The position numbers were made by a program, and so were the translations under genes. A DNA stretch of 51,883 bases from an uncultured Muribaculaceae bacterium (GTDB lineage Bacteria; Bacteroidota; Bacteroidia; Bacteroidales; Muribaculaceae): positions 1-51,883 of the forward strand of contig CAKTFH010000016.1 in assembly GCA_934555895.1 (NCBI GenBank). The letters are read 5' to 3'. Every line of letters starts with the position of its first letter. Positions within the stretch are counted from its first letter, which is position 1. Of this stretch, positions 1-51,883 are shown piece by piece. The notes beneath the pieces are model-generated. The model saw only the letters and a list, made by a program, of their open reading frames with translations. It was not told the DNA's origin and searched no databases.

Positions 1-41
1 GGCAAATGCAGCCTAAATCTTCTGATTTTATGTATAAAATA

Positions 42-74
42 GAGACTGCCTAACTTTGGTTGTTAGACAGTCTC
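42..74. repeat. 13-bp inverted repeat (hairpin)
   Basis: Arms 42-54 (GAGACTGCCTAAC) and 62-74 (GTTAGACAGTCTC) pair with one mismatch around a 7-base loop. No T-tract follows on the plus strand, so it is not a textbook terminator. It may be the end of an upstream transcript or the scar of a lost element. It lies at the broken 5' edge of the AraC-like remnant. Confidence 0.5.
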
Positions 75-292
75 ACTGGATTGAACTTTTCTTAATCCGC
101 GCCTCAACCATCGCCCTGATGCGGTTCAACAGTCCGCTCGACGAAATAGCCGATGAGCTCTCATTCTCTTCGCTCTCGCACTTCAGTCGCTTCATCAAAT
201 CCAAACTTGGCGTCTCTCCCACGCAGTTCCGCCATCAGTTTAGAGCGTTGAAAAAATCAGATGACATTAATGATATTAAGGCCGGCGATTGA
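56..292 (+). pseudogene. AraC-family C-terminal HTH remnant
   Basis: The 78-residue frame contains the second helix-turn-helix of AraC/XylS regulators: an SPLDEIADELSFSSLSHFSR segment followed by F-x-K-x-x-G-V-S-P-T-Q-F-R. The first HTH and the whole sensory domain are missing. An in-frame TAA at 35-37 blocks extension upstream, and the only available start is a TTG inside a hairpin. A complete AraC protein is three to four times longer, so this is best read as a decayed 3' fragment. The upstream part may lie outside the window in another frame, so a frameshifted gene is also possible. Confidence 0.6.
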
Positions 293-313
293 CGGAGCTA
301 TAAGGATTATTTG

Positions 314-321
314 TAATTTTG
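314..321 (+). promoter_or_regulatory. Bacteroidota -7 promoter element
   Basis: TAATTTTG fits TAnnTTTG exactly. A TTG at 289-291 lies 22 bases upstream as a possible -33 element. It would start transcription about 20 bases before the ATG at 348 and so supports that start. Confidence 0.55.
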
Positions 322-347
322 CATTTTATATAAAACAAATGTTTCAA

Positions 348-1913
348 ATGAAGAAGATACTATTAGTCATTGCCATATTTTGTTGTTCATTTGCATGTTC
401 AGCACTAGAGTCAGATGGCTTTGAAGTGCGAAAAATATCATCACAGGTAAAAAATTTCACTCTCGATTCAATCAATCTTTCATCACCGCTTAATTATTAT
501 CTGTCACGAACCTGGGTACGCACCACAGGGCAGCAACGACTTTGGTCGGATATATCAACTTCAAAATTCTCATTCGACACTGATGCTCCCGACGAAGAGA
601 TCGATGATGAACAGCTCTCGTATATTTTAAACGAGAACATAGACTTTATCGTGACATATCGCGATTCGGTAGCATCAATTATAACACACTCGGAAGGGGA
701 AGACTTCGTGTTGCTGAACTACTGCTGGATAGAGGATGGCCGATGGGTAAATGCGGGGCAATCGATGGCTGATGATTTCAGCCATGCAGAGGAAAAATTA
801 AAGAAGTTTTTGCCTATAAATTATGCCAATCTCCCCCGTATTTCTATGATTAACAATCTTCCGGATGATGTAACGCCTTTTGCAGATTTCCTGCACGATG
901 TAACCACAACGCCCGAGCAGTTCTTGCTGGATATGCTCGCATCGCATAAGTTGGTTATCAATGGCGAAATTCATAGGCGCAAAGTATCATGGGATATGCT
1001 CAGGCGTCTGATTGCAATGCCTCAGTTTACCGAAAAGGTAGGACATCTCTTCATGGAGCTGCCCTCATGGTGCCAGCCGGTTATGGATGAGTTTATGGAT
1101 TCCGATACTATGAATGAAGAGCTGATTTTTCAGATTTTCCGCGAGGAGCAGCCGAACGGTTGGTGGGATAGAGGTGAATTTGAGTTTATCTGCGATTTAT
1201 GGCGCATTAACCACAGACTGCCACAAGACCACAGGATAAAAGTGGTATTGGCTGATTATCAGATGCCGTATTCAAAAATTACAACAGCGGGGAATCATGA
1301 GACTGAAGACCGCAATACACATATGGCTGATGTGATTACAAAGACTCTCTCAGCATCAGCAGACAAGCGCAACAGTTTGTTTCTTGTGGGTTGTGGTCAT
1401 GCCTATAAATCAAATCAAGCGGGAATGGCATCGGCTGCCTATGGTGAAGATTCCCAGCCCACTGCGGCTGCGCAACTTGTTGACCGACTCGGTGAAAACA
1501 ATGTGTTCACCGTTTTCCAGCATATTGTGTCGGGCGACAACGGCGGCGGCAATAAGCGTCCTATTCGCGGAGGTGTCTTCGACAAGGCGTTTGCACTTAA
1601 TGGCAATCGTCCTGTCGGATTTAAACTTGCCGATTCTCCCTTTGGCAAAGAACCGTTCGACGGAATATATGAGATAAAATATAAAATCGATACCGGGAGC
1701 TTTTCCGATAACTATGATGGATACCTGTTTCTTCATTCTTTATCAGATGAACCCAAGGCCGCTCCTTTGACTGAAATATTTACTGACGAATTTGTGGCTG
1801 AGATGAAGCGACGGGCCAATGTGATGCAGATGGAAAATTATCGCTGGATATGGTTCGGGAAGCCGGCCTCCGAACTTACCCGTGATTACATAATCAGTGT
1901 ATTGCAGGAGTAG
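348..1913 (+). CDS. Secreted EreA/ChaN (Tiki-fold)-like protein
   Basis: The start is the ATG at 348, because a hydrophobic signal segment (MKKILLVIAIFCCSFACSA) follows at once and a promoter lies just upstream; an earlier in-frame start would lie before that promoter. The product has 521 residues. The second half shows spaced motifs of the erythromycin-esterase/ChaN superfamily: G-E-x-H at 206-209, an acidic FMELPSW strand at 235-241, DRNTHMADVI at 321-330 and a GH pair at 350-351. The N-terminal ~180 residues are not recognised. Whether it is an esterase, a haem-binding protein or something else cannot be told from sequence. Signal-peptidase I export is likely; the Cys-rich tail of the signal also allows lipidation. 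Confidence 0.45.
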   Translation: MKKILLVIAIFCCSFACSALESDGFEVRKISSQVKNFTLDSINLSSPLNYYLSRTWVRTTGQQRLWSDISTSKFSFDTDAPDEEIDDEQLSYILNENIDFIVTYRDSVASIITHSEGEDFVLLNYCWIEDGRWVNAGQSMADDFSHAEEKLKKFLPINYANLPRISMINNLPDDVTPFADFLHDVTTTPEQFLLDMLASHKLVINGEIHRRKVSWDMLRRLIAMPQFTEKVGHLFMELPSWCQPVMDEFMDSDTMNEELIFQIFREEQPNGWWDRGEFEFICDLWRINHRLPQDHRIKVVLADYQMPYSKITTAGNHETEDRNTHMADVITKTLSASADKRNSLFLVGCGHAYKSNQAGMASAAYGEDSQPTAAAQLVDRLGENNVFTVFQHIVSGDNGGGNKRPIRGGVFDKAFALNGNRPVGFKLADSPFGKEPFDGIYEIKYKIDTGSFSDNYDGYLFLHSLSDEPKAAPLTEIFTDEFVAEMKRRANVMQMENYRWIWFGKPASELTRDYIISVLQE

Positions 1914-1970
1914 ATTGATGCCAAAATTTCTCCAAAACGGCAGATAGTGCAGAACAAAAAAGTTATATGA

Positions 1971-2002
1971 TTTGCGGAAACAGAGAAAAAGCATTAACTT
2001 TG
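1971..2002 (+). promoter_or_regulatory. Promoter of tRNA-Gln
   Basis: TTTG at 1971-1974 (-33) and TAACTTTG at 1995-2002 (-7) are separated by 20 bases, the usual Bacteroidota spacing. The tRNA begins about 35 bases past the expected start point. Confidence 0.7.
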
Positions 2003-2043
2003 CAATCGCTTTAGAGGGCGAGGTTCCTTTGGGCAAACAGGAT

Positions 2044-2114
2044 TGTCTTATGGTGTAATGGTAGCACTGCAGTTTTTGGTTCTGCCTGTCCAGGTTCGAA
2101 TCCTGGTAAGACAA
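2044..2114 (+). tRNA. tRNA-Gln (anticodon TTG)
   Basis: The acceptor arms TGTCTTA (2044-2050) and TAAGACA (2107-2113) pair fully, with discriminator A at 2114 and no encoded CCA. The T-arm carries GGTTCGAATCC, the D-arm contains AATGGTA, and the anticodon stem GCAG/CTGC surrounds a loop reading TTG at 34-36. It is a single gene with its own promoter and terminator. Confidence 0.93.
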
Positions 2115-2121
2115 CGTGGTT

Positions 2122-2157
2122 AAGGAGTTAAGTTCTATATACTTGACTCCTTTTCTT
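2122..2157 (+). terminator. Intrinsic terminator of tRNA-Gln
   Basis: AAGGAGTTAAGT (2122-2133) pairs with ACTTGACTCCTT (2141-2152) with one G-T wobble, loop of 7, and runs into TTTTCTT. Confidence 0.8.
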
Positions 2158-2191
2158 ATACTGCAAACGTGCCTTTTTCACAGATTGTTCG

Positions 2192-2710
2192 ATGGAAAAT
2201 AAAATTATCATGACGCAATGGTATGAATCGCCTTGCGGAACACTGATTCTCGGTTCCTATGATGACAAGTTGTGCCTATGTGACTGGGAGGTGGAAAATC
2301 ATCGTTCCCGGATTGATGCCAGATTGAAACGTAAGCTTGTCTCGGAAATGCAGGAAGGAAGTTCCGAGATTATATCCCGGGCTGCGGCGCAACTTGATGA
2401 ATATTTCGCAGGCAGGCGCTTTATGTTTGATATTCCATTGCTTTTCGTAGGCAGCGATTTTCAGAAAACGGTGTGGCACGAACTGCTTAACATACCTTAT
2501 GGCAGGACAATCTCTTATGGAGAAATGGCAAGCACCATAGGCAGCCCAAAATCGGTGCGCGCTGTGGCCAATGCCAATGGTGCTAACGCAATCTCTATTT
2601 TCGTACCGTGTCACCGAGTGATTGGTAACAATGGTTCTTTAATAGGTTACGCCGGTGGAATGGATGCAAAGCGTTACCTGTTGGAACTGGAAGGCGTGTC
2701 AGCCAAGTAA
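2192..2710 (+). CDS. ogt: Methylated-DNA--protein-cysteine methyltransferase
   Basis: This suicide repair protein moves the alkyl group from O6-alkylguanine (or O4-alkylthymine) in DNA to its own cysteine. The active-site PCHRVIG motif is present with the acceptor at Cys140. Before it lies the DNA-binding winged-helix region (YGRTISYGEMA, then SVRAVANANG with the Arg finger). The 172-residue length is normal for Ogt/MGMT. The start at 2192 is the first ATG after the tRNA terminator; a second Met at residue 7 is also possible. The 3' end overlaps the convergent acetyltransferase gene by 12 bases. Confidence 0.93.
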   Translation: MENKIIMTQWYESPCGTLILGSYDDKLCLCDWEVENHRSRIDARLKRKLVSEMQEGSSEIISRAAAQLDEYFAGRRFMFDIPLLFVGSDFQKTVWHELLNIPYGRTISYGEMASTIGSPKSVRAVANANGANAISIFVPCHRVIGNNGSLIGYAGGMDAKRYLLELEGVSAK

Positions 2711-3184
2711 AAGCTCGTAGTCCACCACATCGAGCCATCGGTCGAATTTACGGCCCACTTTTTCAAAATGTGATACCTTTTTGAATCCTATTTTACGGTG
2801 CATGGCCACGCTGGGGGTGTTTTCAGCTGTGATGCAGGCAATCAGTGCCTTGACTCCCGCAGCAGTGCAACGCGCAATAAGTTCGCGCATCAGCATCCGG
2901 CCTATGCCTTTCCCTCTTTGTTCGGGAGCGATATAAATAGTGGTTTCGAGAGTATGGCGGTAAGCTTCCCTTTCCTTCCAGGGGTGTGCGTAGCAATATC
3001 CTTCCACCTGACCGCATATCTCGTACACTAAAAAAGGATGGTGTGATGAGATTTCAGTGATTCTTGCACTCATGTCCTCTTCCGTTATCGGTTCAATCTC
3101 GAAAGTGGCAGTGCTTTCGTTGATATATCTGTTATATATCGCTACTATCTGTCGGCTGTCTTTTGCCGTTGCGTTTCTTATCAT
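2699..3184 (-). CDS. GNAT N-acetyltransferase, phosphinothricin-acetyltransferase type
   Basis: The 161-residue protein has the GNAT fold throughout: the opening IRNATAKDSRQIVAIYN, the Pat-type Y-I-N-E-S-T-A-T-F-E segment, and the acetyl-CoA loop EQRGKGIGRML near residues 98-108, then an ENTPSVAMHRKIGFK helix. Members acetylate small amine substrates such as phosphinothricin, methionine sulfone or similar amino acids with acetyl-CoA. The real substrate here cannot be told. It is a single cytoplasmic gene, converging on ogt, with its own promoter. Confidence 0.85.
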   Translation of the reverse strand: MIRNATAKDSRQIVAIYNRYINESTATFEIEPITEEDMSARITEISSHHPFLVYEICGQVEGYCYAHPWKEREAYRHTLETTIYIAPEQRGKGIGRMLMRELIARCTAAGVKALIACITAENTPSVAMHRKIGFKKVSHFEKVGRKFDRWLDVVDYELLLG

Positions 3185-3244
3185 ATGTGTCTGACCGTAT
3201 TCGTATTATCAAATTCCCGTGTGAAGAATCTTCAGTCCGTGTTG

Positions 3245-3252
3245 CAAAATTA
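3245..3252 (-). promoter_or_regulatory. -7 element for the GNAT gene
   Basis: On the minus strand this reads TAATTTTG, an exact TAnnTTTG. Transcription would begin near 3238, about 54 bases before the start codon. No clear -33 element was found. Confidence 0.5.
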
Positions 3253-3350
3253 CCCGTTTTCAACTAAATTAGCGGTCAGTTTGTTGGAATTTCGACAAAT
3301 AAATTCTTTGCACATAGTTTAAAAGCATCTCATTATAGAGTCTGGTTATC

Positions 3351-4616
3351 ATGGAGAAAATTGTAGTTATAGGAGGTGGCTTCGCAGGTCTGAACCTGAT
3401 AAAGCACCTCGATTTGAAAAAATATGAAGTAAGTCTGATTGACCGCAACAATTTCCATTGCTTCCCTCCGCTGTTCTACCAGATAGCATCTTCCGGACTT
3501 GTCAGCGCCAATCTCTGTTTCCCGTTTCGCAGGGAGCTGAAAAAAATGAAAAACATTTCCTATCACATGGGTCATGTGAAAGATATAGATGTCAATGCAA
3601 AAACGGTCACCACAAGTTATGAGACGCTCAATTACGACCGCCTTATCATAGCCGCAGGTTCCACCAACAACTATTTCGGCATGGAGAATCTTTCGCGCGA
3701 GACTTTTGGCATAAAGACCGTGGCCGAAGCCGCTCATACACGTGACGAGATACTCGACCGCCTCGAACGTGGCGCAATGTGTCACGATATGGAGCAGCGC
3801 AGGCGTCTGTTGTCTTTCCTCGTTGTAGGCGGTGGCCCTGCCGGTGTTGAGATTGCCGGAGCAATCGGAGAGATGAAGAAATATATCCTTTCAAAGGAAT
3901 ATCCCGAGTTAGCCCCCGACGATGTGACCGTGACGCTTATAGAAGCTTCGCCCAATCTGTTGGGTGCCATGAGAAAGAGCTCGCGTGACCGTGCCTTGAA
4001 AGACCTGGAGAATCTTATGGTGAACGTGCGCCTCAACACCGGTCTTAAAAGCTATGAGGATAAGTATGTGACTTTTATGGATGGCCATAAGGAATATTAT
4101 GAGACTCTTATATGGACTGCAGGTGTAAAGGGCGAACCCATGCCAGGTTTGCCGGCCGATGTCATAGGCCGAGGGAACCGTATACTTGTGGACGAGTTCA
4201 ACCGTGTTATAGGCTATGAGGATTCGCTTTTGGCCATAGGCGACATCGCTTTGATGAAGTGCGACGATTACCCTAACGGTCATCCTCAGATGGCTCAACC
4301 TGCCATCCAGCAGGCGAGAAATCTAGCAAGGAATCTCAATGCAGGTAAATTCGAGCGTAAATTCAGCTATTACGACAAGGGGTCCATGGCCACCATCGGT
4401 AAAAACCGCGCTGTGGCCGACCTCAAGAAATTCTCGTTCTCAGGTTTTCCGGCATGGCTCACATGGCTTTTTATCCATCTGATTTCGATTTTGGGAATGA
4501 GAAATAAAGTGAGTGTGATGGTCAACTGGTTCTGGAATTACTTGTTCTATTCCACATCATTACGCTTGTTGCTGAGGCCTACTAAATATCCTCTCCGCAG
4601 GCACTGGAGTGACTGA
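3351..4616 (+). CDS. ndh: Type II NADH dehydrogenase (NDH-2)
   Basis: The 421-residue flavoprotein passes electrons from NADH to quinone without pumping protons. The FAD-binding motif VIGGGFAGLNL is at the N-terminus and the second Rossmann motif VVGGGPAGVEIAGA lies near residue 157. The FAD-contact strand LAIGDIA and the MAQPAIQQ segment are typical of NDH-2. The C-terminus carries hydrophobic, aromatic segments (WLTWLFIHLISIL, then VNWFWNYLFYSTS) that would anchor it on the inner face of the membrane. The start at 3351 places the Rossmann motif at residue 7, as expected. The 3' end overlaps the convergent DUF2284 gene by 35 bases. Confidence 0.9.
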   Translation: MEKIVVIGGGFAGLNLIKHLDLKKYEVSLIDRNNFHCFPPLFYQIASSGLVSANLCFPFRRELKKMKNISYHMGHVKDIDVNAKTVTTSYETLNYDRLIIAAGSTNNYFGMENLSRETFGIKTVAEAAHTRDEILDRLERGAMCHDMEQRRRLLSFLVVGGGPAGVEIAGAIGEMKKYILSKEYPELAPDDVTVTLIEASPNLLGAMRKSSRDRALKDLENLMVNVRLNTGLKSYEDKYVTFMDGHKEYYETLIWTAGVKGEPMPGLPADVIGRGNRILVDEFNRVIGYEDSLLAIGDIALMKCDDYPNGHPQMAQPAIQQARNLARNLNAGKFERKFSYYDKGSMATIGKNRAVADLKKFSFSGFPAWLTWLFIHLISILGMRNKVSVMVNWFWNYLFYSTSLRLLLRPTKYPLRRHWSD

Positions 4617-5172
4617 TGCAGTCATTGTTGTGGAAGAGCGCTGTTACAAGCATCAGATAAGGCGGCACAAGACCGTTTTCGCCCCATATCAGCTTTATGC
4701 CGAAAAGGTCGGTAAGAGTTTTGGAAATGTCAAAACCGAATGCCTCGAGCGACGGACGCACTTTGTCGGGATGCCGGCAGGGCTGATTGCATGCGCGGGT
4801 GCATTCCTCTTTCTGACAATATAGGCATTTACTAACGAAAGCGAATGCGCGGCTGCCGGGGATGCTTTTCTCCATATCAAGAAGTTCGCGCTCCAAGCGT
4901 ATGCGTTCCGGTATCATCAGTTTCTGACTCTCTGAGATCGGAATGTCATTAGCCTCCGGTGTGATTTTAGTGGCTATAATGTGCGCCTGATTATATTGGC
5001 GAAGAACGGCTTCTGTGTCGAAATCGAATGGCGGACATCCCCAGCTTTTGCCATAGTTAGGGCATTTCTGGCATAGCTTCATGAAATGTGGCGCATCCCT
5101 GTATCCGGCCATATAGTCAGCTACCGGGATGTCGGCTGTGAAGTTTTCGACTTTATATGCGAAGTTGTTCAT
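4582..5172 (-). CDS. DUF2284 Cys-rich metal-binding protein in B12 operon
   Basis: The 196-residue protein has the features of DUF2284: CxxCPNYGKSWGCPPF near residues 34-49 and a Cys-rich cluster (CLYCQKEECTRACNQPCRHP) near 116-135, followed by the EAFGFD segment. The Cys count suggests a metal or Fe-S site; the family has no firmly established function. Its ATG overlaps the TGA of the btuD-like gene (ATGA), so it is translationally coupled to the ABC importer and is the last gene of the riboswitch-controlled operon. A role in handling corrinoid or cobalt after uptake is inference from this position. Confidence 0.8.
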   Translation of the reverse strand: MNNFAYKVENFTADIPVADYMAGYRDAPHFMKLCQKCPNYGKSWGCPPFDFDTEAVLRQYNQAHIIATKITPEANDIPISESQKLMIPERIRLERELLDMEKSIPGSRAFAFVSKCLYCQKEECTRACNQPCRHPDKVRPSLEAFGFDISKTLTDLFGIKLIWGENGLVPPYLMLVTALFHNNDCISHSSACGEDI

Positions 5173-5927
5173 GGTTTTATGGTCATTGTGCCGCTGGCAG
5201 CGTCGAATCGTATGGTATCGTTCTGGAACAACCGCTCTATATGGCCGCTTTCACGCATCAGGGGGGCTGGGAGACAGTGAAGTTGCGGTGTGTCGAGCAG
5301 TGCTATGCTGTCGCAAAGCAGCAGGGCAATGTCGAGCTCATGGGTCGAGAAAACCACGCATTTGCCCTCATCATGGGCAAGATGTCGCAGAAGCGCCACA
5401 AGTTCGTATCGGTTTGGCATGTCGAGAAATGATGTCGGCTCGTCAAGCAGAATAGTCGGAGTATCCTGAGCGAGTGCGCGGGCGATCATCACCCGCTGGC
5501 ATTCGCCGTCGCTCAATGTGTCGATTCCTCTTTGAGCGAAATCGCTCATTCCAACTGCTGCCAGAGCGCGGCCCACAGCCTCCCTGTCGGCTTCCTGCAG
5601 ACGACCTATCCAGTTGGTGTAGGGAGCGCGTCCGATGGCCACCACATCCTCACATCTGAGATTGGCTATGCGTGTGCGCTCTGTGTTGACGAAAGCTATG
5701 GTTTTGGCCATAGTCTGCGGCGACAGGCTTTTGATATTGCGGCCGTCAGCTGCGATTTCACCGCTGTAATGAGGATTAAGACTTGCCACAGCGCGTAGAA
5801 GCGTGGATTTCCCCGTGCCGTTACGCCCGATGATGGCGGTAAGCTTTCCATTATTGAAAGTCGCTGCCACATGTTCGAGCAGCTTGTGCTCGCCGTAGCC
5901 TATGGAAAAGTCGTGTAGCTCTATCAT
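5169..5927 (-). CDS. btuD: ABC importer ATPase, cobalamin/siderophore type
   Basis: This 252-residue ATPase drives the BtuCDF-type importer. It shows Walker A GRNGTGKSTLL, the Q-loop, the signature LSDGECQRVMIARAL, Walker B TILLDEPTSFLD and the switch His in VVFSTHELDIA. The start at 5927 is chosen because it forms an ATGA overlap with the permease stop and puts the first strand (MIELHDFSIGYG) at residue 1; a longer frame starting at 5960 would add an unrelated 11 residues inside the permease. Sequence alone does not separate B12 from haem or siderophore importers; the riboswitch upstream makes B12 the best reading. Confidence 0.85.
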   Translation of the reverse strand: MIELHDFSIGYGEHKLLEHVAATFNNGKLTAIIGRNGTGKSTLLRAVASLNPHYSGEIAADGRNIKSLSPQTMAKTIAFVNTERTRIANLRCEDVVAIGRAPYTNWIGRLQEADREAVGRALAAVGMSDFAQRGIDTLSDGECQRVMIARALAQDTPTILLDEPTSFLDMPNRYELVALLRHLAHDEGKCVVFSTHELDIALLLCDSIALLDTPQLHCLPAPLMRESGHIERLFQNDTIRFDAASGTMTIKP

Positions 5928-6907
5928 GCTGACATTGATTTGTTGCGGAGCACAACCCACACTACGATGGGAATGCCTAAAAGCGCGGTTATGGCATTAA
6001 TGGGCAATGTGAAGAGTTTCGACACAAGGTCGCAAAGCAGAAGCACCGATGCTCCGGTCAGCACCGTACCCGGCACGAGCACACGGTGGTCGCTGTTGCG
6101 GAATAGCATGCGGGTGACATGCGGCATCGCGAGACCGATAAACCCAATCGGGCCGCAAAATGCTGTCACAGTGCCGGCAAGAAGGGTAGTCGAAAGGAAA
6201 AGCAATCTCCGGCTTCGCCGTATGTTGAGTCCCATGGTCACTGCGTATTCCTCTCCGAAAAGCAGCATATTGAGCGGTTTGATGCACACCACCGCGAGCA
6301 CCAGACCGACTGTCACGGCAGGAACAAGTATGCACAGCTGGGTGAGAGTGACATCGCCGAGCGACCCCATGGTCCATATCACGAAAGCCTTAAGGGCCTC
6401 CTCCTTGCTGATATACTGCAGTATCTGCACTATAGCGCTGACACCCGACGAAAACATCATGCCGAGAATGAGTATCACCATGATATCCTTGATTCTGTGG
6501 CCTACTGCAGCTATAATCAGCAGAACAGCGCCGGCACCTATCCAGGCCGCACCGGCCACTCCTATCGACGAGCCTATACCGGCGAGCACCACCAGCGCCA
6601 CACCGAGGCTTGCTCCTGAACTGATGCCCAACACATAGGGACCTGCCAGCGGATTGCGGAAAAGAGTCTGCATCTGCAAGCCGCTTACCGAGAGCGCCGC
6701 TCCGGCAAGGAGCGCCACCACTGCCTTGACAAGGCGGATGTTGATGATTATTTTTGCCGTTACAGGCGCACAGTCACCTCCCGTAAGAGCCGCGAGCACA
6801 TCGCGCAGGGGTATGTTTGCCGCTCCCACCGACAAATCGAGGCAGAATAGGAAAGCAGTGATTATGGTCAATGCCGTGAACAATATCGATGTGCTGCGCC
6901 TGCGCAT
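5924..6907 (-). CDS. btuC: FecCD/BtuC-family permease
   Basis: The 327-residue protein has about nine to ten hydrophobic segments and family landmarks: LLAGAALSVSGLQMQTLFRNPLA split between 60 and 85, GPYVLGISSGASLG near 90, GPIGFIGLAMPHVTRML near 250, and the final PINAITALLGIPIVVWV. It forms the membrane channel of the B12-type importer. It lies 3 bases after the btuF-like gene and overlaps the ATPase gene by four bases, so the three are one unit. Confidence 0.88.
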   Translation of the reverse strand: MRRRSTSILFTALTIITAFLFCLDLSVGAANIPLRDVLAALTGGDCAPVTAKIIINIRLVKAVVALLAGAALSVSGLQMQTLFRNPLAGPYVLGISSGASLGVALVVLAGIGSSIGVAGAAWIGAGAVLLIIAAVGHRIKDIMVILILGMMFSSGVSAIVQILQYISKEEALKAFVIWTMGSLGDVTLTQLCILVPAVTVGLVLAVVCIKPLNMLLFGEEYAVTMGLNIRRSRRLLFLSTTLLAGTVTAFCGPIGFIGLAMPHVTRMLFRNSDHRVLVPGTVLTGASVLLLCDLVSKLFTLPINAITALLGIPIVVWVVLRNKSMSA

Positions 6908-6910
6908 ATT

Positions 6911-8047
6911 TTATTTCAGTTTCTGATGGTACACAAACTCCTCGGCTACGAGTTCCGGATGAAATATCTTTATCAGGTCGCGAAGCACTATATCGGGATG
7001 AACTACGGCCGATTCATAGTAGTCGTTGCCGCCTGCGGCTGTTGTGCGCAGGTTGTTGTTGAAAATCATACCGTTTCGGAAGGGCGGAGTGTCAGCAAAT
7101 TTCGGCACCATACTTCTTACTTCTTCAAGTGATGAGGCTCTGCCCGGATTGAGCCATATGTCGGCCTGCGATGCAAGTTCATAGGCTTTTTCCAAATCAA
7201 TGGCGACAGATTCGTTGCCTGAATCCTGATGGTAAATGAAATCTCCCCCTGCATCCTGAATCAGTTGCACGGCATAGCTCTTTGACGACGGCATGAACCA
7301 AGTGTCGTTATAAGGTGTATTTATCATCACTTTGGGTTTGCTTGATGCTTCGTGGGCAACAAGTTCCTTAAGCTCCTTATAATGTTCGGGGATTTCTTTG
7401 AAAATTTTTTCACCCTCGTGGCGATTACCCGTTATTTCTGAAATTGCGACAAGCCATTCGGCTTTTCCGAGGGGTGACTCTTCCAGGTAATCGCCCACGT
7501 ACATGAACGGAATGCCGAGTTCCTTGAGTTTTCCCTCCATCGAGCTGGCACCGTTGACGCCGTAGAGCAAAACTATATCAGGGTCGAGCGACAGCAGCAA
7601 TTCATAATTGATGTTGCCTTCAAAGCCGATGTCGCCTATGCTGTTGCGGTGAGCCTGCACTGTGGGGTTGGTTATGTAGTCAATCCCCGAAACTCCGACA
7701 ACGTTCTCCGCCTTGCCTAAGGCGTCGAGCATGGCGATGTGTGTTGACGACATTGCCACAATCCGCTCGGCATCTCCCTCAAGCACCTGTATGTTGTCTC
7801 CTTCCGGAATTTTTTCTCCGTCTCGGGCTATGAACAGATGCATGCACACGCTGTCGGCACCCTGCCATGGATTGTCGATAGTTATCATTGTGCTTTTCAT
7901 CCCTTCGGCTCCGTCGATGCGGAATCCGGAGGCATATTCCGGCTCATAAAGCGGGATGTTGAAGTCATCGGTCCCCGAATTTGAGCCGTGGCACGATGTC
8001 AATGCAAGCATCAACACCCCGATATAGCCTGAGAAACGTGTATACAT
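6911..8047 (-). CDS. btuF: Periplasmic corrinoid-binding lipoprotein (BtuF-like)
   Basis: The start at 8047 is chosen because it gives a proper lipoprotein signal: Met followed by YTRFSGYIGVLMLALTSC, with lipobox L-T-S-C at Cys19. The only longer in-frame start is a TTG (8098) within the upstream hairpin. The 378-residue product is a helical-backbone class III solute-binding protein: RIVAMSSTHIAMLDALG begins the first lobe and LLSLDPDIVLLYG is the classical BtuF/FepB strand. It would sit on the inner membrane and hand substrate to the permease. It is somewhat long for BtuF, with an extra N-terminal segment of about 90 residues. Confidence 0.82.
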   Translation of the reverse strand: MYTRFSGYIGVLMLALTSCHGSNSGTDDFNIPLYEPEYASGFRIDGAEGMKSTMITIDNPWQGADSVCMHLFIARDGEKIPEGDNIQVLEGDAERIVAMSSTHIAMLDALGKAENVVGVSGIDYITNPTVQAHRNSIGDIGFEGNINYELLLSLDPDIVLLYGVNGASSMEGKLKELGIPFMYVGDYLEESPLGKAEWLVAISEITGNRHEGEKIFKEIPEHYKELKELVAHEASSKPKVMINTPYNDTWFMPSSKSYAVQLIQDAGGDFIYHQDSGNESVAIDLEKAYELASQADIWLNPGRASSLEEVRSMVPKFADTPPFRNGMIFNNNLRTTAAGGNDYYESAVVHPDIVLRDLIKIFHPELVAEEFVYHQKLK

Positions 8048-8067
8048 ATTCGAAGGAGTTTTACAAA

Positions 8068-8109
8068 GAAGGCCGGTCCGGTAGATCTTTGTCTGCAAGA
8101 CCGGCCTTC
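8068..8109 (-). terminator. Strong intergenic hairpin between btuG-like and btuF-like genes
   Basis: GAAGGCCGGTC (8068-8078) and GACCGGCCTTC (8099-8109) form a perfect 11-bp stem with a 20-base loop. Read on the minus strand it is followed by a short TTTGT stretch. It ends only about 20 bases before the btuF start codon, leaving no room for a promoter in between. It is thus either a leaky terminator (attenuator) or an mRNA-stabilising stem. Confidence 0.7.
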
Positions 8110-8149
8110 GGGCAGATAATTGAAAATATTTTGAGGTTTAAAAGGCTTG

Positions 8150-9442
8150 TCAGAACGGCCTGTAGATAAATTTCTTGCCGTTTTTAATGTATATTTCTCC
8201 TGTTTGAGGGTCGGTGACCTTTATACCCTGGAGGTTGTATACTGCATCATCTGTTAGAGGAGTGAAATCGGTGGTAACATCTGTAACGCTGCCGAAATGG
8301 CCGTCGGGGGGAAGTGCCATGATGTGTCCGGGGTTGATGTATACCTGATACTTCCCGGTTAATTTACCCTCGGGTGTCCATTGATAGAGCATGCCCGGTT
8401 CCACATAGGTTGTGGCGTCGGTCGCATAGATGTAACCGGTATAGGGATTCACATATATGCAGTTGGGGGCTTTCATTCCTTGGATGTCGGATATGAAGGT
8501 GCCGGGGAAGTTTTCTGTCTTGCCTTGGCTTCCCCCCGTTGCCATGATTTCTTCCGGATTCAGTATCGCGTAATTGTACACGTAGCCATTTGTCGCGAAG
8601 GAAAAGCTTGAGCCTACGACATAGAACAGTCCATCTTTTGTGGTGGTGTTGTAGGTCGACAGGAAATCGAGTTTCACGAAGCAGTCTGTGTCGGGTTTGC
8701 CTTCGAGTGCCCGCTGGCAATCAAAAATCACGGTAGCGCCCATGTTCTCATAATAGTCACCCGACGAGTTGATGCACAGATATTGGCCGCTCTGCGACAT
8801 GTAGCCGTAGAGGTTGGGAGCACCAGTGTCGATGGTGCGCACCACACTCATGTCGTCGGCTTTTATCACGCTCACAGTTTTTTCGTAAGCGTGGTCTTCC
8901 TGATAGGAATAGCCTCCGGAATTGGCCACGAACAGATGTCCGTTGTAGTATGCGATGCCTTCGGGCTCATATCCGACTTCCACGGCTGAAACCACATTGA
9001 AAGTCTTGATATCGATTTTTGCCACGAATCCTTTGGTGAATGTCTTTATGCCATCAACGGTGGTGCATTCATGCGCGTATGATGTCACATAGACATAGCT
9101 TCCGTCCGATGCGAGTTTGCGGCAGTTGGGCACATTTTCTGTGGCTGCCACAGCCTTCCCCTGAGGTGTTATGAACTGGATGAGGTTGGAGCCGTTCACG
9201 GCTATTGCAAGCAGATTGTCGTTAATCTGGATGATGTCGATGGCAGTGTCGCCGAGTTTTCTTCCGTTTTCTGTTTTAAACCATTCATTGCTCACCACAG
9301 TACCGTCTTCGAAATATGTGAGCCGGCTGTTGTCGCTTTGCCAGGCGCCTTCATTGAGCACAATGATCTGTTCCTTGGCCGATGCACTCCACAGGCTTGA
9401 TGCTAATGTGAGCATTGAGAGGGTAAAAGTTCTTAGTTTCAT
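8150..9442 (-). CDS. BtuG-like beta-propeller protein (DUF5074/YncE type)
   Basis: The 430-residue protein has a signal peptide ending in WSASA (residue ~22) and a chain of repeated propeller-type strands, e.g. DGSYVYVTSY, GYEPEGIAYYNGHLFVANSGG and GYIYATDATTY. This fits the DUF5074/YncE group, to which the Bacteroides surface B12-capture protein BtuG belongs. Its place directly after a btuB-like receptor under a cobalamin riboswitch supports that role. Unlike BtuG it has no lipobox. It ends with VYNLQGIKV and GEIYIKNGKKFIYRPF, resembling short C-terminal sorting tails of exported Bacteroidales proteins. Binding of cobalamin is inference. Confidence 0.7.
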   Translation of the reverse strand: MKLRTFTLSMLTLASSLWSASAKEQIIVLNEGAWQSDNSRLTYFEDGTVVSNEWFKTENGRKLGDTAIDIIQINDNLLAIAVNGSNLIQFITPQGKAVAATENVPNCRKLASDGSYVYVTSYAHECTTVDGIKTFTKGFVAKIDIKTFNVVSAVEVGYEPEGIAYYNGHLFVANSGGYSYQEDHAYEKTVSVIKADDMSVVRTIDTGAPNLYGYMSQSGQYLCINSSGDYYENMGATVIFDCQRALEGKPDTDCFVKLDFLSTYNTTTKDGLFYVVGSSFSFATNGYVYNYAILNPEEIMATGGSQGKTENFPGTFISDIQGMKAPNCIYVNPYTGYIYATDATTYVEPGMLYQWTPEGKLTGKYQVYINPGHIMALPPDGHFGSVTDVTTDFTPLTDDAVYNLQGIKVTDPQTGEIYIKNGKKFIYRPF

Positions 9443-9457
9443 CTGAATAATTTGGTT

Positions 9458-11470
9458 TTATAACGTGTAGGCTAATGTGAATTTAAAGTTTCTCCCCGGC
9501 ATGGGATACCGCGGTATATGTTCATACTGCACATCAAACAGGTCATTGACCTCAAGCGAGGCTATAAACCATTTATATTTGCCTGTGAGCTTGATGTCGA
9601 CATTGTTGTAGGGCGCAAGCACATCTTCAGGGTCGGCATACGACCACATCCTTTCCGACACGTGCATGTCGGAGATGGTGAGTGTTATATCGCGCCATCC
9701 AGCTATGCCTGTGATTCCGTATGAAAGGACAGGGGAGTAGCAGATCGGTTGGTCGTATGTGAATTTGTTGTCTGGGTCGGTGCGGTTGAGGTCTTTTTGC
9801 CATGTCAGCGACATGAGCAGAGAGAAATGCCAGTCGCCCGGAAAATATCTCAGTGAGGCTGTGGCGTTAAGTCCTCTGCAATAGGTCTTGCCGTAGTTCA
9901 GCATAGACCATGTGTAGGTGCCTTTCATCGGCAGACACACGATGCGGTCGTCTATATGGTTGATATATCCGTCGGCCTGAATCGATGCCTGCCACGGAGC
10001 CGCAGGGGTGTATTGGTATTCGGCTCCGATGTTCCACTGGCGTGTGTACTCCGGTTTCAGGTTACGGTTGCCTGCCTGTGTATAGTAAAGGTCATTGAGT
10101 GTGGGAGCACGGAATATTTTCTTATACCATGCTCTGACCGTCAGGCCGTTAATGCTATATGAGAGCGAGGCCGCCGGTGTGAATTTGCTCAGCGGCTCGG
10201 CTGCTCCGCTTCTGAGCTTAGTGTGGTCCTTGTAATGCTGGAACAATACCGAGCCTGCAAATCTTATACCTTTGTAATTGAGCTGTGCCGCGAGCACGGC
10301 TTTCTGGTCGAGTCGTCGCACCGAGTTGAAGCGTTTTAAATCGGCTTCAAGCCATGAGAGGCGTGCGTCATAGCCTGTGTTTATCGACAGCCATTCTGTC
10401 GGCATGAATGCATATGCAGCCGATGCGAAGGCGTCGTTCTGATGATAATGGTTGTCGACTCGGGCTGTATTCTGGTTTTCAGGATAATTGGTGTTGTAGC
10501 GCAGATACTCGTTGGAGTATTTCATATTGAACTGCACGCGGTGTTTCCGGCCTAAAGAACGGTTGTATGACGCCTGGGCGAAGACATCGGTATCCCATTC
10601 CCGTCCTATATTAGTGTATTTGTCTGAAAGCCTCCTCACTATGCCGCCCGGGAGGCCGCGCTCTGACACGTAACAGTATACATGCGATGAAAAGCCTCCG
10701 TTGAACAGCGCTCCTTCCACTCTGAAGTATTCGATATCGGAATTTTTGCGCTTTCCCTCTGTGTCTTCCCACTCTGATTTGTATCTGAACTTATAGTCGC
10801 CACGTGAGTTCATGTATTCTCCGTCGATGAAACCACTCCATCCTCTGCGGTTGAACTGCACATTCGCCCGCCCCTGATAGGTGTGAAACGAGCCGATGCC
10901 GCCCATTACAGTCAGTGAATCGCTCTCCGGACGGCGCGTACGGAGATACACCGTTGCCCCTGAGGCATACTCTGAAGGCGACTGGCACCGGTCAAGTTTG
11001 TTGGCATTGTATAGAGATACTGATTCAAGTGTGGAAAGCGAGTATTTGCTAAGGTCAATGGTGCCGTTTTGGGCATTTGTAAGCCTGACACCATCGATAT
11101 AGACACCGACATGCTGAGACCCCAGCGACCGCACATTGATGGTCTTCAGCCCTCCGAGGCCACCATAGTCTTTTATCTGTACTCCGGCGAAATATTTGAG
11201 CGCATCGGCTACAGAGGTCGAAGACAGAGACTGGAGTTCCTTGCCCGTGAGTGTCTGTGCGGTGGCCATCGGACGCCTTTGTGCTGTCACTACCACATGC
11301 TTCAGATTCAGTACCGTGTCGGTCGGTTCGGTGTTTTCTGCTGAGGCAAAGCTTACGCCTGTTACAGCAATAGAAAGCCACAGAACGCTTCTCTTCAGGA
11401 AAGTCCCTTTTATGGGGAGTTTTCCTGACGAGGGAGTGTGGTGTCTGAAAATATTTGCGAAGCTAAACAA
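9458..11470 (-). CDS. btuB: TonB-dependent receptor, BtuB-like
   Basis: The 670-residue protein has a signal region (RSVLWLSIAVTGVSFASA), a plug domain from about residue 55 (VVVTAQRRP, then VADALKYFAGVQIKDYGG and the NVRSLGSQHVGVYIDGVRL motif), and a 22-strand-type barrel to the C-terminus. It would bring corrinoids across the outer membrane with TonB energy. The cobalamin riboswitch in its leader and the BtuG/BtuF/BtuC/BtuD-like genes behind it support B12 as substrate. The reading frame has no ATG before the plug: the furthest start is a TTG at 11470, just after an in-frame TAG. The exact start is therefore uncertain. Confidence 0.88.
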   Translation of the reverse strand: MFSFANIFRHHTPSSGKLPIKGTFLKRSVLWLSIAVTGVSFASAENTEPTDTVLNLKHVVVTAQRRPMATAQTLTGKELQSLSSTSVADALKYFAGVQIKDYGGLGGLKTINVRSLGSQHVGVYIDGVRLTNAQNGTIDLSKYSLSTLESVSLYNANKLDRCQSPSEYASGATVYLRTRRPESDSLTVMGGIGSFHTYQGRANVQFNRRGWSGFIDGEYMNSRGDYKFRYKSEWEDTEGKRKNSDIEYFRVEGALFNGGFSSHVYCYVSERGLPGGIVRRLSDKYTNIGREWDTDVFAQASYNRSLGRKHRVQFNMKYSNEYLRYNTNYPENQNTARVDNHYHQNDAFASAAYAFMPTEWLSINTGYDARLSWLEADLKRFNSVRRLDQKAVLAAQLNYKGIRFAGSVLFQHYKDHTKLRSGAAEPLSKFTPAASLSYSINGLTVRAWYKKIFRAPTLNDLYYTQAGNRNLKPEYTRQWNIGAEYQYTPAAPWQASIQADGYINHIDDRIVCLPMKGTYTWSMLNYGKTYCRGLNATASLRYFPGDWHFSLLMSLTWQKDLNRTDPDNKFTYDQPICYSPVLSYGITGIAGWRDITLTISDMHVSERMWSYADPEDVLAPYNNVDIKLTGKYKWFIASLEVNDLFDVQYEHIPRYPMPGRNFKFTLAYTL

Positions 11471-11654
11471 TTTCTATATAAGTTCTGAGCTCTCTGATAT
11501 CACTATATCGACGAAATATCGCCGGCATATAGTTGAAAATAAAAAATCCCGGTGCGATATTCACGCATCGAGACCGAAAATGCTTCATGACAGAACTTTC
11601 AAGGCTTCAAAAAGACCATGTAGCTGTTGATGATGCAAGCCTGTAGTCCCGCAG

Positions 11655-11830
11655 ACGCAAATATCCGGGAAACAGCGGGTCTTCTGACTTATCCCGGCTC
11701 ATCTGCGTCTTCCCGGCCTTTGGACCAGTGACTTTGTTGCAGCAGCTTTGTTTGGGATTTACAGCAGCGGGTACTGTCACGGATTCTCACCGTGTTCCTT
11801 AGAGGCTTCTCTATGCCTCGCGTTGTTTCT
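11655..11830 (-). promoter_or_regulatory. Cobalamin riboswitch
   Basis: On the minus strand the conserved core of the B12 element is present in order: the GAGGC/GCCTC hairpin (11802-11819), CGGTGAGAATCCGTGACAG, CCCGCTGCTGTAA, CACTGGTCC, GGCCGGGAAGACG, GATGAGCCGGG, and the B12 box GTCAGAAGACCCGC near 11675-11688. The element lies about 180 bases before the btuB-like start and begins just after a -7 promoter motif. A long nested stem (GACGCA at 11654-11659 with TGCGTC at 11704-11709; CCGGGA at 11665-11670 with TCCCGG at 11692-11697) closes its 3' part. Bound cobalamin would lower expression of the uptake operon. Confidence 0.95.
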
Positions 11831-11835
11831 CACCG

Positions 11836-11866
11836 CAAAATTACCTATATTTTTTGAATTCCCCAA
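11836..11866 (-). promoter_or_regulatory. Promoter of the B12 uptake operon
   Basis: On the minus strand TTG (11866-11864) and TAATTTTG (11843-11836) are 20 bases apart. Transcription would begin near 11829, exactly at the 5' edge of the riboswitch. Confidence 0.75.
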
Positions 11867-11881
11867 GCCTACGTCTCAATT

Positions 11882-12769
11882 TCACCGTTTGGTGGTGTAA
11901 ATCATGAAGGTCACCGCGATTATCGAGATTGTGATGCCGACAATAATCCCGGTGGTGAGCGGTTCGCCGAAAGCGATTGTTCCTATTATGATTGCTGTTA
12001 TAGGCTCGAATACACCTAAAACTGATGCTTTGGTCGCTCCGATATTACGTGTGGCCACGGCAAGCGTGGTAGTCGATACTATTGTTGGTATCACGGCCAG
12101 TCCTAGAAGCAGCATCCATGAATCGAAGCTGTTCAGCCCCTCCGTCAGACCAATGGAGGATGTAGTGGAAAAGCACATGAACACTACCGCGCCCACCAGC
12201 AGTGAGTAGAATGTAAGTACGGTGTTGGAGATCTCGGCGATAACTTTGCTCCGGTTCACGATGACTATGAAAAGCGCATAGGCCAGTGCCGAGCCTACCG
12301 ACAGCCATATCCCTGTCGGGGCAGAGACGGCATCGCCTCCGCCTCCAGTCATTATCGCCACTCCGGCAAATGTTGCCGCGATTGACAGCCACACCGGCCA
12401 TGACGGAACCTTGCCGAGAAACACCATGATAAGCGCCACAAGCACCGGGTAGAGAAACACAAGTGTGGTGGCAAGTCCGGAGGCTATAAAGCGGTATGCC
12501 TCAAACAGCAGGAGACTGCTGGAGGAGTAAAGAATGCCTAAAACGAGAAGTACACCCGCCTGCTTCAAGTTGATTCTGAAGCTCATCCGGCTGAAAGCAA
12601 TCACAAGCGCAAGCAGAATCACTGCTATGGCATAACGGAAAAACAACACCGACTGCACTGCCACTCCCGCCGCGAGAAGCGGCATGGCAAACAGCGGATT
12701 CATGCCGTATGTTACGCCGGTGATTATTCCGGCGGGATATCCTATGATGGCGTTTCTGCTCAGTCTCAT
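11882..12769 (-). CDS. EamA/DMT-family transporter
   Basis: The 295-residue protein has about ten hydrophobic segments arranged as two EamA repeats, with typical phrases such as FEAYRFIASGLATTLVFLYP near the end of the first repeat and GATKASVLGVFEPITAIIIG in the second. Such proteins export or exchange amino acids and other metabolites; the substrate here is unknown. The start at 12769 forms an ATGA overlap with the stop of the Fur-family gene, so the two are translationally coupled. A longer frame would run into the regulator gene. Confidence 0.82.
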   Translation of the reverse strand: MRLSRNAIIGYPAGIITGVTYGMNPLFAMPLLAAGVAVQSVLFFRYAIAVILLALVIAFSRMSFRINLKQAGVLLVLGILYSSSSLLLFEAYRFIASGLATTLVFLYPVLVALIMVFLGKVPSWPVWLSIAATFAGVAIMTGGGGDAVSAPTGIWLSVGSALAYALFIVIVNRSKVIAEISNTVLTFYSLLVGAVVFMCFSTTSSIGLTEGLNSFDSWMLLLGLAVIPTIVSTTTLAVATRNIGATKASVLGVFEPITAIIIGTIAFGEPLTTGIIVGITISIIAVTFMIYTTKR

Positions 12770-13215
12770 TTCGTCTCTGTAGTGTGGAATTGTCGTTGAC
12801 TGTGTGCGGCAGCACATCGGTCACAAAGGCCTTTGGCAACAAAGTTCACGCTATACAAACGGAAGCCTTCCGGTAGATTAAGCTCCGGGACATGCTGCGA
12901 CTCCATGCAGAATATTTTGCCGCATTTCATACATTTGAAGTGCAGATGCATGTCATTGAGAGAATGCCCTTCTTCGCCACGGCACAACTCGTAGCGCATA
13001 GAGCCGCTACCGTCGTCGATTACATGAACGAGATCCTTTTCAATGAACAGTTTCAGTACACGAAACACGCTTGATTTATCGATTGAGGCTATGGCTTCTT
13101 CGATTTCCGCCATACTTACCGGATGGTCACATCCGTAGAGTGTCCGCGCCACCAGTTCACGGTTAGGCGTAGGTTTGATGCCTTTTTCGTCAAGCATATC
13201 TGTGATTATTTCCAT
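12766..13215 (-). CDS. Fur-family metalloregulator
   Basis: The 149-residue protein has an N-terminal winged helix (GIKPTPNRELVARTL, then VSMAEIEEAI and SSVFRVLKLFIEKDLVHVI) and a C-terminal dimer domain with the metal-site pattern HLHFKCMKCGKIFCM and a second CxxC pair (CDRCAA). The two CxxC pairs form the structural zinc site of Fur, Zur and PerR proteins. Which metal it senses cannot be told. It is coupled to the EamA exporter and lies after a metal permease on the same strand, so control of metal-related transport is plausible. Confidence 0.88.
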   Translation of the reverse strand: MEIITDMLDEKGIKPTPNRELVARTLYGCDHPVSMAEIEEAIASIDKSSVFRVLKLFIEKDLVHVIDDGSGSMRYELCRGEEGHSLNDMHLHFKCMKCGKIFCMESQHVPELNLPEGFRLYSVNFVAKGLCDRCAAAHSQRQFHTTETK

Positions 13216-13265
13216 ATCTGGCGTATTGTGTTTCGCTAAGGTCTGTCATAGTACAACAACACAAC

Positions 13266-13300
13266 TGTGTCTGAGGTTTAACAAAATAGCCTCAGCCACA
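13266..13300. terminator. Hairpin between metal permease and fur-family gene
   Basis: TGTGTCTGAGG (13266-13276) pairs with CCTCAGCCACA (13290-13300) over 11 positions with one mismatch. It lies after the permease stop on the minus strand and is followed there by a GT-rich stretch rather than a T-run, so termination is probable but not certain. Confidence 0.5.
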
Positions 13301-13336
13301 ATTGCATCGCGCAGTTCTCTAATGGGTAGAGTCTGA

Positions 13337-14572
13337 TTAGAGCTTTACATCGAATCCCGCATTACGTACGGCGGCTACAATGTCATCGAAAGAATGCTCG
13401 CCTTCTACGGTAGCTTTACCTGTAGATAGGTTTACATCCACCTCGGTTACGCCAGCAACCGCACCAATGGCTTTGGCTACCGATGCCTGGCAGTGGGGAC
13501 AGTTCATGCCGCTGATAATATACTCTTTTGTCATAGCGCTTGTATCTAAATGTTTATGTGAAAATCTCTTGAGGAAAGTATAAAGAAGGAGTGCCACAAG
13601 AATACCTGAGCAAATTGTGCTGAATAGGTTGAAATGCGTGCAGCCTATGGCTTGCTCATGCAGGGCTTTTACATTGAACCACTCGGAAGGCATAAGATAG
13701 TCGATTGCCAGACCGAATGCCATCGCGCCTATGATAATCGATGCCAGATAGATTATGGCCGGCTTCTTTCCCATCTCGCGTGAGATGAGGGTGAACGATG
13801 CGAAATTGGCCGCAGGTCCGGCCATGAGCAGCACGAGAGCCGTGCCGGGCGACAGACCTTTGAGCATAAGCGAAAGGGCGATGGGTATTGAGCCGGTGGC
13901 GCATACATACATGGGTATGGCTATAACAAGCACCGCCATCATCGAAAGTATGGGCGTGGTGCCGAGTATCGAGAAGAAATCAGCCGGAACATACACGGTG
14001 ATTATGGCTGCAACAATCAATCCTATCACAAGCCAGCCTCCGATGCTGCCCACGAGGTCGATGTAGCCGTATTTCAAGGCATCGGTGCATTTTTTCAGGA
14101 AAGTGGCGCGCGGTTTCTCTTCTGCGATTATTGTGCAAGAGTCAGAGTGCGTATGCTTATGTTCAAGCTCGGTCTGCTCGGCTTTTCCCACGGCAATGCC
14201 TCCGAACAGTGATGTGACAAGCGCAGCCACAGGCCGCACTACGGCGAATGACGGTCCTAGCAGCGACCAAGTCGCCGCAATGCTGTCGAATCCTGTCTGG
14301 GGAGTGGCAATAAGAAAGGAAGTGGATGCCGCTTTGGATGCACCGTTGCGCCGCATGGCAATGGCTGTGGGAAGCACTCCGCAGGAACATAGAGGCAATG
14401 GAATGCCCACGGCTGCAGCTTTGAGAACGGATTTCCACCCGTTTCCCGACAGATGTCGGGCGAAGGTGGTCTGCGGTATGAAAGCATGCATCACACCGGC
14501 TATAAGGAAGCCCAGAAGGATGTAGGGAGACATCTCGTTGAGCATGAAAAGCAATGAATGTAGAAGTTCCAT
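13337..14572 (-). CDS. Heavy-metal efflux permease with C-terminal HMA domain
   Basis: The 411-residue protein has eight or more membrane segments and the permease signature of the SO_0444/ArsP-like group: VGIPLPLCSCGVLPTA with Cys62 and Cys64, then STSFLIATPQTGFDS. A His-rich loop (LEHKHTHSD) lies near residue 138. The last ~65 residues are a heavy-metal-associated domain with GMNCPHCQAS (CxxC) and a final GFDVKL. Relatives export Cu or Zn. The fused HMA domain would capture soft metal ions at the cytoplasmic face. The gene stands alone with its own promoter. Confidence 0.85.
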   Translation of the reverse strand: MELLHSLLFMLNEMSPYILLGFLIAGVMHAFIPQTTFARHLSGNGWKSVLKAAAVGIPLPLCSCGVLPTAIAMRRNGASKAASTSFLIATPQTGFDSIAATWSLLGPSFAVVRPVAALVTSLFGGIAVGKAEQTELEHKHTHSDSCTIIAEEKPRATFLKKCTDALKYGYIDLVGSIGGWLVIGLIVAAIITVYVPADFFSILGTTPILSMMAVLVIAIPMYVCATGSIPIALSLMLKGLSPGTALVLLMAGPAANFASFTLISREMGKKPAIIYLASIIIGAMAFGLAIDYLMPSEWFNVKALHEQAIGCTHFNLFSTICSGILVALLLYTFLKRFSHKHLDTSAMTKEYIISGMNCPHCQASVAKAIGAVAGVTEVDVNLSTGKATVEGEHSFDDIVAAVRNAGFDVKL

Positions 14573-14615
14573 ATCTAAGACTGGATGTGGTGATGTAAGT
14601 AATCATTTCCTTTTG

Positions 14616-14623
14616 CAAAGTTA
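14616..14623 (-). promoter_or_regulatory. -7 element for the metal permease
   Basis: Minus-strand TAACTTTG matches TAnnTTTG exactly. The expected start point is about 38 bases before the ATG at 14572. Confidence 0.6.
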
Positions 14624-14723
14624 CGAAAAACATCCTGCAACCCGTTTGCAAAAGTCCCCTAATCACAATTAGCCAATGTAAATGCAGCGGTGGATTCAGC
14701 TGGCTTCTATCGGATTTAAGTGT

Positions 14724-14731
14724 TACCTTTG
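14724..14731 (+). promoter_or_regulatory. -7 element for pgeF
   Basis: TACCTTTG matches TAnnTTTG exactly and lies 20 bases before the ATG at 14752. It is divergent to the permease promoter about 100 bases away. Confidence 0.6.
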
Positions 14732-14751
14732 CACTATGATTTGATGTGCGT

Positions 14752-15525
14752 ATGAAAACTGACAAGGTTGAAAATTTCGTAACCATATATGATTCGCCAT
14801 CTGTAATAGCCGGTTACAGTTGCAGAGGCGCGCTGCCTTCCGATGCCGGCTCCTATGAAGGTTTTTCACTTTGCCATTATGTGGGCGACAGTCGGGAGCA
14901 TGTCTCGGCATGCCGTGCGGAGCTTGCCCGGGAACTTGGGGTAAAACCGTCACTTGTGCTCGCGCCCCGTCAGGTGCATGGCACAGCTGTTAAGAGGGTA
15001 GGTGCAAGTTGCTGCGATTACGGGACTATTGCTAAGGTGGAAGCCGACGCACTGGTGACAGACCTTACGGGTGTCGCCATAGGAGTGAACACAGCCGATT
15101 GTGTGCCCGTGCTTCTGTGTGATGAAGATGCAGGAATAGTTGCGGCGGCTCATGCCGGATGGCGCGGTGCAGTAGCTGGCATTATTGATGCAACGGTTGA
15201 GAAAATGGCACGCATAGGTGCTGTGTGTCAGCGTATTCATGCTTTTATATGTCCTGCCATATGTGTCAGTTGTTTTGAAGTGGGCGAGGAGGTTGCCTCT
15301 CAGTTTCCACAAAGTTGTGTGGTGCGCATGCCCGGCTCAAAACCTCATGTAAATCTTCCGGAATGTGTGGCTATTTGCCTTGAACGCTGCGGGATATCGC
15401 GGGATAACATATCCTTCAGCGGGGAGTGCACGCGCTGCAGGCCATCGCGTTATTTTTCAGCTCGGGCCATGGGTGTGGCATCGGGACGCAATTTTTCATA
15501 TATCATGCTGAAAGCGCGGAAGTGA
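14752..15525 (+). CDS. pgeF: YfiH/PgeF-type multicopper-fold protein (laccase domain)
   Basis: The 257-residue protein carries the YfiH family landmarks: LAPRQVHGTAV near residue 66, VNTADCVPVLLCD near 105, AAHAGWRGAVAGI near 124 and the IGPAI-like CPAICVSCFEVGEEV segment near 165. The zinc/copper site residues (His of QVHG, Cys of ADC, His of AHAGW) are all present. Members act as peptidoglycan-editing or purine nucleoside phosphorylase-like enzymes. The ATG at 14752 is preferred over a GTG two codons upstream because of spacing to the promoter. Confidence 0.88.
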   Translation: MKTDKVENFVTIYDSPSVIAGYSCRGALPSDAGSYEGFSLCHYVGDSREHVSACRAELARELGVKPSLVLAPRQVHGTAVKRVGASCCDYGTIAKVEADALVTDLTGVAIGVNTADCVPVLLCDEDAGIVAAAHAGWRGAVAGIIDATVEKMARIGAVCQRIHAFICPAICVSCFEVGEEVASQFPQSCVVRMPGSKPHVNLPECVAICLERCGISRDNISFSGECTRCRPSRYFSARAMGVASGRNFSYIMLKARK

Positions 15526-15546
15526 AAGGCTGCAACCGGCGATGTT

Positions 15547-16572
15547 TTATCGCAGTGCGTTGCGGAATGCGGTAGCTGCCGGACGCCATGCCGCAGGCAC
15601 GCTGTCGATAGGATAAACCACAAAGTTGCGTGAATCATTGCCACGTGGCGGCACGGTGAAATGGAGTTGAGCAAATGCCGTGTCAACCACAGCGCATCCT
15701 GTGCTGTCGCGCCGCAGTTTTACTGTCACAAATTCGCCGCCACGCGTGTCGCGTGTCTTCATGTTTGAAATGAAGTTGCCTAAGGAATAAACCACCACCT
15801 GCTTTCGGCCCGTGGTGCAGCCGGTGCGCAGCTCCATCGGTTCAACCACATGCGGATGTCCGCCGATAACCATGTCTACGCCTTCGTTCACAAGCCAGTC
15901 GGCCAGTTTTCTCTGCGATGCGACAGGCTGCAGAACATATTCCGTCCCCCAGTGAACCGCTACGGCTATGAGCTCGGCTCCGGCACGACGGGTCGTTTCG
16001 ATGTCGCGTTTTATCTGGTCTTTGTCAATATAGTCGACCACAGCATCGGTCTGCACTTCAAATCCGTTCGTGCCGTAGGTGTAGTTTAGAATTCCCACCT
16101 TGAAACCTTTTACATCAATAACCATGGGGATGCGTCGGTCGCGTTCTGCTCTGTCAGTGTAGGTGCCTAAATGTTGTATTTTGAGGCTGTCGAGCAGCGC
16201 GACTGTGAGTTTCAGTCCCTTGTCGCGGCGGTCGAGAGTGTGGTTATTGGCTGTGAGGAAAAGGTCGAAACCGGCGTCACGGAGTGCTTCGGCATATTCA
16301 ACGGGTGCGTTGAAGCACGGATAGCCGGTGAATCCCTGATGCCCCAGAGGTGTCTCGAGATTCACCACTGCATAGTCGGCATCGCTTATTATATCTCTGA
16401 CCGGAGTAAAGCAGTCACTGTAGTCGTAGCCGTTGCCGCCTGCCAAAGAGTACGCGGCTTCTATCTGTGCCTGATGCATCATGGCGTCACCGGCAAAAAG
16501 CAACGTGGCCTCGCTATTGCCTGCAATGGCAATGGTGAGGTTCGCGGCAATGGCCAGCAACGCTTCCAACAT
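15547..16572 (-). CDS. CapA-family metallophosphatase-like protein
   Basis: The 341-residue protein shows the PGA_cap domain: LLFAGDAMMHQ near residue 24, YAVVNLETPLG near 67, FLTANNHTLDRRDKGL near 103, VAVHWGTEY near 208 and VIGGHPHVVEPME near 236. These residues make a calcineurin-type metal centre. The first ~20 residues are a signal peptide. CapA proteins help make poly-gamma-glutamate in some Firmicutes, but Bacteroidota homologues are mostly uncharacterised and no other cap gene is near. The gene starts 8 bases after folD and is last in that operon. Confidence 0.82.
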   Translation of the reverse strand: MLEALLAIAANLTIAIAGNSEATLLFAGDAMMHQAQIEAAYSLAGGNGYDYSDCFTPVRDIISDADYAVVNLETPLGHQGFTGYPCFNAPVEYAEALRDAGFDLFLTANNHTLDRRDKGLKLTVALLDSLKIQHLGTYTDRAERDRRIPMVIDVKGFKVGILNYTYGTNGFEVQTDAVVDYIDKDQIKRDIETTRRAGAELIAVAVHWGTEYVLQPVASQRKLADWLVNEGVDMVIGGHPHVVEPMELRTGCTTGRKQVVVYSLGNFISNMKTRDTRGGEFVTVKLRRDSTGCAVVDTAFAQLHFTVPPRGNDSRNFVVYPIDSVPAAWRPAATAFRNALR

Positions 16573-16580
16573 GATCGTGA

Positions 16581-17462
16581 TTATTTATATATTTCACCTT
16601 TGGCGGCCAGAAGGGTGTTGCGCATCAGCGACACAATGGTCATGGGGCCTACTCCGCCTGGCACAGGAGTTATGAACGAGCACTTCGGAGACACTTCGTC
16701 GAACTTAACATCTCCGCAGAGCCTGAAACCGCTTTTTCGTGTAGCGTCGGGTACACGGGTTGTCCCCACATCTATCACTGTGGCACCATCCTTCACCATA
16801 TCGGCTGTTACAGACCAGGGTCGTCCCATGGCTGCGATGAGTATATCGGCGTTGCGGCATACCTCCTTGAGGTTGGCTGTGTCACGGTGGCACACAGTCA
16901 CGGTAGCGTTGCCGGGCTGGGCCTTCTGCATCATAAGTGTTGCAACAGGTTTGCCCACGATGTTGCTTCGGCCGAGCACCACGCAGTTGGCACCGGAGGT
17001 AGGCACCCCATAACGCTCCAGCAGCATCATGATGCCTGCCGGTGTGGCGCTTTTGAAGCAGGGGAGGCCTATTGACATGCGGCCGACATTGATGGGATGG
17101 AATCCGTCCACATCCTTGCGGTAGTCGATTGCCTCTATGAGTTTCTGTTCCGAGATATGTTTGGGCACGGGAAGCTGCACTATGAATCCGTCCACTTCCG
17201 GGTCGTTGTTGAGCCGGGCTATCTCCTCCAGAAGTCGCTCCTCGGTCACATCATCCTCGAAACGGATGAGCGTGGAGGTAAATCCACATTCCTCACAGGC
17301 TTTCACCTTGTTGCTAACGTAGGTTTCGCTTCCGCCGTCATGGCCTACAAGTATGGCCGCAAGATGGGGGCGGCGTTTTCCTTCGGCGAGCATCTGCTGC
17401 ACTTCTGCCGCTATCTCCTGTTTGATTTCAGCGGCTACTTTCTTTCCGTCGATAAGTTGCAT
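16581..17462 (-). CDS. folD: Methylenetetrahydrofolate dehydrogenase/cyclohydrolase
   Basis: The 293-residue bifunctional enzyme interconverts 5,10-methylene-, methenyl- and 10-formyl-tetrahydrofolate with NADP. Catalytic Lys of [11 protein letters not shown] (near 50), the [11 protein letters not shown] segment, the Rossmann loop [13 protein letters not shown] and the closing [13 protein letters not shown] motif are all present. Length and start are normal. It lies between ffh and capA on one strand with short gaps. Confidence 0.95.
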
Positions 17463-17498
17463 ATGTCAGTATCTGTGAGGTTAAGTGCGATTTGAGTT

Positions 17499-18827
17499 TC
17501 AGCGGCGACGCATCTGCCGCATCATCTGCATGGGATTTTTCATCGTTGTGGCGGCTTTCATCACCTTGCGGGTCTGCTCGAACTGGGTGAGCAGGCGGTT
17601 CACCTCCTGAAGTGATGTGCCGGAACCGGCGGCGATGCGTTTGCGGCGGCTGCCGTTGATTATAGAGGGATTCACGCGCTCTTTCTCGGTCATGGAGCTG
17701 ATGATGGCCTCGATGCCTTTGAAGGCATTGTCGTCGATGTCGATATCCTTGATGGCTTTACCTACACCGGGAATCATGGCGGCGAGGTCTTTCAGATTAC
17801 CCATCTTCTTGATCTGCTGAATCTGGCCGAGGAAGTCGTTGAAGTTGAACTCGTTTTTGGCTATCTTTCTCTGGAGCTCGCGGGCTTTTTTCTCATCAAA
17901 CTGCTGCTGTGCCTTCTCCACAAGTGACACGATATCGCCCATGCCGAGGATACGGTCGGCCATTCGCGAGGGATGGAAGAGGTCGAGAGCGTCAAGTTTT
18001 TCGCCGGTACCGACAAATTTGATAGGCTTTGTCACCACCGTGCGGATCGAGAGGGCAGCGCCGCCTCGGGTGTCACCATCAAGTTTTGTAAGCACCACTC
18101 CGTCGAAGTCGAGACGGTCGTTGAACTCCTTGGCGGTGTTCACGGCGTCCTGGCCTGTCATGGCGTCGACCACGAAAAGCGTCTCCTGCGGCTTGATGGC
18201 TTTTTTGATAGCAGCTATTTCCTGCATCATCTGCTCGTCGACAGCAAGACGGCCGGCGGTATCGACAATCACCAGATCGAGATGGTTGCGTTTCGCGTAG
18301 TCAACGGCATTGCGGGCTATCTCCACGGGATTGGTGTTGCCCTCCTCGGTGTAGACCGGCACGGCTATCTGCTCGGCAAGCACCTTGAGCTGCTCGATGG
18401 CGGCGGGACGATATACATCGCAGGCCACAAGCAGAGGGCGTTTACCTTTCTCGCTCTTGAGCTTGCGGGCGAGTTTGCCTGAGAAGGTGGTCTTACCTGA
18501 ACCCTGCAGACCCGACATGAGGATTACCGTGGGATTGCCGGAAAGATTGATCTGCGCTGTGTCGCCACCCATGAGCTGTGCGAGTTCGTCGTGCACTATC
18601 TTTACCATCAGCTCCTGGGGTTTTACAGCGTTGATTACGTTCTGTCCCAGGGCCTTGGCCTTTACTGTGTCGGTGAAGGTCTTGGCGACCTTATAGTTCA
18701 CATCGGCATCGAGCAGGGCACGGCGCACATCTTTCAAGGTCTCGGCCACGTTGATTTCGGTAATCTTGCCCTGGCCTTTAAGTATCTTGAAACTTCTTTC
18801 GAGTTTTTCGCTTAGATTCTCAAACAT
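17499..18827 (-). CDS. ffh: Signal recognition particle GTPase Ffh
   Basis: The 442-residue protein has the N domain, the G domain (GLQGSGKTTFSGKLA, DVYRPAAIEQL, DTAGRL, TKLDGD) and a Met-rich M domain ending in MKNPMQMMRQMRRR, which binds the signal peptide and 4.5S RNA. It delivers nascent membrane proteins to FtsY and SecYEG. It lies 34 bases after panD and 36 bases before folD, so it is probably cotranscribed with both. Confidence 0.96.
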   Translation of the reverse strand: MFENLSEKLERSFKILKGQGKITEINVAETLKDVRRALLDADVNYKVAKTFTDTVKAKALGQNVINAVKPQELMVKIVHDELAQLMGGDTAQINLSGNPTVILMSGLQGSGKTTFSGKLARKLKSEKGKRPLLVACDVYRPAAIEQLKVLAEQIAVPVYTEEGNTNPVEIARNAVDYAKRNHLDLVIVDTAGRLAVDEQMMQEIAAIKKAIKPQETLFVVDAMTGQDAVNTAKEFNDRLDFDGVVLTKLDGDTRGGAALSIRTVVTKPIKFVGTGEKLDALDLFHPSRMADRILGMGDIVSLVEKAQQQFDEKKARELQRKIAKNEFNFNDFLGQIQQIKKMGNLKDLAAMIPGVGKAIKDIDIDDNAFKGIEAIISSMTEKERVNPSIINGSRRKRIAAGSGTSLQEVNRLLTQFEQTRKVMKAATTMKNPMQMMRQMRRR

Positions 18828-18861
18828 TCCTTCTTAAGTATTTAGAGTGTGTTCTCCGCTC

Positions 18862-19209
18862 TCAGAGGCGGTTGGTGGCGGTGTCGGGAAAAATCACTTT
18901 CGGCTTGAATGTGCGGGCCTCTTCGGGTGTGAGACTGGCATAGGCCATGATTATCAGCACATCGCCTGGCTGTACCTTTCGGGCTGCAGCTCCGTTGAGA
19001 CATATCACTCCGCTGCCTCGCTCGCCGGCTATGGCGTAAGTCTCGAGGCGCTCGCCGTTGTTGTTGTCAACGATATATACATGTTCGCCGGCGATTATTC
19101 CGGCAGCATCCATCAGGTCTTCATCGATGGTGATGCTGCCGATGTAGTCGAGGCGTGCTTCTGTTACCGTCACACGGTGGATTTTGGATTTCAGTACCTC
19201 AATCTGCAT
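18862..19209 (-). CDS. panD: Aspartate 1-decarboxylase
   Basis: The 115-residue proenzyme makes beta-alanine from aspartate for pantothenate. It self-cleaves between Gly24 and Ser25 in the DYIGSITID motif, giving the pyruvoyl cofactor. The ENNNGER-like turn ([14 protein letters not shown]) and the NGAAAR motif that holds the substrate are intact. The start overlaps the end of panC by 11 bases, so the two steps of pantothenate synthesis are coupled. Confidence 0.95.
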
Positions 19210-20056
19210 TTCCGGTATATTTTATATTGTCGATAAGGCGCACTTTTCCGCAATATACAGTAATGCATCCCTGGGCGTCTCCTCCGTCCGAAGGCCATTG
19301 GCTGAGCGGCTGCATGGTCAGCGGGTCGACTATCTCGTAATATTCCACTTCAAGTCCGTCGACGGCGTTGATGGCGTCTATGACATGCTGCTTTGTCTCG
19401 GCAAGCGAGTGGTTGCGTGCATAGTCGGTGCTCGCCTTGAGTGCCTTATATATTTCGGGTGCAATGGCTCTCTGCTCTGCGGTGAGGCGGGTGTTGCGGC
19501 TGCTCAAGGCCAGGCCGTCGCTTTCGCGCAGTATGGGGCAGTCGACAATCCGGATGGGGAATTTCTCGATTTCCACCATGCGGCGGATTACAGCTATCTG
19601 CTGGAAATCTTTTTCGCCGAAATAGGCGCGGTCGGGCTCAACCATGGCGAAGAGCTTGCTCACCACCTGTGCCACGCCGTTGAAATGCCCGGGACGCATG
19701 GGTCCTTCCATCACCTCTGCGACCTCGCCTAAGTCGAATACCCGGTTATCGGGCTCTGGATACATCTCTTCAACGGTTGGTATGAAAGCGAAATCCACTC
19801 CGGCTGCCTCAAGTTTGGCGCAGTCGGCCTCCTCGGTGCGCGGATATGTGGCTAAATCTTCTTTGTTGTTGAATTGGGTGGGATTCACGAACACGCTTAC
19901 CACCACCACATCGTTTTCCTTCCTTGCGCGGTCCACAAGCGAGATGTGGCCTGCATGCAGAGCTCCCATCGTGGGCACAAGCCCCACACTACGGCCACCC
20001 TTGCGTGCCTCGGTCAGACTTTTGCGCAGGCCGTCGACTGTTCTGATAACTTCCAT
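19199..20056 (-). CDS. panC: Pantothenate synthetase
   Basis: The 285-residue enzyme joins pantoate and beta-alanine with ATP. It shows [15 protein letters not shown] (the HxGH-type nucleotide site), [20 protein letters not shown], and [12 protein letters not shown] (the KMSKS-like loop). The ATG at 20056 is chosen because [11 protein letters not shown] is the usual start; an upstream in-frame start adds 13 residues not seen in the family. It is the first gene of the panC-panD-ffh-folD-capA unit, with a leader of about 118 bases. Confidence 0.95.
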
Positions 20057-20180
20057 CTTATTTAGTAAGTTTCTCTTTCTATGCTGATTGCGCATGTGGC
20101 CATAAATGGCGTGGTGCGTATCGGTTCCCCTTTTCGATGTTAGTTGCAGGATACAGCATACCCAGCGGCTAACGTGCCCG

Positions 20181-20188
20181 CAAAGTTA
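20181..20188 (-). promoter_or_regulatory. -7 element for panC operon
   Basis: Minus-strand TAACTTTG matches TAnnTTTG exactly, about 125 bases before the panC start. No convincing -33 element was found. Confidence 0.5.
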
Positions 20189-20277
20189 CTAATTTTCCCT
20201 GAACAAACCTTGCGCCCCCCTTTGAATTTTTGCAATTTGAAGTCTACATAAAGATTATGTGAAGGGTTTAGTGTGAT

Positions 20278-20850
20278 TCACGGAAATATCAGGGAGTATA
20301 TGCGTGAATAGGTGTAAACCGATCGTTTGTAGTCGTCTGAGGTGCCGATTGATTTTTTGTAATCCAATGTAAATTCGTCGGCTGAGGTGAAGTTCAGTCT
20401 ACCCATGTTGAGGGCGCCGATAATCAAATCATCGTTTTTAATGCAGTATGTGCCTACAGGGCATTCAAACTGGTCTGTATAATGTCCGATGCTGTTGTAC
20501 CAGCTATCCAATTCCTCTTGAAACTGTATTAATCCTTCAAGGGAATCTTCGTAATCATTATGTTTCGGGCGATTTGGCATATCACCTCTCACGGTGACCA
20601 GATCCTCGTCGAATATCAAAATATCATATCGATAATTCACATCCGTTGCGTAACTGTCGACGCCATGCGGCGGTACATCATTGTCGGAAGTGCTGTGGAG
20701 GCCGCTGGTGTGTTCAATGGTTTTGATATGTGTGATTGCCCAATAGCCCATCAGGCTGTTCGCTGTAGGTTGAGGCTCATCTTTTTTGTCGGAACAGCCT
20801 GCAAGAAACACAGATAGCAGAATGATAATAAGCAACTGAAGTTTTTTCAT
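20278..20850 (-). CDS. Hypothetical lipoprotein, possibly lipocalin-like
   Basis: The 190-residue protein starts with a clear lipoprotein signal (MKKLQLLIIILLSVFLAGC, Cys19) followed by an acidic DKKDEPQPT linker that may serve as a surface export signal. A LMGYWAITHI strand after the linker looks like the first strand of lipocalin-like domains of Bacteroidales. The rest is not recognised. It lies 24 bases after the SMR exporter gene and is probably cotranscribed with it. Confidence 0.6.
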   Translation of the reverse strand: MKKLQLLIIILLSVFLAGCSDKKDEPQPTANSLMGYWAITHIKTIEHTSGLHSTSDNDVPPHGVDSYATDVNYRYDILIFDEDLVTVRGDMPNRPKHNDYEDSLEGLIQFQEELDSWYNSIGHYTDQFECPVGTYCIKNDDLIIGALNMGRLNFTSADEFTLDYKKSIGTSDDYKRSVYTYSRIYSLIFP

Positions 20851-20874
20851 CTTAAAATATATTCAGCCGAGATT

Positions 20875-21198
20875 TCAGGCCATCACTTTCAAGCCTACGA
20901 TTGATAAAATCAGGGTGGAAATGAAGAATATTCTCCAGAATGTGGCCGGTTCGTGAAAGAACACGATGCCGACAATCACAGCGCCAACAGCTCCGATTCC
21001 GGTCCAGACGGGATAAACGGTTCCTATGGGAAGCTTTTCCGCGGCTTTGGCCATTAAGTACATGCTCAGCGTCAGGGCCACAAGAAATCCGGCCCACCAC
21101 CATACAAGTTCATGACCCGTGGCGGTTTTTGTTTTACCAAGACAAAATGTGAAGCCGACTTCCATGAGTCCGGCCAAGATAAGTATAATCCAGTACAT
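20875..21198 (-). CDS. SMR-family exporter, Gdx/SugE-like
   Basis: The 107-residue protein has four hydrophobic helices. The essential membrane Glu is Glu13 in AGLMEVGF. The third-helix motif GTVYPVWTGIGAVGA matches the guanidinium-exporting Gdx group (WTGIGAVGA) better than the multidrug Qac group, and it ends in GLKVMA as Gdx proteins do. It would work as a dimer exchanging protons for guanidinium. No second SMR gene is adjacent, so a homodimer is expected. Confidence 0.82.
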   Translation of the reverse strand: MYWIILILAGLMEVGFTFCLGKTKTATGHELVWWWAGFLVALTLSMYLMAKAAEKLPIGTVYPVWTGIGAVGAVIVGIVFFHEPATFWRIFFISTLILSIVGLKVMA

Positions 21199-21258
21199 AC
21201 CGATTATAACCTATTTGAGGGCTGCAAGAATTCTCGGCGACTCCTTCTAAGGTTTTCA

Positions 21259-21266
21259 CAAAGTTA
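21259..21266 (-). promoter_or_regulatory. -7 element for SMR exporter gene
   Basis: Minus-strand TAACTTTG matches TAnnTTTG, giving a leader of about 55 bases before 21198. The leader shows none of the guanidine riboswitch signatures that I can recognise. Confidence 0.5.
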
Positions 21267-21371
21267 CTCATTTATTTCCATCCGTAGCTATTCCTGTCCC
21301 GGTAAAACACCCTATATTCTTCTATGGCATGCGGGATTATCAAGGAAAACATATGGTGAGGGGAAAGAATA

Positions 21372-23933
21372 TCAGGGAATTGATGAGGTTGATATGAATC
21401 CGGTGCGTGTAACGCCCTGGGCATCTACCGACATATTCCGGCATTTCATGTCGTTGTAAAATTCAATCCTCACCTTGCCGTTGCTATCGGTGTGTAAATC
21501 CGGATTCCAGTAGAGCGTGCGCCTGTAGTCGTTATCCTCAGGCATGACTGAATAGTCGGGATGGTAGAACTCCGATGGAATGCTGTAGCCGTTGATTACG
21601 GTACGGCGTGTTCCTTTTCCGGGAGGTGACGGCATCTTGGGCTTGGTCTCTATGAACACCACACAGCCGATGTGTTTGTCAATAGTCGCCATATCAAACT
21701 TCTCATGATCGGCATATTTATGCATGACCGAAGGCTCTTCGTTGATATAAATCGATTTTATCGATTCGAGAAACAGAGATGTGTAGTTGAGGGTGTCTCT
21801 CTCTCCGGTTCGCGCATAATCGATTACAAACAATGCGTCTCTACCTTTGTAGGTGATTTTTTCCCATTCTTTGCTGGAATCGAAATAGCACCTGAAGTTG
21901 GGGTTGATTTTAGTGAGCAGTGTCAGCAGATTCTGTCCGACCATCTGGCCTTTATCGGCGATTTTATTGAGCTCGTTGGGAATGTCGTAATATGCAACCG
22001 ATGAGGATCGGTTATATCTTATGTCAGCTTCGCGCGAGTTCCCTTCGGCTACGGCCACTACTTCACCTAGGTGATGTATGCTGTTTATGCCTGATTCCGA
22101 AGTATCCTCTTCAGGTTTGTCAAAGTCTGCTTCGGCATCATCTCCCTCATTTCCCGAATCTGTTTTATCGGTAGATGTGAGGTGCAACATTTGTTCCTGC
22201 GGATAATAAGCTCTTGGCTGCGGTGCAAATATTCGGTCGAGCATTATGCGGTAATCTTTTCTCTTGCCGTTTTTAGCGGCTGACATTACCATATCCCATT
22301 GTCCGATGAGATTGCAGTCGAATTCAAACCGTCCGCAACTGTCGGTCGTAATAGTTTCAATAAATGTCTGAATAGTGGTGTCGGGTTCCTGGTATCCCTT
22401 GATTAATGTGGAAAGAGTGACATTGGGTTTCGGCGTCCCCCTGGTAAATGATACTACTTTCCCGCTTACGGATATGGCTTTCTCGGGCATATATTTGATA
22501 GCGTCGGCTTGGTCTGAGGATATTCCTTTCCATATATAATTGTGCCATCCCTGAGTCATCATCAGTAGGTCGAGCTGAATGTGCCGGTCGGGGTTTGATC
22601 CGGAAAAATATTTTGATGGATTAAGTATATATCCTTTTATTTCTGACGCAAGCAGTAGCCCTGACAATATATCCGACCGGTTTTCTGCGGCATTTTCGGC
22701 GTTGGTGACGGCAAGTGACAGTGGTGTCTCTACCGGAGTTCCTTCGCGGTCGGTCACAGTAAGCTCCATACCGACTTTTTCTGTCGGTAAATATTGTGGC
22801 TTGTCGGTGGCTACGTTGATTCTGCCGGATTTGCCGTTATCGACAAAAAACATGCGGTCAGCTATGATGTTGCCTTTAGGGTCAGACAATGCGATTACCG
22901 ATACGCCGGCGGGAACGGTGTGTTTGTCCACAGACAATTCTGTTGCCACCGAATCCGACTCTATTATGTCGGTGAAATAAATGATGCCGTGTGAGCTGAT
23001 TGAGATACCAAGCGGTGTCGTGATATCGGTGGCGGCACTTTTGCGGACAGTTATCCGTGTGGAGTCGGGCGAACTGAGGTTGTCGACCGAGAGAGAGATG
23101 CCTTCAGCTTCTGCGACCGGAAGCTTGAAGCCGTAGTTTTTCCCGTTATAGGCGACCTGGGCCTTGTATTTCACGCCTTTTATGGGTGTGAAGGTGAAAG
23201 TGCCTCTTCCGTCGGCAACAGGAGCAAAGCGCACGATGGTTGAATCGTTTGCGCTGCTGATTATATGTCCTTCACAGTCGTTGACAAATCCATTGTGACC
23301 TCTTATCTCAAAAGCTACGCGCGACGGCAGCCCTGTTATCATATGTCCTCCTTCAGGATAAAACAGCATCTGTAATTTCCCAGGCCGTTCGGTTTTCGGG
23401 CGCGATGTGCCATACTTGGCTGCGATGTTGTTGTCTATTTCAGGGTTGCTGTAGTCGCCTGGCTCTTCAGGACTGTCGAAGACCGGGAACACCCTTGAAA
23501 ATGCCGTATCATCGCCAAAGTTCATCATATATTTTGTATAGGCCCTGACCTCATAGTAGCCGGGATAGAAAGGTATATGATTTAAGGTGAAATCGCCATA
23601 ACATTGGCCGTCGGTGATTTGCAGAACTTTTGTTTCGATAATTGTCCCACCTGGATTCAGTAGTTCAACATAGAGCGTGGAGCTGAGTTTGCTTGCCCGG
23701 TTTGTGACTGCGTCAACGATATAGCATTTAAACCATATCTTGTCGTCATGATAGTAGCTTGTGTTGTCGAAGTGCAGATAGACTTTCTCCTGCGGCAAAC
23801 TGGAGAGTGGCATTACTATTGCATTGCCGGTGGTCTCATCGGCGTCATCCGGGGTCTCGGCTGCCCTTACGGCAGACACGGCTGTCATTAATGTGATTGT
23901 TGACAGTAATATCAACGACAAGCGCTTAATCAT
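21372..23933 (-). CDS. Large MG2-type envelope protein
   Basis: The start at 23933 gives a good signal peptide (IKRLSLILLSTITLMTAVSA); an upstream ATG at 23987 would add 18 residues before it. The 853-residue product opens with QEKVYLHFDNTSYYHDDKIW, the macroglobulin-2-like repeat of a large Bacteroidota family, has a second such unit (DKPQYLPTEKVGMELTV) near residue 400, and ends with the family's RTLYWNPDLHTD and VRIEFYNDM segment. Members are predicted to sit in the periplasm or outer membrane; some are linked to TonB-type plugs. Function is unknown. The gene stands alone. Confidence 0.7.
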   Translation of the reverse strand: MIKRLSLILLSTITLMTAVSAVRAAETPDDADETTGNAIVMPLSSLPQEKVYLHFDNTSYYHDDKIWFKCYIVDAVTNRASKLSSTLYVELLNPGGTIIETKVLQITDGQCYGDFTLNHIPFYPGYYEVRAYTKYMMNFGDDTAFSRVFPVFDSPEEPGDYSNPEIDNNIAAKYGTSRPKTERPGKLQMLFYPEGGHMITGLPSRVAFEIRGHNGFVNDCEGHIISSANDSTIVRFAPVADGRGTFTFTPIKGVKYKAQVAYNGKNYGFKLPVAEAEGISLSVDNLSSPDSTRITVRKSAATDITTPLGISISSHGIIYFTDIIESDSVATELSVDKHTVPAGVSVIALSDPKGNIIADRMFFVDNGKSGRINVATDKPQYLPTEKVGMELTVTDREGTPVETPLSLAVTNAENAAENRSDILSGLLLASEIKGYILNPSKYFSGSNPDRHIQLDLLMMTQGWHNYIWKGISSDQADAIKYMPEKAISVSGKVVSFTRGTPKPNVTLSTLIKGYQEPDTTIQTFIETITTDSCGRFEFDCNLIGQWDMVMSAAKNGKRKDYRIMLDRIFAPQPRAYYPQEQMLHLTSTDKTDSGNEGDDAEADFDKPEEDTSESGINSIHHLGEVVAVAEGNSREADIRYNRSSSVAYYDIPNELNKIADKGQMVGQNLLTLLTKINPNFRCYFDSSKEWEKITYKGRDALFVIDYARTGERDTLNYTSLFLESIKSIYINEEPSVMHKYADHEKFDMATIDKHIGCVVFIETKPKMPSPPGKGTRRTVINGYSIPSEFYHPDYSVMPEDNDYRRTLYWNPDLHTDSNGKVRIEFYNDMKCRNMSVDAQGVTRTGFISTSSIP

Positions 23934-24041
23934 ATTCAAAAAATTCTTTAAGCAAATCTGTGTGGCTTTTTTAATTATTTCTTTCAATGGTGGAATATCG
24001 TTTTTTGCTTTGAAAACGATTTCGGCAACTGTTTCTCGTTG

Positions 24042-24515
24042 TCAGTAGTCTTTATTCTTAGCCGGAAATGTGGCAACGATATTAGGATTTTTTTCGAGTA
24101 ATTGGTTAATAAAGTTTTTCTGGTGCATAGGAGAAATAATTAATGGCATTGAACTTTTAAGCACTTTTCTATCTGAAAGTTTTATTGCCAAGCGATTTAC
24201 TATGGGGGTTGCCGAACAAGCTAAGATAGTCTTGATTGGAGTTATAGAGTCGATTTTGTCTATAGGAATAATTGATGGACGAAAGAATTCATATATTATC
24301 AGGTTGCTATCTCTGATTTCAAAATATGTTCCCTTAAACATGACAACCATGAAAATGAGAAAGAGGGCGGCAACACCGAGAATAACAGCTCGCATAGTTG
24401 TGTCGTCATCAAATAATGTTGGGAATAAACACACTGCCTCTACAAAGCCAACAAAAAGCCAAGTGGACCAATCTAACAATGAATTATACCGTGTATAAGT
24501 AGATGACGTCGTCAC
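24042..24515 (-). CDS. Membrane protein with bacterial PH-like domain
   Basis: The 157-residue protein has two N-terminal hydrophobic helices (WLFVGFVEAVCLFPTLF and AVILGVAALFLIFMVVMF) and a C-terminal domain with YFEIRDSNLIIYEFF, IPIDKIDSI and a closing INQLLEKNPNI. This resembles bacterial PH-domain proteins of Bacteroidales. It begins with GTG in a GTGA overlap with the stop of the 60-residue gene, so it is coupled to the zeta-like cassette. The codon use is richer in A and T than that of flanking genes. Confidence 0.55.
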   Translation of the reverse strand: MTTSSTYTRYNSLLDWSTWLFVGFVEAVCLFPTLFDDDTTMRAVILGVAALFLIFMVVMFKGTYFEIRDSNLIIYEFFRPSIIPIDKIDSITPIKTILACSATPIVNRLAIKLSDRKVLKSSMPLIISPMHQKNFINQLLEKNPNIVATFPAKNKDY

Positions 24516-24694
24516 TTATCTTTGTCTCTATTCTCCAACAGCTCTTTGGCAGCAATCACCATAGGCTGACCATTTGCGTCAGCAATAACCATATCCTGAC
24601 CGAGAGCTGCCTTGCGCCGAAGAAGAGCCTCGTATGACTGTTTTAGTCCTTGATTAATTTTTATTCTTAAATTTATTTTTTCCTGTTCAGACAT
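24512..24694 (-). CDS. 60-residue partner of zeta-like kinase
   Basis: The small protein has a charged helical first half (EQEKINLRIKINQGLKQSYE) and the segment MVIADANGQPMVIAAKELL, which looks like a short beta hairpin plus helix. It overlaps the end of the zeta-like gene by 22 bases and the start of the PH-domain gene by 4. Its size and tight coupling make it a candidate antitoxin or accessory protein; no family is recognised, and antitoxins are more often encoded upstream of their toxins. Confidence 0.6.
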   Translation of the reverse strand: MSEQEKINLRIKINQGLKQSYEALLRRKAALGQDMVIADANGQPMVIAAKELLENRDKDK

Positions 24695-25245
24695 GATTCC
24701 TTTATTTTGTTAAAAACTGCATTATTTAATATCTCAGCCTCATTTGCCAATTCAACCGGGCTGTTTACATTATCATAAAAGCTCCAGCTATCCACAATTG
24801 GAGCGAAAATATTGAAGAAATTCTGTAATCCTAACCAATAACGCCTGTGAATTGTTTCGGTCTGGATATCATGGCCCCCTTCACTTACCCGTTTTGCAAC
24901 GCGAGCTACAGCCATTGCAGGAGAAGGAAGCCAAAAGAACAGAAGCACAACATTATAACTCTGCTTATGTGCTCGACTTACCAAAGATGCGTAACTACGG
25001 GTTGAAAGAGTCGTTTCTATAGCAAAAGTCTTTCCTTGACATAAAAGCAAATCAATCCGTTGAAGCATCAGTTTCCCGGCTTCAATGGCGACAGATTGAG
25101 GGTTGAATGGAGAAAGACCTTTTGCTATCTCATCTGCGTTGATAAATTCCCGACATTCCAATAAATCCGGCAAAACGGAATAGGAAGCCGTAGTTTTCCC
25201 GGCTCCATTACACCCTGCGATTATAAATAATGTCGGTTTAATCAT
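24673..25245 (-). CDS. Zeta-toxin-like P-loop kinase
   Basis: The 190-residue protein has Walker A GCNGAGKTT at residues 11-19, followed by FINADEIAKGLSPF, where the Asp of NADE is the expected catalytic or substrate-binding acid of zeta toxins, then GKTFAIETTLSTRSY and an Arg-rich lid (ARVAKRVSEGGHDI and IHRRY). Zeta toxins phosphorylate UDP-N-acetylglucosamine, but many chromosomal relatives have unknown substrates. It begins 26 bases after the tRNA-Ser terminator on the same strand with no visible promoter in the gap. Confidence 0.75.
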   Translation of the reverse strand: MIKPTLFIIAGCNGAGKTTASYSVLPDLLECREFINADEIAKGLSPFNPQSVAIEAGKLMLQRIDLLLCQGKTFAIETTLSTRSYASLVSRAHKQSYNVVLLFFWLPSPAMAVARVAKRVSEGGHDIQTETIHRRYWLGLQNFFNIFAPIVDSWSFYDNVNSPVELANEAEILNNAVFNKIKESCLNRKK

Positions 25246-25271
25246 CTTATATGTTTAAGTTGTATGGCAAA

Positions 25272-25303
25272 AAATCCCGCAGGCAATACTGCTTGCGGGA
25301 TTT
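25272..25303. terminator. Bidirectional terminator after tRNA-Ser
   Basis: AAATCCCGCAGGC (25272-25284) pairs with GCTTGCGGGATTT (25291-25303) with one wobble. On the minus strand it is followed by a run of six T, ending the tRNA-Ser transcript. Confidence 0.85.
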
Positions 25304-25311
25304 ATTTTTGG

Positions 25312-25399
25312 CGGAGTGACCGAGATTCGAACTCGGGAAACGCTTTTGACGTTTACACGCTTTCCAGGCGTGCCTCTTCAGCCACTCGAGCATCACTCC
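25312..25399 (-). tRNA. tRNA-Ser (anticodon GGA)
   Basis: On the minus strand the acceptor arms GGAGTGA (from 25399) and TCACTCC (to 25313) pair fully, with discriminator G at 25312. The anticodon loop reads CTGGAAA (anticodon GGA) in the stem CACGC/GCGTG. A long variable arm (AACGTCAAAAGCGTT) and the T-loop TTCGAAT follow. The 88-base length and long variable arm are typical of serine tRNAs; CCA is not encoded. Confidence 0.94.
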
Positions 25400-25450
25400 A
25401 AGACTTGTATTTTAAATCGAAGAAGCCTGTTGACTTGTCTCTTCGGGGTG

Positions 25451-25482
25451 CAAAATTACGTAGAAGTTTTTTCTCATGCAAA
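25451..25482 (-). promoter_or_regulatory. Promoter of tRNA-Ser
   Basis: On the minus strand TTTG (25482-25479) and TAATTTTG (25458-25451) are 20 bases apart. The start point would lie about 45 bases before the tRNA. Confidence 0.7.
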
Positions 25483-25616
25483 TATTTGCACCCTTTTTTG
25501 AAATCATGCCCCGAGATGCATATGTCAAATACATGTGCCACAAGCAGGGGCGAATAATTGTAGCTCACATTTAAGGTTGGGCGGCATAAAGTATAGGATG
25601 TTAGCTGGATTTTGCT

Positions 25617-25624
25617 TAACTTTG
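25617..25624 (+). promoter_or_regulatory. -7 element for TPR/barrel/AsnA-like/trmD cluster
   Basis: TAACTTTG matches TAnnTTTG exactly and lies 24 bases before the start codon at 25649. It is the only clear promoter seen before trmD. Confidence 0.55.
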
Positions 25625-25648
25625 CGTTGTTAAAATTCTGAAATCGCA

Positions 25649-28591
25649 ATGAGATATACGATACAGGGAGCGATGCGCCACATGGCGCTTGCCGCTCTTA
25701 TGGCCGGAGCACCGATGGCGGTTTACGGTCAGTTCATGCTGCTGCCTGCGGGCAGTGGCTCTGTAGGGAGTATTGAAGCGTCCGGAGCATATGCAACCCG
25801 TGGCTTGCTTATGTTCGATGATGCCAATATACATGGAGCTGTAGATCAGCTCACACAGGCATTGGCGGCTATGCCGGAGGGGAGCGGAGCCGAGCGCGAG
25901 CGTGCGGCATGGGCTTATGTGGTGAGCCGTCTTTCGCTCCCGTATGCCGACGGACAAACGCTTGTAGATGATTTTCTTGAAAATTATCCGTCTTCTCCGC
26001 GCCGACAGCTGGCCCTGATGGCGTTGGGCGATTTGATTTATGATACCGGTGACTATGCCGGCGCCCTAAAGGCCTACGGCCGTGTTGAGTCAGATGCACT
26101 GAGCTCTTCTATGGCCGATGCACTGGATTATCGCAGAGGTTTCTGCCTGCTTAGAATAGGAGAAAACGAGCAAGCCGGTGCCATTTTCAGCGCTCTTGCG
26201 TCCAAAGTCGAGTATCGCGACAACGCCGGATTTTATCTTGGATATATATCTTATGTGAAAGGTGACTATGACGCAGCAAGCAAAGCTTTTGAGCGTGTGT
26301 CCGACAAATCCTCTATGCCGGCTTGCATGGCCGATTATTATCTGGCTCAGATGGCTTATATGCGCCATGACTACAAAGAGGCCGCTGAGAAGGCCATGCG
26401 GCTCGTGAACCGCACTGATGTAGAACCTGATTTCCGAGGAGAGGCTTTGCGCATCGCCGGTGAGTCGCTCTACGAGACCGGCAAGAAAAGCGAGGCACTT
26501 CCTTATCTTGAGGAATATGTATCGTCAGTAGCCAACCCGCAGCCATCGGCATTATACATTATCGGTCTTACCGACTATCGCAATGGTGACTACAAAAAGG
26601 CGATAGAGCGCCTTACTCCTGTCACTGCCGACATCTCGGCCATGGGCCAGAGCGCATATCTGCTCATCGGTGAGTCGTATATGCAGCTTGGTAATTATAA
26701 TGCCGCAACTCTTGCCCTTGAAAAAGCCGCTCAGCCGGGCGGCGACGAGGCTGTGATGGAGGCTGCATTCTACAATCTGGCCGTAGCCCGTATGCAGGGC
26801 GGCAAGACTCCTTTCGGCTCTTCGGCCGCAATGCTTGAGGAGTTCCTGCAGCGTTTCCCGCAGTCGCAGTACGTGCCACTGGTGGCCGACTATCTTGTGA
26901 AGGGATACATCAACGACAATAATTTCCAGGCAGCTCTCGATGCCATCGACAAGGTGAAGCGCCCCGGCGATGCAGTGCTTGCTCTGAAGCAGACTGTGCT
27001 ATATTCGCTTGGAGTTCGTGAGCTCCAGAAAGGTGAGGCTTCAAAGGCTATTCCGCATCTTTCGGAAGCCGCATCGATGGGCCGATACAGCGAGTCAACC
27101 GCTGCTGAAGCGCTTTTGTGGCTTGGGGAGGCTCAGTATAAGACTGGCGACTATGCATCGGCAGTCATGAGCCTGAATGCATACCTCAAAAGCAGCGCCT
27201 CGAGCGACCGAAACCGCGCTCTTGCTTATTACGACCTTGGATATGCACAGTTCGCCCGCAAGCAGTTTAAGGACGCCAAGACCGATTTCCGCCGTTTTAT
27301 CCGTGAGAGCAGCGGCGCCGACAAGCATATGATATCCGACGCGCAGAACCGCCTCGGCGACTGCGACTATTATACCCGCAACTTCGATGCCGCGGCCGAG
27401 AGCTATCGGGCTGCATATGAGGCAAACCCCGCCGGAGGTGACTATTCCGTGTTCCAGCAGGGTGTCATGAAGGGGCTTAAGCGCGATTATTCGGCAAAAA
27501 TTGATATCCTCAATGGTTTGGTTTCGGAGTTTCCCAATTCTCCGCTTGTGCCTTCAGCGCTTCTTGAGATTGCAGAAAGCTATGTGGAGCTTGGCGACAC
27601 CGGGCGTGCCGTGGAAAGCTATACCGCACTGGTAAGCCGATATCCTTCCACCGACCAAGGGCGTCAGGCGCAGCTCATGCTCGCCATCACATACCTTAAT
27701 TCGGGCAACCGCAATCAGGCTGTGGCCCACTACCGCAAGGTAATCGAGACTTATCCGTCGTCGGAGCAGGCTCGTGTCGCGGCAGAAGACCTCAAACAAC
27801 TTTATGCCGATCAGGGGCGTCTTGATGAGTATCTCAATTTCATAGACAATGTGCCTCAAGCTCCTCGTCCCGACACTGCCGAGCTTGCCGAGCTTACTCT
27901 TAGAGGCGCTGAGAAAGCTGTAGAGGCAGGCCGATATACCGATGCGCGCCGTCTTGCTGGAGAAGTGATTGAAAAATATCCCGATTCGTCGCAGGCTGTG
28001 GAGGCTTTACCGATAGAGGCTGAAGCCGCCATGAAGCTGGGAGATGCCGAAGCCGCTCTCGCCGCCTACAGGCTGCTTGAGACAAAGGCATCCGACCCGG
28101 TCACCGTTAACAAAGCCCGTCTCGGCATCATGCGCATGAGTCGTGATATGTCAGACAACGACACAGCCCTCAGCATGGCCGATATGTTACTTGAGTCGTC
28201 AATTCTCGGTGCCGACGACAAGGCTGATGTGGCATTCACCAAAGCCTTGGCATTAAGCGAAAACGGCCGCGAGGATGATGCTGTGGAGATATGGCAGCAA
28301 CTTGCCGCAGACCCGGAACAGCTCACCGGCACAAAGAGCGCTCTTTATCTTGCCCAGTATCATTTCGATAAAAAACAGACCGAGAAGGCTCTCAAAGAGG
28401 TAAACGCGCTTATTGATGCAAATCCGCCCCATGACTACTGGCTGGCCCGTGGATTTATACTTCTTAGCGACATACTCCGCACCAAGGGAGAGAAATTCGA
28501 GGCAGACGAATATCTGCGCTCGCTGCGCCAGAACTATCCCGGCGAAGAACCCGACATCTTCCGTATGATTGATGAAAGGCTCGGCAAATGA
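25649..28591 (+). CDS. Exported 980-residue TPR protein
   Basis: After a signal peptide (MALAALMAGAPMAVYGQ within residues 12-28) the protein is made almost wholly of tetratricopeptide-like helical hairpins, with recurring AxxAFxxxxxxYP-type units such as DYDAASKAFERV, GDYASAVMSLNAYL, NFDAAAESYRAAYEANP and NQAVAHYRKVIETYPSS. Such periplasmic or outer-membrane TPR scaffolds hold envelope complexes together. The gene overlaps the next one by four bases if its upstream start is used. Met codons 9 and 12 are alternative starts. Codon use fits the surrounding core genes. Confidence 0.85.
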   Translation: MRYTIQGAMRHMALAALMAGAPMAVYGQFMLLPAGSGSVGSIEASGAYATRGLLMFDDANIHGAVDQLTQALAAMPEGSGAERERAAWAYVVSRLSLPYADGQTLVDDFLENYPSSPRRQLALMALGDLIYDTGDYAGALKAYGRVESDALSSSMADALDYRRGFCLLRIGENEQAGAIFSALASKVEYRDNAGFYLGYISYVKGDYDAASKAFERVSDKSSMPACMADYYLAQMAYMRHDYKEAAEKAMRLVNRTDVEPDFRGEALRIAGESLYETGKKSEALPYLEEYVSSVANPQPSALYIIGLTDYRNGDYKKAIERLTPVTADISAMGQSAYLLIGESYMQLGNYNAATLALEKAAQPGGDEAVMEAAFYNLAVARMQGGKTPFGSSAAMLEEFLQRFPQSQYVPLVADYLVKGYINDNNFQAALDAIDKVKRPGDAVLALKQTVLYSLGVRELQKGEASKAIPHLSEAASMGRYSESTAAEALLWLGEAQYKTGDYASAVMSLNAYLKSSASSDRNRALAYYDLGYAQFARKQFKDAKTDFRRFIRESSGADKHMISDAQNRLGDCDYYTRNFDAAAESYRAAYEANPAGGDYSVFQQGVMKGLKRDYSAKIDILNGLVSEFPNSPLVPSALLEIAESYVELGDTGRAVESYTALVSRYPSTDQGRQAQLMLAITYLNSGNRNQAVAHYRKVIETYPSSEQARVAAEDLKQLYADQGRLDEYLNFIDNVPQAPRPDTAELAELTLRGAEKAVEAGRYTDARRLAGEVIEKYPDSSQAVEALPIEAEAAMKLGDAEAALAAYRLLETKASDPVTVNKARLGIMRMSRDMSDNDTALSMADMLLESSILGADDKADVAFTKALALSENGREDDAVEIWQQLAADPEQLTGTKSALYLAQYHFDKKQTEKALKEVNALIDANPPHDYWLARGFILLSDILRTKGEKFEADEYLRSLRQNYPGEEPDIFRMIDERLGK

Positions 28592-28632
28592 CATCAATTC
28601 ATCACCATTCCCATCAGAACAATAACAGAAGC

Positions 28633-30462
28633 ATGAAACTTGTTTCTTATCACAGCATAATTGCGGCAACGGCACTGTGTGTCGGCTGCTGCGCCATTCC
28701 CGCAAGTGCGCAGCTTAACAAGGAAATCACTATCGACCGCGAGATCGATCCGGAAGTGAAAGCGGCATCGCGACCCGACCTGTTCCCGCGTGCACTCACA
28801 TTCCCGGCACAGAAAGGCAATCTGAAGTTTGTCGACTACAGTGAGGCAACGGCCATCAATCCCGGCATAGCTCCGCTTGGAGCAGCACCCACTGAAGCCG
28901 CCATTTCGCTCACGCCTTACCGCGGCTACGTTGACGCTTCATATTTTCCTACAGCCACGGTTGGGCTCTCTGCCGGATACTCCATATTACAGAAACCGGG
29001 AACAAAGCTCAATGTTTGGGGGCAGTTCAACAATGACTCATATAAAGACCGTCCGTTTTCAATTATGGACAAGGTGAAGTACAATATGCTCGGAGCTAGG
29101 GCCGGTATAGATTTCGCCGCAGCCATAGCCGATGCCGGAACCCTCAGCATTTCGACTGATTTCGGATATCACCGATATTCCAATTTGCAGCGTCTTATGC
29201 TTGATGCCGATATTGTTGTGGCTGATTATCCCATCAATATACCTGACATCGACAAGTGGCAGGGCAATTTCCGCTGGAATATATCGGCCGGATGGCATGG
29301 TGCCAATTCCACCGGCCTCCGTTATCATGCCGGGCTTCATTTCGGACTGTTCAATTTCATATCATCGTCGGTATCGGTTTTATTGCCTGATGGCAATGGG
29401 GTGGATGTAAAGCCTGTTCATCAGAATAGATTCGGACTTTCGTTTGGCGCATCACAGACAGTCGGAGAGGGGCAGAGAGCCGGCGTTGAGATTGACGCTG
29501 ACTTTCTTGGCGTTGGTCGTTACCGTACGATCGGTGACCTTGCGGCAATTGCCACATCCACAACCGAATTAGGCAGCGCTCAACTTAAAGATTTTGCCGA
29601 TCCCGGCAGCCGCATATTCGGCATAGTGTCTCTTTCGCCATACTATCGTTATTCTCCGGAAGGGGGAGTGGTAAGTCTTAAAGCAGGTGTGAAAGCTGAT
29701 TTTTCGATTCATTCAGGCAAAGCTATCCATGTGGCGCCCGATGTGATGTTCGCTGTTAATCCGGTGAGCGGCTTCGGAGCGTGGCTAAGTTTCGGAGGCG
29801 GTGAGCATCTCAACACTCTCGCTCGTCTCAGCGAGTTCACACCTTATATATCTCCGTTACTTGGCTATGGTATCAGCAATATATCTGTGAAGGGAGAATT
29901 CGGGCTGCGTATCGGTCCGTTCAAAGGAGCGTCGGTATGTCTCAATATTGCTTATGCAGCCGGCAACGACTGGCTTATGCCGGCATTCGACACGGATGCC
30001 AATCAGATTGTTTTTGCACCAGATCATTTGCGGTCATGGAAGGCTGGTGTGCGTTTCGTATGGGATTTTCGCTCCTGGCTATCGCTTGACGCCGGTTTTG
30101 AAACCCGTCTCGGGAAAGAGGATTCCGCCACATGGTTCGACTGGCTCGACCGCTCGCGTAGCCGCCTGACTGCATCGGTAAGTATCCGTCCGCTTAAGGC
30201 TCTTACAATTGATCTTGGCTACAATATGGCTATTGACAGGAGTATGGCGCTTCTCACTCGTGAACCTGTAGTGGCGGATTATATCCGGTCGATGAATCTT
30301 CGCAACCGCCATAGGCTCAACGTTGGTGCTTCATACCGTTTCAGCAATCCGTTTACAGTGTTCTGCCGCGTGGAAGATCTGCTCAACCGCTGTGAATACG
30401 ATGCTGTGGGTGTGCCTTCGCGAGGTCTTACCGGAGCTATTGGTTTCGGATTTAAATTTTGA
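28633..30462 (+). CDS. Outer-membrane beta-barrel partner of the TPR protein
   Basis: The ATG at 28633 is preferred since it gives a compact signal peptide (MKLVSYHSIIAATALCVG, cleaved after ASA). An earlier ATG at 28588 overlaps the TPR stop (ATGA) and may allow coupling. The 609-residue product has alternating aromatic/hydrophobic strands over its length and ends in GAIGFGFKF, the terminal Phe of barrel proteins. It resembles the barrel of TonB-dependent receptors but has no plug domain. A short N-terminal REIDPEVKAASRPDLFPRAL segment replaces it. Function unknown; cooperation with the TPR protein is inferred. Confidence 0.75.
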   Translation: MKLVSYHSIIAATALCVGCCAIPASAQLNKEITIDREIDPEVKAASRPDLFPRALTFPAQKGNLKFVDYSEATAINPGIAPLGAAPTEAAISLTPYRGYVDASYFPTATVGLSAGYSILQKPGTKLNVWGQFNNDSYKDRPFSIMDKVKYNMLGARAGIDFAAAIADAGTLSISTDFGYHRYSNLQRLMLDADIVVADYPINIPDIDKWQGNFRWNISAGWHGANSTGLRYHAGLHFGLFNFISSSVSVLLPDGNGVDVKPVHQNRFGLSFGASQTVGEGQRAGVEIDADFLGVGRYRTIGDLAAIATSTTELGSAQLKDFADPGSRIFGIVSLSPYYRYSPEGGVVSLKAGVKADFSIHSGKAIHVAPDVMFAVNPVSGFGAWLSFGGGEHLNTLARLSEFTPYISPLLGYGISNISVKGEFGLRIGPFKGASVCLNIAYAAGNDWLMPAFDTDANQIVFAPDHLRSWKAGVRFVWDFRSWLSLDAGFETRLGKEDSATWFDWLDRSRSRLTASVSIRPLKALTIDLGYNMAIDRSMALLTREPVVADYIRSMNLRNRHRLNVGASYRFSNPFTVFCRVEDLLNRCEYDAVGVPSRGLTGAIGFGFKF

Positions 30463-30508
30463 ATGTGGAAGTGTTACTGTTGAGTAATCGCGAAAATATT
30501 TGAGACTG

Positions 30509-31330
30509 ATGTCAGAGGGAAAAGCAAAGTTGCTTCGTGAGACAGCAGAGATCGCGTTCACCGAGATCAAGCGTTTTCTTGAGCCCAGGCTTATGGAGAC
30601 ACTTTCACTCAGACGGATTATGGCTCCGCTGTTTCTGTCCGTGGGGTCTCCGTTGCTCGATGTCAGATGGCCCGGTGTGCGCATTTATCTTTCCGGCTCA
30701 GGCGAGGAAGTGGAGCTTATTGGTTCGCTTGATGTGTGGCTTCGTGGACAGCTGACTCGTTATGACATAGCTCCAGGCTTCGGAGTATTCACTATCATGA
30801 ATGCCATTAGGCCGCAGTTGCCTCACAATAGTACTTCGTCGCCTCACGTAGCAGCGTGGGCGTGGCAACAAGCCGTTGAACCTTCACAACTTACGGAGAA
30901 GTTTCTTGTAGACGCAGCTCGAAAAATCCATACGCTTATTTTCGACACTGAACGGATGCTGCTTGCCTTGTTTCCCCACATGCATGCCACGGTGAGCAAA
31001 GAAATTCGGATAATGCATGAGGGGCAGCTAACGGCACTTTATCCGTCATTTGAGGGCGAACGCCGCATTTATGAGCATCTGTATCCCGAGAGCGATGATC
31101 AGGATGATGCCTCACTCCGGTCTTCGCCCATGATGTTGCTTGTGCGCGACACCGATGCTGAGGCGCTGCAAGGTGAATTCTGGATTTGGAATCGTCTGCT
31201 GCGTCGACCCGTAATGGTGGCTGATATCGCTGCCCGTGGTGCCGACTCTGTAGGCCGTCCATCGGTTGGAGGCAACATCTACCGGGGCACACTGTCGCTT
31301 CAGTTGCTTCAACAGGACCGCCTTATCTGA
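30509..31330 (+). CDS. AsnA-like protein with degenerate active site
   Basis: The 273-residue protein aligns by eye along its length with ammonia-dependent asparagine synthetase AsnA: RETAEIAFTEIKRFLEPRL, LSLRRIMAPLF, IGSLDVWLR (for HSLAKWKR), YDIAPGFGVFTIMNAIRP, VAAWAWQ (for VDQWDWE), QGEFWIWN (for NGDILVWN) and VGGNIYRGTLSL (for IGGGIGQSRLTM). Several ATP and aspartate contacts are replaced, and the RAPDYDDW loop is deleted; AsnA usually has 330-345 residues. It is thus probably a non-catalytic paralogue of this class-II-synthetase fold. The ATG at 30509 is preferred to a TTG three codons earlier. It lies 46 bases after the barrel gene and 40 before trmD. Confidence 0.75.
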   Translation: MSEGKAKLLRETAEIAFTEIKRFLEPRLMETLSLRRIMAPLFLSVGSPLLDVRWPGVRIYLSGSGEEVELIGSLDVWLRGQLTRYDIAPGFGVFTIMNAIRPQLPHNSTSSPHVAAWAWQQAVEPSQLTEKFLVDAARKIHTLIFDTERMLLALFPHMHATVSKEIRIMHEGQLTALYPSFEGERRIYEHLYPESDDQDDASLRSSPMMLLVRDTDAEALQGEFWIWNRLLRRPVMVADIAARGADSVGRPSVGGNIYRGTLSLQLLQQDRLI

Positions 31331-31370
31331 CCTCAATTGAACTGTTTGAATTAATAATCTACGACATATC

Positions 31371-32045
31371 ATGCGTATTGATATCATCACTGTACTTCCT
31401 GAAATGTTTGACTCGCCTCTCAGTTGTTCCATATTACAGAGGGCGCAAAACAAGGGGCTTGTGCAGTTTAACATACATAATCTACGGGATTACACCACAA
31501 ATAAGCACCGCAAAGTAGATGATTATCCGTTCGGAGGCGAGGCCGGCATGGTGATGCAGGTCGAGCCTATCGACCGTTGTATATCGGCATTGAAGACCGA
31601 ACGCGATTACGATGAAGTGATATTCACCTCGCCCGACGGAGAGCTCTTCGATCAGCCTATGGCTAACCGTATGTCGTTGTATAACAACATAATTATATTA
31701 TGCGGTCATTATAAGGGAGTTGATTACCGTGTACGCGAGCACTTGATAACAAAGGAAATCTCTATAGGCGACTATGTGCTCACTGGAGGAGAACTTCCCG
31801 CTATCATCATTTCCGACGCACTTGTGCGCCTCATTCCAGGCGCGATAGGAGATGAGCAGAGTGCTCTCTCCGATTCATTCCAGGACCATCTGCTGGCGGC
31901 TCCTGACTACACCCGCCCGGCTGAATACCGCGGCTGGCGGGTGCCCGACATTCTGCTTTCAGGCCATGAAGCAAAGATAGCCGAATGGCGTCATGAGCAG
32001 GCGCTGGAGCGTACTCAGCGTCTTAGGCCGGATCTGCTGAAGTGA
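31371..32045 (+). CDS. trmD: tRNA (guanine-37-N1)-methyltransferase
   Basis: The 224-residue SPOUT enzyme methylates G37 next to the anticodon and so prevents +1 frameshifts. Knot motifs are intact: [19 protein letters not shown] near residue 104-122 and [16 protein letters not shown] near 128-143, plus the early [12 protein letters not shown] and the [12 protein letters not shown] substrate loop. Length and start are normal. It is not near rpsP or rplS as in many bacteria, but this is common in Bacteroidota. Confidence 0.95.
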
Positions 32046-32052
32046 CGATAAT

Positions 32053-32787
32053 TTATGATTTTGTCTGTCTGAGCTTTTTAAGCTGAGCGGCCACATATGG
32101 GGTGCCATGCACCGCATATGCTTTTTCAAGATAATCTAGGGCAAGAAGGTGCGACTCATAGTCGGGCCGTGATGCATAGATGCAGCCAAGGTGAAGGAGG
32201 GCATTGAAATTGCGGCTGTCAGCAGCCAGAATGCGTTGGTAGACGGCTATTGCCGATGTCTCGTCGCCTGTGAGCATATAGCCGTCGGCTAGCGTGGCGA
32301 GAAATCCGGTGTTGTCAGGCGCACCGACAAGCATCTTTTTGCTGTATTCAATCATCTCGGTTCCGTTGCGTCGGAAGGTGTAGTATTTAAGCAGATAGGA
32401 GTCGATGGTGCGACGCATCCATGGATGCCCCTTCTGGGTGTTTTTCAGAAAATGCTCGTAAAGATGGGTCTTACCTACCTTGAAACTCCATTTCTTTACT
32501 TGCGAGAACACCGAGTCGAACGGCAGGTGATTGTCGAGTGCCTGCTGCATGAGCCGCGTTTCCGCTATGGTGTCTGAGCGCATGGCATTTGCCACGATAG
32601 CTTGCCCGTAGGTCGATGTCACTGTGGGCTGCTGCTCAAGCATGAGATCGAACAGCGCTGCGGCCGATGCCCATTCCGAATGCTTGAAAGCCCTTTGGGC
32701 CTTGCTTTCAATCTGCTTGTAGGGTGTTGCGGCACATATTGTGCCTGTGGCGAGGATTATAGCGGAAATCAGAAGTTTGGTTCGCAT
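32053..32787 (-). CDS. Secreted TPR-type protein
   Basis: The start at 32787 gives a signal peptide (MRTKLLISAIILATGTICAA); a longer frame would add 23 polar residues. The 244-residue product has TPR-like helical pairs: KAQRAFKHSEWASAAALFDLML, TSAIAVYQRILAADSRNFNALLHLG and LALDYLEKAYAVHG. It is probably periplasmic. The gene converges on trmD with a 7-base gap. No specific partner is evident. Confidence 0.75.
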   Translation of the reverse strand: MRTKLLISAIILATGTICAATPYKQIESKAQRAFKHSEWASAAALFDLMLEQQPTVTSTYGQAIVANAMRSDTIAETRLMQQALDNHLPFDSVFSQVKKWSFKVGKTHLYEHFLKNTQKGHPWMRRTIDSYLLKYYTFRRNGTEMIEYSKKMLVGAPDNTGFLATLADGYMLTGDETSAIAVYQRILAADSRNFNALLHLGCIYASRPDYESHLLALDYLEKAYAVHGTPYVAAQLKKLRQTKS

Positions 32788-33018
32788 GTGTCTGTAGTCT
32801 GTTTGAGAGAGCCTGAAAGAGGCCCTTCGGCATGAGTTCGCATTTTTATTATGCAAATATCGTAAATATTTACAAAAAACAAGATGCTAATGTTGCAAAT
32901 GTCGGCTAATAATTATAACTTAGCAAACTACAAATTGATTATGCAAAGCACCTGCTCGGGACAGTTTTTACGCATTTTCTATTATAATGCTGAAATATAA
33001 GCCGACGGGATGAAATAA

Positions 33019-33026
33019 TATATTTG
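33019..33026 (+). promoter_or_regulatory. -7 element for manC
   Basis: TATATTTG matches TAnnTTTG and lies 17 bases before the ATG at 33044. No TTG is seen at the -33 distance, so support is moderate. Confidence 0.45.
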
Positions 33027-33043
33027 AACAGAAACATCTATCC

Positions 33044-34126
33044 ATGACACAAAACCATCGATATTGTGTGATAATGTGTGGCGGCATCGGCTCCCGCTTT
33101 TGGCCTTATAGCCGTTCGTCACGTCCAAAACAATTTATAGATTTTCTCGGCACGGGCCGAAGCCTCTTGCAGATGAGCTACGACCGCATTCTCCCTCTTG
33201 TGCCGAAAGAGCATGTGCTCATCGTTACTAACGAACAGTATGCTCCTCTTGTACGAGAACAGTTACCTGAACTTACCGATGAACAGATTTTGCTTGAGCC
33301 GGCCCGCAGGAACACTGCCCCCTGCATAGCATGGGCCATGTATCATATCGCCTCTATTGATCCTGATGCAAGCGTGATTGTAGCTCCCAGCGACCATCTT
33401 ATCACCCGTGAAAATCTGTTCATAGATTCGATTCGCAGCGGATTCGAATTTGTTGAGGCTAATGATGTGCTGCTCACACTTGGCATTAAACCAACTCGTC
33501 CTGAGACTGGATACGGATACATACAGATTGGCTCACTGATCAAAGACGATATTTATAAAGTGAAGACCTTCACCGAAAAGCCCCGTTTGGAACTGGCACA
33601 GGTATTCGTTGAGTCAGGCGAATTTTTCTGGAATTCCGGCATCTTTCTCTGGAAAGCGCAGTCAATCATTAATGCCCTCCGCACCTATGCACCGGATGTG
33701 GCCGGAATATTCGACAAAGGCGCAGGCCTCTTCGGCACTCCTGCCGAAATGGACTTCATCACCGAGAACTTCCCCGGCTGCATGAGTATTTCCATCGATT
33801 TCGCCGTGATGGAGAAAGCTAAAAACGTATATGTTGAGTGTGTGGAGTTCGGATGGAACGACCTTGGCACCTGGAGCGCCCTCTACGACAATTCTCCCAA
33901 AAACCTTCACTCAAATGTGACTCAGAACTGCAATGTGCTGTCATATAATTCTACCGGCAATATCTTTGCTATCAATGGTGAGAAGCTTGTGGTTGTCGAC
34001 GGCCTTACAGATTATATAATTGCCGATGCCGGAGATGTGTTGCTTATATGCCCGAAAGCTGAGGAACAGCGTATCAAGCAGATGGTTAACGATGTGCATC
34101 TCACTTTCGGAGATAAATTCCTGTAA
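33044..34126 (+). CDS. manC: Mannose-1-phosphate guanylyltransferase
   Basis: The 360-residue enzyme makes GDP-mannose from mannose 1-phosphate and GTP for glycan and GDP-fucose synthesis. The nucleotide-binding loop MCGGIGSRFWPYSRSSRPKQ, the metal-binding VAPSDHLI, KPTRPETGYGYI and the FTEKP active-site motif are all intact, as is the WNSGIFLWKA segment. It lacks the C-terminal isomerase domain of bifunctional AlgA-type proteins. It is a single gene with its own terminator. Confidence 0.93.
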   Translation: MTQNHRYCVIMCGGIGSRFWPYSRSSRPKQFIDFLGTGRSLLQMSYDRILPLVPKEHVLIVTNEQYAPLVREQLPELTDEQILLEPARRNTAPCIAWAMYHIASIDPDASVIVAPSDHLITRENLFIDSIRSGFEFVEANDVLLTLGIKPTRPETGYGYIQIGSLIKDDIYKVKTFTEKPRLELAQVFVESGEFFWNSGIFLWKAQSIINALRTYAPDVAGIFDKGAGLFGTPAEMDFITENFPGCMSISIDFAVMEKAKNVYVECVEFGWNDLGTWSALYDNSPKNLHSNVTQNCNVLSYNSTGNIFAINGEKLVVVDGLTDYIIADAGDVLLICPKAEEQRIKQMVNDVHLTFGDKFL

Positions 34127-34150
34127 TTTGGTTAAACAATAAAGAAATTG

Positions 34151-34194
34151 CAGGGGCGTCGGTTCGCGAGTGAACCGACGCCCCTGTTTTATTT
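34151..34194 (+). terminator. Intrinsic terminator of manC
   Basis: CAGGGGCGTCGGTTC (34151-34165) and GAACCGACGCCCCTG (34172-34186) form a perfect 15-bp stem with a 6-base loop, followed by TTTTATTT. Confidence 0.92.
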
Positions 34195-34222
34195 GTGTAA
34201 TCGCAATGACGGTTACTGAAAA

Positions 34223-36343
34223 TCAGTCGTTTTTAACCGGCACTTTAGCTGCCTCTGCTGTCTTGATGCCGTCACGTATGAGCAGGGCATCGATTGTGGC
34301 GTCCTTGCCGCGGAAGTCACGGTAAAGGTCGGCAGGATTGCGTGTGCCTCCGCGCTCGAGTATGCATGTGCGGAAGCGGTCGGCAGTGGCACGGTCGAAG
34401 ATGCCGTTCTCTTTGAATGCTGCGAATGCGTCGGCATCGAGCACTTCGGCCCATTTATATGAATAGTATCCTGCGGCATATCCTCCCGAGAAGATGTGGC
34501 TGAAAGTGGTGCCTGTCACCGAGCCGTCGACGGGAGGGAAGATCTCTACGCTTTTCATCGCTTCGCGCTCGAAGGCAATCGGGTCAGCCACCGGTTCGGT
34601 GATAGTGTGCCATGCCATGTCGAGCATGCCGAATCCGAGCTGACGCATGCATGCATAGCCTGCTCCGAACTGCGATGAGCGCACGATTTTGTCGATGAGG
34701 TTCTGGGGAAGTTTCTCACCGGTCTGATAGTGTTTCGCGAATGAATCGAGGAATTCCTTCTCTGTCAGATAATTCTCGTTGAACTGCGAGGGGAGTTCCA
34801 CAAAATCACGGTAAACCGATGTGCCCGAGAGGGATGCATAGTTGCAGCGTGTGAGCAATCCGTGAAGGGCGTGACCGAACTCGTGGAGGAATGTCTCAAC
34901 TTCATAGGGTGTAAGAAGCGAGGGGGTATCGGCTGTAGGCTTTGTGAAGTTCATCACTATGCTCACCTGCGGACGCTCGTCAACTCCGTCGGCATTCACG
35001 CTCTGGTCGCGGAATCCGGTCATCCAGGCTCCGGGTCGTTTGCTGTCACGCGGGAAGAAGTCGGTGTAGATTACACCTATGAAATTGCCTTTGTCGTCGG
35101 TCACATCGAAGGCTTTTACATCGGGATGATATACCTCGATGGAGTCGTTGCGGGTGAACTGCAGGCCGTAGAGTTTGGTCGCCAGCCCGAACACCCCGTT
35201 TATTACATTGTCGAGCTCGAAGTAAGGACGAAGCTGCTCTTCGTCGTAACTGTAGCGTGCGTTTTTGAGTTTGTTGGCCCAGAAGCTATAGTCCCAGGGA
35301 TTGATTTTGGTGGGTTCCCCCTCAGTTTCGGAGGCGAAATCCTCAATCTCCTTCATCTCCTTCTGAAGAGCCGGACGGTAGGCCTCGCGCAGTTGATTTA
35401 GGAGCTTGTATACATTCTCGGGATTCTCGGCCATGGTGCGCTGGAGCGAGTGCGTGGCGTAGTTCTTCGAACCGAGAAGTTTCGCCAGCTCCAGACGAAG
35501 TTCGGCAATGCGTTTCATATTGTCTACATTGGAGTATTCGCCCTTGGTGTTGCGGCCTGTGTACAGGCGGTAGAAACGCTCGCGCAGGTCAGGCCGTTCG
35601 GAATATTTCATGAAAGCCATGTAGGTGGGTTGGGCGAGGGTGAATAGAAACTCTCCCTTGCGGCCCTTGGCTTCGGCCATCTGTGCGGCCTCGTCTACGA
35701 GATTTTTAGGCAGCCCGGCAAGGTCGTCGGCAGTGAGCCATATCTCATATGTGGTCATCTCTTTCATCACATTCTGGCCGAATTTATTGGTAAGCGATGA
35801 GAGCTCCGAGCTCAGGCGCCGGTAGGTCTCGCGGTCGTCGCCCTCGAGATTTGCTCCCTGCAGGGCGAACGAGTCGTAGGTTTTCTGTAGGAGGGTCTGC
35901 TGCTCTGGCGTGAGAGTGAGTGATGCGCGGTTGTCGTACACGGATTTCACTCTTTTCCACAGGTCGGCGTTAAGAGTGATTGATGTAGAAAAATCGCTAA
36001 GCTTAGGGCTGATGCGAGTGGAGAGTTCCATCATCTCGTCATCAGCGTCGGCTGAAAGAAGCGGAAAGAACACATTGAGCACACGGTTGAGGTCGCGTCC
36101 GTTGCGCTCGAGTGCCACAATGGTATTCTCGAAAGTGGGAGCCTCGGGATTGGATGTAATGGCGTCAATTTCGGCGAGCGCGAGTTTGATGCCGCGGTCA
36201 ATTGCCGGCTCATAGTCGGCATTGGTTATTTTGTTGAAAGGAGCGGTGTTGTGCACCGTATTGAATTCGCTTTCAAATATGTTTTGGGCTTGTGTCATAA
36301 GTGCTGATGCAAGAGTTACACTTAACAGGATTTTTTTATTCAT
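34223..36343 (-). CDS. dcp: M3-family peptidyl-dipeptidase
   Basis: The 706-residue zinc peptidase has a signal peptide (MNKKILLSVTLASALMTQA) and so acts in the periplasm. The zinc site HEFGH is at 487-491, preceded by TPYEVETFL, and the downstream substrate-binding GYYSYKWAEVLDADAF segment is present. Dcp removes dipeptides from the C-terminus of oligopeptides; close oligopeptidase A enzymes are internal cutters, and the exact activity cannot be told. The gene is single, with the manC terminator facing its 3' end. Confidence 0.9.
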   Translation of the reverse strand: MNKKILLSVTLASALMTQAQNIFESEFNTVHNTAPFNKITNADYEPAIDRGIKLALAEIDAITSNPEAPTFENTIVALERNGRDLNRVLNVFFPLLSADADDEMMELSTRISPKLSDFSTSITLNADLWKRVKSVYDNRASLTLTPEQQTLLQKTYDSFALQGANLEGDDRETYRRLSSELSSLTNKFGQNVMKEMTTYEIWLTADDLAGLPKNLVDEAAQMAEAKGRKGEFLFTLAQPTYMAFMKYSERPDLRERFYRLYTGRNTKGEYSNVDNMKRIAELRLELAKLLGSKNYATHSLQRTMAENPENVYKLLNQLREAYRPALQKEMKEIEDFASETEGEPTKINPWDYSFWANKLKNARYSYDEEQLRPYFELDNVINGVFGLATKLYGLQFTRNDSIEVYHPDVKAFDVTDDKGNFIGVIYTDFFPRDSKRPGAWMTGFRDQSVNADGVDERPQVSIVMNFTKPTADTPSLLTPYEVETFLHEFGHALHGLLTRCNYASLSGTSVYRDFVELPSQFNENYLTEKEFLDSFAKHYQTGEKLPQNLIDKIVRSSQFGAGYACMRQLGFGMLDMAWHTITEPVADPIAFEREAMKSVEIFPPVDGSVTGTTFSHIFSGGYAAGYYSYKWAEVLDADAFAAFKENGIFDRATADRFRTCILERGGTRNPADLYRDFRGKDATIDALLIRDGIKTAEAAKVPVKND

Positions 36344-36409
36344 TGTAAAATTTGGCTGTGTTTTGCTTTTGATGATTTCTATATTTTAACGTGAAAAACG
36401 GTAGGTTTA

Positions 36410-36793
36410 TTACTTCATGAACACCAGGTAGACTGCACCCACGAGCAGCAGCATGGCCAGGTAGTGGTTCCAGCGCAGAGTGAAGGTGTCGAATGCCAGC
36501 ACACTGAACACGATGAAAACTATCAGGGTGATGACTTCCTGCATCACTTTCAGTTGCATGAGTGAGTAGGGACCTCCGTTGCCCTCGAACCCCATGCGGT
36601 TGGCGGGCACCTGAAAGCAGTATTCCGCCAATGCTATGCCCCATGATAAAAGTATCACCGCATAAAGTGGCCAGTTGGCCGAGATGCCTGTCGATTGCAG
36701 TTTCAGATGGCCGTACCAGGCGAAAGTCATAAAAACGTTAGAAACCACCAACAATACGACGGTAAGCACCGCCGGACTAAAAATTGCTGTCAT
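36410..36793 (-). CDS. DUF486 small membrane protein
   Basis: The 127-residue protein has four predicted membrane helices and family phrases FMTFAWYGHLK near residue 22-32, ANWPLYAVILLSWGIALAEY near 39-58, and the conserved PANRMG motif. DUF486 belongs to the drug/metabolite transporter superfamily and has no assigned substrate. Its ATG overlaps the stop of the C45-type hydrolase gene (ATGA), so the two are coupled. Confidence 0.82.
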   Translation of the reverse strand: MTAIFSPAVLTVVLLVVSNVFMTFAWYGHLKLQSTGISANWPLYAVILLSWGIALAEYCFQVPANRMGFEGNGGPYSLMQLKVMQEVITLIVFIVFSVLAFDTFTLRWNHYLAMLLLVGAVYLVFMK

Positions 36794-37899
36794 TTCCCGT
36801 AATGATTATTTTTATTAAGTTTTGGTTTATTGTTCATTTCGTGAAGGTGTCTACGGATAAATGCCGCGTCAATCTGCCATTTGCCGTCACTGTTTTTGCC
36901 GGGATATGCTTTGTCGCGAAGGCGGTTGGCCTCGTCGCAGAGCGGAGAGCGTCCCGTAGCCGGGTCAGGGAGTAAACCGTCGGGTATGCTGTCGAGAGTC
37001 ACGCACACGGCTTCTCCGAGCACCGGCCACCCTATGGTTATCCACATTGTGGTGGCTTTAGCCGGGTCTTCGCCATCTTTTGGGCCCTCTATTACAACTG
37101 AGGAGCATGAGCTTCTTCGCGGTATATATTCGCCCAGGTCGGCAAGAAATCTTATGTATGTTCCGCTGAGGTCATCTTTGCCGTGGCCGTCATGGTAAAA
37201 ACTACGTGAAAGGGTGTCGGTGAATGTGGTGTGCGATGGCTTCCGGCTGCTTCTTCCCATCTTGGTAATAAGGTGCATGGCATTGTCGTGGCGCACCTGG
37301 CCGAGTCGTTTTTCAGAGCCTCCGCTATAGGAGTAGTTTGAGCGTACCGCCCATCCGTCCGGCTCATATTCAAGCGGGAATACCTTGAAATCGTGATCGC
37401 TGGCTTCGACATATGCCCCGGCTCCGGTTGCGTCTGTAACTCCGAAATTGGCCTGGATGCCGGCGCTGCGGCCGTTCGCCATCTCGTCGCGAAGCACTTT
37501 GGTGAAATCCTCCACCGAGCGGCAGAGGGATAATGCCCTGCTCATTATAATTCCCTCGCGGTCGCGTACCGAGGCAGTGTCGGGAGCAAGATTATACGAA
37601 GCGGTATTCATCACGGCAAAGCCGGCTTCGTTGAAGCCTGTCCATGCTTCGGCGCGTGCGGTGTCACCTGCGTTGAAGAGCGCCACATAGGCCAGAGTGC
37701 TGTCGGTGCGTTCCACCCGGTCGACGAAATTGTGCCGGTGACCTGAGTCGCGGTGTTTCCACAGCAGTGTGCGGCCATCGGCGCTTTTCTGCCTGCTCAC
37801 AATGGCTGATGTGCATGCTTCCGCTACAGGTATTGAGGCAATCATAGCCGTTGCAGACAGAATGATGTGTGATATGATATGTGCTTTTTTCGTAGTCAT
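36790..37899 (-). CDS. Exported N-terminal-Cys hydrolase (C45/choloylglycine type)
   Basis: The ATG at 37899 is chosen because a promoter lies at 37912-37919, ahead of which a longer frame would begin. The 369-residue product has a signal peptide ending ASIPVAEA, cleaved directly before Cys29. The CTSAIVSRQKSADGRTLLWK segment matches the Ntn-hydrolase family in which a mature N-terminal Cys is the nucleophile, followed by the Arg/Asp region RDSGHR. Relatives include bile-salt hydrolase, penicillin V acylase and the C45 acyltransferases. Substrate is unknown; an amide such as a conjugated bile acid or N-acyl amino acid is likely. Confidence 0.75.
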   Translation of the reverse strand: MTTKKAHIISHIILSATAMIASIPVAEACTSAIVSRQKSADGRTLLWKHRDSGHRHNFVDRVERTDSTLAYVALFNAGDTARAEAWTGFNEAGFAVMNTASYNLAPDTASVRDREGIIMSRALSLCRSVEDFTKVLRDEMANGRSAGIQANFGVTDATGAGAYVEASDHDFKVFPLEYEPDGWAVRSNYSYSGGSEKRLGQVRHDNAMHLITKMGRSSRKPSHTTFTDTLSRSFYHDGHGKDDLSGTYIRFLADLGEYIPRRSSCSSVVIEGPKDGEDPAKATTMWITIGWPVLGEAVCVTLDSIPDGLLPDPATGRSPLCDEANRLRDKAYPGKNSDGKWQIDAAFIRRHLHEMNNKPKLNKNNHYGK

Positions 37900-37911
37900 G
37901 ATTTCAGTTTG

Positions 37912-37919
37912 CAAAGTTA
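37912..37919 (-). promoter_or_regulatory. -7 element for the Ntn-hydrolase/DUF486 pair
   Basis: Minus-strand TAACTTTG fits TAnnTTTG. The expected start point is only about 8 bases before the ATG at 37899, making a very short leader. Confidence 0.55.
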
Positions 37920-38022
37920 ACGTTTTTCGTTGATTCATTTGTCGTAAGCGGGGCTCATAGTCGCCGGTATTTGTTTTTTTCGATGCTAATGTGTAATTTT
38001 ACGATGCATTTCAACTTTGTTT

Positions 38023-38424
38023 ATGGAATCGGATACCAACTATATGTTTGAGCTTCGGCTGAAAGTGCGCGATTACGAGGTGGATTCGCAGGGCATTGTG
38101 AACAATGCCAATTATCTTCATTATCTCGAGCACACGCGCCATGAATTTTGCGAAAGCCGCGGTTTCACATTCCGTGACATGCAGAAACAGGGCATCGACC
38201 CGGTAGTGAGCCGCATAGAGATTGACTATCTGTCGCCTCTGCGGCTTGGCGAAACAATGACAAGCCGATTATGGATTGAGCGCCGGGGTGCACGTTTCAT
38301 TTTCCATCAGGATATTTTCACGCCGTCAGGCAACAAGGCTGTTTCCGCCGAGGTGACTGTCGTGAGCCTTGAGAATGGTCGTATTTCGCGAGGAGAGACA
38401 ATAGCATCGGCCTTCGGACTGTGA
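38023..38424 (+). CDS. Hotdog-fold acyl-CoA thioesterase (YbgC/FadM type)
   Basis: The 133-residue protein has the 4HBT signature: VRDYEVDSQGIVNNANYLHYLEH-type first region with catalytic Asp of DSQG, then RIEIDYLSPLRLGE and the final IFTPSGNKAVSAEVTVV strands. It would hydrolyse acyl-CoA thioesters in the cytoplasm. The start is placed at ATG 38023; a TTG two codons before or ATG 38044 are possible. A near-match to the -7 motif (TAATTTTA) lies at 37994-38001. It is followed 30 bases later by dprA. Confidence 0.85.
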   Translation: MESDTNYMFELRLKVRDYEVDSQGIVNNANYLHYLEHTRHEFCESRGFTFRDMQKQGIDPVVSRIEIDYLSPLRLGETMTSRLWIERRGARFIFHQDIFTPSGNKAVSAEVTVVSLENGRISRGETIASAFGL

Positions 38425-38454
38425 CCGTTGCCAAATTATTTAACCCAGAAGCAT

Positions 38455-39558
38455 ATGAGTGACCTCCTCTACAGACTCGCTTTTTCGCAGCTCAAAGGCA
38501 TGCATCCCCATGTGGCCTCTGAGGTGCTTGAGCGTGTTGGCTCTGAACGTGCGTTTTTCGAATTACCCGACTCAGAACTTAAGCGGATAATGGGTTCGCG
38601 TCTGAAAATCTTCGAGAGCGGATATCGTTCCGAGATACTTGAGGCTGCGAAGGAAGAGGAGGATTTCTGCACTTCCAATCATATTCGGTGTCTGTATTTC
38701 ACAGACAGTGAGTATCCGCAAAGGCTTCTTGAGTGTGAAGACGCTCCCTCGATGCTTTTCATGCTCGGAAATGCCAACCTCAACGCCAGATATGTGGTGA
38801 GCGTGGTTGGCACGCGCAGTGCAACTGTCTATGGTGTGAATTTTATCAATCACCTTATAGAGGATTTAGGGAAAAAACTCGATGATGTGCTTGTGATAAG
38901 CGGTCTCGCGATGGGTTGCGACATAACATCGCATCGCAAGGCTCTCGACGAGGGCATTCCGACAGTCGGTGTGGTGGCGCATGGACTGGATACACTGTAT
39001 CCGGCGGAGCATCGGCGGTATGCCGCGCGTATGGTAAGGGAGGGCGGTGGCATCGTCACCGATTATCCTCACGGCACACGGCCGCACAGAGGTAATTTCC
39101 TCGCTCGGAATCGCATTGTTGCCGGTTTGTCCGATGCTGTTGTCGTGGCCGAGAGCGGTGCTCCGAAAGGTGGCGCTCTTCACACGGCACGGCTTGCGCA
39201 GCTTTACAATCGTGATGTGTTCGCTCTGCCGGGACGCACTTCCGATACCTACAGCGCGGGATGCAATCTATTGATAAAAAGCGATGTGGCACATCTCGCT
39301 GAGAGCGCTGACGACATTATCGCGACTATGGGCTGGACACCGAAGCCGTCGACCGGCACGCAGGAAGAACTCTTCCCCGTCGTTACTCCGGAGCAGCAGA
39401 GAGTGCTCGAAGTGCTCCGCCGAAAGGGTGAGGGACAGATAAACTGTCTTACGGCAGAACTCGATATTCCTGTGGGGCAACTCATGGCTCTGCTCACCGA
39501 GATGGAATTCAGCGGGCTTGTTATGGCTCTTCCCGGCGCAAGATACCGCCTTGCATAG
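38455..39558 (+). CDS. dprA: DNA-processing protein DprA
   Basis: The 367-residue protein binds incoming single-stranded DNA and loads RecA during natural transformation. The Rossmann-like core is evident: VVGTRSATVYGVNF, VISGLAMGCDITSHRKAL, GVVAHGLDTLYPAEHRR, GTRPHRGNFLARNRIVAGLSD split over about 210-235, and VFALPGRTSDTYSAGCN. An N-terminal helical domain and a C-terminal winged-helix (EVLRRKGEGQINCL) complete the full-length form. The ATG at 38455 is preferred over a TTG nine codons earlier. Confidence 0.95.
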   Translation: MSDLLYRLAFSQLKGMHPHVASEVLERVGSERAFFELPDSELKRIMGSRLKIFESGYRSEILEAAKEEEDFCTSNHIRCLYFTDSEYPQRLLECEDAPSMLFMLGNANLNARYVVSVVGTRSATVYGVNFINHLIEDLGKKLDDVLVISGLAMGCDITSHRKALDEGIPTVGVVAHGLDTLYPAEHRRYAARMVREGGGIVTDYPHGTRPHRGNFLARNRIVAGLSDAVVVAESGAPKGGALHTARLAQLYNRDVFALPGRTSDTYSAGCNLLIKSDVAHLAESADDIIATMGWTPKPSTGTQEELFPVVTPEQQRVLEVLRRKGEGQINCLTAELDIPVGQLMALLTEMEFSGLVMALPGARYRLA

Positions 39559-39626
39559 GGAACAAACGCCCGACGGAAAGCGTTTTTGATTTAAAATAGT
39601 GGTTGTTACCTTAAAACAGTATACCT

Positions 39627-40502
39627 ATGGATAAGAAAGTAATAGCTCCATCAGAATTGATTATAAACCCCGACGGCTCGGTGTTTCATCTACATCTGCT
39701 TCCTGAGCAGCTCACCGACCGCATTATTCTCGTGGGTGACCCAGCGAGAGTGAATATAGTGGCTGAACATTTCCATACCCGCACCTTTGAGGTGCAGAGT
39801 CGCGAATTCCATACTATCGGAGGTACTTACAAAGGTAAACCAATAATGTGTCTGAGTCATGGCATAGGTCCAGACAATATAGATATCGTCATCAACGAGC
39901 TGGATGCCCTTGCCAATATCGATTTTGCGACGCGTGAGGTGCACGACACTCATCGTACCCTGTCGATGGTGCGCATCGGTACATCGGGCGCTCTCCAGCC
40001 TGAACTGATACTCGGCACTCCAGTGATTGCCGAAAAAGCCATCGGCTTTGATGGAGTGCTCAATTATTATGCAGGACGAAATTCCGTTGCTGACCTGCCT
40101 TTCGAGAATGCCCTTTGCGAGCATACCGACTGGAATCCTCTCTGGGCCAAACCTTATGTGGTGGATGCCGACGCGGAATTGGTGGCACGTATCGGAGGCG
40201 ATGATATGGTTCGCGGCAACACTATCTCTGCTGTAGGATTTTATGGACCTCAGGGTCGTGAGTTGCGTCTGCCGCTTGCCAATCCTCTGCTCAACAGCCG
40301 CATCGAGTCGTTCCGCTTCAATGACCGTAAGATTACTAACTATGAAATGGAAAGCGCTCCGCTGCAGGGCCTCAGCCGCCTGATGGGCCATCGCGCAATG
40401 ACCGTTTGCTCAATCATAGCAAACAGAATGCGCCACGATGCCACTCCCAACTACAAGACCGCTATCAGCGACCTCATAGCTACGGTGCTCGAGCGCATTT
40501 GA
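39627..40502 (+). CDS. Nucleoside phosphorylase (uridine-phosphorylase-like)
   Basis: The 291-residue enzyme belongs to the PNP/UDP phosphorylase family: ILVGDPARVNIVAEHF (phosphate-binding GDPxR), CLSHGIGPDNIDIVINEL, RIGTSGALQPEL and the ribose-binding EMES at 256-259 followed by a late-domain CSIIANR. It cleaves nucleosides with phosphate to base plus ribose 1-phosphate; uridine is the most likely substrate but purine nucleosides cannot be ruled out. Single gene. Confidence 0.88.
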   Translation: MDKKVIAPSELIINPDGSVFHLHLLPEQLTDRIILVGDPARVNIVAEHFHTRTFEVQSREFHTIGGTYKGKPIMCLSHGIGPDNIDIVINELDALANIDFATREVHDTHRTLSMVRIGTSGALQPELILGTPVIAEKAIGFDGVLNYYAGRNSVADLPFENALCEHTDWNPLWAKPYVVDADAELVARIGGDDMVRGNTISAVGFYGPQGRELRLPLANPLLNSRIESFRFNDRKITNYEMESAPLQGLSRLMGHRAMTVCSIIANRMRHDATPNYKTAISDLIATVLERI

Positions 40503-40556
40503 TTGCTTGAAAATAAAAGTTTTGTTTTATGCGAGGCTGGGAAAATCAATTTTTTC

Positions 40557-41078
40557 TCAGCCTCTGTCGAAAAACGGATTCTTTGAGGAGCTGCTCAGCG
40601 GCATGCAGAAATACTGTTTGCAACCGGGAAGCAGGTTTAGCCTTTCGGCAGCCATACCTGCCGAGAACATTACACGGCAGTCAATACGGTGGTCGGCGGC
40701 AATGGCTGCGGCCGAACCTATGGCTATGCCGAGGTCGGTGGTGTTCATGGCGCAGGGCACTGCGGCAGGCTTTGATGCGCAGGTCTCAAATCCGCAATGT
40801 GCGCAGTTGAGACCCATAGGCTGACTGCGTGTGGCTATCACGAATACGGCATCGGCCTGCAGTATGTTTTTCGAGTCGCGGGCATATACCGGACGCCCTG
40901 TGAGTTCGTGCAGGCTTGCCATCTCCTGCGACAGTCGGATTATGTCGTCGCCGTCGAGCAGACAGCATTCCATAATGTCAACACCTTTGGCTTTGGGAGC
41001 TGTGCGTGCCGCTGTGAGCATGGCCAGGCCCGCTTCTTTCACCCGCAAGGCGCGGCTTTCACGTTCGTTGGTGACCAT
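40557..41078 (-). CDS. DUF2148 ferredoxin-like domain protein
   Basis: The 173-residue protein has the DUF2148 pattern: AMLTAARTAPKAKGVDIM near residue 19-36 and the Cys-rich LNCAHCGFETCASKP segment near 109-123, followed by CAMNTTDLGIAIGSAA. The Cys arrangement suggests an Fe-S centre. Function is unknown. It starts 6 bases after queA and is the last gene of the ftsX operon. Confidence 0.85.
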   Translation of the reverse strand: MVTNERESRALRVKEAGLAMLTAARTAPKAKGVDIMECCLLDGDDIIRLSQEMASLHELTGRPVYARDSKNILQADAVFVIATRSQPMGLNCAHCGFETCASKPAAVPCAMNTTDLGIAIGSAAAIAADHRIDCRVMFSAGMAAERLNLLPGCKQYFCMPLSSSSKNPFFDRG

Positions 41079-41084
41079 GTGCTA

Positions 41085-42137
41085 TCAGTCGATAATTAGC
41101 ATGGCGTCGCCGTAGGCGCCGAATTTGTAACCGTTGGCCATAGCCTCGTCGTAGGCGCTCATAATGAGCTGATAACCGCCGAATGCGGTAGCCATCATCA
41201 GCATTGTGGAGTAAGGAAGGTGGAATCCTGTTACAAGAGCTGTGGCTACGGTGAAATCATAGGGCGGGAAAATGAATTTGTTTGTCCAGCCGGTATATGT
41301 TTTCATATGTCCCCCCATGCTCACGGCGCTCTCGATGCCTCGCATTGTGGATGTGCCCACTGCGCAAACCTGTTTGCCGTTGTCTTTGGCACGGTTCACA
41401 AGGTCAACAAGTGTCTGGTCTACGCTCATGTCTTCCGAGTCCATACGGTGCTTGGTGAGGTCTTCCACATCAATGTCGCGGAAGGCGCCGAGACCGCTGT
41501 GCACAGTGAGGAATCCTTGCTCCACACCGCGAATCTCGAGGCGCTTCATCACTTCGCGCGAGAAATGCAGGCCTGCGGCTGGAGCCACCACGGCGCCTTC
41601 ATGGCGGGCAAAGATGGTCTGATACATCTCGGCATCGGCCTCGTTGGGCTCGCGCTTGATGTATTCGGGCAGGGGAGTGGAACCGAGTTTGAATAGGTTC
41701 TCCTTGAACTCCTCGTGACTGCCGTCGTAAAGGAATCGGAGCGTGCGGCCGCGCGAGGTGGTGTTGTCGATTACCTCGGCCACCATGCTCTCGTCATCTC
41801 CGAAATAAAGCTTGTTGCCGATGCGGATTTTGCGTGCCGGTTCCACAAGCACATCCCAAAGCTTATGCTCTTCATTGAGCTCGCGGAGCAGGAACACTTC
41901 GATCTTGGCGCCGGTTTTCTCCTTGTTGCCGAAGAGGCGTGCAGGGAACACCTGTGTGTCGTTGAACACCATCACATCACCCTCGTCGAAGTAGTTGATG
42001 ATATCCTTGAACACTTTATGCTCTATTTCACCGGTTTTGCGGTGCACTACCATGAGTTTGCATTCGTCGCGGTTTTCCGGTGTGTCCTGTGCTATGAGTT
42101 CTTCGGGCAACTTGAATTTGAATTGCGATAGCTTCAT
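41085..42137 (-). CDS. queA: S-adenosylmethionine:tRNA ribosyltransferase-isomerase
   Basis: The 350-residue enzyme builds the cyclopentane ring of epoxyqueuosine on tRNA position 34. Motifs are intact: [16 protein letters not shown] near 55-70, [22 protein letters not shown] and the C-terminal [15 protein letters not shown]. The length is as expected. It is placed between truB and DUF2148 in the operon, so two tRNA-modification genes are neighbours. Confidence 0.95.
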
Positions 42138-42167
42138 TTCGTAGATGTATTGATAGTTGTGTCTTGA

Positions 42168-43040
42168 TTATTCGTGTGAAGGTACGTTTGCTTCTTCTTT
42201 AACGCATTTATGTTCTGCACATTGGCGTTCTGTCCAAGGCAGTATGTCGGCACGTTCACTATGGGTGGAGGTCGGTACCGAATCCAGTTGAGGGATTTCC
42301 ACCGTCTTTCCTTCATCGCCGGTCACTGCCATGGGTGCGGTAGCCAGCCTGGCGGCCAATGCATGGATGTCGGTGGCTTTTTCTAAATTGGCTTCTCCAA
42401 CTGCTTCACGCCTGAGAGCGGTGAGATGCGCTCCGCTGTTGAGCGCCACTCCTATGTCGCGGGCGAGAGCGCGGATGTAGGTGCCTTTTGAGCATCGGAC
42501 TCTGATTTTTATTTCTTCAGGTGAGAAATTCAGCAGGTCGAGGCTGTCGATTACAAGGGTCTTGGCTTTGAGTTCAGGCTCCTCGCCACGACGGGCCATT
42601 TTATATGCTCGGTGTCCGTCGACTTTCACAGCCGAGTAAACCGGTGGCACCTGCTGGATGCTGCCTCTGAAACGGTCTAAAACCTCTTCTACAAGCTCGC
42701 GGGTGATATGAGCCGTCGGGAAAGTTGCGTCAGGCGGTGTCTCGAGGTCGAAACTTGGAGTGGTGGCTCCGAGCCTGATAGTGGCGGTATAGGTCTTTAC
42801 GCCGGCTTGCAATTCATCAATCCGTTTGGTCGCTTTTCCGGTGCAGATTATCATCACTCCGGTAGCGAGGGGGTCGAGAGTGCCGGCATGTCCTACTTTC
42901 AGTTTGGTGATTCCTGCTTTGCGGAGCCGCGACGAGATGACGCCGCGAATCTTCTTCACCACGTGGAACGACGACCACCCGTAGGGTTTGTCTATCACCA
43001 GTATTTCGCCGTCGACAGGCCTCAGTATTTGGTCAGGCAT
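42168..43040 (-). CDS. truB: tRNA pseudouridine-55 synthase
   Basis: The 290-residue enzyme makes pseudouridine 55 in the T-loop of tRNAs. It has KPYGWSSFHVVKK, the catalytic Asp56 in VGHAGTLDPLATG, VPPVYSAVKVDGHRAYKMAR and CSKGTYIRALARDIG. Compared with usual Bacteroidota TruB (about 230-250 residues) it has an extra C-terminal tail of roughly 45 residues, polar and with two Cys and several His; the tail has no recognised domain. Confidence 0.95.
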   Translation of the reverse strand: MPDQILRPVDGEILVIDKPYGWSSFHVVKKIRGVISSRLRKAGITKLKVGHAGTLDPLATGVMIICTGKATKRIDELQAGVKTYTATIRLGATTPSFDLETPPDATFPTAHITRELVEEVLDRFRGSIQQVPPVYSAVKVDGHRAYKMARRGEEPELKAKTLVIDSLDLLNFSPEEIKIRVRCSKGTYIRALARDIGVALNSGAHLTALRREAVGEANLEKATDIHALAARLATAPMAVTGDEGKTVEIPQLDSVPTSTHSERADILPWTERQCAEHKCVKEEANVPSHE

Positions 43041-43086
43041 GCTTGTCTATCACCAGTTATTAGCTTCTATTCTGATTCTGTGTGTA

Positions 43087-43902
43087 TTACCAGCAGATGC
43101 ACACCACACCCACTATCACGCAGTATATGGCGAACCATACCAGACGCCCTTTCGATACCAGCTCAATCATCCATTTGCATGCGAGGCATCCAACGATAAA
43201 CGACGCCATGAAGCCTATGGCCATAGGCAGGAAACCGACCGGACTGTCGGAACCGCCTTCGGTCATTATTTTCACTATATCGAGAAGGGCTTCTCCTAAA
43301 ATAGGTATTATCACCATAAAGAAGGAAAACTGTGCCACCTGGTCGCGCTTGTCGCCAAGGATGATACCTGTGGCGATGGTGGTGCCTGAGCGGCTGAGGC
43401 CGGGGAGCACTGCCACTGCTTGGCCGATGCCCATTACGAATGCATCGCTCCAGGAAATATTTCGGCCTGCATTGGCTCCGGTGCGGAAATCGCGATTGCG
43501 GAATACATGGGCAAAGGTGAGCAGAGCAGCTGTCACACACAGGCATATGCCAACGGTTAGGAGATTGCCGCCGAAAAATGCTTCGACATAGTCTTTGAAG
43601 CATAGTCCTACGATTGCTACAGGTATGCAGGAAAGCAGGATTTTTAGAACATAGGTGGTGTTCTCGTCGCGCTTGAGGGTGAAAAACGATGTGCACAGGG
43701 GCACGAAACGCTTGCGGAGCACAACTATAGTGCTCAATACCGTGGCCACATGCAGCACAAGGTCGAACTGCAGCGAGTCGGCACCGCTGAGGTTTATATG
43801 CAGTATCTTGCCGAAAATTTCAAGGTGTCCGCTTGAGCTGATGGGAAGATATTCTGCCAATCCCTGTATTATTCCCAGAATGAGTGCGTCAATCCATTCC
43901 AT
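43087..43902 (-). CDS. uppP: Undecaprenyl-diphosphatase
   Basis: The 271-residue membrane enzyme recycles the lipid carrier of peptidoglycan and glycan synthesis. It has the two signature regions: GLAEYLPISSSGHLEI near 15-30 and LPGLSRSGTTIATG near 166-179, and about eight hydrophobic helices. It is also called BacA and gives low-level bacitracin resistance. It lies between DUF3098 and truB with gaps of 10 and 46 bases. Confidence 0.95.
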   Translation of the reverse strand: MEWIDALILGIIQGLAEYLPISSSGHLEIFGKILHINLSGADSLQFDLVLHVATVLSTIVVLRKRFVPLCTSFFTLKRDENTTYVLKILLSCIPVAIVGLCFKDYVEAFFGGNLLTVGICLCVTAALLTFAHVFRNRDFRTGANAGRNISWSDAFVMGIGQAVAVLPGLSRSGTTIATGIILGDKRDQVAQFSFFMVIIPILGEALLDIVKIMTEGGSDSPVGFLPMAIGFMASFIVGCLACKWMIELVSKGRLVWFAIYCVIVGVVCICW

Positions 43903-43912
43903 TGTGCTTTAC

Positions 43913-44242
43913 TTATTTTTCTTCGGATGATGTTTTTGATTCTTTTTTAGAGTTCTCTTTTTTGCTGTCGGGCTTGATAATGATGCTTACGCCCATGGCT
44001 ACGAAGCCTATGAAAGCTATTGTCGGGCCGATGACGATGCGTCGTGTGCTGAAAATATCAGGATTGAATTCTTCAGTCGACGAGCCGCCGAGCATCAGCA
44101 GAAATCCTACCACAATCAGTGCGGCAGAGACAATCATCCATTTGAAGTTTTTCTTTCCAAGAGGAAATTGATTAGCAGTTTCTTTCTCGAGTCCCTCGGC
44201 CTTATTGGGAGTCGGGCGCCCGGTATTTTGTCTTGAGTTCAT
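43913..44242 (-). CDS. DUF3098 membrane protein
   Basis: The 109-residue protein has a polar N-terminus, a FPLGKKNFKWMIVSAALIVVG helix, the motif LMLGGSSTEEFNPDIFSTRR, a second helix (IGPTIAFIGFVAMGVSIII) and a highly charged tail. This is the DUF3098 family, found beside ftsX across Bacteroidota. Its constant place in the ftsX-uppP operon suggests a role in cell division or envelope growth, not shown experimentally to my knowledge. Confidence 0.88.
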   Translation of the reverse strand: MNSRQNTGRPTPNKAEGLEKETANQFPLGKKNFKWMIVSAALIVVGFLLMLGGSSTEEFNPDIFSTRRIVIGPTIAFIGFVAMGVSIIIKPDSKKENSKKESKTSSEEK

Positions 44243-44282
44243 AGTCTGATAGTTGATTGTTAAATCATGCTTGACTTCAATG

Positions 44283-45158
44283 TCAGTCGAACATCGCGTC
44301 GTAGTCTTTGCGCAGATAGCGGTTGGTTGCCAGAAGAGCGGCCAATGTGCAGATTATCATTCCGGCAACAATCATGCCAAGGCACAGCAACCCCACGGCA
44401 TCCCATGGCAGGAAAGCGGTTAGGAGCACCTCTTTAAGGCTTGCGGCCCATGCGGTGAATCCCACAAGTATGCCCGATGCAAGCACTCCGGATATCACTC
44501 CCTGGAGTAAGTTTATCTGCAGGAAAGGCCTGCGGATGAATGCGCCTGTGGCTCCAACCAGTTTCATTGTGTGAATGAGAAAACGACGTGAGTAGACGGT
44601 AAGACGCACCGTGTTGTTAATCAGCACGAATGAAATCAACAGCAGCGCCGCAGCAATAATTATTAATATTAGATTGAGAAGCCGTGCGTTGCGGTCGAGA
44701 TTGTCTATCATCTCAGTGTTGGCTGTAGCCTCGTCAACTTCCGGCATTGCGTTCCACTGTGCGGTGATGGCTGTGATGCTGTCGGCGTTAGCGTATTCTT
44801 CTTTAACTCTCACCTCAAGCATCGGGGCGTATGGGTTCACTCCCAACAATTCCACAAGGTCGTTGCCTTCGCCCTGAGTCTCTTCGGCAAGTACTTCTTC
44901 CGAAGACAGATAGTTATATTCCGAAATATAGGGAGCCTGGTTGGCCAGAGTACGCAGAGATTCTATGCCTTCTGAACTGATACTGTCGGCGAGAACCACG
45001 GTGAATCCCATTTTCTCTTTCACCTGACGGCTTATGCCGTGAAATGTTATGTTGATGGCGCCCACCAGCCCCAGAATGAACAGCACGAGCGTCACACTGA
45101 TGGTGGATGTCACATAATCGCTCCATCCAGCAAGGCGGTTCCTTTGTTTATTTTTCAT
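44283..45158 (-). CDS. ftsX: Cell-division permease-like protein FtsX
   Basis: The 291-residue protein has four membrane helices: one near residue 20-40 (TLVLFILGLVGAINITFHG includes it), a large periplasmic domain (about 45-165), and three more helices after residue 165 with the FILHTMKLVGATGAFIRRPF-like loop typical of FtsX. With FtsE it controls peptidoglycan hydrolases at the septum. FtsE is not adjacent, as is usual in Bacteroidota. It begins the operon ftsX-DUF3098-uppP-truB-queA-DUF2148. Confidence 0.92.
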   Translation of the reverse strand: MKNKQRNRLAGWSDYVTSTISVTLVLFILGLVGAINITFHGISRQVKEKMGFTVVLADSISSEGIESLRTLANQAPYISEYNYLSSEEVLAEETQGEGNDLVELLGVNPYAPMLEVRVKEEYANADSITAITAQWNAMPEVDEATANTEMIDNLDRNARLLNLILIIIAAALLLISFVLINNTVRLTVYSRRFLIHTMKLVGATGAFIRRPFLQINLLQGVISGVLASGILVGFTAWAASLKEVLLTAFLPWDAVGLLCLGMIVAGMIICTLAALLATNRYLRKDYDAMFD

Positions 45159-45280
45159 GAAAGAAATTGTACTCTAATTATTTTAACGGCCTTGAAATGT
45201 GTTGGAAGGCATTGGATGCCTAGATGAACTGCAGGCCGAAGCGGGATGTGTCGCCGGGACATATCTCACCAATTTGGATG

Positions 45281-45288
45281 CAAAATTA
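45281..45288 (-). promoter_or_regulatory. -7 element for the ftsX operon
   Basis: Minus-strand TAATTTTG matches TAnnTTTG exactly, about 115 bases before the ftsX start. Confidence 0.55.
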
Positions 45289-45399
45289 CGAAACCGCACA
45301 CCCCGATGTCAAGTTTTTTAACAATAATTAGCGTGGTGAGGAAAAAATCCGTTGCACGGCATGCACGGCGTTTTGACACATCGTTACGCATGTGGGTTG

Positions 45400-46725
45400 T
45401 TACACCAACTCGCAAAGCAAGGTTGCAGACGAGCTTCCTGTCACACGCACCCTTATTGTGTCGCCTGCCTTAAAGTCACCGGAGGGAAACACTGCGGCCT
45501 TGTTCTGCTGTGTGCGGCCCATCCACTGGTCGGCGCTGCGTTTTGAGCGGCCTTCCACAAGCACTTCAAATTCCTTGCCTTCATCTTTACGGTTTGAAGC
45601 TGCCGAGAGCTCGTTTTGCAAGGCTATCATGCGGTTGAGGCGGTCGATTTTCACATCTTCCGGCACATTATCGGGCATAGTGCGGGCAGCAAGGGTGCCC
45701 GGGCGTTCTGAATATTTGAACATGAATGCCGAGTCGAATGCCGCTTCGCGCATAAGGCTGAGGGTCTGCTGGAAATCTTCCTCTGTCTCGTTGTGAAAGC
45801 CGGTGAAAAGGTCGGTGGAGATGCCGCAGTCTGGTATGCGGCGGCGTATGGCGGTAATGCGGTCGAGATACCATTCGCGGGTATATTTCCTGTTCATGGT
45901 CTTGAGCACACTGTTGCTGCCGCTTTGCACAGGCAGATGAATGTGGTTGCATATGTTGGAATGCGAGGCAATCACATCAATCGTGGCGTCGCTCATGTCT
46001 TTCGGGTGAGAAGTGGTGAATCGCACACGCATCTCTGGAGCTGACTCGGCCACGGCGGCAAGGAGAGCCGGGAAATCAGTCACGGTGCCGTCAGGCGCTT
46101 CATAGCGGTAACTGTTTACATTTTGTCCTAATAGGGTGACTTCCTTGAATCCTTTCTCGCAAAGGTCTGCTACCTCACGCAATATGCTGTCGAGCTCGCG
46201 GCTGCGTTCGCGTCCGCGGGTATAAGGCACGATGCAGTATGAGCAGAAGTTGTTGCATCCGCGCATTATGCTCACAAACCCGCTTACCCGGTTGCCGGAC
46301 AGCCGTCGCGGTATCACATTGCGATAAGTCTCGGTAGTGCTGAGATTCACATTTATGGCTTTTTGACCGGCTTCGACCGCAGACACGAGATCCGGCAAAT
46401 CGAGATAGGCGTCGGGACCGGCCACTAGGTCTACGCCATGTTCAGCTATCAGGGTGTCTTTCACCCTTTCGGCCATACATCCGATTACACCTATTATTTT
46501 GAGTTGCGAGCCTTTGCGGCGGCGCAGTGCATTGAGGGCCTGAAGGCGCGAAAAAATTTTCTGTTCGGCATTGTCGCGTATCGAGCAGGTGTTGAGCAAA
46601 GCGGCATCGGCCTCGTCTATATTTTCTGTGGGTTCATAGCCCGCTATGCCCATTACCGATGCAACCACTTCGCTATCAGCTACGTTCATCTGGCATCCAT
46701 AGGTCTCGATATATAGTTTCTTCAT
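45400..46725 (-). CDS. miaB: tRNA-2-methylthio-N6-dimethylallyladenosine synthase
   Basis: The 441-residue radical SAM enzyme adds the methylthio group to i6A37 of tRNA. The N-terminal UPF0004 domain has YIETYGCQMNVADSE and LNTCSIRDNAEQK with cluster cysteines, the radical SAM motif is MRGCNNFCSYCIVPYTRG (CxxxCxxC), and a TRAM domain (GKEFEVLVEGRSKRS) ends the chain. The long NTCSIRD start and QSGS motif (LPVQSGSN) agree with MiaB rather than MtaB or RimO. Confidence 0.95.
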   Translation of the reverse strand: MKKLYIETYGCQMNVADSEVVASVMGIAGYEPTENIDEADAALLNTCSIRDNAEQKIFSRLQALNALRRRKGSQLKIIGVIGCMAERVKDTLIAEHGVDLVAGPDAYLDLPDLVSAVEAGQKAINVNLSTTETYRNVIPRRLSGNRVSGFVSIMRGCNNFCSYCIVPYTRGRERSRELDSILREVADLCEKGFKEVTLLGQNVNSYRYEAPDGTVTDFPALLAAVAESAPEMRVRFTTSHPKDMSDATIDVIASHSNICNHIHLPVQSGSNSVLKTMNRKYTREWYLDRITAIRRRIPDCGISTDLFTGFHNETEEDFQQTLSLMREAAFDSAFMFKYSERPGTLAARTMPDNVPEDVKIDRLNRMIALQNELSAASNRKDEGKEFEVLVEGRSKRSADQWMGRTQQNKAAVFPSGDFKAGDTIRVRVTGSSSATLLCELV

Positions 46726-46818
46726 CTTTCAGTTGGTTTTAGCCTGGAAACATGCTGTGTGGCATAAAAATCATCATGTGAAAATTTGCCCATTGAGCAC
46801 AAAATCCCTAATTTTGTG

Positions 46819-46850
46819 CAAAATTACGAAAATGAGCCCTCACAGACAAA
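46819..46850 (-). promoter_or_regulatory. Promoter of miaB
   Basis: On the minus strand TTTG (46850-46847) and TAATTTTG (46826-46819) are 20 bases apart, giving a leader of about 87 bases. Confidence 0.7.
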
Positions 46851-46929
46851 ACTGAGAGCGCTTTTTTAGGTGCTTCCAGTAATTATTAGGCCACTCATCT
46901 TCCCAATTATATTACCTTAGATATTACTC

Positions 46930-48423
46930 ATGGCTTACAACTTCATTACCGCCCGGGAAGCTGCCGAGATGATCAACCATGGCGACACCATAGGTCTCTC
47001 TGGATTCACCGCTCCCGGTGTGCCGAAATCCATCCCTGAGGAAATCGCCCACAAGGCAGCCCGCGAGCACGAACAGGGCAGGGATTTCAAAGTGAACATC
47101 TTCACCGGAGCTTCCACAAGTCCTCATGTCGACGGCATCCTTGCCAACAACAATGCCATCAACATGCGCGCTCCTTACCAGAACACTCCCGACCTTCGCA
47201 AACGCATCAACGCGCACGATACACATTATTTCGACCGTCACCTTTCGGAGATGGCTCAGGAAACCCGCTACGGCTTTTACGGCGACACCGATGTGGCAAT
47301 CATCGAGGCTGCCGCTATCTCGGAAGACGGAGAGGTGCTCCTCGGTTGTGGTCTGGGCAATATCCCCACCTACGCGCCACGCGCCAAACATATCTTTATT
47401 GAGCTCAACGAGGCGCTCCCTCAGTCGCTTCTGGGCATGCACGACATCTATCTACCGGCTGATCCGCCTTATCGCCGCGAGATTCCTATCTTTACCCCAA
47501 GTGACCGCATCGGCCGTCCCACACTTAAAATCGACCCGTCGAAGGTACGCGGAATTGTGCGCACAAATATGCTCGACGGTGTGAAGCCTTTCACAAAGCC
47601 CGATGCTGTTTCGGAAAAGATTGGTTCAAATGTTGTCGATTTCCTAGTGTCGGAATACCGCAAAGGCCGTATTCCTAAGGAATTCCTGCCGCTCCAGAGC
47701 GGTGTGGGCAATGTGGCAAACGCAGTGCTGCATTATCTCTGCATGGATAAGGAGCTCCCAGCATTCTCGATGTACACTGAAGTCGTGCAGGACTCCGTGC
47801 TCGAACTGCTTCGCGCAGGCAAATGCAAGTTCGCTTCCACATGCTCGATGACATTCTCAGATGAAGTGGAGACACAGCTGTTCGCCGACCTCGATTTCTT
47901 CCATGACAAGATTCTGATGCGCCCGGCCGAAATCTCTAACAATCCGGAGGTAATCCGTCGACTTGGTGTCATTGCCATGAACACGGCCCTCGAGGCAGAC
48001 ATATTCGGTGCAGTCAACTCAACTCATGTGCTCGGCACACGCATGATGAACGGTATCGGCGGTTCGGGCGACTTCACCCGCAATGCCTACATTTCGATAT
48101 TCTCATGTCCCTCGGTGACAAAAGAGGGGCTTATAAGCAACATCGTACCTATGGTGTCGCATGCTGACCACAGCGAGCATTCGGTGGATATCCTCATCAC
48201 CGACCAGGGTATTGCCGACCTCCGCGCCAAGGATCCCCTGCAGCGTGCACACGAGATTATCGAACATTGCGCTCATCCCGACTATCGTCCGTTGCTGCGT
48301 GATTTCCTCAGACTATCGAAAGGTGGCCAGACACCGACAACGCTGAATGCCGCTTACGCATTCCACACCGCGTTCTCCGAGACAGGAGACATGCGCAATG
48401 TGGATTTCTCTAAGATGGCCTGA
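46930..48423 (+). CDS. Succinyl-CoA:acetate CoA-transferase family
   Basis: The 497-residue enzyme is of the acetyl-CoA hydrolase/CoA-transferase family. The catalytic Glu is Glu284 in SMYTEVVQDSVLELL. Other family marks are GLSGFTAPGVPKSIP at the N-terminus, NIFTGAS, and NGIGGSGDFTRNAY near residue 375-388. It likely moves CoA between succinate or propionate and acetate and so links succinate/propionate fermentation to ATP yield. True hydrolase activity is less likely but not excluded. Single gene. Confidence 0.88.
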   Translation: MAYNFITAREAAEMINHGDTIGLSGFTAPGVPKSIPEEIAHKAAREHEQGRDFKVNIFTGASTSPHVDGILANNNAINMRAPYQNTPDLRKRINAHDTHYFDRHLSEMAQETRYGFYGDTDVAIIEAAAISEDGEVLLGCGLGNIPTYAPRAKHIFIELNEALPQSLLGMHDIYLPADPPYRREIPIFTPSDRIGRPTLKIDPSKVRGIVRTNMLDGVKPFTKPDAVSEKIGSNVVDFLVSEYRKGRIPKEFLPLQSGVGNVANAVLHYLCMDKELPAFSMYTEVVQDSVLELLRAGKCKFASTCSMTFSDEVETQLFADLDFFHDKILMRPAEISNNPEVIRRLGVIAMNTALEADIFGAVNSTHVLGTRMMNGIGGSGDFTRNAYISIFSCPSVTKEGLISNIVPMVSHADHSEHSVDILITDQGIADLRAKDPLQRAHEIIEHCAHPDYRPLLRDFLRLSKGGQTPTTLNAAYAFHTAFSETGDMRNVDFSKMA

Positions 48424-48484
48424 ACCTGACCGGAAAGTCCGTTCCACATATTCTGACATCACTCCAATCTTAACTTACTAATAC

Positions 48485-48529
48485 CACGAAGGCGTGCCGC
48501 GACAGTTCATGTCACCGCACGCCTTCGTG
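48485..48529. terminator. Long hairpin between CoA-transferase and BASS gene
   Basis: CACGAAGGCGTGC (48485-48497) and GCACGCCTTCGTG (48517-48529) form a perfect 13-bp stem; the 19-base loop holds a second short stem GACA/TGTC. No T-run follows on either strand. It lies 25 bases before the next start codon, so it may be a terminator, an RNA-stability stem, or part of the next gene's leader. Confidence 0.6.
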
Positions 48530-48554
48530 TGCAAATCAAAAGTAATAACGCTAA

Positions 48555-49526
48555 ATGAACTTTTCATCTATTCGCCGGCGTCTCAAACCCTGGATGCTTC
48601 CCATAGCGATGTTTATGGGCATCCTGCTCCATAATTATATCGGTTATGTGGCATTCCTTTCGAAATATATCATTTTCGTGATGCTTCTCATCACATATTG
48701 CCGTCTTAAGCTGTCTGATTTTCATATCGGAGGATATATCGGGTGGCTGTTGGTGGCGCAGGTAGGGGGTGCTGTGGCCGTATATTTGTTGTTGAGGCCG
48801 TTAAATGAGCTTGTGGCACAGGGAGCATTCATATGTATATTTTGTCCGACAGCTACGGCCGCTCCGGTTATTACTGGGATGCTCGGAGGTTCGGTGCCGC
48901 GTGTGGCTACTTACTCTTTGTTCAGTAATCTTGCCGTAGCTCTTCTTGGTCCTTTTTTGCTGTCATGGATGGCAAGCGCGGATGTGATGGCCGGATATTT
49001 CACCGCCACGGTTGCGGCAGATGCTGCACTCGTGGCACCGGTTCCGTTTGGTGAGTCGTTTCGCCACATAGCGGCGACAGTCTCTCCCGTTATACTCGGA
49101 CCGCTTGCCATAGCACTGCTGATGGAACGGTTTGCTCCAAAAGCACACGATGCGCTGGCACATCATCAGGGACTATCATTCTATATCTGGGCTTTCGCAT
49201 TGATTATAGTTGTGGGGAATTCCGTTAGCTTCATGCTGCGTGAGCCGACATCTATGATTCCCACCATTCTGGTGCTTGCCATTGTGTCGGCTGTGACATG
49301 CGTGGCACAGTTTACAGTCGGCAGAGCGATAGGTGCCCGCTATAACGACCGTGTTTCGGGTGCGCAGAGTCTTGGTCAGAAAAATACCGTGCTTGCCATC
49401 TGGCTCGCTCTAAGTTATCTTAATCCTGTAGTATCGATAGCTCCGGCGGCATATGTGGCTTGGCACAATACCGTAAATTCATATCAGATATATCTTCACG
49501 AGAGGCATTCGGGCAAAGGAGCCTGA
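48555..49526 (+). CDS. Bile acid:sodium symporter (BASS)-family transporter
   Basis: The 323-residue protein has eight to ten hydrophobic helices. It shows FCPTATAAPVITGMLGGSV near residue 95-113 and GAQSLGQKNTVLAIWLALSYLNP split over about 272-294, the second crossing-helix motif of this superfamily. Homologues carry organic anions with sodium; substrates in Bacteroidota are mostly unknown and need not be bile acids. It follows the CoA-transferase by about 130 bases, separated by a strong hairpin. Confidence 0.78.
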   Translation: MNFSSIRRRLKPWMLPIAMFMGILLHNYIGYVAFLSKYIIFVMLLITYCRLKLSDFHIGGYIGWLLVAQVGGAVAVYLLLRPLNELVAQGAFICIFCPTATAAPVITGMLGGSVPRVATYSLFSNLAVALLGPFLLSWMASADVMAGYFTATVAADAALVAPVPFGESFRHIAATVSPVILGPLAIALLMERFAPKAHDALAHHQGLSFYIWAFALIIVVGNSVSFMLREPTSMIPTILVLAIVSAVTCVAQFTVGRAIGARYNDRVSGAQSLGQKNTVLAIWLALSYLNPVVSIAPAAYVAWHNTVNSYQIYLHERHSGKGA

Positions 49527-49621
49527 TTTTGTTAACTTTTGCTGTGCAGAGGTGTTATAAATTAAAGGGCTAAATATTTAAGCCTGTAAGTCGCGTTTTA
49601 ACTGCTTTTTGTAATAGCCTT

Positions 49622-50305
49622 ATGGACAGCATGTATGATAAGTTGATGCGTCTTCCGCTGTTTGCGGGGGCGTCGCACAAGAGCCTCTCCGACATCGTAG
49701 GCAAGTATAAGTTTAATTTCCTGAAATATTCTCCTGGCGATGTGATAGTGTCGGCCGGTGAAGTGTGCACACATCTGATGTGCATCATAAACGGGTCTGT
49801 GAATTTTTCGGTAGTAAACGATACTAAGCGCTTTAAAGTGAGCCAGACTTTAGTGTCGCCCGATGTTATTGCCCCGGATTTCTTTTTTGGCCGTGTGACA
49901 CGTTATCCGGGACAGGCAGATGCTATTACCGAGACTGGAGTGCTTCAGATTGAAAAAAACGATTATCTCAATATCATAGCCGGTAATTCGGTGTTTCTGT
50001 TCAATTATTTGAATATACTATCTATGAACGCTCAGCTTGCTGCTCAGGGGGTATTGGCTCTCACGGGAGGTTCGCTTGAGAAGCGCATTTGCTATTGGAT
50101 AGTAGCGCTTACCCAAAATAATGGCCGAGATATCACCCTCGAGTGTCGTCATAAGGATATGTACACTGTATTTGGGGTGCAGAGGCAAAGTCTTCTTGCC
50201 GCTCTTGACAATCTTGCTTCGCAGGGTATCATCACTTATAATCAGACGGCGATCCACGCTACCGACAGGCGCACTCTTCTGGCTTTTCTTGATGAAAACA
50301 GATGA
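49622..50305 (+). CDS. Crp/Fnr-family transcription regulator
   Basis: The 227-residue protein has an N-terminal cyclic-nucleotide-binding-like barrel (FLKYSPGDVIVSAGEVCTHLMCIINGSV split over about 36-63) and a C-terminal winged helix near residues 170-205 (LECRHKDMYTVFGVQRQSLLAAL). No Cys set for an Fnr-type Fe-S cluster is seen. The effector and targets are unknown. The gene stands alone; the large gap behind it holds the candidate ncRNA. Confidence 0.85.
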   Translation: MDSMYDKLMRLPLFAGASHKSLSDIVGKYKFNFLKYSPGDVIVSAGEVCTHLMCIINGSVNFSVVNDTKRFKVSQTLVSPDVIAPDFFFGRVTRYPGQADAITETGVLQIEKNDYLNIIAGNSVFLFNYLNILSMNAQLAAQGVLALTGGSLEKRICYWIVALTQNNGRDITLECRHKDMYTVFGVQRQSLLAALDNLASQGIITYNQTAIHATDRRTLLAFLDENR

Positions 50306-50454
50306 CATGCAACGCGATTTTATCAATATTCTGTCATAATACTGTCTATATTCATGTTTGCTAAAATGCATGTTAATAGGTTGAAATGTAAGTTTATACG
50401 TAATTTTAAGCCCTATATTTATTTATATATGCACCATATTGAACTCTCATGCTA

Positions 50455-50485
50455 TTGACAAGTGGTATGTCTTGAATTAATTTTG
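50455..50485 (+). promoter_or_regulatory. Strong promoter in the gene-free stretch
   Basis: TTG at 50455-50457 and TAATTTTG at 50478-50485 are separated by 20 bases, as good a match to the Bacteroidota consensus as the tRNA promoters here. No gene starts within 500 bases downstream. Transcription would begin near 50491. Confidence 0.7.
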
Positions 50486-50528
50486 CATTGCGGCAATTGA
50501 AAAATTAGAGTATAAGTTCAATTGCCGG

Positions 50529-50554
50529 GATTAAAGGCAAGGATTAAAGGCAAA
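50529..50554 (+). repeat. Tandem 13-bp repeat
   Basis: GGATTAAAGGCAA occurs twice without a gap (50529-50541 and 50542-50554), inside the candidate ncRNA just after its 5' hairpin. Confidence 0.85.
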
Positions 50555-50775
50555 AAGATTTGTATGATTTTAATTGAACACACCGTGGTTTTATCGGATG
50601 TTCACACCCACTGGAAATGAGAAGCGGCTTGTTTTGGCCCGGTTTCTCAGACATTCATTAAAAAAAGAAAAAAGATTCATGAACATGAAACTTGGATGAA
50701 ATTGAAAAGGATTTAGATAATTCGTGTTTATGTTAGGTTTGCTTGCATTGCTTTTTTTAACAGGCATGCAAAAAT

Positions 50776-50811
50776 CGGGAGCCCTTCGTGATGGAGAAGC
50801 TCCCGTTTTTT
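50776..50811 (+). terminator. Intrinsic terminator of the candidate ncRNA
   Basis: CGGGAGC (50776-50782) and GCTCCCG (50799-50805) pair, extended by flanking A/T pairs, and are followed by six T (50806-50811). No protein gene ends upstream of it nearer than the regulator at 50305. Confidence 0.88.
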
Positions 50812-51032
50812 ACTCTATAATGCCGTCTGGTGTTTTCAGCGGCCTCTTTAACAATGCCGGATTGAACCAATAATTCCGTATCCGCGTTATTTAAGCAAAG
50901 TGAGTGCTCCGAGGGGCGGCATAATCTGAAAGATAAAAATATGATTAGTGTCAGATGAGTGACTCCCCCACGCTTTCACTATTTCATGAGAGTTATACTA
51001 TATACTATTTGTAAACTAAATTCTGTATTGAG

Positions 51033-51818
51033 ATGAAAAGAAATGTGTTATTAGTCATGGCCGCTTTTGGCATTGGTCTGACAGTCACGCAATCAGCCAA
51101 CGCTCAGGACGCAGTAATGGTAGAAGAAGAGTCTATAACTGTGGCCGATGCTGTTGACTGCAAGACAAATTATTATGTGAACCGTGGCGACAACTGGTTC
51201 ATACAGCTCGGCGCCGGCATTGATGTTCCGATGCTTGAGAACAAGCTTGATAACGGCAAAGCCAAGCGTCATATAACCGCTGCCTATAACCTTGGTGCAG
51301 GCCGTTGGTTCTCGCCTTATCTGGGCTTCCGCTTCAGTGCCTACTATGGCGCAATGCATTGGGACAACGATGTATATTGCAAAGCCCAGTATGCAAATCT
51401 CAACTTCGATTTCATGTGGGATATGTGTAACTCGCTCGGAGGTGTCAATGCATCACGTCCTGTAAGTGTGATCCCGTTCGTGGGTATCGGCGGTACATAT
51501 ACTTGGGATTATTCAGGTAATACCTCCAATATCGTGCGGAAAAATGGTGCTCTACGCAAAACCTCATGGACTCTCCCGGTTTCGGCAGGCATCCAGCTCC
51601 GTTTCCGTCTATGCCGTTATGTTGATTTCTTCGCTGAAGTTCGTGGCAGCTTCTATGGCGACAATTTCAACAATTATGCATATGACAAGCCTATCGACAT
51701 CAACATCCAGACCACCGGTGGTTTCTCGTTCAATCTCGGTGGAGTGAACTATCAGGCATACAATGCATGCAAGGATATGGCTTACATCAACTCGCTGAAC
51801 GGTCAGGTTAATCTATAA
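51033..51818 (+). CDS. Barrel-only OmpA-like outer-membrane protein
   Basis: The 261-residue protein has a signal peptide (MKRNVLLVMAAFGIGLTVTQ, cleaved after ANA) and an eight-strand-type barrel with phrases such as WFIQLGAGIDVPM, SPYLGFRFSAYYGAMHW, IPFVGIGGTYTW and VDFFAEVRGSFYGD. It ends at AYINSLNGQVNL, the place where full-length Bacteroidales OmpA proteins continue into a linker and peptidoglycan-binding domain. A terminator follows at once, so the short form is real in this sequence. It would be an outer-membrane protein without a cell-wall anchor. Confidence 0.78.
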   Translation: MKRNVLLVMAAFGIGLTVTQSANAQDAVMVEEESITVADAVDCKTNYYVNRGDNWFIQLGAGIDVPMLENKLDNGKAKRHITAAYNLGAGRWFSPYLGFRFSAYYGAMHWDNDVYCKAQYANLNFDFMWDMCNSLGGVNASRPVSVIPFVGIGGTYTWDYSGNTSNIVRKNGALRKTSWTLPVSAGIQLRFRLCRYVDFFAEVRGSFYGDNFNNYAYDKPIDINIQTTGGFSFNLGGVNYQAYNACKDMAYINSLNGQVNL

Positions 51819-51843
51819 AATCCCATAAAACGACGTAATATCT

Positions 51844-51877
51844 AAGCACCGAGGCGATTTGTTTCGTCTCGGTGCTT
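51844..51877 (+). terminator. Intrinsic terminator of the barrel gene
   Basis: AAGCACCGAGGCGA (51844-51857) pairs with TCGTCTCGGTGCTT (51864-51877) with one wobble and a 6-base loop. The window ends 6 bases later, so the T-run cannot be fully seen. Confidence 0.75.
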
Positions 51878-51883
51878 GATTAT

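Follow-up and report, generated by a model that had tools for sequence, protein, structure and literature searches.

An AsnA-related protein family of the Muribaculaceae with an altered and probably non-catalytic active site

Genes of the locus and relationship to AsnA

The window analysed here, a stretch of 51,883 nucleotides from an uncultured Muribaculaceae bacterium, carries on its forward strand a run of genes that begins with a 980 aa tetratricopeptide repeat (TPR) protein (positions 25649–28591), the N-terminus of which resembles a signal peptide by eye. It is followed on the same strand by a 624 aa beta-barrel protein of the TonB-receptor type (28588–30462), which ends 46 bp before the gene for an AsnA-like protein of 273 aa (30509–31330, forward strand), and 40 bp downstream of the latter lies trmD, coding for tRNA (guanosine(37)-N1)-methyltransferase (31371–32045, forward strand). 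An earlier note on this DNA had placed the AsnA-like gene next to trmD and an envelope gene pair, and this arrangement is what is observed. Upstream of the TPR gene, on the reverse strand (24673–25245), there is also a 190 aa protein with the P-loop GCNGAGKTT, which by eye resembles a zeta-toxin-like or kinase-like ATPase.

The AsnA-like gene is open from an ATG at 30509 through the stop codon that ends at 31330, comprising 273 codons with no internal stop, as the earlier note had read it. The single Pfam match of its product is to AsnA (PF03590, E 8.3e-27), where its 94.9 bits exceed the gathering cut-off of 27. Its single NCBIfam match is to the asnA equivalog model (TIGR00669), where its score of 45 bits lies far below the cut-off of 292.8; all 105 members of the family aligned below match the latter model at E <=0.001 (best E 1.2e-22). 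The protein is thus a relative of AsnA that cannot be recognised as a functional one. A sequence search of the PDB up to E 10 gave four matches, of which the best three were the AsnA entries 9v83, 4lns, and 11as and the fourth was a weak one to a KEOPS subunit (E 0.028). The predicted structure has the AsnA fold, a class-II tRNA synthetase fold that starts at residue 10, and no further domain was found in Pfam. The family has a median pI of 6.15 and its members are about 70 residues shorter than AsnA. Homology to AsnA along the gene had been proposed from the letters of the sequence, with a profile search and structure prediction suggested as checks; the profile, the three AsnA entries and the modelled fold all agree with it, and neither an unrelated fold nor a better fit to the profile of another family was encountered.

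Distribution of the AsnA-like family

One genome from each of 84,980 species was scanned with two peptide patterns, by which only loci matching these patterns are detectable. The scan returned 37 stretches, 13 of which encode a relative of the AsnA-like protein (in one, L004, the position of the gene was taken from the scan). These 13 loci are labelled as Bacteroidales or as families and genera of this order, and all 13 genomes fall inside a sample of 297 Muribaculaceae genomes, which is that of the locus L013. One of the loci (L009) is a 3390-base contig labelled as an Alistipes timonensis metagenome-assembled genome, in which the AsnA-like gene is flanked by trmD and by a barrel gene that is cut; as its genome belongs to this Muribaculaceae sample, the name is probably wrong. 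In the 297 genomes the profile of the family scored 344–417 bits in the 13 carriers and at most 195 bits elsewhere, the lower-scoring frames outside the carriers being mostly of about 345 aa, with no intermediates. This sample includes all 13 known carriers and the fraction 13/297 is not an unbiased frequency. In protein databases at least about 125 clusters of AsnA-like proteins were found, fragments included and based in part on the best 120 of 229 matches from one search, in which the 7996 candidates with most words in common were scored.

Changes in the active site

The active-site columns were compared in an alignment of 105 family members and 26 canonical AsnA sequences, the latter consisting of 20 from related genomes and six named records from a plasmid collection. 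The family rows were drawn from 115 proteins (P0001–P0115), after exclusion of ten that were short, partial or chimeric (P0045, P0046, P0048, P0055, P0088, P0092, P0110, P0113, P0114, and P0115). A search of the plasmid collection with the AsnA-like protein had given 13 records of 24–33% identity, and the six examined were all canonical AsnA by motif. The catalytic residues considered, beyond the Asp-Gln pair discussed below, are presumed ones, taken in part from the earlier hand alignment.

In the protein from the window, Lys77 of AsnA is replaced by Leu78 (codon 30740–30742, forward strand), the stretch D115-Q116-W-D118-W-E120 by AAWAWQ (codons 115–120, 30851–30868, forward strand), Glu248 by Met236, Ser250 by Ala238 and Arg299 by Thr261, and the columns of the RAPDYDDW loop are deleted. 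An alternative placement of Arg259 on Arg299 by means of a two-residue gap was rejected; the ungapped alignment suits the following helix better, and we therefore regard Arg299 as lost and Arg259 as a new residue (codons 259–261, which include Thr261, 31283–31291, forward strand). All of the replacements and the loop deletion claimed in the earlier note are borne out by the alignment. Its statement that the equivalents of Asp46, Arg100, and Arg255 (D51, R101, and Arg243) are kept holds for the window protein but only in part for the family, where R101 is present in 100 of the 105 homologues, D51 in 82 and R243 in only six.

The survey of relatives that had been recommended shows that the catalytic loss is fixed across the 105 homologues, in nearly all of which K77, D115, Q116, D118, E120, E248, R299, and the Asp of RAPDYDDW are replaced or deleted. 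Among 115 alignment columns in which at least 96% of the 26 canonical sequences share one residue, 23 keep this residue at >=90% in the AsnA-like family, 11 have switched to a different residue at >=85%, 56 are relaxed (commonest residue <85%, which in some columns is the canonical residue), 21 have a deletion as their most frequent state in the family, and four fall in no class. The switched columns are K77 to L78, Q116 to A116, D118 to A118, E120 to Q120, S250 to A238, Y93 to F94, Y113 to H113, G294 to N256, Q297 to R259, K307 to Q269 and V38 to L43; the relaxed ones include D115, E248, R255, and R299, and the RAPDYDDW loop is deleted in the family. Leu78 is found in 104 of the 105 homologues, position 116 is always A, T or S and position 118 always A, S, G or V, while Q120 occurs in 104 (with one R). 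Arg259, where AsnA has Q297, is new to the family and invariant, and it belongs with R35, R36, and P40 to a set of 16 columns invariant over the 105 homologues.

An Asp-Gln pair (D222-Q118 in the numbering used there) is described for AsnA, which is expected to hold the beta-carboxylate of the substrate (PMC3532385). Both members of this pair are lost in the AsnA-like protein. We equate its Gln with Q116 of E. coli and its Asp with the RAPDYDDW loop, an assignment assumed from the numbering. Several catalytic columns have been fixed anew with neutral residues, where decay would have left them blurred.

A protein that is still an enzyme, i.e., a ligase or transferase which employs the class-II fold, the motif-2 Arg101, and a neutral pocket on a new substrate, in analogy to EpmA, which applies the LysRS fold to EF-P, would be consistent with the retention of Arg101, with the near-invariant polar residues Q120 and R259 newly acquired at or near catalytic positions, and with the purifying selection described below. 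However, K77, Q116, D118, E120, E248, S250, and R299 are all replaced, the 21 deleted columns are invariant in canonical AsnA, and at positions 115, 116, 118, and 120 the only acidic residue is Asp115, in 3 of the 105 homologues; we consider this explanation unlikely.

Gene neighbourhood

The barrel gene lies just upstream of the AsnA-like gene in all 13 loci (it is cut in L009), the TPR gene precedes the barrel in all 11 loci that reach far enough, and trmD follows the AsnA-like gene in 10 of 13 loci, as it does in the window. No trmD was seen in L006 and L010 within a flank of about 10 kb, or in L008 within 1.9 kb. The barrel protein has no Pfam or NCBIfam match; its model (pLDDT 75.3, with residues 1–109 below 50) gave Foldseek matches to TonB-dependent receptors. 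A profile of this protein matched in 284 of the 297 genomes at E <=0.001, some of these matches being weak. At 18 further barrel loci (L071–L088) no AsnA-like gene was seen, and a TPR match preceded the barrel in 17 of them. The same gene order occurs in Bacteroides finegoldii, where the genes are annotated as a tetratricopeptide repeat protein and a TonB-dependent receptor. The TPR gene and the TonB-receptor-type barrel are an old and nearly universal pair in the sampled family.

In a tree of the barrels from the window, 12 of the 13 loci (the cut L009 being omitted), 10 chosen non-carriers and the locus L077, those of the carriers form one clade (100/99). The barrel of L077 (genome G169) branches inside this clade, and its contig ends within the barrel gene. 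As the TPR/barrel order is present elsewhere without the AsnA-like gene, the latter probably joined an existing, older pair on its downstream side in a single event.

The alternative that the protein serves a cytosolic partner, e.g., TrmD or a tRNA, as subunit or regulator, the envelope genes being bystanders, is suggested by the frequent position of trmD next to it and by its class-II tRNA synthetase fold. Against this, no trmD was seen in three of the 13 loci while the barrel is upstream in all of them, no further Pfam domain is present, and the median pI of the family is 6.15; such a partnership seems to us quite improbable.

Asparagine supply in the carriers

Whether a canonical asnA is present elsewhere was judged in the 13 carrier assemblies related to the window. 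Canonical AsnA was found in three and is absent from 10; AsnB above the NCBIfam equivalog cut-off and GatB were each found in none, and AsnRS above its cut-off in 12. The Pfam model Asn_synthase gave short matches just above its cut-off in three carriers (G008, G009, and G010; 22–24 bits, covering at most 66 of 354 positions), which are taken to be other proteins. Ten carriers thus show no known asparagine route. Of the 284 non-carriers, 133 have no AsnA match, and AsnB (at E 1e-40) occurs in only five of these (G020, G176, G177, G194, and G289), leaving 128 with neither. The difference between 3 of 13 carriers and 151 of 284 non-carriers has a Fisher p of 0.046, a value that ignores kinship and assembly gaps, and in which the 151 are all profile matches, some of them partial. 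Dependence on asparagine may be widespread in this family of gut bacteria, or there may exist a route not yet known (GatB was searched for in the 13 carriers).

An unorthodox asparagine synthetase that stands in for AsnA and AsnB in these hosts would agree with the many carriers that possess AsnRS but neither canonical AsnA, AsnB, nor GatB. It is, however, difficult to reconcile with the loss of the Gln from the Asp-Gln pair for the beta-carboxylate, the Asp of the loop and other catalytic residues, or with the retention of canonical AsnA in three carriers, and the short Asn_synthase matches read as other proteins do not help it. Carriers are somewhat more often without AsnA, but its absence, mostly together with that of AsnB, is common in non-carriers too, so that carriers need not use the AsnA-like protein for asparagine. 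We view this substitution as very unlikely. Regulation of canonical AsnA is likewise disfavoured, because this partner is present in only three of 13 carriers and could not be regulated in most of them.

Selection and origin

Values of dN/dS were calculated for the eight closest pairs by the Nei-Gojobori method with our own script, and unsaturated pairs only were interpreted. For the AsnA-like gene, four such pairs of relatives gave 0.060, 0.078, 0.085, and 0.085; the pairs that include the window gene are saturated (pN 0.26–0.28 vs. pS 0.79–0.84) and none is among the four. The corresponding values were 0.008 and 0.021 for trmD (two pairs) and 0.12–0.34 for the barrel (six pairs). The earlier claim that the gene is kept by selection is supported by these values from its relatives. 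A decaying pseudogene, which the long stem branch described below and the many lost AsnA columns might suggest, is scarcely credible in view of the low dN/dS in all four pairs, the 16 invariant columns, and the 13 genomic copies, in none of which an internal stop was found.

In a maximum-likelihood tree of 30 family members and the 26 canonical AsnA sequences, the AsnA-like proteins form one clade (100/100) that is nested among AsnA sequences of the Muribaculaceae, with L042/L043 as the nearest canonical AsnA (99/99). The stem branch of this clade is 4.1 changes per column, and because of this great length the identity of the sister group may be subject to bias and should be regarded with care. 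In three mapped relatives with the closest AsnA (L095–L097), the TPR/barrel pair is followed 11–12 kb downstream, on the same strand, by the canonical asnA, and in G133, G109, and G015 of the same group the two are on different contigs. The former arrangement suggests that the AsnA-like gene was born from a local asnA, which we leave as a suggestion. Canonical asnA was not seen to occupy the place of the AsnA-like gene elsewhere, as no TPR, barrel or trmD gene was found at 20 canonical asnA loci within about 1.5 kb on each side (less at contig ends).

Proposed role of the AsnA-like protein

The explanation that we favour, and consider probable as a whole, is that of a pseudo-synthetase, i.e., an AsnA paralogue of single origin inside the Muribaculaceae, which ceased to activate aspartate and then became fixed in a new form. 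It is very likely that the protein is not an asparagine synthetase, and the newly invariant residues together with the single carrier clade imply that it would have a new role. A binding or regulatory function tied to the TPR/barrel gene run is a plausible form of this role, held with distinctly less assurance.

The protein would be cytosolic, as inspection by eye reveals no signal peptide and the fold in the model starts at residue 10. It may form a homodimer, since R35, R36, and P40 are invariant at positions that would correspond to the motif-1 dimer interface. It would make no asparagine and be non-catalytic, acting instead by the binding of a small ligand or another protein at or close to the remodelled cleft (L78, A116, A118, Q120, N256, and R259). 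The partner would most likely be something expressed with the TPR/barrel genes, the protein acting in step with that run, and HisZ/HisG may serve as a working model for its action. The TPR and barrel proteins look exported while the AsnA-like protein is presumably cytosolic; direct contact is therefore not self-evident, and co-expression alone may account for the link, co-regulation being as likely as physical contact. As the motif-2 Arg101 is kept in nearly all homologues, nucleotide binding or other chemistry may yet take place. A more speculative idea, which we put forward tentatively, is that the family evolved recently and that its remodelled active site now specifically accommodates a ligand or partner, by which a cytosolic signal, e.g., an amino acid or nucleotide, would be coupled to the outer-membrane TPR/TonB-receptor-type system of its own gene run.

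Comparison with known systems

To our knowledge, few non-catalytic descendants of tRNA synthetase folds are known. No description of a catalytically dead AsnA family was found in those parts of the open-access literature that were searched, and the AsnA-like family would represent a new non-catalytic branch of AsnA. A gene of this kind can readily be annotated in error as an active enzyme: its Pfam label is AsnA, and four clusters of homologues (P0002, P0049, P0050, and P0066) are named aspartate--ammonia ligase at source. With these labels, and with no other known route in 10 of the 13 carriers, metabolic models may wrongly credit these bacteria with asparagine synthesis. As the family belongs to one bacterial family, has a known active sister enzyme and its switched columns are listed above, its functional shift lends itself to stepwise testing.

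With AsnA the family shares descent, the class-II fold, the motif-2 Arg, and 23 of 115 canonical-invariant columns, whereas it differs in the replaced catalytic residues (K77, D115, Q116, D118, E120, E248, S250, and R299), the deleted RAPDYDDW loop, its shorter length, and its score far below the NCBIfam cut-off. HisZ is a paralogue of HisRS that does not adenylate and is a regulatory subunit of HisG (PMC9437257), and it provides a precedent that a non-catalytic descendant of a synthetase fold can serve as a regulatory subunit. The AsnA-like protein appears similar in being a class-II synthetase paralogue without adenylation, as judged from the loss of the adenylation residues in a conserved protein under selection. 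It differs from HisZ in its descent from AsnA rather than HisRS, as indicated by the profile, the strong PDB matches and its nesting within AsnA in a tree that holds no HisRS row, and also in its conserved neighbourhood, which consists of envelope genes and trmD rather than a biosynthetic enzyme. EpmA/PoxA, a LysRS paralogue that lysylates EF-P, is catalytic, whereas the AsnA-like protein is without the catalytic residues. Both would nonetheless be paralogues of the class-II catalytic domain whose role lies outside tRNA charging, EpmA/PoxA being named as such (PMC3532385).
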